Notes under the pieces: model-generated | What the model saw: only the letters and a program-made list of their open reading frames with translations | What the model was told of the DNA's origin: nothing | Databases searched by the model: none | Source of the DNA: a virus | DNA length: 34,344 nt | Virus record (IMG/VR): IMGVR_UViG_3300025901_000007 | Span: 1 to 34,344 of that record | Direction: 5' to 3' (one strand) | In this document: piece by piece, positions 1 through 34,344 of the stretch | Layout: every line of letters begins with the position of its first letter | Numbering within the stretch: the stretch's first letter is position 1 | Translations under genes and position numbers: made by a program

Positions 1-65
1 CAGGCCCCTCCCTCCCTTGTCAAGCCCTACAGCCAAGATTCTTTGACTATTTTCGGGAAGATCTC

Positions 66-476
66 ATGTCAATCTCAGAAGCGTCTGAGACGTCACTGGC
101 CGCCGCGCCGCTCACTCCGCGTGATCAGGCTGCCGCCGCCCTGGTGCGCCGTTACGCACAGTTAATTGATCACGCTCAGTCACTGGCCGAGGAAGCCGAG
201 ATCGTGTGGGGCGAATTGGATCCGGAGGATGCGGACGGCCGGCGACGCCTGGTCAAGCTGGAAGCCGCGGTCGCCGCACAGAGCGTGACCGGTGATCTGG
301 GGCCTAAGCTGCTGGCAGCATTGACATCGCTCGGTTGCACGTTGGCCGGACGCGCCGTGAAGGGTGGAGAGCCGAACCGTGCAGCCGATCCGGCACTTGC
401 CGCTCACGACGAACTCAAGGCCAAGCGCGCTGCTCGGCTGCACGTCTCCCCGACTGTGGACGCCACCTCTCCGTGA
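66..476 (+). CDS. Terminase small subunit (probable)
   Basis: 136 aa. Probably the DNA-recognition subunit of the packaging motor; assigned mainly because it lies directly upstream of, and overlaps, an unmistakable large terminase at the left end of the structural operon. The protein is short, acidic and helical, with a basic stretch near the C-terminus (DELKAKRAARLH). I see no clear helix-turn-helix. ATG 66 is preceded by GGGAAG (55-60) at 5-nt spacing, a good ribosome binding site. The 65 nt before it show no convincing -35/-10 pair, so the late promoter is unidentified or lies beyond the window end. Function is inferred from context and size. Confidence 0.75.
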   Translation: MSISEASETSLAAAPLTPRDQAAAALVRRYAQLIDHAQSLAEEAEIVWGELDPEDADGRRRLVKLEAAVAAQSVTGDLGPKLLAALTSLGCTLAGRAVKGGEPNRAADPALAAHDELKAKRAARLHVSPTVDATSP

Positions 477-1977
477 GTTGACTCCGGCGAGTTCGGTCGG
501 GTTTGACCAGGCCGAGTACGCCGCGCGGTCCCTTGGTCGTCCGATGCTGCCCTGGCAGGAATTCGCCCTTCAGCACGGTGGCGAATTGCTGCCGGACGGG
601 CGGCCGCGCTTCCGGATCGTCCTGGTGATCGTGGCCCGGCAGAACGGCAAAACGGAAATACCGGTTGTTCTCGCCCCATATTGGATGCTGGTGGACGAGT
701 ACCCGCTGGTGCTCGGCACCTCCACCAAGCTCGAATACGCGAAAGACACCTGGGACAAGACGCGACATCTCCTGCGCCGCTCGCCGCTGGTCGCCCTTAT
801 GGGCAAGCCGCGGTGGTTCGTTCGCGGGAACAACTTGACCGATATGTGGTCAGAGGATGAGGCCGCCCACTACCGGATCGCCGCGGCGAACGAGGAAGGC
901 GGGCGGTCGCTGACCATCGACCGCGCGGTAGCGGACGAGTTGCGCCAGCATCACGACTACTCCGCCTGGAACGCCATGGACCCGGCGGCCAGCAACGAGG
1001 GTTCGCAGATCTGGGCATTGAGCAACGCGGGCGACGATAAGAGCATCGTCCTCAACGACCTGCGTGCCGCCGCTCTCGACTACATCAAATGGGTGGAACA
1101 GGTGGGCGCCGAGAACGCCGCGCACCTGATTGAGGCCGGCGAGTGTCCACACGACTGGCGTCTCGGGCTGATGGAATGGTCGGCGCCGGAGGATGCCGAT
1201 CCGGAGGACGTGGACGCGCTGCTCCAGGCCAACCCGCGGGTCGGTTACGGGCGCAATCTTGAGGATCTGTTGCTCGAAGCCAGGCGCGCGAAAGCCAAGG
1301 GTGGCGACTCGCTGGCCGGGTTCAAGACCGAGAAGATGTGTATCCGGGTTCCCCGCTTGGCGCCGGCTATCGACCTGACCGCGTGGCGCGCCGGCAAGCA
1401 ACCGGACACGATGACCGCGGTCCGGCACCGCGCCGTGATGTGCGTGGACGTCTCGCTCGACGGGAAGCACGCTACCGCGGTGGTTGCCGCCACCTTGCCG
1501 GACGGACGGGTGCGGGTGGAGGCGGTCGCCGCGTGGGACTCCGCGTTTGCGATGCAGGTCGACCTACCCGATCTGGTGGACAGGGTCAAGCCACGCGCCG
1601 TCGGTTGGTTCCCTAACGGGCCGGCGGCCGCGGCCGCCGCGGCGCTGGCCGATCGGAACAAACAGGGTGAGGCACGCCGGTCCTGGCCGCCCCGGTCGGT
1701 GACGGTGGAGGCGATCAGTCAGGAGATGGCCGCGGTCTGCATGGGTCTGGCCAAGGACGTCCTGGCCGGGCAGGTCCTGCATTCGGGTGATCCTCTGCTG
1801 GACGATCAGGTGGCCGGCGCCGAGAAGCACGAGCGTCCGTCCGGTACGTGGGTGTATGCACGGGGGGATGAGGGCCACGTGGACGCCGTGTACGCGATGG
1901 CGGGCGCGGTGCATCTGGCCAGGACGCTGCCGGCTCCGGTTGGCGGCCTACGTCTGATCGGACCGTCGTCCAGTTAG
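379..1977 (+). CDS. Terminase large subunit
   Basis: 532 aa with both activities of a packaging motor. The N-terminal ATPase has a phage-type Walker A (ARQNGKT, residues 86-92) and a Walker B-like VADEL (about 184-188). The C-terminal RNase H-like nuclease starts at MCVDVS (Asp357). The N-terminal PRLWTPPLRELTP is typical of actinophage large terminases and lies upstream of the small-subunit stop, so the gene must overlap its neighbour by about 100 nt. GTG 379 is chosen because GGAGAG (366-371) sits 7 nt before it; GTG 364 in the same frame has its purine run too close. Belongs to the HK97-like terminase family. The protein docks on the portal to translocate DNA. Confidence 0.93.
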   Translation: MQPIRHLPLTTNSRPSALLGCTSPRLWTPPLRELTPASSVGFDQAEYAARSLGRPMLPWQEFALQHGGELLPDGRPRFRIVLVIVARQNGKTEIPVVLAPYWMLVDEYPLVLGTSTKLEYAKDTWDKTRHLLRRSPLVALMGKPRWFVRGNNLTDMWSEDEAAHYRIAAANEEGGRSLTIDRAVADELRQHHDYSAWNAMDPAASNEGSQIWALSNAGDDKSIVLNDLRAAALDYIKWVEQVGAENAAHLIEAGECPHDWRLGLMEWSAPEDADPEDVDALLQANPRVGYGRNLEDLLLEARRAKAKGGDSLAGFKTEKMCIRVPRLAPAIDLTAWRAGKQPDTMTAVRHRAVMCVDVSLDGKHATAVVAATLPDGRVRVEAVAAWDSAFAMQVDLPDLVDRVKPRAVGWFPNGPAAAAAAALADRNKQGEARRSWPPRSVTVEAISQEMAAVCMGLAKDVLAGQVLHSGDPLLDDQVAGAEKHERPSGTWVYARGDEGHVDAVYAMAGAVHLARTLPAPVGGLRLIGPSSS

Positions 1978-2003
1978 GGGCCTGACCTGTTACCCTGCGC
2001 AGT

Positions 2004-5000
2004 GTGGGGATGATCCGGAAAGCATGGTCGGCGCTGACCGGTGCCCCCGTGCGCCAGCAGTTCGCCGCGGAGACCCCGCCTCGTCCGATCGCTGAGCTTC
2101 TGCTCCAGATGTCCGGCGCCGGACTGCTCCCCAGGGTCGGCCGGGCGGAAGCCCTCTCGGTCGCACCCGTACTGCGGGCGCGCAATCTCATCTGTTCGAT
2201 CGCCACGCTTCCGTTGATCCAGTTCGATTTGGACTGGAATCGGGAGCGTTTGCCGCTTTTGGAGCAGATCGACCCGGATGTGCCCAATGTGGTCACATTG
2301 GCGCAAACGGTAGAGGATCTCCTGTTCGAGGGCATCTCGTGGTGGGAAATCACCGCGTGGGATTCGGCGGACTATCCCGTTTACGCCCGACATCTGGATC
2401 ACTCCAGTGTGAGCCTGCAACCGCCCGGCGGCCGCACCCCCGCGTACCTGCCGGGCGGCTACGACCCACGCGGTGCTGTGATCTACTTCGACGGCCGACC
2501 GATCCCGGCGAAACGTGTGATCCGGTTCGACTCGCCGAACCCTGGTCTACTGACTGCCGCTGGCCGTGCGATTCGTAGCGCTGTACTGCTGGACACCACG
2601 TCGGCGCTGTACGCGGACAATCCGCGGCCGCTGGATTTCTTCAGTCCTTCCGAGGGCGCCGATCCGGCTGACGATAAGGTCATCGAACAGCTGCTCAACG
2701 ATTGGGCTGCGTGGCGTAAGAAGCGGGTCACCGGCTACGTGCCGGCCGCGGTCAAGTACAACACCGTGGATGTGCCGACTCCGGCCGAAATGCAACTGGC
2801 TGAACAGCAGAAACAGGCGCACCTCGCAATCGCCAATGCGGCCGGTATCGATCCGGAAGACCTCGGTATCTCTACCACCAGTCGGACCTATCAGAACGGC
2901 GTGGACCGACGCCAGGACCGGATCAACGACACGCTTAGTCCGTACATGGCCGCGATCACTGACCGGCTGTCCATGCCGGATGTGACCAGGCGTGGGCGCA
3001 GGGTTCATTTTGATCTTGATGATTACCTGCGTGCCGACCCCAAGACACGCGCCGAGGTGTATTCGTTGGCCAAACTGGCCGGTTGGTTGCACCCGGACGA
3101 GATGCGCACGGAAGAACGGTTGCCCCCGTTGACGGAGATGCAGAAACTGGATCTTGCCCCGCCGGCCCCACCGGAACCGGTCCGTTCCGAGTCCGTGCCG
3201 GTGCAGGCCGGCGCGGACGATCATCTACATCTGTCGTTCGACACGCCGGCCGCCACGTTCACCGTGGATGCCGAACGCCGGATCATCGAGGGCACGGTGG
3301 TCCCGTACGGGCGCGATGCGATCGCCATCAAAAACGGGCGCCGCTGGCGTTTCCAGCGCGGTTCCTTGGTGTTCGCCGAGATCTCGCGCGTCAAGCTGCT
3401 CCGCGACCACGACAATGCACAGCCCCAAGGGCCGATGATCCACGCCGAGGACGGGCCGGACGGCATGTTCGCCCGCTTCCGGGTGGGCCGCGGTCCGGAT
3501 GGCGATCGCACCCTGGCGGAAGCGCAGGACCAGGTGCGCGATGGGTTCAGCGTAGGGGTGGACATCCATACCTACTCCCCGGATCCGCTGAACCCGGGCG
3601 TACAGCTTGTGGCCGTGGGCGGCGCCGATTGGTACGAAACGAGCGTGCTGGCGCTTCCAGCGTTCACCGGTGCGCGCGTCACGCGCGTGGCCGCAACCCG
3701 AGACACCGAAAGGCAGACCGTGGCTGACACCGACACCACGACGGACGCCACGGAGACCGTGGCCCCCGTCAGTGCCCCGCCCGCCCCGCCCGTGCAACTC
3801 ACCAATGATCAACTGCAAGGTCTGCTCGCCGTGCCCGGCGTGCTGCAGGCCATGGCTGGTGTACCGGCGGTCAATGCGCAGCCCGCGCAGTCTCAAGCCG
3901 CCGCGTTCTCGCTGACGCAGGAACAGATCGGCGCCATCCTGGCCACTCCCAACGGGCGTAACGCCCTGCTCGGGCTCGGCGCGCCGGCCGAACAGCGGCC
4001 CACGGTGGACCCGACCCGGCCACAGGGTGGCACGCAGGTACGCGAGCCGGCGCCGTACCGGTTCGATCGGAAGGGCAATCTCACCAAGGGCACGCACGAC
4101 TTCTCGCAGGACATGATCAAAGGTTTGCGGGACGGGGACCGCGAGGCGCTGAACCGCGCCGAAACGTTCGTACGCCAGCAGTTCGCACAGTTCGACACCG
4201 ACATGGCCGACGTGCCGGCGCTCAATCCGTCGATCAACCGGCCGGACATGTACGTAGATCAAAAGGACTACAAGACGCCCCTGTGGGACGCGGTGAGCAA
4301 AGGCACGCTTGCCGACATGACGCCGTTCGTGCTCCCCAAGTTCAACACTTCATCCGGCATGGTCGCCGCGCACGCCGAAGGTGTGGAACCGTCGCTCGGC
4401 GTATTCACCGCGACCGCGCAGACGATCACCCCCTCGGCCGTGTCGGGGAAGGTCAGCATCACGCGTGAGGCGTGGGACCAGGGCGGCAACCCGCAACTGT
4501 CCGGGCTCATCTGGAAGCAGATGACCCGGGCGTGGTTCGAGGCGCTCGAAGCGTCGGTGGTGACGCTACTGGAAGCTGCCGCTCCCACCACGATCACCAT
4601 CCCCCCCGCGGCGCAGGATGACACGCTGGTCAGTTACGTCGAGGCGGCGCTGGCTGGGCTCCAGTTCGTGCGCGGCGGCTTCCGGATGCAGGACGCATTC
4701 GCGCAGGTCGATCTCTACCAGGCACTGATCGGTGCCACGGACGCGGACGGTCGGAAGCTTCTGCCGATCCTCGGTCCGACCAACGCCGCCGGCCGCGCCA
4801 CCTCGCTGTACGGCAGCGTGGAGACCGGTGGACTCGCGTGGCAGCCGACCTGGGCACTCGCCGCGTCCGGCACCGTCTCGGCGAATTCGTACCTGTTCGA
4901 CCGGGCGGACGTGTCCGGATGGGCTACCGCGCCGCAGCGGCTCACCTTCGACCAGGTGGAAGTGAGATACATTCACGTCGGCATCTGGGGGTACAAAGCT

Positions 5001-5054
5001 CTCGCGATAACGGACCTGACCGGCGTCCGGCGTTTCGCGTACGACCCCGCCTAG
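2004..5054 (+). CDS. Portal - prohead protease - major capsid protein triple fusion
   Basis: 1016 codons without a stop, covering three normally separate head genes. Residues about 1-390 are an HK97-type portal (DNA entry ring, docking the terminase). Residues about 405-570 are a prohead protease of the S78 type, with the His motif LLRDHDN (His469) and catalytic DGFSVG (Ser516). Residues about 690-1016 are an HK97-fold capsid protein, after a Gln/Ala-rich delta-like segment (about 595-690). The stoichiometries needed (about 12 portals to hundreds of capsomers) conflict with a single polyprotein, so internal initiation or proteolysis is expected; see the internal site at 3708. GTG 2004 (or ATG 2010) lacks a clear Shine-Dalgarno. 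A TACCCT hexamer (1991-1996) 7 nt before GTG 2004 could give a leaderless mRNA. Confidence 0.9.
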   Translation: MGMIRKAWSALTGAPVRQQFAAETPPRPIAELLLQMSGAGLLPRVGRAEALSVAPVLRARNLICSIATLPLIQFDLDWNRERLPLLEQIDPDVPNVVTLAQTVEDLLFEGISWWEITAWDSADYPVYARHLDHSSVSLQPPGGRTPAYLPGGYDPRGAVIYFDGRPIPAKRVIRFDSPNPGLLTAAGRAIRSAVLLDTTSALYADNPRPLDFFSPSEGADPADDKVIEQLLNDWAAWRKKRVTGYVPAAVKYNTVDVPTPAEMQLAEQQKQAHLAIANAAGIDPEDLGISTTSRTYQNGVDRRQDRINDTLSPYMAAITDRLSMPDVTRRGRRVHFDLDDYLRADPKTRAEVYSLAKLAGWLHPDEMRTEERLPPLTEMQKLDLAPPAPPEPVRSESVPVQAGADDHLHLSFDTPAATFTVDAERRIIEGTVVPYGRDAIAIKNGRRWRFQRGSLVFAEISRVKLLRDHDNAQPQGPMIHAEDGPDGMFARFRVGRGPDGDRTLAEAQDQVRDGFSVGVDIHTYSPDPLNPGVQLVAVGGADWYETSVLALPAFTGARVTRVAATRDTERQTVADTDTTTDATETVAPVSAPPAPPVQLTNDQLQGLLAVPGVLQAMAGVPAVNAQPAQSQAAAFSLTQEQIGAILATPNGRNALLGLGAPAEQRPTVDPTRPQGGTQVREPAPYRFDRKGNLTKGTHDFSQDMIKGLRDGDREALNRAETFVRQQFAQFDTDMADVPALNPSINRPDMYVDQKDYKTPLWDAVSKGTLADMTPFVLPKFNTSSGMVAAHAEGVEPSLGVFTATAQTITPSAVSGKVSITREAWDQGGNPQLSGLIWKQMTRAWFEALEASVVTLLEAAAPTTITIPPAAQDDTLVSYVEAALAGLQFVRGGFRMQDAFAQVDLYQALIGATDADGRKLLPILGPTNAAGRATSLYGSVETGGLAWQPTWALAASGTVSANSYLFDRADVSGWATAPQRLTFDQVEVRYIHVGIWGYKALAITDLTGVRRFAYDPA
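3708..3722 (+). promoter_or_regulatory. Internal ribosome binding site and GTG start for stand-alone capsid protein
   Basis: GAAAGG (3708-3713) lies 6 nt before GTG 3720, in frame with the fusion gene (codon 573). Initiation here would make a 444-aa protein beginning VADTDTTTD, i.e. delta-like region plus complete capsid domain, just after the protease domain ends. The placement at the domain boundary is what makes it credible; use is inferred. Confidence 0.55.
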
Positions 5055-5090
5055 TACCTGTCCTATGTGGACGGATGAGAAAGAGGGATC

Positions 5091-5444
5091 ATGGAACAGC
5101 AGATCTACATCAGCGCCGCACGTACCGCCACTCCTACCGCTGTCGAGGTGAACACGCGGCGTTTCCGGTCGATGGTGATCGTGCTCGACGCCACGGCCAT
5201 CACGTCCACCCCGTCGGTCACGATCGCGCTGGACCGCAAGGACAACGCGTCCGGTAAGTACATCAACATCCTCACATCGGCGGCCATCGCGACTGTGTCC
5301 ACCAACACGATCAGGATCGGTCTCGGCCTGCCGGTTACCGCGAACGTCTCCGCGAACGAGCCACTGCCGAACGTGGTTAGGGTGACCATCACGCACGGCA
5401 ACGCGAACTCGATCACCTACACCGTGTCCGCACACCTGAACTGA
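5091..5444 (+). CDS. Small beta-rich head-region protein of unknown function
   Basis: 117 aa, preceded by a purine-rich GAGGG at good spacing before ATG 5091. The sequence is rich in Thr, Val, Ile and Ser with alternating hydrophobic residues, suggesting a beta-sandwich. It lies between the capsid gene and the head-tail connector, a slot often used for capsid decoration (cement) or head-fibre proteins. That role is a positional inference; no diagnostic motif is visible. The motif pattern (SMVIVLDATAI, ITHGNANSITYTVS) resembles a second beta-rich protein at 7173-7685, although the two are not obviously homologous along their length. Confidence 0.7.
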   Translation: MEQQIYISAARTATPTAVEVNTRRFRSMVIVLDATAITSTPSVTIALDRKDNASGKYINILTSAAIATVSTNTIRIGLGLPVTANVSANEPLPNVVRVTITHGNANSITYTVSAHLN

Positions 5445-5450
5445 GGGATC

Positions 5451-5804
5451 ATGGCTACTGCGAAGAAACCCACCCCGCCGGAGTCGGACGTCTTGAAGGA
5501 TGCGGACGGCAACCCGATCGACCCGCAGGAAGGCGGCGTCACCCCGCCAGACCTGGACGCGCCCACGACCCTGCCCGGGCCGGAGCCGTACGAGGCACCC
5601 AAGGACAAGGGCAAGGCGGTCACCATGGCCGACGTCGCTTCGCTGCAGGGCATCGGCATCGCGCCGGACGAGCCGGACGTGCAATTGGCCACGGTGGACG
5701 ATCCGGACGTGTTCGTCTCGGCCGGCATGGCGTCCGATCTGGAACAGCAGGGGTGGGCACTCGATCCGATCACCGGTCGTCGGGTCGAACGGGACAAGGA
5801 CTAG
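5451..5804 (+). CDS. Acidic, proline-rich protein of unknown function in the head operon
   Basis: 117 aa, strongly acidic, with a low-complexity N-terminal half (Pro, Asp, Lys) likely to be disordered and a more ordered C-terminal third (VFVSAGMASDLEQQGWALD). ATG 5451 follows GAGGGATC, nearly identical to the preceding gene's ribosome binding site. The segment KAVTMADVASLQGIGI is the only region with an ordered look. Position suggests a head or neck accessory protein; I do not recognise the family. Confidence 0.65.
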   Translation: MATAKKPTPPESDVLKDADGNPIDPQEGGVTPPDLDAPTTLPGPEPYEAPKDKGKAVTMADVASLQGIGIAPDEPDVQLATVDDPDVFVSAGMASDLEQQGWALDPITGRRVERDKD

Positions 5805-5807
5805 ATC

Positions 5808-6416
5808 ATGACCACAATCAAGCTGTTCACCGATCCCGGGGTGCTGCTCGCGCCTGGGGAGCAGTGGGCGCTGGTCGTGGAGACCTACGACGCATACGGG
5901 TACCGGTCCGCCGCGGTGACTCCGACTCTGGTGGTGACGTTGCCGGACGGGTCCACCGCGGCTCCCGTATTCGCAGCCCAGCCGTACGTCGGGGGGTGGC
6001 TGGTCACCTATGTCCCCCAGGTGACCGGCCGCTTCCTGGCCCACGCGTCCACGCCTGAGGATGCCGTGGACGCTGCCGCGTATGTGGCCGGTCCCACCAC
6101 GTCGGGCGGCATGCCCACAGTGGACGATGTGGCCCGGTACCTGAAATCCTCGGCTGCCTCGTGGTCTGAAGCCGAACTCCGGGATGAGCTGGATGCCGAG
6201 TTCGAGCACCAACAGGCGAAGTGCGGGGTGCGCGCCGTTTACCCGGTGCCGTTACGTAAGGCGTTGCTCCGCCGGGTCCAGCGCGCGTTGGCCATGCGCG
6301 CTCTGCCGCTGGCTGTGATGCAGGGCGACGCGGACGGTGGTTCGCAGCTGCTCCCTGGCAATGATCCCGAGGTGCGCCGGCTGGAAGGCCCGTACCGGAA
6401 GCTGGTCGTCGGATGA
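5808..6416 (+). CDS. Head-tail connector (adaptor) protein with N-terminal beta domain
   Basis: 202 aa. The C-terminal about 100 residues (PTVDDVARYL ... RRLEGPYRKLVVG) match the usual actinophage head-tail adaptor: a helical protein that binds below the portal, with the typical ending EVRRLEGPYRKL. The N-terminal about 95 residues form a separate beta-rich Ig-like segment (LVVTLPDGS, VGGWLVTYVPQVTGRF). Standard adaptors are only about 100-130 aa, so this is an enlarged or fused version. ATG 5808 sits immediately after the previous stop. The stop overlaps the next gene's ATG (6413). Confidence 0.75.
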   Translation: MTTIKLFTDPGVLLAPGEQWALVVETYDAYGYRSAAVTPTLVVTLPDGSTAAPVFAAQPYVGGWLVTYVPQVTGRFLAHASTPEDAVDAAAYVAGPTTSGGMPTVDDVARYLKSSAASWSEAELRDELDAEFEHQQAKCGVRAVYPVPLRKALLRRVQRALAMRALPLAVMQGDADGGSQLLPGNDPEVRRLEGPYRKLVVG

Positions 6417-6757
6417 ACGGCACGGCGATGCGACAAGCGGTAGCCTCCGCGCTCGGCAACGTACCGGATGTGCGCGGCTTCGCGTACCGTCCGGGCACCC
6501 CGGCGCCCGGTGACGTGTGGCCGTTGCTCTCGTTCATGGACCGCGCGCAGGGCGATGCGTTCGTGGGCACGTGGCGCGTGCGCGTTCTGCTCCCGCAGGA
6601 CGAAGAAGCCGCCAGCGTGTGGATGGACGCACACTGGGACGATCTGTACTACGCTCTGAAGCCGCTCGGCTACGTGCAGCGGATGGCTCCGGTCCTGCTG
6701 GCCGCGGCCGGCGGGGACCTGTACGCCCTGGAAATCACCATGATCGCGGAGGAGTGA
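6413..6757 (+). CDS. Tail terminator / tail completion protein (probable)
   Basis: 114 aa, overlapping the connector gene by 4 nt (ATGA), which indicates translational coupling. The sequence has the layout of siphophage tail terminators: an N-terminal helix, a beta segment around GTWRVRVLLPQDEE, a helix WMDAHWDDLYYAL, then a strand ending in LYALEITMIAEE. It lies directly before the major tail protein, where the terminator normally is. In mature virions this protein caps the tail tube and joins it to the head. A head-closure role is the main alternative, since no other closure protein is obvious here. Confidence 0.6.
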   Translation: MNGTAMRQAVASALGNVPDVRGFAYRPGTPAPGDVWPLLSFMDRAQGDAFVGTWRVRVLLPQDEEAASVWMDAHWDDLYYALKPLGYVQRMAPVLLAAAGGDLYALEITMIAEE

Positions 6758-6760
6758 GTC

Positions 6761-7171
6761 ATGCCCGCACCAACCGGGGCGTACGTATTCAGGGACGCCC
6801 TGATCACCGTGGACGGAACGGACTATGCCAACCAACTGTCCAAGGCCCGTCTCGTCCCGGACCAGCCGGTGCAGACTATGCGGACCCTGGTGCCGGATGG
6901 CGTGGTCCAGGACGTGGACAGTGTCGTCTGGACTCTGGAGATCACCGGTCTCCAGATCAACATCAGCGGTGGCCTGGCCGCCTACCTGCGCACGAACTCC
7001 GGGCTGAACACCTCGTGGGTGTTGCAACCGCGGACCGGCGTCGGCCAGGCTAAGGCCACCTTCACCGTGATCACCAAGATGCCGGAGTTCGGTGGCGACC
7101 AGGGCGCTTTCGCCGTCATCGATATGGAGCTGCCCGTTCTTGGTCAGCCTGTCTTCGGAACGAGCGTGTGA
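6761..7171 (+). CDS. Major tail protein
   Basis: 136 aa, the building block of the tail tube. Begins APTGAYVFRDALITVDGTDYANQLSKARLVPDQPVQTMRTLVPDG in several strands; the pattern of a VDGTDYANQ start followed by strands and a VVWTLEITGLQ strand is typical of small siphophage tail tube proteins (HK97 gp6/lambda gpV-like fold). It lies between the tail terminator and the assembly chaperones, which is the conserved position. ATG 6761 is preceded by GGAGGAG (within the previous gene), giving strong initiation as expected for an abundant protein. It lacks the extra C-terminal Ig domain seen in some relatives. Confidence 0.8.
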   Translation: MPAPTGAYVFRDALITVDGTDYANQLSKARLVPDQPVQTMRTLVPDGVVQDVDSVVWTLEITGLQINISGGLAAYLRTNSGLNTSWVLQPRTGVGQAKATFTVITKMPEFGGDQGAFAVIDMELPVLGQPVFGTSV

Positions 7172-7172
7172 T

Positions 7173-7685
7173 ATGGCACTGACAACCAAGATCAGTCTGA
7201 CCATTCAGGCCAACTACACGTCCGCGCTTGATCTGGTGACGGCACAAGCGAACATGCTCAAGACGTATGAGGTGGTCCTACAGACCGGCGTGGGTGCCGG
7301 CCAGTCGGACAAGATTTTCTCGGACACCCGCACGCTGTCCGGTTCGGCATCGGAAGATCTGGACCTGATCGGCACCGCGTTGACCGACGCGTTCGGCGCT
7401 GTGGTGACGTTCACCAAGATCAAGGCCCTGATCGTGGCAGCTGCCGCCGCGAACACCGGCAACATCCTGGTGGGCGGCGTGGCTGCTGGCCTGTCCACCA
7501 TCCTCACGCCGGCCGCTACCGGCATCTCAACCATCCGCCCAGGTGCGTTCAACGCGTGGGTGGCGGGACAGGCGGATGCCACCGGTTATGGAGTCACGGC
7601 GACCACGGCGGACCTGCTGCACATTGCGAACAGTGCCGCCGGCAACGCCAGCTACGACGTGATCATCGTGGGGACGTCCTCATGA
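7173..7685 (+). CDS. Conserved beta-rich tail-region protein, unknown function
   Basis: 170 aa from ATG 7173, which follows the major tail protein stop almost directly. Contains an actinophage-type pattern: GAGQSDKIFSDTRTLSGSASEDLDLIG, split around TALTDAFGAVVTFTKIKAL, and a C-terminal ADLLHIANSAAG. Proteins with this pattern are commonly seen in phage structural operons without assigned function. Beta-strand content and gene position suggest a virion or tail-fibre component. A start further upstream would run through the tail gene in another frame and is rejected. Confidence 0.7.
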   Translation: MALTTKISLTIQANYTSALDLVTAQANMLKTYEVVLQTGVGAGQSDKIFSDTRTLSGSASEDLDLIGTALTDAFGAVVTFTKIKALIVAAAAANTGNILVGGVAAGLSTILTPAATGISTIRPGAFNAWVAGQADATGYGVTATTADLLHIANSAAGNASYDVIIVGTSS

Positions 7686-7903
7686 TCCATCCGGCTACCG
7701 CCGCGATCCTGCGATACTTCGCGTTCGATCACCTCCCGCCCCGCCTTCAGGTGGTCTCGCGCCCGTTCGCGAATCTGGCCACGAGCGTGGTCGACGTCCT
7801 GCCGCCCGGTCCTGAGGTGACGGTCTGCCTCCGGAAACTGTTGGAAGCCAAGGACTGCGCCGTTCGCGCTGCGCTTGACCTTCCGAGGCCGGTGAATACC
7901 TGA
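7682..7903 (+). CDS. Small helical protein resembling Acb2/Tad1-hairpin-type phage proteins
   Basis: 73 aa, overlapping both neighbours (ATG 7682 inside the previous stop region; TGA overlaps ATG 7903). The core reads HLPPRLQVVSRPFANLA, then LPPGPEVTVCLRKLLEAKDCAVRAA, interrupted here only by a short turn. From memory of the families, this pattern (HLP..LQ.VS..F..LA, then LRKLLEAKD.AVRA) recurs in many small phage and prophage proteins and fits a helical hairpin related to anti-CBASS Acb2 and anti-Thoeris Tad1 proteins, which sequester immune nucleotide signals. That link is tentative. A structural or chaperone role in the tail operon is the alternative. Confidence 0.6.
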   Translation: MIHPATAAILRYFAFDHLPPRLQVVSRPFANLATSVVDVLPPGPEVTVCLRKLLEAKDCAVRAALDLPRPVNT

Positions 7904-8208
7904 TGGCCACGATGCTGTTCGAGCTGGACGTCGAGATGGAGGATGGCGAAAAATACATCCTCGTGGCCGATCAGCGCGACGTCGCACGCTGGGAGGTGCA
8001 GCCGTTCGGCTGGCCGGTTTCCCAGATCGAAGCCAGGGCCGGCATGTTGTTCTTCCGCTACCTGGCGTGGTCCGCCAGCGTTCGCCAGCAGAAGACCAAG
8101 GAACCGTACGAGACGTGGTCGGACCGGTGCATCGAGGTCATGCCCGTGGATGACGAGGAGTCGACCACGCCGGATGATGCCGCGGACCCTGGCCCGACGG
8201 TTCCGTGA
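7903..8208 (+). CDS. Tail assembly chaperone, G-type
   Basis: 101 aa, located between the tail tube gene and the tape measure, the invariant place for tail assembly chaperones. It has a beta-rich N-terminus (ELDVEMEDGEKYILVADQRDVARWE), continuing with a helix (SQIEARAGMLFFRYLAWSA) and an acidic disordered tail. The end overlaps a second open frame (8205-8351) in the -1 register, as expected for a G/GT chaperone pair made by programmed frameshifting. It is expected to coat the tape measure protein during tail assembly and be absent from mature virions. Confidence 0.7.
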   Translation: MATMLFELDVEMEDGEKYILVADQRDVARWEVQPFGWPVSQIEARAGMLFFRYLAWSASVRQQKTKEPYETWSDRCIEVMPVDDEESTTPDDAADPGPTVP

Positions 8209-8351
8209 GACAGGCGCTGGTGCGACTCGCGCGCGCCAGCGGGCAACCGCTCTCGGAGCTGCTCACCACGTGGGGACCGCGGGACCTGGCCACCCTCGCC
8301 GATGACCTGGAAGAAGAAATGGCAGCGGCCAGACGGGAGGCTCGGAAGTGA
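8205..8351 (+). CDS. Tail assembly chaperone, T domain (frameshift extension or coupled gene)
   Basis: 48 codons: VRQALVRLARASGQPLSEL, then LTTWGPRDLATLADDLEEEM and a basic end. Frame 0 is open only from 8178, so a -1 shift would have to occur between 8178 and 8208. The closest heptamer, GGACCCT (8184-8190), is poor because re-pairing of the GAC codon is unfavourable. Alternatively GTG 8205, overlapping the upstream TGA, starts a separate coupled gene. Composition (helical, mixed charge) fits a chaperone T domain that recruits tail tube subunits. The stop overlaps the next GTG (8348). Confidence 0.5.
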   Translation: MRQALVRLARASGQPLSELLTTWGPRDLATLADDLEEEMAAARREARK

Positions 8352-8794
8352 GCATCACCCTCGGGACTCTCGTTCAGCGGCTGTCCCGCACCTCGCCGGC
8401 CATCTCGCGGCGCGCGCGCGAAGAGATCGACAAGCCGCTGCCGATCATCCGCGCGCGGGTGCGCGCGTCCGCGCTCGGCAAGCTGCCGAAGTCCGGCGGG
8501 CTGAACGCGTGGGCGGCCGCCGCACACCTCACCGCGCAGGTCCGTGGCACCGGTGCCACGATTACCGCGCATCTCAAGGTGCACCGCACCAGCTTGCGTA
8601 AGGCGTCGGACCTGCGCGCGCTGGACCGTGGTCGGGTGCGCCACCCTGCGTGGGGGCGGCGTGCGTCCGGCGACTGGTCGGTTCAGACCGTGACACCGAA
8701 GGTGTACTCAGAGCCGATCTCCGAGTCGCCCGAGTGGCGCCGTGCTGTTATCCGTGCGGCCGAGGTGGCCGAGGATGTGATCTGTCGTGGCTAA
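8348..8794 (+). CDS. HK97 gp10-like / neck-tail protein (tentative)
   Basis: 148 aa, basic, starting at GTG 8348 which overlaps the preceding stop. It begins with helices rich in Arg (LSRRAREEIDKPLPIIRARVRASALGKL is one long helical stretch in pieces), then a segment around GGLNAWAAAAHLTAQVRG. Gene content suggests the HK97 gp10-type family, whose members act at the head-tail joint. Its place between the chaperone and tape measure is unusual for that family, which is normally upstream of the tail tube gene. Assignment is tentative; it could be an additional tail component. Confidence 0.55.
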   Translation: MSITLGTLVQRLSRTSPAISRRAREEIDKPLPIIRARVRASALGKLPKSGGLNAWAAAAHLTAQVRGTGATITAHLKVHRTSLRKASDLRALDRGRVRHPAWGRRASGDWSVQTVTPKVYSEPISESPEWRRAVIRAAEVAEDVICRG

Positions 8795-10631
8795 TGTGGA
8801 TGTGGACATTGATATCAATGTCCACAACAATACGACCGTTGCGCTGACGGAGATCACCAACAACGTTACGCACCTGCACCAGGCGGTAGCCCGCCAGGAA
8901 CAACAGAACAACAAATGGAACGCCAGCTTCAAGAAGCTGGCCAAGTCTGCCCTGACCCACGCGCGCGCCGTCGGCAAGGTGGTCGCGTCGGTCGCCGCGA
9001 TCGCGTCGGTGTCCGGACCGGCCGTGTCCGGTCTGCTGGCCACCGGTAAGGCCATCGCGGCTATGGGGAGCGCATCGGCGCGGCTGCTCCCGCTTCTCGC
9101 GTTCATCCCGGCGCTGGTGGCCGGCTTCGGCCTGATCAAACTCACTGCGAAGATCGCCGGCCCGGGGCTGGTCGCTGCGTTCGAGCCCATCGTGCGCGTG
9201 TTCCAGGACGCGGACGGTAACGCCACGAAGTTTGCGAAGAGCCTGCAAAAGATCATCGGGATGAACGTCAAGCCGTTGGCGCAGGCGTTCGTCAAGATGA
9301 ACATGCCGGCCATCGGCGCGGCCATGGCTCGCATCTCAGCAGCGGTCAACCGCGTGGTGGTCGGCTTCGGGCAATGGGCGAATTCGGCGCCCGGCGTCGA
9401 AGCCATCCGGAAAGTCTCCGAGGCTACCGCCTGGTTCGTCGAACGCATCGGCCCGCACGTCGAAAAGGTCGCCATCGCCTTCGGCAACCTCGCCGGCCGC
9501 GCCGCCGACCCCGCATTCAAGGCATTCAGTGACATTATCGTCAAGATCCTGGATCGGCTGGCCGCGTGGGCGGACAGCACCACGATCGAGGACATCACCC
9601 GCGCACTGTCCGACCTGTTCGGTTACGGCCAGCGGCTGCGCCAGGTGTTCGACGTGATCCGGGACATCGGCCGGTGGCTGAAAGAGCACGAGGCCGGCAT
9701 CAAGCACTTCTCTGACGTGGTGGCCACGGCTGCCATCGGGATCGGTATCGCCACCGGTGCCGTCCCCGCCGTGGTGCTCGGCGCTGTGACGCTGATCATT
9801 AACCATTGGAACCAGTTGAAGGCGCCATTCCTGGCCGCGTACACGTGGGTCCGTGGCGTCATCGACGCGTGGCAGAACGACGCCGGGCGGATCAAGATCG
9901 CCGAGGCTATCGGGCGCGCGTGGGGTGCCGCGCGTGACGCGTTCCAATTGGCGATCAAGGATATCGGTCCTAAATGGACGATGTTGATGACCAAGCTGCG
10001 CGAGGCCTGGGAGCAGTGGGCGCCGCTCATCACGATGTGGTGGAACAGCGTCGGCAAGGGCATGTTCGAGGGGTTGGCCTTCGCTCTCGGCGCGCTCGTG
10101 GTCGGTATGCTGGCCGCGTCCATCGTGGGTGCGGCCATGGCGAAAGGCATCGCGCAGGCGTTCAAGGTCATGGTCTCGATCGTGCTCAATGTGTTCGGAA
10201 CGATCATCAACGGCGCGGCCATGGCGTTCGGCTGGATGCCCGGTATCGGCCCGAAACTCCAGGCTGCCGCCGCGCAGTTCAACCGCTTCCGCGATCAGGT
10301 CAACGCGGCCATGGCCGGCATCGACCCCCTGAAAACTATTCGCGTCAATGCGCAGGTGCACCTGACTGTCTCTGGCGGTAAGCCAGGCGCGCAGGGTGGT
10401 CCGGGCTGGACGGCGCTTGGCGGCGCGACCTCGTGGATGCAGGCTGCCGCGCAGTTCGCCGCCGACCGCGGCACCAGCCGGTCCGGCGGGCCCACGCCGG
10501 TCACGGCTACCGTGAACAACACGATCAACCTGGACGGCGCGCCGTTCCGCTCGTACACCGATCGCGCCGTGATGGCCAGCGAGCGGCGCACCGCGTGGCG
10601 TGACCGCAACCGGCGGGTGCGTCCGGCATGA
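8787..10631 (+). CDS. Tape measure protein
   Basis: 614 aa; the longest gene of the tail module after the chaperones. The N-terminal part is helical and coiled-coil prone, followed by hydrophobic stretches around residues 60-130 and 425-480, typical of tape measures that later aid DNA passage through the cell envelope. From the usual relation of about 0.15 nm per residue, a tail of roughly 90 nm is inferred, short for a siphophage. GTG 8787 overlaps the upstream gene by 8 nt. The DNA at 8806-8826 contains repeated Asp/Asn codons (DVDIDINVHNN) that mark the N-terminus. No lysozyme or peptidase motif was recognised in it. Confidence 0.85.
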   Translation: MANVDVDIDINVHNNTTVALTEITNNVTHLHQAVARQEQQNNKWNASFKKLAKSALTHARAVGKVVASVAAIASVSGPAVSGLLATGKAIAAMGSASARLLPLLAFIPALVAGFGLIKLTAKIAGPGLVAAFEPIVRVFQDADGNATKFAKSLQKIIGMNVKPLAQAFVKMNMPAIGAAMARISAAVNRVVVGFGQWANSAPGVEAIRKVSEATAWFVERIGPHVEKVAIAFGNLAGRAADPAFKAFSDIIVKILDRLAAWADSTTIEDITRALSDLFGYGQRLRQVFDVIRDIGRWLKEHEAGIKHFSDVVATAAIGIGIATGAVPAVVLGAVTLIINHWNQLKAPFLAAYTWVRGVIDAWQNDAGRIKIAEAIGRAWGAARDAFQLAIKDIGPKWTMLMTKLREAWEQWAPLITMWWNSVGKGMFEGLAFALGALVVGMLAASIVGAAMAKGIAQAFKVMVSIVLNVFGTIINGAAMAFGWMPGIGPKLQAAAAQFNRFRDQVNAAMAGIDPLKTIRVNAQVHLTVSGGKPGAQGGPGWTALGGATSWMQAAAQFAADRGTSRSGGPTPVTATVNNTINLDGAPFRSYTDRAVMASERRTAWRDRNRRVRPA

Positions 10632-12010
10632 CCGCCATCACATACGTGGGTGTCGGTGCGGTCGCCGCGGGGAACAACGCCACCGTCGCGCCTGCGCTAC
10701 CGGCCGGTCTGGCGGCCGGCGATCTGATGGTCGCCGTTGCCACCATCCGTAACACCGCAGCCACCATCGCGACGCCGGCCGGCTGGCTGCCGGTCGTTTC
10801 CGGCGGCAACGTCCTGATCGTGGCCCGTTACTACGTGGCCGCCGACCCGGCGCCGTCGTTCGTGTTTTCGGGGGGCGCGGCCGGTGACACCACGCAGGGC
10901 GTGGTGGCCGCGTGGCGCACCGCCGTGCTCAGCGTCAACGATGGACCGTTCGCGATCACCAACGCGTCGGCGGCCAACGTCACGCTGCCGGCTACGTTCA
11001 CGCCCGGTCGCGACAACGGGTTGTCTCTCGTATTCGCCTGGAAGCAATCCGCCTGGACGTCGGTGGCGGCGCTGGCCGGTATGACGGAGATCGTTGACTC
11101 GCCGTCTGTCCTCGGCTCCGGTGCCAGCATCGCGCTCGACTACCGGATCGACACCACGGCCACCGCGCTGCCCGCCGGCCCGATCGTGGTGACCGGCGGT
11201 GTGTCCGCGGTATCTAAGGCGTACACGCTGAGCATCGGCCAGTTGGCGTTCATCACGGTGACGCCGCAGGCTACCTATCCGCCGCGCAACCTGATCAGCG
11301 TGACCAACCTGGTGATCGGCGACACGGTGGAGATCTACCGGGTGGTGTCCGGTCAGCGCACTCTCGTCCGTGCCGGCAGTTCGGCCGGTGTCACCGACCC
11401 GTCCTTCTTACGCCTGGATGCCGAGATCCCGTTCGGCATACCGGTCAGCTACGTCGCCGTGGTGGAGGGCGTGGAGTACGCCACGTCCGGCGTCACCTAC
11501 ACGCTCACCGGTGGGAAGGTGGCCGTCACCGATGCGGTCACCGGTCTGGCCGCCGAAACTGTGATCATGGCCTGGCCCAGCCTGGAGTACTCACCGCAGT
11601 CCAGCACCTTCCGTGCGGGCGGTCGCAACATCGTAGTCCGCGGCGAGATGGGCGACCCGTCCGGCACCATCGAGCTGTATGTCGAGACCACGAGTTCTCT
11701 GGAGAATCTGACCAGCGTGCTGGAGTCCGCGACCGAGGGCATCGTGCAGATCCGCCAGCCGGGTGGGTATGACGGCATCGATTCCTATCAGGCCATCGTG
11801 GGCGCCAACGTCCGCCGGTTCTCGCAGGACGGTTCCGACCAGCGGCGCCTGGTGGAGCTGGAAGCCGTCGAGGTCGAATCGTGGGCGCCCGCGTTGGAGG
11901 CGGCCGGGTTCACGTACGCCGACCTGGAAGCCGCGTACGTCGGGCTGACCTACGCGAACCTGGCCGGCGACTACGCGACGTACCTCGCGCTCGCCCAGGC
12001 GGAGTTCTGA
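10628..12010 (+). CDS. Minor tail protein (distal-tail type) with N-terminal beta domain
   Basis: 460 aa, ATG 10628 overlapping the tape measure stop by 4 nt. Residues about 1-200 form a beta-rich jelly-roll-like domain (AITYVGVGAVAAGNN, LPAGLAAGDLMVAV) of the kind found in phage and bacterial surface proteins. Residues about 210-460 carry strands (TPQATYPPRNLISVTNLV) and a C-terminal repeat-like end (AAGFTYADLEAAYVGLTYA). Immediately downstream of the tape measure one expects the distal tail protein, which caps the tube; this protein occupies that position. Whether the N-terminal domain binds host carbohydrates is open. Confidence 0.6.
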   Translation: MTAITYVGVGAVAAGNNATVAPALPAGLAAGDLMVAVATIRNTAATIATPAGWLPVVSGGNVLIVARYYVAADPAPSFVFSGGAAGDTTQGVVAAWRTAVLSVNDGPFAITNASAANVTLPATFTPGRDNGLSLVFAWKQSAWTSVAALAGMTEIVDSPSVLGSGASIALDYRIDTTATALPAGPIVVTGGVSAVSKAYTLSIGQLAFITVTPQATYPPRNLISVTNLVIGDTVEIYRVVSGQRTLVRAGSSAGVTDPSFLRLDAEIPFGIPVSYVAVVEGVEYATSGVTYTLTGGKVAVTDAVTGLAAETVIMAWPSLEYSPQSSTFRAGGRNIVVRGEMGDPSGTIELYVETTSSLENLTSVLESATEGIVQIRQPGGYDGIDSYQAIVGANVRRFSQDGSDQRRLVELEAVEVESWAPALEAAGFTYADLEAAYVGLTYANLAGDYATYLALAQAEF

Positions 12011-13071
12011 TGATCACCCTGTCTGATCGTGCTACCTCGGCGCTCACCCGTTCGTACCGGACCGCTGTGTCCGTGGAATCGTGGCTCGGTGGCGATCTGC
12101 TCGCCGAGAGCATCCCGGTCGACGCCGCGAGCGAGGAAGGCGACCGGTCCGGCCGCGTACCGGAACGGGTCACACTCGTGGTGCCGCGCCGGGACCACGG
12201 CACCGACTGGTCGCCCGGTACCGACCCGCTGCACCCGTTGGCGGCCAACGGCCAGCGACTGCACGTCAAACTGGCGGTTGAGGGTGAGGTGTTCGCCCGC
12301 GGCCGGTTCCTGATCGGTAGTGCTGCCGTGGAGGGGGACGCGGTCACGGTGGAAGCGTTCGGGTTGTTACGTCTGATCGACGAGGCGCGGCTCATCAGCC
12401 CGTACCAGCCGACCGGTACCCTGGCGTCCACCTTGCGTGGCCTGGTCGAACCGGCGCTGTCCATCGTGGTCGACCCGTTGCTCATCGACCGGGCCGCTCC
12501 GTCCACGATCAACTATGATGAGGACAGGCTCGGCGCCGTGCTCGAACTGCTGGACGCGTGGGGCGCCGACGCATACGTCACCCCGGACGGCTACCTCTCC
12601 GTCATCCCCGCCGCACAGTCGACCACACCCGTGTTCGTGCTCACCGACGGGTCCGGTGGCACCGTGGTCCAGGCCGTCGGTACCAGCACGCGCGAGGCTG
12701 CATACAACGTAGTGGTGGCGCGCGGTACCGCGTCCGACGGTGGCCAGGTCCAGGGCACCGCGTTCGACCTGAGCCTGAGCAGCCCCAAGCGCTTCGGGGG
12801 ACCGTTCAACCCGTTGCCGGTTCCGTACTTCTTCCCGTCTCCGCTGCTCACCACGGTCGATCAGGCGGGCTTAGCCGCGGCCACCGTGCTGGCCCGCCTG
12901 CAGCGTCAGGCCGGGCGTGAACTGGAAGTGACCTGCGTGCCCAACCCCACCCTGCAACTCGGTGACGTCGGTACCGTCAACGGCGAACTGGTCAGCATCG
13001 AGCGGCTGACCCTGCCGTACCTGCCCGGTAGCGGCGACGGCATGCGACTCGGCGTGCGGGTGCTGGCATGA
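12010..13071 (+). CDS. Minor tail protein, baseplate hub-like (probable)
   Basis: 353 aa, starting at ATG 12010 that overlaps the upstream TGA. The first 120 residues carry a pattern common to actinophage tail hub proteins (VPERVTLVVPRRDHG, FARGRFLIGSAAVEGDAVTVEAFGLL), followed by an alpha/beta middle (INYDEDRLGAVLELLDAWGAD) and a C-terminal beta part (LQLGDVGTVNGELVSIERL). This layout fits the tail-associated hub family that sits at the tube tip between distal tail protein and fibres. Order in the operon (tape measure, Dit-like, this) supports it. No peptidase motif was seen. Confidence 0.65.
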   Translation: MITLSDRATSALTRSYRTAVSVESWLGGDLLAESIPVDAASEEGDRSGRVPERVTLVVPRRDHGTDWSPGTDPLHPLAANGQRLHVKLAVEGEVFARGRFLIGSAAVEGDAVTVEAFGLLRLIDEARLISPYQPTGTLASTLRGLVEPALSIVVDPLLIDRAAPSTINYDEDRLGAVLELLDAWGADAYVTPDGYLSVIPAAQSTTPVFVLTDGSGGTVVQAVGTSTREAAYNVVVARGTASDGGQVQGTAFDLSLSSPKRFGGPFNPLPVPYFFPSPLLTTVDQAGLAAATVLARLQRQAGRELEVTCVPNPTLQLGDVGTVNGELVSIERLTLPYLPGSGDGMRLGVRVLA

Positions 13072-13775
13072 GTACCCTGCTGGCCACCGCGACGGCCGCC
13101 AAGTCCGGCAGTACCGTCGCCGCGCTGGTCAACGGTGCGAGTGTCTCGGTGCAGGTGGCGCGCGACCTGTCGGTGGCGTCCGGTGACGTGATCGTCGTGA
13201 CGCGGGTCGGTAGCCAATGGTTCGCCCTTGGCCGGGCGTACGCGTCGGCACCCGTGGCGCCGCTCAACCAAGCCGCGCCCGCGCCCCAACCGACCGGCGT
13301 CACCGGCACCAACGTGTTCGGTCCGGTCGAGACGCGGACCTACGAGAGCAGCTGGCGCACCGATAACACGCACGTGTACCAGGGTTCGTACGGCGGAAGT
13401 GGCAACAGGACCGGGTGTGTGTTCTACGGCGCCGCACCGCGCAGTCTGGCCGGTGCCGTAGTCCTGTCCGCCGCTTTCCAGGTGCGTCGCCGTGCCGGTG
13501 GTGCGTTCGGCGCACAGACGGCCACCATGTTCCTGATGACGCAGGCCACCAAGCCGGCCGGCGCGCCCACGTTGGGACCGTCCACCGCCGGACCGACCCT
13601 GGCGGTCAACGCGCAGGGCGGGTACATCGTGCCTACTTCGTGGGTTCAGGCCATGGTCGACGGCACCGCCGGAGGCATCGCGTTCTTCACCTCGTCGTCC
13701 TCGCCGTACATGGTGTTCGACGGCATTGGCGACTGGGGTCCGGCGTTCGCGCTCACCGTTAACTGGCAAAGGTAG
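13068..13775 (+). CDS. Minor tail protein, possible receptor-binding component
   Basis: 235 aa, overlapping the previous gene by 4 nt. An N-terminal beta-barrel-like section (VNGASVSVQVARDLSVASGDVIVV) is followed by a Pro/Ala linker (APVAPLNQAAPAPQPTG) and a beta-rich C-terminal domain with Tyr, Ser and Gly-rich loops (SYGGSGNRTG). The architecture of attachment domain, linker and jelly-roll-like head is typical of short tail fibres or tip proteins. The actual receptor cannot be read from the sequence. The stop codon TAG lies inside a TAGGAT hexamer discussed under the next gene. Confidence 0.6.
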   Translation: MSTLLATATAAKSGSTVAALVNGASVSVQVARDLSVASGDVIVVTRVGSQWFALGRAYASAPVAPLNQAAPAPQPTGVTGTNVFGPVETRTYESSWRTDNTHVYQGSYGGSGNRTGCVFYGAAPRSLAGAVVLSAAFQVRRRAGGAFGAQTATMFLMTQATKPAGAPTLGPSTAGPTLAVNAQGGYIVPTSWVQAMVDGTAGGIAFFTSSSSPYMVFDGIGDWGPAFALTVNWQR

Positions 13776-13784
13776 GATGATCTT

Positions 13785-14303
13785 GTGGCCACCACCGCGA
13801 ACCGCGCGTACCGATACCCGCAGAGCACCGACGATGTCCGCCCGTACGAGGACATCCAGTTCCTCGCCACGGACGTGGACACGGACGTGCAGGCGTTGTA
13901 CGCGGCCGCGTGGGTGGCGTTCAACTCGCCTACGCTCGTGTGGTCCGCGAACACCACAGCGCCCGCGCTCGGCAATGGGACCCTGCTCGGTCGGTACCAG
14001 CTACAGGGCAATAAGGGCATCCGCTTCCAGGGGCGGTTGACCATCGGCACAACTTCAACGTTCGGTACCGGTTTCTGGATCTTCAATGTGCCATTCAGCG
14101 CAACGGCTGACTCGATCCTCTATTGCGTGGGTACGCACCGGATGGATGACGTGAGTGTCCAGTCGCGTCCTGGCACCTGTCGGTTTTTCACGGCATCCCA
14201 GCTGGTACTGGACAACTCCGGCGGCGTCGTGGCCGGTAACTCACCGGTGGTCCCGGCCAGCACGGACGCCTACACGTGGGACATCACCTACGAGAGGGTC
14301 TAG
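13785..14303 (+). CDS. Minor tail / tail tip protein
   Basis: 172 aa from GTG 13785. It begins with an actinophage tail pattern: RYPQSTDDVRPYEDIQFLA and TDVDTDVQAL, a short N-terminal attachment segment that recurs in proteins next to endolysin genes. The rest is beta-rich with few charged residues, a fibre or tip domain. No Shine-Dalgarno precedes GTG 13785, but TAGGAT (13773-13778) lies exactly 6 nt before it, so a leaderless transcript is possible. With one such hexamer expected by chance among genes of this size set, that is only a weak hint. Confidence 0.6.
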   Translation: MATTANRAYRYPQSTDDVRPYEDIQFLATDVDTDVQALYAAAWVAFNSPTLVWSANTTAPALGNGTLLGRYQLQGNKGIRFQGRLTIGTTSTFGTGFWIFNVPFSATADSILYCVGTHRMDDVSVQSRPGTCRFFTASQLVLDNSGGVVAGNSPVVPASTDAYTWDITYERV

Positions 14304-14305
14304 GC

Positions 14306-15670
14306 GTGGAGGGGGTCGACTACTCGTGGGGCCGTCCCGACCTGGCCACCATGTGGGCGCTCGGCGCGCGGTTCGTGTGCCGCTACCTTGCGCCGCTGTC
14401 CGGGAAGGTGCTCAGTCCCTCCGAGCGGTCCGCGCTGCATGCGGCGGGATTCTCGATCGTCCTCAACTGGGAGAACGAGGCGAAGGACATGCTGTCCGGC
14501 TATGGGCTCGGCGCCACCCACGCGACCGAGGCGCTCCGCCAGGCGGAAGAACTCGGCGCGCCGATCACGGTCCCCATTTTCTTCTCGGTCGATTTCGACG
14601 CGCTGCCCGCCGACCTCGAACCGGTGGCCCGTTATCTGGACGGTGCGGCCAGCATCCTCGGGCACGGCCGCGTAGGCGTGTACGGCAAGGCCGATGTGAT
14701 CGACGCCCTGGTGCCGAAGTACGCCACGTACGGCTGGCAGACCTACGCATGGTCGTACGGGCGGGTATCCCGTAAAGCGCACCTGCTCCAGTACCGCAAC
14801 AACGTGAGCATGGCGGGGGCTACCGTTGACCTCGATCGCTCACTGCAGGAACCTTTCGGCGCATGGGAGCCCGGCATGGCCTGGTACAAAGCATCGTGGA
14901 TCCCGGCGTTCTTCTCCGCTCTCGATGCGATCGCGCCCAATCGGGACCGCGGGACGGACGGCACCATCGGCGACCTGGCGCACTCCACCGGCTCGTCCGG
15001 TCACAACCCGGACGACACGCCGGGCGTAACCGCGGAACGGCAGGACGACGATACCCGACCCGAGGTCCGTGCCGCCGACGCCGGCACGATGCTGCGCTCG
15101 CCGGTCACCATGCAACAGGTGGTCGACGCCATCCTCGCGTATCCGCCGGACCGCAACCGTCTGATCTACATCATCTATGACGGCTACATCTGGTCGGCCA
15201 CGAACGGCTGGAAGCGCGCGCCCTACACCGGCTCCGATAAACACCGCACGCATGTGCACCTGTCTGGGAACCCGAACTCCGATCTTGACGACCGTCCCTG
15301 GCAATCGATTCTCAACCTGGGAGCTGACATGGCATTTATGGACGACCCGAACGCTGCTGAACTGGCGTGGCGCGTGGATGCTCTTTTCGCTGCTCTGCCT
15401 GGCACTCGTGGCGGGACCTACGCCGGTAAGCCGGGTGGCGTCAACCAGATGTTCGTGCGCCTGGTCGCACTGGAGAACAAGCTGGACGGGTTGATCGCCG
15501 CGTTTACCGTGTTGGCGACCGCCATCACGGATGCCGGTGGCGACGTGGATGTGGCCGTGCTCATGGCCCAGATCGACGAGCGGCTGTCGATCCTGGCCGC
15601 GGAGCAGCGCGACGCGGTAGCCGACCTCGGCGAGGGTGGCGCCGCGCAGGTCCGCGCCGATGCTCCGTAG
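14306..15670 (+). CDS. Endolysin: DUF1906-type glycoside hydrolase plus M15-like peptidase
   Basis: 454 aa from GTG 14306 (GAGAGGG 9-14 nt upstream). Residues about 1-190 form a DUF1906/Rv2525c-like TIM barrel related to GH25 (VDYSWGRPDL, VLNWENEAKD, VPIFFSVDFDAL, YAWSYG). Residues about 195-330 resemble a metal-dependent M15-type peptidase: SGHNPDD (His233, Asp236/237) and HRTHVHLSG (His316, His318). Residues about 342-454 form a helical, coiled-coil-like tail after an internal RBS. So one enzyme would cut both glycan and peptide bonds of the host wall at lysis. There is no signal peptide; export would rely on the downstream holin candidates. Confidence 0.8.
   Translation: MEGVDYSWGRPDLATMWALGARFVCRYLAPLSGKVLSPSERSALHAAGFSIVLNWENEAKDMLSGYGLGATHATEALRQAEELGAPITVPIFFSVDFDALPADLEPVARYLDGAASILGHGRVGVYGKADVIDALVPKYATYGWQTYAWSYGRVSRKAHLLQYRNNVSMAGATVDLDRSLQEPFGAWEPGMAWYKASWIPAFFSALDAIAPNRDRGTDGTIGDLAHSTGSSGHNPDDTPGVTAERQDDDTRPEVRAADAGTMLRSPVTMQQVVDAILAYPPDRNRLIYIIYDGYIWSATNGWKRAPYTGSDKHRTHVHLSGNPNSDLDDRPWQSILNLGADMAFMDDPNAAELAWRVDALFAALPGTRGGTYAGKPGGVNQMFVRLVALENKLDGLIAAFTVLATAITDAGGDVDVAVLMAQIDERLSILAAEQRDAVADLGEGGAAQVRADAP
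15319..15331 (+). promoter_or_regulatory. Internal ribosome binding site and ATG start within the endolysin gene
   Basis: GGGAG (15319-15323) lies 5 nt before ATG 15329, in frame with the endolysin (codon 342). Initiation would give a separate 113-aa product (MAFMDDPNAAELAWRVD...) consisting only of the helical C-terminal region. The site falls exactly between the peptidase-like domain and the C-terminal region. Several endolysins, such as Lys170, form complexes with such internally started C-terminal subunits; use here is inferred. Confidence 0.5.
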
Positions 15671-16091
15671 GGTCGATGGTCTGACCCACGTCCTGGCCCT
15701 GCTCGCCGAGATGGACCTGCGCTACCAGCAGCGTTTCGACGCGCAGGGTCAGGCGCTGACTGCTGCCTTGACGTCCGCCGAGAAGGCGGTTCAGACCGCA
15801 CTCAGTGCGGCCGAGAAGGCTGTGGTCAAGGCGGAGACGGCTACCGAGAAACGGTTCGAATCGGTCAACGAATTCCGCCAGGCGTTGACAGACCAGACGC
15901 AGACGTTCCCGTCCCGGATCGAGCTGCAAGCGCTCACTGAGCGAGTGGTCGAATTGGCTGCCCGACTGGACGGCGCCGAGGGTCGCAATCGCGGTACCGC
16001 TGCGGCAAAGGCCAATCTGTATCTGGCGGGCGGGTTGATCATAGCGGCCATATCTACGGCTGTAATCGTCCTGTCGTTCGTACTTAAGTAA
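15660..16091 (+). CDS. Coiled-coil protein with C-terminal membrane anchor (lysis cassette)
   Basis: 143 aa from ATG 15660, overlapping the endolysin stop by 11 nt. Residues about 20-110 contain repeated Ala/Glu/Lys-rich heptads (ALTSAEKAVQTAL, SAAEKAVVKAETATEKRFES) followed by NEFRQALTDQ. Residues about 118-141 form a single membrane helix (LYLAGGLIIAAISTAVIVLSFVL), cited here in part. This arrangement is common beside actinophage endolysins. Likely role is lysis control, as a holin-like or spanin-like partner. There is no N-terminal signal; the protein would be a tail-anchored membrane protein. Confidence 0.6.
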   Translation: MLRRVDGLTHVLALLAEMDLRYQQRFDAQGQALTAALTSAEKAVQTALSAAEKAVVKAETATEKRFESVNEFRQALTDQTQTFPSRIELQALTERVVELAARLDGAEGRNRGTAAAKANLYLAGGLIIAAISTAVIVLSFVLK

Positions 16092-16147
16092 CTCTTGGTA
16101 GCCTGAGGCTAAATCTCACCCCTAGACCTCGGGCGGACTTGACCATT

Positions 16148-16405
16148 GTGGACTTACTTACGCAGGCAGGGATCGGCGCGGCCGCACTGGCCGCGATCAT
16201 CACGACATCAGTCATGATCGGGAAGGGGCTACGGCGGATGTGGCACCTGATGCAGAAGCTGGACCGGGCAGCGGAAGATATCCTCGGCGCGCCCAACCAG
16301 CCGTCGCTACGCGAACGCCTGGACGAGCTGGCCCGGGAGCACGATGAACATCTCGCCTGGCACTCCGGTCGGTCCCGTGCCCGGGCCAACGGCGGACGGC
16401 CGTGA
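16148..16405 (+). CDS. Small membrane protein, holin-cassette member
   Basis: 85 aa from GTG 16148 (TTG 16139 in the same frame is possible but its purine run is too near). One hydrophobic helix near the N-terminus (AGIGAAALAAIITTSVMIG), then a charged helical cytoplasmic tail (LRERLDELAREHDEHLAWH). The stop overlaps GTG 16402 of the next gene. Such a one-helix protein with a charged tail next to two-helix proteins is typical of holin/antiholin-like sets in actinophages. Which of the three is the true holin cannot be told from sequence. Confidence 0.5.
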   Translation: MDLLTQAGIGAAALAAIITTSVMIGKGLRRMWHLMQKLDRAAEDILGAPNQPSLRERLDELAREHDEHLAWHSGRSRARANGGRP

Positions 16406-16650
16406 CGGTTTGGCTGATCCTGTGGCTGTTCTGGGGCGTGTTCTTCTGTCTGGTCGAAGGCGTGGCGCTGTTCAACAGGGTCAGCGGTGACACGCTGTCG
16501 GAGCACTTCTGGCGGTGGCTCAAGGTCGGCGCCCGGATGCCCACGTCGTTGGTGTGGTTCGGTCGGATCGGCGTGCTGATGTTCTGCATGTGGCTAGGCT
16601 TCCATCTAAGCTTTGGTTGGTTCACACCAACACACCCATGGCCCTTCTAA
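16402..16650 (+). CDS. Two-helix membrane protein, holin candidate
   Basis: 82 aa starting at GTG 16402 with a 4-nt overlap. Two hydrophobic segments (WLILWLFWGVFFCLVEGVALF near the N-terminus and IGVLMFCMWLGFHLSF near the C-terminus), rich in Trp and Phe, separated by a basic-acidic loop (SGDTLSEHFWRWLKVGARM). The Trp/Phe content is unusual compared with the Ala-rich next gene. Genomic position behind the endolysin supports a role in host lysis. Confidence 0.5.
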   Translation: MTVWLILWLFWGVFFCLVEGVALFNRVSGDTLSEHFWRWLKVGARMPTSLVWFGRIGVLMFCMWLGFHLSFGWFTPTHPWPF

Positions 16651-16664
16651 GGAGCCCTTCGATC

Positions 16665-16886
16665 ATGGCAACCTTCCGTAAGGCGGTCGGCGCCGGAGTG
16701 TCCGCCGCGCTGGCCGTACTGTTCACCGGCCTGGCTACCGAGATTCCGCGCACGCAGCCCGGATGGGTCGCGCTCGGCGCGGCTGCCGTGGGCGCCGGTT
16801 TCACGGCCGGACTGGCGGTCTACAACCTGCGCAACACCCCTGCTCCCGTCCCCACTACGCGAGCCACGGCGTACCGTCCGCAGTAA
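16665..16886 (+). CDS. Holin (probable)
   Basis: 73 aa from ATG 16665; AAGGAG (16649-16654) is a strong but slightly distant RBS (about 10 nt). Two Ala/Gly-rich membrane helices: VGAGVSAALAVLFTGLATE and VALGAAAVGAGFTAGLAVY, then a short basic, Pro-rich tail. Size, two-helix topology and place at the end of the late operon match actinophage holins that perforate the membrane and release the endolysin. It is the last gene before the terminator. Confidence 0.6.
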   Translation: MATFRKAVGAGVSAALAVLFTGLATEIPRTQPGWVALGAAAVGAGFTAGLAVYNLRNTPAPVPTTRATAYRPQ

Positions 16887-16900
16887 CCCACGGAAACAGC

Positions 16901-16935
16901 AACCGCCCCACAGGCCGGACCTGCGGGGCGGTTGG
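16901..16935. terminator. Intrinsic terminator, probably bidirectional
   Basis: A GC-rich hairpin with arms AACCGCCCC and GGGGCGGTT plus an inner CAGG/CCTG pair and a small loop. It lies between the end of the rightward late operon (16886) and the end of the leftward gene at 16945, so it can serve both. There is no U-tract, as is usual for actinomycete-type terminators. Confidence 0.75.
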
Positions 16936-16944
16936 CGTACGCGG

Positions 16945-17325
16945 TCACCCGCGCGTGTGCGTGATCGTGCAGCCGCGATCACGGAGTAGCCATCCGATGA
17001 CCAGCCGCGCGGCGAGACCGCCGATCAGGACCGGGATGAACGCGGCCAGTAGCTGCATCACCGGCGCCACCAGGTACCAACCGAGCATGACCAATAGGCC
17101 CAGCGTCAGCACCGTGGCGCCGATCGCATATGCCAGCACGTGCCTACGCCGGGCCGGCTTGAGGCGGTACACCTTAACCGCCCACCCACCGTTGGTGCGC
17201 ATCATGACGTCCACCGCGCCGAGTTCACCGCGGCGAACGGCGCGGCCGACCTGTCGGAGCAGGGCATCGCGGGTGGATGCCCGTAGCACGTCCACCTGTG
17301 GCTCGAACTTAACGAGGGTGCTCAT
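16945..17325 (-). CDS. Membrane protein with two transmembrane helices, unknown function
   Basis: 126 aa; its ATG overlaps the upstream stop (ATGA, 17325-17322), so it is translationally coupled to the deoxyribosyltransferase-like gene. Residues 1-60 are soluble and basic (LLRQVGRAVRRGELGAVDVMM), followed by helices at about 63-85 and 87-112, so the N-terminus is probably cytoplasmic. Last gene of the 18768-16945 leftward operon. I do not recognise the family. A role in superinfection or membrane remodelling would be a guess and is not claimed. Confidence 0.65.
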   Translation of the reverse strand: MSTLVKFEPQVDVLRASTRDALLRQVGRAVRRGELGAVDVMMRTNGGWAVKVYRLKPARRRHVLAYAIGATVLTLGLLVMLGWYLVAPVMQLLAAFIPVLIGGLAARLVIGWLLRDRGCTITHTRG

Positions 17326-17708
17326 TCGAGGTAGTCCACGGGCTTGCCACGCGCTTCCGCGTATTCGATCTCGTTGCGCGTGCTTTCGCCGATGTAGCCA
17401 CCGACGTTGATCACCAGGACGCGATCGGCCAGATCAATCTTGCGCTTGTGCAGCTCGTCCAGCATCCGCTTGTCGTCACTGCCGTTCGTGGTCCACAGGT
17501 CCGGCCGGTCCGGCATGTCCACGTGACCGAACACGCTGAGCGAGATGACCAGTTCTCCGCGCAGCGTCAGTTCCGCGTTTACCTTATTGATCTCTGATTT
17601 GAACCGCGTCGATCCACAAAGGGCGGTGATCACCGGTCGGGTGCCGCCGAAGTCCACTACGTGATCGTGATACTCCCGGCAGTCGTCGCTGAAATGTGGG
17701 TAGCTCAT
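17322..17708 (-). CDS. Nucleoside 2-deoxyribosyltransferase-like protein
   Basis: 128 aa. Motifs: ITALCGSTRF (residues 28-36), DLADRVLVIN (92-101), and YIGESTRNEIEYAEARGKP (105-123). The last carries the Glu (113) and the S-x-x-x-E-I-x-Y-A pattern of the nucleoside deoxyribosyltransferase/DUF4406 fold, enzymes that bind and process nucleosides or nucleotides. The N-terminal 25 residues (His/Asp-rich, HFSDDCREYHDHVVDF) are an extension of unclear use. ATG 17708 overlaps the WhiB gene stop (ATGA). Plausible roles are nucleotide salvage for phage DNA synthesis or turnover of a nucleotide signal; the sequence does not decide. Confidence 0.75.
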   Translation of the reverse strand: MSYPHFSDDCREYHDHVVDFGGTRPVITALCGSTRFKSEINKVNAELTLRGELVISLSVFGHVDMPDRPDLWTTNGSDDKRMLDELHKRKIDLADRVLVINVGGYIGESTRNEIEYAEARGKPVDYLE

Positions 17709-17986
17709 CGCATCCGTCTCCGTTCCTGCGTCGTGGTCCCGCCGTACACGCCCTGCTGTTTTGTCTCGATCGCCCACTCCAGACACGGCTGCTTGAACGG
17801 GCATCCGTCACACACCTTGACGGCACGTGCACGGCGGTGTCGCTGGCTGGCGCGTTCGCCGGCTTCGGTGAAGTCGTCCGGGAATTCGTCGGTGGCGCAG
17901 TTGCCCTGTCCGTTGCGCAGGAAGGGCGGGTAGGCGGCATCTTTCCGAGCCTTGTACGTGTACGCGGCACCACGAACGACGGTCAC
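17705..17986 (-). CDS. WhiB-family transcription factor
   Basis: 93 aa from GTG 17986, whose last two bases plus A form the upstream gene's stop (GTGA). Four cysteines, at 30, 59, 62 and 68 (GNCATDEF; VCDGCPFKQPC), form the C...C-x2-C-x5-C iron-sulfur site. This is followed by the GVYGG turn (79-83) and a basic end (TTTQERRRMR), the full WhiB signature. WhiB proteins bind the primary sigma factor and redirect transcription; phage copies (for example in TM4) repress host genes. It lies in an operon started by a phage-type promoter at 18776, and may itself act on that promoter family. This last point is inference. Confidence 0.92.
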   Translation of the reverse strand: MTVVRGAAYTYKARKDAAYPPFLRNGQGNCATDEFPDDFTEAGERASQRHRRARAVKVCDGCPFKQPCLEWAIETKQQGVYGGTTTQERRRMR

Positions 17987-18396
17987 CGTGTCACCAGCCA
18001 CAGCGACGTAAGGGTCAGTACCACGGTCACGATCGTGTGCGCCAACGTCCAATTGATCGTCCAGCCGCGGGCATCCCGTGCCGCGCGCTGGCGTGCCTGT
18101 GCCATCAGGGTGATCCGCCGCGGGTTCCATTGATTCTTGGCGTGGTTGTAGACCGGCCACAACGCCAGGATGACGAGCGTCTCCGTCGAGCGCAGGAGCC
18201 ACTTCCACGGCGGAAGCGGGATGCGTAGCCACACATACGGGCTGCGGTCCGCCCACGGCCGCTGCTCCAGGTGCTGACGGTTGCGGTGCCAGAAACTCGT
18301 GGTCTCGCCTACGTACGCGCAGTGCCACGACAGGATCGGGATGCGCAGGCGGGCGGACGGTTTGCGCGCCCGGTAGACGTACACGCCGCCCTTCAT
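17983..18396 (-). CDS. GIY-YIG nuclease-like protein with C-terminal membrane helix
   Basis: 137 aa from ATG 18396 (ATGA overlap). The GIY-YIG core is readable: GVYVYRA (4-10) and AYVGET (27-32), Arg38/Arg40 in FWHRNRQHL, Glu72 in RSTETLVIL, and Asn84 in PVYNHAKN. These are the catalytic positions of the superfamily. After a basic linker (MAQARQRAARDARG) a single hydrophobic helix (about 117-135, ending SLWLVTR) follows, so the nuclease domain would be tethered to the inner face of the membrane. GIY-YIG proteins are usually soluble; the anchor is unusual. Possible roles are cutting incoming competitor DNA or acting at the packaging/injection site; both are inference. Confidence 0.75.
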   Translation of the reverse strand: MKGGVYVYRARKPSARLRIPILSWHCAYVGETTSFWHRNRQHLEQRPWADRSPYVWLRIPLPPWKWLLRSTETLVILALWPVYNHAKNQWNPRRITLMAQARQRAARDARGWTINWTLAHTIVTVVLTLTSLWLVTR

Positions 18397-18593
18397 GACT
18401 CGGTCCACGCGGTCAGGCAGGCGCGCGCGTGGAAGCCGTAGGTGCCGATGGATTGGTTGAGAGGGCCGGGATTCCGGAGCAGGTTGACCACGATCCACGA
18501 GCCCGGCCAGTTGCCCGGTCCGATAAGCGCGGGACTAACGATCTCGCGAACAGTGCATCGCGGTCCGTCGCACTCAGCAATGGTTTTGATCAT
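18393..18593 (-). CDS. Small protein with paired cysteines, unknown function
   Basis: 66 aa from ATG 18593; the upstream strand reads GAGGAG then 8 nt before the ATG, a strong ribosome binding site, so the GTG three codons upstream is not needed. Starts MIKTIAECDGPRCTVREIV, with Cys at 8 and 13 and a third Cys near the end (HARACLTAW). Small proteins starting with a C-D-x-P-x-C pattern are frequent in actinophages and may bind zinc, but four ligands are not clear here. The stop overlaps the next ATG (18396). Function unknown. Confidence 0.65.
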   Translation of the reverse strand: MIKTIAECDGPRCTVREIVSPALIGPGNWPGSWIVVNLLRNPGPLNQSIGTYGFHARACLTAWTES

Positions 18594-18745
18594 GACGGGC
18601 ACTCCTCATGGGACAGTCCGAGCGGATCGGTCAGCCACACAACCGACTCGTCCGCGAAGATCGACAGGCCGCACCGCTTGCACTGCGTGCGGTACTTCCG
18701 AGCCACGGCGCGGACCTTCGACCACGCGACGCCTCGCCCGCTCAC
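18590..18745 (-). CDS. 51-aa zinc-ribbon-like protein
   Basis: Starts at GTG 18745, whose bases overlap the stop of an 8-codon leader frame, and ends in TGA overlapping ATG 18593. The sequence contains QCKRCGLSIF and, 21 residues later, HEECPS, giving Cys-x2-Cys and a third Cys with a nearby His as likely zinc ligands. Overlaps on both sides (GTGA and ATGA) strongly support it as a real coupled gene despite its size. Small zinc proteins of this sort are common in actinophages; function unknown. Confidence 0.6.
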   Translation of the reverse strand: MSGRGVAWSKVRAVARKYRTQCKRCGLSIFADESVVWLTDPLGLSHEECPS

Positions 18746-18768
18746 GTTCGGAGTTCTTCGTTGGTCAT
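18742..18768 (-). CDS. Eight-codon leader ORF (MTNEELRT)
   Basis: ATG 18768 stands exactly 7 nt downstream of a TAAGCT -10 hexamer (18776-18781), as at the other leaderless starts in this genome. The frame closes after MTNEELRT with a TGA that overlaps GTG 18745. It would hand ribosomes to the next gene by termination-reinitiation. Short enough to arise by chance, but start context and overlap are both exact. Confidence 0.45.
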   Translation of the reverse strand: MTNEELRT

Positions 18769-18775
18769 GCCCCAG

Positions 18776-18798
18776 AGCTTACTACGTTCTTACCAAAG
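18776..18798 (-). promoter_or_regulatory. Phage-type promoter, copy 1
   Basis: Reading leftwards: CTTTGGTAAG, AACGTAG, TAAGCT, then 7 nt to ATG 18768. The dyad has one extra base and AACGTAG differs by one base from the AACGTGG of the other copies. It drives the 18768-16945 operon and lies just beyond the hairpin at 18819. Confidence 0.75.
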
Positions 18799-18818
18799 AG
18801 TCCATACCATAAGGGCGT

Positions 18819-18837
18819 CCGTGGGGGTACCCCACGG
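18819..18837. terminator. Hairpin terminator after the DUF397 gene
   Basis: Perfect dyad CCGTGGGG, GTA, CCCCACGG. It follows the leftward DUF397 gene (ends 18865) and precedes the promoter at 18776-18798, so one transcript can end before the next begins. Confidence 0.6.
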
Positions 18838-18864
18838 GCGCCCGTTCCGCTGCTGAGCCGGTAC

Positions 18865-19068
18865 TCAGACGTCGAATTCGCCGGCCCTGACACCGCGCAA
18901 GAACGCGTCCCACTCGGCGGCGTCGAAGATCGCGGTTCCGTCGTCCGGACGTCGGGTGTTACGCACCGCGCGTTCGCCGGTGGTTGAATCCACGGCCACC
19001 TCGACGCAGTACGGGCCGGAATTGTCAGAGAAGCTGCTCTTGCGCCATTTGGCGTTGGCGATATCCAT
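18865..19068 (-). CDS. DUF397 domain protein
   Basis: 67 aa covering a complete DUF397 domain: AKWRKSSFSD (6-15), YCVEVAV (20-26), AVRNTRRPDDGTAIFDAAEW (34-53), then FLRGVRAGEFD (56-66). The W-x-KSS-x-S start and GEFD end are diagnostic. In actinomycetes, DUF397 proteins are small partners of XRE-family regulators in development and antibiotic control; no XRE partner gene is recognised here. ATG 19068 has TAGAAT 7 nt upstream (19076-19081), suggesting a leaderless mRNA from the divergent region shared with the FtsK-like gene. A role as an antagonist or co-regulator of host DUF397/XRE pairs is inference. Confidence 0.88.
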   Translation of the reverse strand: MDIANAKWRKSSFSDNSGPYCVEVAVDSTTGERAVRNTRRPDDGTAIFDAAEWDAFLRGVRAGEFDV

Positions 19069-19113
19069 AGCCGTGATTCTATGCCTACAACGTGGTCTTG
19101 GTACGCTTTTACC
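19069..19113. promoter_or_regulatory. Divergent leaderless promoter pair
   Basis: The 45 bp between ATG 19068 (-) and ATG 19114 (+) hold two -10 hexamers: TAGAAT on the - strand (19076-19081, 7 nt from its ATG) and TACGCT on the + strand (19102-19107, exactly 6 nt from its ATG). Between them lies ACAACGTGGTCTTGGTAC, a rearranged version of the AACGTGG and TTGGTA parts of the phage promoter motif. Both transcripts would be leaderless and compete for one regulatory segment. Confidence 0.55.
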
Positions 19114-20781
19114 ATGCATGTTGCACATGTTGCCTGGCGCTACCTGGTGACCGGGCGCCCACTGTGGGGGCCCGGTGACAATGCGACCTTCCTGCATGAC
19201 GCCACCGTGGACTACCGTGGCGGACCGGTCGAACGGCTCACCCACGCACGGTGGCGCCGGGTACTCCGCCGGCACGCCGCGCTCACCGCGCCCACCCTGC
19301 TCGCCTGTTACGACCGGCAGGCAGCCATCGTCTATGCCAGCCTAATGATCACAGCCGGTCTCACGGTCGCCGTGTTGGCGCTGGTCGATTGGTGGCCGCA
19401 GCGTCAGGTCCGCCGGGAGTACGTCTACCCCACCTGGACCGTGGTGGCAAAGGTGATCGGCCAGCCCGCGCGGCGCCGGGACGCGGTGCGCGCCATCGCG
19501 CTGCCGGCCGGCTTCGGCACTGAGGACGTGACCGACGAGGAACTGTCCGTCCGGATCCACCTTCCGGTGGTGGCGCTGGACGAGGGGACGCGCAGGCGGA
19601 TCGCGGACGCGGCCGGACAGCGTCTCGGCATTCCGGACCCATCCGCATCGTGGGTGGTGCGTGGCACGTCCGCCCACGTGGACCTGAGTCCGCGCGCGTC
19701 CGTCCCCCGCGTCCTGCGGTTCGCGGACGTGCGTACGTACTGGACGGACGCGTCCGCCACGCGTCCGTTCGTGGGGATGGGACCGAAGCGGCAACCCGTC
19801 CACGCGGACCTCGACAACGACGGTCCGCACATTGGCATCAGCGGCGGGACGGGGACCGGCAAGTCCACCCTGCTCCGGATCATCCTGGCCAAGCGGGCGG
19901 CGTCCGGCGCCGGCATCGTGGTCTGCGACTACAAGGTCAACAGCCACCCGTTCCTGCGCCGCCTCGCCCGCGAACATCCCGACCGGGCGGTCTACGCGGT
20001 GGACGAGGAACCCATCAGCGAAGCCATCCTCGCCGTGTTCGGCGAGTTCCAGCGGCGCCGCGAATTGCTCAAGACGGATCCGGACGCACTGATGGACTGC
20101 CGGCCCATCGACCTGGTCATCGAAGAACTGAACAGCCTCGCCGAACGGTTGACGAAGTGGTGGGGCCACGAGCGGCGGCGCATTCTGGCTGAAGCCAAAG
20201 CACTGGACGAGGACACGCCTTACGTTCCGGTTGTCCCGCCGTGCGTGGACGCGATGGCCGCACTCGTCCAGATGGGACGTGAGCTACTCGTCCGCGTCCA
20301 CTTCGCGGCGCAGCGGCTGGATGCTGCCGTCCTCTCGCCGCGCAACGGGGGTGCGGTACGGGAGTCGATCACGAACCGGTTCCTCGCGAAGTACACCAAA
20401 AAGACGTGGGCGATGCTGGCCGCGGGCGTCCCCTACCAGGCGTTCCCGGGCGGACCGCGAGGCATCTGGACCGCGGTCGTGGGCGACGAGGTCACGCACT
20501 TCCGGGTGCCACCGATGACCGATGACGAGGCGTACACGCTGGCGCTGTCCGGACCGGTACCGAACGGACCGGTCATCGGAGCCGGGCGGTGGGTACCGGA
20601 GAAGGTGGCGCTGGTGACGCTCGGTGAGGCATGGGAGTTGGTCGGCGCGCCGTCGCTGGATGCGCTGAGGTGGCTGGTGCGCGACCGGAAGCTGGTGGCC
20701 GCCGGGCGCAAGGGCAACGCGCACCTCTACGACATGGCCGACCTGGTGCACCTGTACCGGTCCCTCGCAGCAAAGCCGTAA
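19114..20781 (+). CDS. Membrane-anchored FtsK/TraB-like DNA translocase
   Basis: 555 aa. One membrane helix at about 78-98 (SLMITAGLTVAVLALVDWW). The motor domain follows: Walker A GGTGTGKST (244-252), CDYKVNSHPF, and Walker B DLVIEELNSL (about 333-342). The C-terminal about 55 residues (LGEAWELVGAPSLDALRWLV, then KGNAHLYDMADLVHLY) look like a winged-helix DNA-binding domain, like the gamma domain that orients FtsK. Related FtsK/SpoIIIE proteins move double-stranded DNA between mycelial cells in actinomycete conjugative elements (TraB/TraSA). In a phage it might resolve or translocate an extrachromosomal genome. ATG 19114 is chosen for its leaderless spacing. The gene ends at the terminator at 20793. 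Confidence 0.85.
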   Translation: MHVAHVAWRYLVTGRPLWGPGDNATFLHDATVDYRGGPVERLTHARWRRVLRRHAALTAPTLLACYDRQAAIVYASLMITAGLTVAVLALVDWWPQRQVRREYVYPTWTVVAKVIGQPARRRDAVRAIALPAGFGTEDVTDEELSVRIHLPVVALDEGTRRRIADAAGQRLGIPDPSASWVVRGTSAHVDLSPRASVPRVLRFADVRTYWTDASATRPFVGMGPKRQPVHADLDNDGPHIGISGGTGTGKSTLLRIILAKRAASGAGIVVCDYKVNSHPFLRRLAREHPDRAVYAVDEEPISEAILAVFGEFQRRRELLKTDPDALMDCRPIDLVIEELNSLAERLTKWWGHERRRILAEAKALDEDTPYVPVVPPCVDAMAALVQMGRELLVRVHFAAQRLDAAVLSPRNGGAVRESITNRFLAKYTKKTWAMLAAGVPYQAFPGGPRGIWTAVVGDEVTHFRVPPMTDDEAYTLALSGPVPNGPVIGAGRWVPEKVALVTLGEAWELVGAPSLDALRWLVRDRKLVAAGRKGNAHLYDMADLVHLYRSLAAKP

Positions 20782-20792
20782 CCTCACGAAAC

Positions 20793-20821
20793 AGCCCCCC
20801 GACTCTGAGAGTCGGGGGGCT
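20793..20821. terminator. Bidirectional intrinsic terminator
   Basis: Strong hairpin GCCCCCCGACT with a short TGAG-type loop and AGTCGGGGGGC, followed by TTGT on the + side. It sits between the convergent FtsK-like gene (+, ends 20781) and the leftward operon ending at 20835. Confidence 0.85.
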
Positions 20822-20834
20822 TGTGCGTTTCGGG

Positions 20835-21008
20835 TCAGGCGCGCCATCGGCCTCCGCCCTTGCTGTACTCCAGCGCGTCCCGTTGTTCTTGAGTGGTCAA
20901 CACTCGCAGAATGGTCGCTTCCGTACGGAACGGGTGGTCATCACAGTAACCGCACCCGCCCTGCAAGCACACCTTGTCGAACTTCGGCCAGCAGATACGT
21001 CGTTTCAT
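20835..21008 (-). CDS. 57-aa cysteine-rich protein
   Basis: ATG 21008 overlaps the TGA of the membrane protein gene upstream (ATGA). Starts MKRRICWPKFDKVCLQGGCG then YCDDHPF; Cys at 6, 14, 19 and 22 with a following His suggest a zinc site. The rest (TILRVLTTQEQRDALEYSKGG) is helical. Terminal gene of the 21856 unit, directly before the terminator. Unknown function; small Cys-rich proteins of this kind accompany actinophage early genes. Confidence 0.6.
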   Translation of the reverse strand: MKRRICWPKFDKVCLQGGCGYCDDHPFRTEATILRVLTTQEQRDALEYSKGGGRWRA

Positions 21009-21856
21009 GCCATTGCCTCCTGGATGCGCTGGATGTGTGCGAGCGAGCACGGCACCCGGGTCGCCGTGGACTGGACGTCCATCCCCTCGCGCAGGAACCG
21101 GACGGCGCGCCGGCAGAGCTGGAGCGGCTTCGCGCCGACGGACGTGGCGGCCATGACGTCCTCGCTGGACGCGCCCGCCAGGATCATGGCAACCGCTTTC
21201 TCCACGTCCCAGGACGTGTGCCGGCTGGACGGACGGACTGGACGGACAGACGTGGACTCGATCGCCGGTATGTCCACGTCCGGCGTCCGTCCGTGGTACC
21301 CGTCCCATGCCTCGCGCGGATCGGTTACGTTGTGGTCGATGCTCCAGCGGTACGCCTTGAGGCTGCGGATCGGGAATGCCCGCTTCCGCGCGGTGGAGAA
21401 CTCGGCGCCCGCGTCGTCCACCCGGCGCTCTTTCAGCAACTGGATGCGCGCCATCCGCCGGGAGTGCAGGCCCCACATCCACGGCGAGAGCAGCGAGAGC
21501 ATCCCGAACGCGATCGCCGCTGCCGTGGGCGCCATGCCGGTGGCTGCGAAGTGCGAGTAGTTCATCGCGCCGACCGCGGCCGCGATCAGGAAGGACCACC
21601 TACGCAAGCTACGCGCTGTGCTGTGGCTACGGAGTTGGAGCGCGTCATGCGCATGCCACTGCACGTACAGGCTCACACTCTCGATCGCCACCGCGAATCC
21701 GACGGACAGCGCCAGCCGCGACGGCCACCACCAGTCGGCCGGTGCGATCTCGGCCATGGCGTAGGCCAGCTGCCCGTACACGGTCAGCGCGTTGACCACG
21801 AGCAAGGGCGCGACCGCCCGTGCGATCGCGCCCTTGTGGTTGTCCGTCTCAGTCAT
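21005..21856 (-). CDS. Four-helix membrane protein, DUF2637-like, with C-terminal HTH-like tail
   Basis: 283 aa from leaderless-type ATG 21856. Four hydrophobic segments at about 15-37 (APLLVVNALTVYGQLAYAMA), 46-67, 87-105 and 112-131, then a cytoplasmic tail with a possible helix-turn-helix (EKAVAMILAGASSEDVMAATS, about 225-245). The topology and motif spacing resemble DUF2637 proteins, which in actinomycete integrative elements and plasmids sit beside FtsK/TraB transfer genes. Here it is likewise separated from the FtsK-like gene only by a small gene and a terminator, in convergent orientation. A joint role in DNA movement across membranes is inferred; family membership is likely, not certain. 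Confidence 0.6.
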   Translation of the reverse strand: MTETDNHKGAIARAVAPLLVVNALTVYGQLAYAMAEIAPADWWWPSRLALSVGFAVAIESVSLYVQWHAHDALQLRSHSTARSLRRWSFLIAAAVGAMNYSHFAATGMAPTAAAIAFGMLSLLSPWMWGLHSRRMARIQLLKERRVDDAGAEFSTARKRAFPIRSLKAYRWSIDHNVTDPREAWDGYHGRTPDVDIPAIESTSVRPVRPSSRHTSWDVEKAVAMILAGASSEDVMAATSVGAKPLQLCRRAVRFLREGMDVQSTATRVPCSLAHIQRIQEAMA

Positions 21857-21862
21857 ACCCGA

Positions 21863-21884
21863 AGCTTACCACGTTCTTGGTAAG
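21863..21884 (-). promoter_or_regulatory. Phage-type promoter, copy 2
   Basis: Leftward: CTTACCAAG, AACGTGG, TAAGCT, then exactly 6 nt (TCGGGT) to ATG 21856 of the four-helix membrane protein. Matches the consensus in all three parts. It lies only 4 nt beyond the stop of the upstream unit, with no terminator between. Confidence 0.8.
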
Positions 21885-21888
21885 AGGA

Positions 21889-22230
21889 CTAGACCTCGTA
21901 CACGTCCTGAATCTCGGCCACCATGATGTAGTGCATCCGGCCGTCGTTGATGTCCACGGCGTTGTACACCTTCGGCGTGCCGGCGTTCATCAGACCGGCG
22001 ATGTCCGCGGCTGTGTTGGTGGCGATCGGCACCTGAAGCGAGTTGCCGTTGCGCATGATGATCACTGTTTTGACTGCCATGATCGAAGCATACGGGGTGA
22101 GGATATCGATCAGCTTGTCCATCCCGTCCGTCAGCACTTCCAGCGCGGTTACGGTATCTCCGCCCATCACGTGATCCTCGGCGGCGAGGCAGGCGACCTC
22201 GATCACGGTCAGCGCCCGGTCCGCGTTCAC
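21889..22230 (-). CDS. Protein of unknown function
   Basis: 113 aa from GTG 22230, overlapping the upstream stop (GTGA). The N-terminal half is helical and acidic (LTVIEVACLAAEDHVMGG, TALEVLTDGMDKLIDILT); the C-terminal half is beta-like (MAVKTVIIMRNGNSLQVPIA, MHYIMVAEIQDVYEV). The two halves could be separate genes, since ATG 22080 starts the second half in frame, but that ATG lacks a ribosome binding site, so one protein is preferred. No recognised family. Last gene of the 22591 unit. Confidence 0.6.
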   Translation of the reverse strand: MNADRALTVIEVACLAAEDHVMGGDTVTALEVLTDGMDKLIDILTPYASIMAVKTVIIMRNGNSLQVPIATNTAADIAGLMNAGTPKVYNAVDINDGRMHYIMVAEIQDVYEV

Positions 22231-22352
22231 CGGGCTAGCCGGATTACAAGGTATAGCCCGTAGAGCAACACCACGAACAGTGCCGACAGTTGGATCATCG
22301 CGCTTTCGTTGGGCATCCGGACGCGCCACCACGGCAACCGGTGCTTGGCCAT
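22227..22352 (-). CDS. 41-aa single-helix membrane protein
   Basis: ATG 22352 overlaps the upstream stop by one base (TGATG), and its own stop overlaps GTG 22230. Basic, Trp-containing N-terminus (MAKHRLPWWRVRMPNES) then one membrane helix (MIQLSALFVVLLYGLYLVI). Positive-inside rule puts the N-terminus in the cytoplasm. Supported mainly by the exact overlaps on both sides. Function unknown. Confidence 0.5.
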   Translation of the reverse strand: MAKHRLPWWRVRMPNESAMIQLSALFVVLLYGLYLVIRLAR

Positions 22353-22591
22353 CACAACATCCAATCCGGGAGACCTTGCGTGTCGTCCCACTCGGGCAGG
22401 GCGCCGAGGTCGGAAGCCGACGGGTACGAGCCGAGGTGAACCTTGACGATCGAGCCGGTACCACGGCACCGCGAGCACTGGCCGACGTTGGGACCGGCGT
22501 TGATCTTGTCCTGGCAGGTCGGGTCGAATCGCCGGCCGGTCCCGTCACAGAGATCGCACTCGGCGGTGTAGGTGTCCTGCTCGCTGGTCAT
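22352..22591 (-). CDS. DnaJ-type zinc-finger protein
   Basis: 79 aa from leaderless-type ATG 22591. Two C-x-x-C-x-G-T-G modules (CDLCDGTGRRF and CSRCRGTGSIV), spaced by about 25 residues, copy the cysteine-rich repeats of DnaJ that hold zinc ions. There is no J domain. The C-terminal tail (GALPEWDDTQGLPDWML) is acidic and Trp-containing. Such proteins may bind unfolded proteins or act as adaptors; similar ones occur in many actinophages without assigned roles. First gene of a unit starting at the promoter at 22598. Confidence 0.7.
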   Translation of the reverse strand: MTSEQDTYTAECDLCDGTGRRFDPTCQDKINAGPNVGQCSRCRGTGSIVKVHLGSYPSASDLGALPEWDDTQGLPDWML

Positions 22592-22597
22592 GCCCGA

Positions 22598-22619
22598 AGC
22601 TTACCACGTTCTTGGTAAG
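22598..22619 (-). promoter_or_regulatory. Phage-type promoter, copy 3
   Basis: Leftward: CTTACCAAG, AACGTGG, TAAGCT, then 6 nt (TCGGGC) to ATG 22591. Identical to copy 2 over the whole element. It lies in the 37-bp gap behind the gene ending at 22629. Confidence 0.8.
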
Positions 22620-22628
22620 GAAGCTACA

Positions 22629-22775
22629 TCATGGTTCAATGCCGGTGCGGATGTAGCGGACCATGGCCGACAGGTGGGCCAGCATCGCGACCAGCGTCAG
22701 CCATAACGCCGTGCCGAACTCCGGCTGGCACCCGTTCGGGCCCCAGGTCGTGCCGTCGTCATCACGTTTTTTCAT
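22629..22775 (-). CDS. 48-aa small membrane protein
   Basis: ATG 22775 overlaps the upstream TGA by one base. Charged N-terminus (MKKRDDDGTTWGPNG) then one hydrophobic helix (FGTALWLTLVAMLAHLSAMV) and a short basic tail. Terminal gene of the 23883 unit. Supported by coupling and by the clean membrane profile; function unknown. Confidence 0.5.
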   Translation of the reverse strand: MKKRDDDGTTWGPNGCQPEFGTALWLTLVAMLAHLSAMVRYIRTGIEP

Positions 22776-22984
22776 CACGCCACCACCAGCAGGACGCTCG
22801 GGCAGTGCCACTGGACTTCGCCGCGCGCCGAGTCCCACTCGACCCCGATGTAGCCGTCCGACCCGATGTCGTCCACGCGCCCGCGCAGCCCGTCGACCTC
22901 GACGCCGTCCGGGTTGTACGTCCGGTACTCGACGGTGGCGTCCGCCGTGATCGGCGTGTCGTTGCGGTCCAGGATGTCAGGCAT
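22775..22984 (-). CDS. 69-aa beta-rich protein, unknown function
   Basis: From ATG 22984, overlapping the upstream gene by 8 nt. Begins MPDILDRNDTPITADATVEY and continues with strands RVDDIGSDGYIGVEWDSARG and VQWHCPSVLLVV. The pattern of short strands with Asp/Gly turns suggests an SH3-like or small beta-barrel fold, as in several phage early proteins. An overlapping longer frame exists but its upstream part shows only the composition of the opposite register. Confidence 0.55.
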   Translation of the reverse strand: MPDILDRNDTPITADATVEYRTYNPDGVEVDGLRGRVDDIGSDGYIGVEWDSARGEVQWHCPSVLLVVA

Positions 22985-23510
22985 CGAGATCGACTCCCAG
23001 TTCGTTCGCCAGGTCGCGCACGGCGTCGCGGTACCCGCCGGTCGCCGGGTGATTCGGCAACGTGCTGTACCGCTCGCTGTCACGCCACATCCGGCGCAGC
23101 GCGGCGACGTGGCGTGGCATGTCAGCTCTTGCCGGGCAGTACCGGCCGGCGCAGTGCGCGCCGTGCGTGGTGGCCATGTGCTCGATCCATCGCTCGGCGA
23201 TCCATGACCAGGATTCTTCGCCGTCCCACGACTCTGGGATCGCGCGTTCGAGCGCGTTGTTGGTCGCGGCGAATTCAGCAAGCGTGTCGGCCGAGATGAC
23301 GAAGTCGTTCATGACAATCCCTTCGGTGGCTTCGTCGGAGGTGCCGGCTTCGGCTGACGTACAGCGCGGCACGGGGAGTCCGCTGACGGTCCGCGCAGGA
23401 CCGGCGTGCCGGTCGCATTTCGGTCCCTGGCGGCCCTCCGGTGTGCCCCGTGACGGTTGCGCGTCGTGGGTGGCCGAGGCGTCACAGTCGATACAGCGCG
23501 GCGCATTCAC
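22977..23510 (-). CDS. Zinc-finger-like N-terminal segment fused to a helical protein
   Basis: 177 aa from GTG 23510 (overlaps upstream stop; AAAGGA 5-6 nt before). Residues 1-35 hold a possible zinc site (CIDCDAS, CDRHAG); residues about 36-66 are low-complexity. At residue 67 a second excellent start appears, ATG 23312 with AAGGGA about 6 nt upstream, beginning MNDFVISADTLAEFAATNN, which would give a 111-aa helical protein with Cys/His in its middle (HGAHCAGRYC). So the frame is either one fusion or two products from nested starts. The DNA before each start is a diverged copy of the same 40-nt segment. Confidence 0.55.
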   Translation of the reverse strand: MNAPRCIDCDASATHDAQPSRGTPEGRQGPKCDRHAGPARTVSGLPVPRCTSAEAGTSDEATEGIVMNDFVISADTLAEFAATNNALERAIPESWDGEESWSWIAERWIEHMATTHGAHCAGRYCPARADMPRHVAALRRMWRDSERYSTLPNHPATGGYRDAVRDLANELGVDLDA

Positions 23511-23626
23511 GGTGATCCTTTCGGTGGCTTGTTCGGTGGCGCTGGCTTCGGCTGGACCGGGCGTGTCGGGTTGACGGTCGGCCGGTTGCCCGGATTGGGG
23601 ATCGGCGGAGTCGGACGCGGACTCAT
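23507..23626 (-). CDS. 39-aa proline-rich protein
   Basis: ATG 23626 overlaps the previous TGA (ATGA); TGA overlaps GTG 23510. The protein is one third proline: MSPRPTPPIPNPG, then QPKPAPPNKPPKGSP. Its last 15 codons have a diverged duplicate at 23313-23353 in the same reading register relative to the next start. Likely disordered; perhaps a coupling leader that carries the next gene's ribosome binding site. Confidence 0.45.
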   Translation of the reverse strand: MSPRPTPPIPNPGNRPTVNPTRPVQPKPAPPNKPPKGSP

Positions 23627-23883
23627 TCGCCCGTGCTCAGTTCGGTGGCCCAGTTCTCGAACGACTCGGCTTCCAGGCCCGCCTGCCGCTGCTCGGCGAT
23701 GTCCGCGTCGCGGAACGTCTCGTGGAAGCGGATACGGTCGGCCAGGTCGCCATCCAGCGCATCCGGGTAGAGGTCGGGCTCGGCGCCGAGTTCGCGCATA
23801 TCCAACTCGTGGTGGAGTTCGTCGATGATCTCCTGCGGGTCGCGCTGTTCCACGAACCGGCCGGTGCGGTGATCGAATGTCAT
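23623..23883 (-). CDS. Acidic helical protein, unknown function
   Basis: 86 aa from leaderless-type ATG 23883. Begins MTFDHRTGRFVEQRDPQE; the remainder is highly acidic and helical (IIDELHHELDMRELGAE, FRDADIAEQRQAGLEAESF). Strong negative charge is a feature shared by several phage DNA mimics and adaptor proteins, but nothing diagnostic is visible. First gene of a five-gene unit (23883 to 22629) driven from the promoter at 23890. Confidence 0.6.
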   Translation of the reverse strand: MTFDHRTGRFVEQRDPQEIIDELHHELDMRELGAEPDLYPDALDGDLADRIRFHETFRDADIAEQRQAGLEAESFENWATELSTGE

Positions 23884-23889
23884 GCCAGA

Positions 23890-23911
23890 AGCTTACCACG
23901 TTCTTAGTAAG
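23890..23911 (-). promoter_or_regulatory. Phage-type promoter, copy 4
   Basis: Leftward: CTTACTAAG, AACGTGG, TAAGCT, then 6 nt (TCTGGC) to ATG 23883. It directly follows the hairpin at 23919-23951. Confidence 0.8.
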
Positions 23912-23918
23912 ACAAGCA

Positions 23919-23951
23919 ATGGCCCCCACGTCCGGATACATGGGGGCCATT
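23919..23951. terminator. Intrinsic terminator
   Basis: Perfect arms AATGGCCCCCA and TGGGGGCCATT around a 11-nt loop. It ends the short transcript of the 50-aa gene (23963-24115) and is followed on the - strand by the promoter at 23890-23911. Confidence 0.8.
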
Positions 23952-23962
23952 GTGTCCTGGGT

Positions 23963-24115
23963 TCAGCGCTTGGCCACTTTTTCGCGGTTGGCGATCGCCC
24001 GGTCCTGCAGCTCGGCGGCTTTCGTGAGGCCCTTGGCCTTCATGTCCTTCGATTCGCGCCGCATCGAAGCGAGTTCGGCCTGTTGGCCAGCCTTCGACTT
24101 GTCGGTGAATGCCAT
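23963..24115 (-). CDS. 50-aa basic helical protein
   Basis: ATG 24115 with GGGAG about 7 nt upstream; 50 codons: MAFTDKSKAGQQAELASMRR, then ESKDMKAKGLTKAAELQDRA and a basic end. Lys/Arg-rich and fully helical, with heptad-like Ala/Leu spacing. It stands alone between a promoter (24152-24173) and a terminator (23919-23951), so it is a monocistronic unit, unusual in this compact region and suggesting a need for separate expression. Might bind nucleic acid; family not recognised. Confidence 0.65.
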   Translation of the reverse strand: MAFTDKSKAGQQAELASMRRESKDMKAKGLTKAAELQDRAIANREKVAKR

Positions 24116-24151
24116 TGTGAACTCCCGTTCCCTTGGTCCAACTGTGCTGAT

Positions 24152-24173
24152 AGCTTACCACGTTCTTACCAAG
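24152..24173 (-). promoter_or_regulatory. Phage-type promoter, copy 5 (with leader)
   Basis: Leftward: CTTGGTAAG, AACGTGG, TAAGCT. Unlike copies 1-4 it lies 36 nt before the ATG (24115), which has its own Shine-Dalgarno. This shows the element acts at transcription and is not merely a translation signal. Confidence 0.75.
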
Positions 24174-24179
24174 ACAGGC

Positions 24180-24216
24180 AATGGCCCCCCGCGTCCGGGC
24201 TACGCGGGGGGCCATT
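24180..24216. terminator. Intrinsic terminator
   Basis: Arms AATGGCCCCCCGCG and CGCGGGGGGCCATT around a 9-nt loop. It ends the unit 25091-24232 and lies just before the promoter at 24152-24173. Its outer arm sequence is almost the same as the terminator at 23919, so the terminator-promoter cassette appears to be duplicated. Confidence 0.85.
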
Positions 24217-24231
24217 TATTGCAGGGAAAGC

Positions 24232-24456
24232 CTAGATTAGATGCGGGTAACCCCAGGGCTCCTGCGTGACTACCAGCACCTTGCCGTCGTCGATGCGCCG
24301 GAAGTCCGGGCTGTGGATCATGTCCCATGGACCAATAGCCTCGCGGATGTAACGGCCACGCTCAGGACTGAAGTCGTGGACGACTACCGGCACTTCCCAT
24401 TCTTCCTCGGTGTAGTACTTCCCGGACTCCTTGAACAGGATCACCGTGGCTTTCAT
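24232..24456 (-). CDS. 74-aa protein of unknown function
   Basis: ATG 24456 overlaps the stop of the preceding gene (ATGA). Begins MKATVILFKESGKYYTEEEW, followed by VVVHDFSPERGRYIREAI and IDDGKVLVVTQEPWGYPHLI. The alternation of strands and one helix suggests a small alpha/beta fold. It is coupled to the replication-linked gene at 24456-25091 and ends before a terminator. No recognised family. Confidence 0.65.
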   Translation of the reverse strand: MKATVILFKESGKYYTEEEWEVPVVVHDFSPERGRYIREAIGPWDMIHSPDFRRIDDGKVLVVTQEPWGYPHLI

Positions 24457-25091
24457 CAGATCTTGAACCCGTCGGCCACCGCGGACCGGTACCAGGCCAG
24501 CGCCAGTGCGTGATCCTCGGCGGTCAGCTCATCCGGGACCACGTCCCACGAGAATTTAGGCCGGGGACCGTTCTTGCCGCGCTTCTCCCACGCCGCGTAC
24601 GCGGCCGTCACGCTGGCCACCGTGGCACCCTTGGCCCGGTCAGCAGCCTGCGGCACCCGGGTCACCCGACCCAGCAGGATCGGCTTGGCGCCGTCCGCCA
24701 CCTTCTTGAGCCGGCCGACCACGCGACCCTCGGTCCGCCATGTCCCCGGGAACAGGTGCGGAAGGGTCTCGATGGTCTTCTCGGTCGGTTCGCGTTCCTC
24801 GCTGCCGTCGACCTTCCGGCTGTACCAGAAGGTGAGCGGTCCGCCGTCCAGCACCACCATGTCGGCCGTGTAGCGCTCCTCCGTGTCCTTGCCGCCCGAC
24901 TCGATCCGGTCGGCGCGCTTCTTGGCCTCGGGTTCGAACCTGCGGGGGACCAACGCCACCAGGCGGCCCGGGATGGCGTCGAAGAACGGCGCCGGTTCGA
25001 AGTTGCCGCCGGCCCGGCTGTCCTCGGCGGCAGCGAACGGGTCATCCTCGTCCTGCGCTGCGGCGAACGGATCTCTTACGTCCTGCGTCAT
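24456..25091 (-). CDS. Replication-associated protein of unknown function (DPFA motif)
   Basis: 211 aa from ATG 25091 with AGGAG 7 nt upstream. The N-terminus is acidic and repeats a short motif: VRDPFAAAQ, then DEDDPFAAAEDS. The rest is compatible with an OB-like or single-strand-binding-related protein (RLVALVPRRFE, DMVVLDGGPLTFWYSRK, GRVVGRLKKV) and ends with a helical tail (HALALAWYRSAVADGFKI). In actinophages, proteins starting DDPFA are commonly encoded beside RecB/Cas4-like nucleases and helicases, which is the case here. Function is not established; a DNA-binding role in replication or recombination is inferred. Confidence 0.6.
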   Translation of the reverse strand: MTQDVRDPFAAAQDEDDPFAAAEDSRAGGNFEPAPFFDAIPGRLVALVPRRFEPEAKKRADRIESGGKDTEERYTADMVVLDGGPLTFWYSRKVDGSEEREPTEKTIETLPHLFPGTWRTEGRVVGRLKKVADGAKPILLGRVTRVPQAADRAKGATVASVTAAYAAWEKRGKNGPRPKFSWDVVPDELTAEDHALALAWYRSAVADGFKI

Positions 25092-25125
25092 GCTCGCTCC
25101 TGTCTCCAAACCGCCGATGCGGTCG

Positions 25126-25150
25126 TGCCAGCCGATGGGATCGAACCACC
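25126..25150 (-). other. tRNA 3'-half-like segment (T-arm plus acceptor 3' strand)
   Basis: On the - strand: a T-arm GGTGG, TTCGATC, CCATC with one G-U pair, then the seven-base acceptor strand GGCTGGC and A. No matching D- and anticodon arms lie at the expected 70-75 nt distance. The only partner for the acceptor, GCCAGTC, is at 25290-25296, about 100 nt too far. This fits a tRNA remnant or a phage attachment (attP) core. Confidence 0.5.
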
Positions 25151-25181
25151 GACCACCTCGGGCGCTTGGCGATCCCTACCC

Positions 25182-25466
25182 CTAGTTCGCAGCGTCGCGC
25201 GATCGCAGGTTCCTAGGCGTGGTCGCTTCCACGTACTCCCTCGGCCGCTCTGTCCTTTGTCCGGAGTTTGCTTCCGGCTCCTCGGGCGCAGACTGGCATC
25301 GTTCCTTACGTGCGATCCCGGGTAACGCTCCCGGCCTCCAGACTCTGATCCGGAGCCCACTTGAGCCGATCGCCACACCCTGCCAGGGGTGCATCCACTG
25401 CTGTCCGCGCGTCGCGTGCGACCTCTGGCAAGGCCACCTGGCGAACGGGTCACGGGCAACAATCAA
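25182..25466 (-). CDS. Doubtful small gene
   Basis: 94 codons from TTG 25466. The N-terminus IVARDPFARWPCQR recalls the start of small phage Cys-rich proteins, and again contains DPFA, but the expected paired cysteines do not follow. Rare AGG/AGA codons are frequent and third-position GC (about 73 percent) is below that of neighbours. It may be a decayed copy or chance frame. Confidence 0.2.
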   Translation of the reverse strand: MIVARDPFARWPCQRSHATRGQQWMHPWQGVAIGSSGLRIRVWRPGALPGIARKERCQSAPEEPEANSGQRTERPREYVEATTPRNLRSRDAAN

Positions 25467-25530
25467 GCTGCCGTGCTACTCGCGCTTCCGGCGTGGAACC
25501 AGGTTGCGGCGCCGCGAAACGCCGCACCCG

Positions 25531-25602
25531 TGCCCCGGTCCGGGATCGAACCGTACCCATCCACCCGTCCCATGGGTGGTGCTCCCGTTGAGCTACCGGG
25601 GC
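25531..25602 (-). tRNA. tRNA-Pro (anticodon GGG), probable
   Basis: 72 nt. Acceptor GCCCCGG pairs perfectly with CCGGGGC; D stem GCTC/GAGC with a short 5-nt loop; anticodon stem CACCC/GGGTG with loop ATGGGAC (U33, anticodon GGG, A37); T loop TTCGATC on a stem TACGG/CCGGA with one mismatch. CCA is not encoded. The short D loop and the mismatch lower certainty. It is transcribed from the promoter at 25649-25670. Confidence 0.65.
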
Positions 25603-25646
25603 CAAAGCCGAACGCTTGATGAGGCATCCGGCCCTTCTGAACCGCC

Positions 25647-26648
25647 TTACCCTACCACGTTCTTACTAAGCCTGGCTACGGCCAGTTCGGCGGCATCGGC
25701 CAACACCGGCGACCACAAGCCCTTACCCTTGCACTCGTCCACCAGCAACCGGCCCTCCCGGAAGCTGTCCACCCCCGCGAACATGGCCGCGTACCGCTCG
25801 GTCTCGGTCACCGGCGGAGCCGGACGCAACCAGGCGCGCCCACGCTTGGCGGTCGACCGGTCCTGGACCACCTCGTACGCGCGTTTGGCGGTCTCCCACC
25901 CAGCCACGATGTCCACCTCGAACACGTCCACGGTGGTACCACCGCGTGGCATCCACAGCACCAAGGCCACATCCTGGCGTACCGGCGGCATGTCCACCCA
26001 CACGCCGGCCGCCGGGTCCCACATGGCGTCACCGTGTGCGTAGCACGCGAGCTGCGCGCCGATTTCCAGGAACGTCCAGAACCGGCGCTGCGTCTTGAGG
26101 TCGGCCACCAGATCGTTGACGATGTTGTCCAACGTGCCGATGACCTGCAACTCTTCCACCAGCACCCGACGTTCCTGCATCCCGGGCAACGGCGTCAAGC
26201 CATGGCGGGCGAGAGTGCTCTGGTACAAGGCCAGCATCCGGCGCGTCTCCGACGGGTACGGCGCCGTATCCTCGCCGCGGTGCAGCCCTTCCACCGCGTC
26301 ATGGCGCCGGTTGCCGTGGTCGGCGCCGGCCGACCCGCCGGCGATCCGCTTGCACCGCTCCAGGAACGCCTCGTCCCAGACGGGATCGTCCAACTCGGCT
26401 TCGCCGGCTTCCAGCAGCTCCGTGTACAGCTCACGGCTGGTGCGGATGGCCCGCATCATCTGGCGCTGCTCCCACTGCCGTAGCGCGTACTGGTCTGCGT
26501 AGGCGGACACCAGGTTGGACACCCGCATCCAGCCGTACGGCTTGGGACTACCGTCCCGTTGCGGTAGCCGGTACCTGCCACCGGTGATGAGCCGGGCGTC
26601 CGGGGCGGAGTCCTTGACCGAGGCGAACGGGTCGCTGAGATCATCCAT
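25647..26648 (-). CDS. RecB/Cas4-family PD-(D/E)XK exonuclease
   Basis: 333 aa, overlapping the helicase stop by 8 nt. Nuclease motifs in order: His116 in RRHDAVEG, GTLDNIVND (171-179, Asp174), VADLKTQ (181-187, Asp183 and Lys185), and QLACYAHG (199-206, the Q-x-x-x-Y motif). This matches RecB-type Cas4-like nucleases of actinophages. The four cysteines of the iron-sulfur cluster found in true Cas4 are not evident. The N-terminus MDDLSDPFASVKDS shares DPFA with the gene at 25091. Likely role is DNA end processing in recombination-dependent replication, together with the upstream SF2 helicase. A promoter element for the tRNA is embedded in its last codons. Confidence 0.85.
   Translation of the reverse strand: MDDLSDPFASVKDSAPDARLITGGRYRLPQRDGSPKPYGWMRVSNLVSAYADQYALRQWEQRQMMRAIRTSRELYTELLEAGEAELDDPVWDEAFLERCKRIAGGSAGADHGNRRHDAVEGLHRGEDTAPYPSETRRMLALYQSTLARHGLTPLPGMQERRVLVEELQVIGTLDNIVNDLVADLKTQRRFWTFLEIGAQLACYAHGDAMWDPAAGVWVDMPPVRQDVALVLWMPRGGTTVDVFEVDIVAGWETAKRAYEVVQDRSTAKRGRAWLRPAPPVTETERYAAMFAGVDSFREGRLLVDECKGKGLWSPVLADAAELAVARLSKNVVG
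25649..25670 (-). promoter_or_regulatory. Phage-type promoter, copy 6
   Basis: Leftward: CTTAGTAAG, AACGTGG, TAGGGT. It overlaps the last codons of the RecB-like nuclease gene (ends 25647) and points at the tRNA (5' end 25602), predicting a start near 25642 and a 40-nt tRNA leader. Confidence 0.7.
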
Positions 26649-28452
26649 TACGCATCCTCTTTACCAACGGGTCGATCCTCTGACTGCCGAGCGTTTGCCC
26701 GATTCTGTCGCTGAGCTTGCCGGCGTTCTCATTCGGCCGCGGCTCGATCCCCAACGACCGAGCCAATGCCACCGTCTTATCGCTGGGCCGGTTCCGGCGC
26801 CATGACGCTTTCTTGTTCATCGTGTCGAGGTCGGCGCCGAGATCGGCGGCCAGATCCTCCGCCCACACCATCGCCTGATCGAGCGGCAGGGCACGGTGCG
26901 TGGTCATGCCCACAGCGCGGCCGGTCGGGTCCAGGCGCGGCACACCGTCAGCGTCGACCACCATGCGGTTGCTCACGTAGGCGCCGGCCCAGCAGACCGA
27001 CCACTGCCCCGGCTCCGGCCACTCACAGATGAACACGTACGCGGACCTACCGGCCGGCACGAAGTAGGAACCACCCGTGGTTTTCAGCCACACCTTGCTG
27101 CTCTTGCGCGCCAACGGATCGAAGTCACGGGCCACCACCTCGCCGCGGTAATACACGGGAGCGTCCGACGCCACACCTGGGCCGGCATCGAACTCGTCCT
27201 CCAACTCCACGAGGGTCTTACCCTCGCGCATCTCGATCGCGCGGTCGGACAGATCCGCCATCGTGCGCAACTCGGGAATCGGCGCGTTGCCCACCACGTA
27301 CATGAGCAGACAATCCTGCTCGTCGTACAGTCGGGCCGGATCCACCCGCAGACCGCGGCCGACGATCTGCATGTGTAGCGGGCGGGACCGGGTAGGACGC
27401 CCCATCAGCACGCACCCGATGGTGGGATCGTCGTACCCCTCGGTCAGGATCATGCAGTTGACCAGCATCGGGAACAGGCCCGCGCGATGGTCGCGCAGGA
27501 TGGCCTTGCGCTCCGCGGCCGGTAGTCCGCCGTGCACCACGCGAGCATCGATCCCGTTGTCCCGGAAGGCTTCCGCGAATACGTAGCACGCTGCGACCGT
27601 CGGGAAGAACGCGATCGTCTTGCGGTAGGTGGGAACGTTGGTAGCGCAGGTGGCGTCCGGACAGTAGGCCGGTCGGCACGCGGTCCAGTGTGTGCCCGTA
27701 TCACTCGCGAGCGTGGCGATCGCATCCAGGCACTCGGCACACATGCCGTCCAGCGACCACGCGTGCTCCAGCCACGCTTTCGCGACCACGCCGGGCGCCA
27801 GCGAATCGGCCAGGGCCTTACCCAACGCGCCGTCCTGGTAGTCGCCACCCGACCGTTTCACCATGCGCAGGTCCAGGTCCGGCACCTCGATCGCCTTGCC
27901 GCGCGGCGGGATCAACCAGCGGTGGCGCACCATCCACGAGACGTCGCGGCTGTAGACAACCCGGTCCCACACCACGCCCAGACTTTGCCGGTCGCCGCGC
28001 TCCGGCGTGGCCGTGAAGCCGATCAGTTGGGCGCCCTTGAAATGATCGGTGATCGTCCGGTAGCTCTTGCTGGTGGCGTGATGCGCCTCGTCCCAGATCA
28101 GCGTGCCGACATTGGTCACAGGATCGCGGCGCGTCTTGTGCCGCATGGTCTGCACGCTGAACACGATGACCTGCGCGTCGGTATCGTCGTGCTGCTGCGC
28201 CTTGATGATGCCGGCGTTCAGGCTCGGCGCCACCTGCGTGATGGTGCGGTGCAGCTGGTACACCAGTTCTTCGGTGTGCACACCGACCAAGACCCGCTTG
28301 GTTGGGTCGGCGGTCACGGCGCGCAGGGCGGCGTGTGCGATCATCACGCCCTTGCCTCCGCCTGTGGGAAGTGAGATCAGCTCACGTTCCTTGCCGGTGA
28401 GGGCATCGAGGGCGTCCGCCTGGTGCGAGTACAGCGGGAGCGCGGTCAGCAT
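26641..28452 (-). CDS. SF2 helicase (DEAH-box) with cysteine-rich insertion
   Basis: 603 aa. Helicase motifs in order: LPTGGGKGV (28-36), WDEAHH (120-125, DEAH), GFTATPERGD (145-154) and QIVGRGLRV (362-370, motif VI). Between the two RecA-like domains, residues 238-269 hold five cysteines (CAEC at 238-241; CRPAYCPDATC at 259-269), a probable zinc module. The residue after the Walker A lysine is Gly35 rather than Thr/Ser, confirmed at the DNA level (AAG GGC). It is coupled upstream to the gene ending at 28446 (7-nt overlap) and downstream to the RecB-like nuclease, so they likely act together in replication or recombination. Confidence 0.9.
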   Translation of the reverse strand: MLTALPLYSHQADALDALTGKERELISLPTGGGKGVMIAHAALRAVTADPTKRVLVGVHTEELVYQLHRTITQVAPSLNAGIIKAQQHDDTDAQVIVFSVQTMRHKTRRDPVTNVGTLIWDEAHHATSKSYRTITDHFKGAQLIGFTATPERGDRQSLGVVWDRVVYSRDVSWMVRHRWLIPPRGKAIEVPDLDLRMVKRSGGDYQDGALGKALADSLAPGVVAKAWLEHAWSLDGMCAECLDAIATLASDTGTHWTACRPAYCPDATCATNVPTYRKTIAFFPTVAACYVFAEAFRDNGIDARVVHGGLPAAERKAILRDHRAGLFPMLVNCMILTEGYDDPTIGCVLMGRPTRSRPLHMQIVGRGLRVDPARLYDEQDCLLMYVVGNAPIPELRTMADLSDRAIEMREGKTLVELEDEFDAGPGVASDAPVYYRGEVVARDFDPLARKSSKVWLKTTGGSYFVPAGRSAYVFICEWPEPGQWSVCWAGAYVSNRMVVDADGVPRLDPTGRAVGMTTHRALPLDQAMVWAEDLAADLGADLDTMNKKASWRRNRPSDKTVALARSLGIEPRPNENAGKLSDRIGQTLGSQRIDPLVKRMRNG

Positions 28453-28661
28453 GTCTGCTCCCTGATCTGATCTACCTCACAGGCTGCCTGTGCGATAGCG
28501 AAAGACGGCCAGTCCCCCAGGTCGACCATGACGCGCCTGGTGCGATGCTGGACCAGCACACGCCACCGGTGGTGCCTGCCACACGGGCGCTCGATCACGT
28601 ACAGCGCGGTTCCGATGTCCGCCTGGTAGGTGCGACCGATGGCGCGCCACGCGAAAGTCAT
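28446..28661 (-). CDS. 71-aa protein of unknown function
   Basis: ATG 28661 overlaps the preceding stop (ATGA) and the gene overlaps the helicase start. Mixed alpha/beta sequence with aromatic and basic residues (MTFAWRAIGRTYQADIGTAL, HHRWRVLVQHRTRRVMVDLG), ending in a helix (IAQAACEVDQIREQTC). Two Cys at positions 28 and 62 plus a His-His suggest but do not prove a metal site. Coupling to the helicase points to a role in DNA metabolism; no family recognised. Confidence 0.6.
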   Translation of the reverse strand: MTFAWRAIGRTYQADIGTALYVIERPCGRHHRWRVLVQHRTRRVMVDLGDWPSFAIAQAACEVDQIREQTC

Positions 28662-29014
28662 CCCCACCACGTCCTTCGCGACCCGTCCGCGGCGCGTCCA
28701 GCGTGCAGGACGCGTTCGGGCAATGCGGTATGGCTGGCTGTTCGTACGCACGCCATGGCTCCACCTGGAGATCGGGCACCGCAAAGATTGAACGCACCGT
28801 GTGTTTCAACCGGCGCATGCGGATCCTTCACCCGGTACCCGTGGTTGCGCAGCACCGCGGCCAGAAACTCCAGCCCTTCGGCGGTCACCGGGTAGTCACG
28901 GCTACCGTGCTGGACCATGAAATGCCAGTTCGACTCGGCGCCGTAGACGAGGTGGATCGTGTCCGGCGGGTCGGAGTCATCGTTCTCGGCTGTCACCACG
29001 TAACGGGTACTCAC
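28658..29014 (-). CDS. 118-aa protein with C-terminal Cys/His module
   Basis: GTG 29014 overlaps the upstream TGA (GTGA). N-terminal part: STRYVVTAENDDSDPPDTIH, then VYGAESNWHFMVQHGSRDY. The C-terminal part NLCGARSPGGAMACVRTASH followed by VLHAGRAADGSRRTWW has the C-x-x-x..C..H..H layout of a module seen at the end of many small actinophage proteins, possibly zinc-binding. Function unknown; part of the 29941-25647 operon. Confidence 0.6.
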   Translation of the reverse strand: MSTRYVVTAENDDSDPPDTIHLVYGAESNWHFMVQHGSRDYPVTAEGLEFLAAVLRNHGYRVKDPHAPVETHGAFNLCGARSPGGAMACVRTASHTALPERVLHAGRAADGSRRTWWG

Positions 29015-29232
29015 ACCCCACTGTCCAGGATCTCGATAATCTCGGCCAGCGACAACGGCGTCCACTCCGGACGCATCGGCTCGATCGGCGGCGGGATCTC
29101 CGGCCAGCCGCGGCGGCCACGCTCGTACTCGAACAGCGCCGGATGAGTGGACAACGCCTCGTGGGTCACCGCGCCGACGATCTCGTCACCATCCATCAGA
29201 TTCCACCGGTCGACCGCGCGCACCCACTTCAT
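29011..29232 (-). CDS. 73-aa protein of unknown function
   Basis: ATG 29232 overlaps the preceding stop (ATGA); its stop overlaps GTG 29014. Starts MKWVRAVDRWNLMDGDEIVG, a Trp-rich beta-like part, followed by a Pro-rich linker (WPEIPPPIEPMRPEW) and a short C-terminal helix (LAEIIEILDSG). Support comes from the chain of overlapping starts and a composition unlike chance frames. No recognised family. Confidence 0.6.
   Translation of the reverse strand: MKWVRAVDRWNLMDGDEIVGAVTHEALSTHPALFEYERGRRGWPEIPPPIEPMRPEWTPLSLAEIIEILDSGV

Positions 29233-34344: not shown

Follow-up and report, generated by a model that had tools for sequence, protein, structure and literature searches.

How exactly one portal and enough protease are provided for each shell is a long-standing question of tailed-phage assembly. 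At this locus a portal, a prohead protease and a major capsid protein are read from a single frame. Taken alone, such a frame would supply them in a fixed 1:1:1 ratio, and about 12 portals and hundreds of capsid copies are needed. The window (the whole stretch of DNA that was analyzed, an entire IMG/VR record of 34,344 bases with 66% G+C) carries this frame at 2004..5054 (+); it starts with GTG, is free of stops and comprises 1016 codons (1016 aa). The original prediction that the three proteins share one 1016-codon frame with no stop between them was confirmed by the open reading frame, by Pfam, PHROG and NCBIfam models and by Foldseek, and its view of the 1:1:1 ratio as a problem was judged right. 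Coordinates are given in Table 1.

Table 1. Features of the portal-protease-scaffold-capsid locus, in positions of the window.
Feature	Position	Strand	Evidence or remark
Terminase large subunit, upstream neighbor	364..1977	+	PHROG 9, E 1.7e-55; GTG-started ORF as listed, start nominal
TACCCT, -10 box (TANNNT) 7 nt before start codon GTG 2004, predicted leaderless promoter	1991..1996	+	
Portal-protease-scaffold-capsid single reading frame	2004..5054	+	1016 codons, GTG 2004; alternative ATG 2010
Portal domain, ~residues 45-381	2136..3146	+	Pfam PF04860, PHROG 12; fold match 3kdr and 8fql
Portal-protease linker, Pro/Ala-rich, low-confidence in model	3165..3251	+	
S78-type prohead protease domain, ~residues 417-566	3252..3698	+	PHROG 80, TIGR01543
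Protease residues His469, Ser516 and possible third residue Glu545	3408-3410, 3549-3551, 3636-3638	+	Conservation
AAAGG, Shine-Dalgarno match 6 nt before internal start	3709..3713	+	Conserved position
GTG, predicted internal start codon of separately made capsid (444 aa product), residue 573	3720..3722	+	
Scaffold/delta-like N-terminal region of capsid product, residues 573-662	3720..3989	+	Variable; mostly low pLDDT, short helices
HK97-fold major capsid domain, residues 663-1016 (~663-1011 also given)	3990..5051	+	PHROG 2263; Foldseek 1ohg, E 4.8e-12

The portal was matched by the Pfam Phage_portal model PF04860 over residues 85-370 (E = 4e-22; 79.3 bits, above the curated cut-off of 39.1) and by a PHROG portal family over residues 101-381 (E = 1.7e-24). 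It is of the HK97 type by structure as well, since the whole-protein model matched solved HK97-family portals in Foldseek (3kdr, E = 1.7e-17; 8fql, E = 1.2e-14), together with HK97 capsid chains. PHROG 2263, annotated 'major head protein', was matched over residues 401-1009 (E = 4.3e-33). For the protease, PHROG 80 (head maturation protease) was matched over residues 417-565 (E = 1.6e-6) and NCBIfam TIGR01543 (HK97 prohead protease) over residues 459-562 (E = 8e-7; 29.2 bits, below the curated cut-off of 59). The window's match to the Pfam protease model PF04586 fell short of E 0.001, and the cut-off of that model (21) was passed by the relatives L004, L006, L007, L008 and L009. The protease is the weakest of the three domain assignments in the window.

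The AlphaFold2 model of the whole protein (pLDDT 70.7, pTM 0.38) consisted of folded modules and low-confidence joins, the latter at 386-414 and, mostly, 552-635 (numbered from ATG 2010). The capsid part modeled alone (pLDDT 74.3) gave 382 PDB matches at E <= 0.001, HK97 itself (1ohg) being matched at E = 4.8e-12, and contained the long spine helix (258-287) and the N-terminal scaffold region of an HK97-fold capsid, elements that were named by eye. The capsid had been placed from residue 690 onwards; the assignment stood and its boundary was refined, as the product is predicted to start at GTG 3720 (residue 573), with ~90 residues of scaffold-like sequence before an HK97 fold that begins at ~663.

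Relatives were collected by a profile scan of IMG/VR with a 7-sequence alignment (175 relatives, the best 80 of which were used) and by a scan of GTDB genomes, which gave 16 loci in Micromonospora, Salinispora, Amycolatopsis, Prauserella, Streptomyces, Kribbella, Jiangella, Asanoa, Saccharomonospora and an actinomycete MAG. Domain hits were obtained at 105 loci, a set that includes duplicates, the window and a KylieMac control, and at 100 of these all three domains lay in one stop-free frame. The remaining five were KylieMac (the two-gene control), three loci cut by contig ends (L010, L088 and L105) and one that is truly split (L008). Once identical proteins and three same-contig duplicates had been dropped, 87 distinct triple frames were left (76 from viral contigs, 10 from genome loci, and the window), with 38-96% identity to the window and forming 80 clusters at 90% identity and 61 at 70%. 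Among 397 genomes from the order of the host of L091, 29 had any match and seven had a triple frame (978-1135 codons between stops). On these sequences, the actinobacterial viruses and prophages with the triple frame form a widespread group. The counts establish that the fusion occurs often but give no rate for portals as a whole, because the query was itself fused, which biases the sampling, and only the best matches were kept.

The same comparison with relatives, which had been proposed as a guard against sequencing frameshifts, bears on whether stops between three genes were lost in sequencing or assembly. Metagenome assemblies may contain errors, and nothing else was found in favor of such an artefact; it was ruled out by the 87 distinct frames, which diverge down to 38% identity, come from independent contigs and bacterial genomes and recur in the seven genomes of one actinobacterial order. 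We regard it as practically out of the question.

At the end of the protease, an in-frame start codon (ATG in 73 sequences, GTG in 14) preceded by a Shine-Dalgarno match of at least 4 nt was present in 87 of 87 triple frames, 11-20 codons downstream of the last conserved protease motif. In 100 synonymous codon shuffles that kept the protein and the codon usage, with sequences counted as independent though they are related, such a start occurred in 48.2 ± 3.0 (maximum 57), so that the protein sequence alone accounts for some of the signal and much of it goes further. For matches of at least 5 nt, 70 were observed versus 24.9 ± 3.2 in the shuffles (maximum 34). When the whole frame was scanned, a start with a Shine-Dalgarno match fell within 3 codons of residue 570 in 84/87, the next best position reaching 42/87. 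A CxxC motif followed the start codon within 8 residues in 43/87 and was found in none in the stretch just upstream. The start in the window (a GTG with a moderate 5-nt match) is weaker than in many relatives. The conservation of the internal start was computed, and from it we infer that the start is used.

Relatives with a separate portal gene were also opened, namely KylieMac, Penoan, Rhysand, Schiebs, SallySpecial and a Corynebacterium plasmid-phage. The same internal start at the protease-capsid boundary was found in five of seven two-gene relatives examined (KylieMac, Penoan, Rhysand, SallySpecial and the split L008); Schiebs and the Corynebacterium element had candidate internal starts at other positions. 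The internal start is probably older than the portal fusion, since it is also present in KylieMac, Penoan, Rhysand and SallySpecial.

The start of the frame itself was of another kind: the best Shine-Dalgarno match per locus averaged 3.1 nt at the portal start versus 5.2 nt at the capsid start (n = 80). A TANNNT box ending 6-8 nt before an in-frame start was found in 63 of the 80 loci whose 5' end is present, the window included, with spacings of 6 nt (29), 7 nt (30) and 8 nt (4) and with ATG (35) or GTG (28) as the codon. At in-frame internal starts of the same frames this pattern occurred in 6 of 5198, which corresponds to ~0.3 loci expected by chance. The strict box at the right spacing was absent in 17/80, several of which had near-matches by eye that were left uncounted. 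No -35 consensus was found upstream of the box (TTGACA with at least 5/6 matches in 3/63 versus 1.5 in shuffles), and M. tuberculosis promoters are likewise described as having none in passages of PMC3898074. Leaderless genes of Actinobacteria are marked, in passages of PMC3160421, by TANNNT ~12 bp before the start codon, a spacing with which the box seen here agrees (PMC3160421, PMC3898074), and a passage of PMC4633059 reports that an ATG or GTG placed at +1 is all that mycobacteria need for translation. TACCCT (1991-1996) stands at this distance from GTG 2004, and Shine-Dalgarno matches at the portal start codons are poor. The first base of the mRNA would accordingly be that of the portal start codon or lie no more than a base or two away from it, making the message leaderless. 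Operator-like dyads before the -10 box were in weak excess among the loci with a box (mean arm 4.97 versus 4.10 shuffled), with an arm of at least 7 in 7/63 and none of note in the window.

In the protease, Ser516 was kept in 87/87, and a His within 466-472 was also kept in 87/87 once alignment slips were allowed for; both residues we take to be catalytic by analogy with HK97 gp4. An apparent loss of the His in 5/87 was rejected as a one-residue misalignment, the His adjoining the expected column. Glu545 was kept in 69/87 and is not universal. Because the His and the Ser are kept throughout, self-cleavage by the S78-type protease is plausible.

The open frame and its conservation, both start signals and the kept active-site residues were seen in the sequences themselves. 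The most economical reading is probably one mRNA with a leaderless start for a scarce polyprotein and a Shine-Dalgarno start for abundant capsid. We consider it likely that this is one gene with two translation starts, probably followed by self-cleavage. With its -10 box 7 nt ahead of the portal start, the promoter would place the 5' end of the mRNA at or near that codon, and ribosomes loading at this leaderless end would make a modest amount of the portal-protease-scaffold-capsid polyprotein. Ribosomes initiating at the internal Shine-Dalgarno site (AAAGG 3709-3713, GTG 3720) would make the 444-residue scaffold-capsid product alone and in excess. The protease would be made only in step with the portal, as it has no start signal of its own in the window. 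The S78-type protease would then free itself and the portal and trim the N-terminus of the capsid protein, a step suggested by the kept active-site residues and the flexible linkers. One frame would in this way meet the demand for ~12 portals, few proteases and hundreds of capsid subunits. We infer that both starts are used, the internal one more strongly, and that the polyprotein is cut. The suggestion in the original prediction that different products could be made is strongly supported by the conserved internal capsid start and the leaderless-type start of the polyprotein.

Were the full frame the sole product, proteolysis would release equal amounts of portal, protease and capsid, and the surplus would be degraded or left over. 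The His and Ser kept in 87/87, the flexible linkers at both junctions and the lack of a stop anywhere would all suit such a pure polyprotein, but the Shine-Dalgarno site and start conserved at the protease-capsid junction in 87/87, far above the codon shuffles, would then lack a purpose, and hundreds of portals per virion would be wasteful; we hold it to be very improbable. Capsid could otherwise come from a transcript of its own, with an extra promoter in the protease region yielding a capsid mRNA that is served by the internal Shine-Dalgarno site. Late phage genes can have several promoters, and the promoter scan used would miss -10-only promoters. Against separate transcripts, TANNNT at leaderless spacing before the internal capsid start was found in 0/87, and the sigma-70 scan of positions 1800-5500 of the window, which needs a -35 hexamer, returned no promoter-like match. 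Separate transcripts as the explanation appear improbable, and a conventional leadered promoter within the protease region may contribute capsid as well.

The link between portal and protease could itself be a by-product of compaction, in which the stop of the portal gene was lost once, the fusion was tolerated and the link has no role, portal and protease folding side by side. In KylieMac, Penoan and Rhysand the portal and protease-capsid genes share 4 nt, so that one frameshift with loss of the stop would fuse them, and some lineages have Shine-Dalgarno starts at the portal-protease junction (35/87 with a 5-nt match versus 28.2 ± 3.2 shuffled, a marginal difference), including strong ones by eye in L061, L066, L072, L076, L095 and others. 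A general second internal start at this junction was not supported, as starts with matches of at least 4 nt showed no excess (48/87 versus 46.7 ± 3.3 shuffled), and the window and L002 had no in-frame start with such a match there. The spacer between the two domains varies in length (32-69 residues) and is only ~25% identical, yet it is in frame in all 87 sequences, a pattern that speaks for a translated and maintained link and suggests selection to preserve it. A by-product of compaction is unlikely in our view, and the link would keep protease and portal in step or bring them to the shell.

The arrangement has partial counterparts elsewhere. Retroviral Gag and Gag-Pol are a rare enzyme-bearing and an abundant structural product of one message, and a link to the structural protein can deliver the enzyme into the particle. 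By analogy, the rare chimera from the leaderless start might co-assemble with the abundant, internally started capsid, its attached capsid domain carrying the covalently linked portal and protease into the growing shell and perhaps nucleating the portal vertex, after which the protease would separate portal from capsid; the two kinds of initiation on one mRNA would fix the portal:capsid ratio. We offer this extension only tentatively, as a possibility that falls short of an even chance. There is no homology, and the ratio is set by frameshift or readthrough in Gag-Pol versus two initiation modes here. In lambda C/Nu3, a nested start lies within the protease gene, and this internal in-frame start likewise gives an abundant structural product, but that product comprises only scaffold, and lambda encodes portal and capsid in genes of their own. 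A passage of PMC5513430 refers to the protease-scaffold fusion of lambda. The NCBIfam family NF045541 (prohead protease/major capsid fusion) has the same order of protease then capsid and gave a weak partial match; it contains no portal, and the window reached 23 bits against a cut-off of 525.

Further counterparts are small-genome actinophages: Arthrobacter cluster AN (KylieMac, Maggie), Microbacterium cluster EE (Rhysand, BurtonThePup), Curtobacterium Penoan and Gordonia SallySpecial. They share with the window a homologous portal, an S78-type protease, the gene order terminase-portal-protease-capsid and, according to passages of PMC5513430 and PMC7302621, protease, scaffold and capsid in one gene. 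Unlike the window, which has one frame and shows no protease start signal, they have a separate portal gene and a protease gene with its own Shine-Dalgarno site. Besides the 4-nt overlaps described above, lysis or other genes lie between portal and protease-capsid in Schiebs, SallySpecial (lysis genes, ahead of the protease gene) and the Corynebacterium element.

The protease-scaffold-capsid part of the frame is already known, and the statement that two-way fusions occur in actinophages was borne out in print, where protease-capsid and protease-scaffold-capsid fusions appear in passages of PMC5513430, PMC7302621 and PMC13313380. The window falls outside the class of two-way protease-capsid fusions, in which the portal is separate, because its portal is fused to the protease-capsid frame. 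A single portal-protease-capsid frame was not found in open-access papers on fusions, polyproteins, internal starts and leaderless promoters. Three different triple frames used as queries against 50,697 phage records matched 81, 560 and 190 records, and in no case did the match extend over 80% of the query; the same held for four matching plasmid records. What appears new, as not found in the literature or the annotated phage records opened, is the portal in the same frame, the wide conservation of this arrangement and the pairing of leaderless and internal starts. With the components covalently linked at birth and the capsid apparently also made separately, the arrangement suggests a physical route of delivery and a ratio set by translation. 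Actinobacterial strains with sequenced genomes carry it (Micromonospora, Salinispora, Kribbella, Amycolatopsis and others). Because the internal capsid start also occurs in known two-way fusions, many named phages may have two products encoded in what is called a 'protease-capsid fusion' gene.

The exceptions to the fusion were L008 (the same contig as L124) and its near relative L125. In L008 the frame stops after the portal and a long insert, which contains an ADP-ribosyltransferase domain (PF03496), and translation of the protease-capsid gene has a separate Shine-Dalgarno start. The split looks secondary, because the other portal relatives of L008 (at least 44% identity) are triple frames, except L126, which is cut by the contig end after portal and protease.

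Four genes already known to encode a 'major capsid and protease fusion' (L012, at position 4170, L119, L120 and L123) were found to have an in-frame Shine-Dalgarno sequence with ATG at the protease-capsid boundary, and because of this their capsid may also be produced separately from the two-way fusion. A separate capsid product was not annotated in the examined records of these genes. Among the 87 distinct portal-protease-capsid frames compared, 43 (L005, L007, L014, L022 and others) encoded a CxxC motif just after the predicted internal capsid start, at the beginning of the capsid product, and most of these products carried more His/Cys downstream. These residues could possibly form a small zinc-binding element at the N-terminus of the scaffold. 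No CxxC followed the internal start in the window.

For the split locus L008, an ADP-ribosyltransferase domain (PF03496, E 1.3e-13) was located within the C-terminal extension of the portal frame, and the region bearing it is apparently an insertion at the portal-protease junction that split the triple fusion. The portal frame of its near relative L125 was long as well (1079 aa). One genome, that of Micromonospora mirobrigensis, held two different triple-fusion loci, L091 and L106.

Features of the window and of split locus L008
Feature	Position	Strand	Remark
Portal frame, long C-terminal extension	L008 908-3781		also L124 (same contig), L125
FtsK-like or terminase-like ATPase	19081-20781	+	weak PHROG matches; distinct from terminase gene at 364-1977
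tRNA-Pro (ggg) gene	25530-25602	-
Start codon, TANNNT 6-7 nt upstream	13785	+	candidate leaderless gene
Same	19114	+	candidate leaderless gene
Same	32731	+	candidate leaderless gene
Same	21856	-	candidate leaderless gene
Same	21599	-	candidate leaderless gene

The five starts preceded by TANNNT, the -10 box pattern of a predicted leaderless start, opened frames of 131-555 codons; when every ATG/GTG of the window is counted, about 1% have this pattern.
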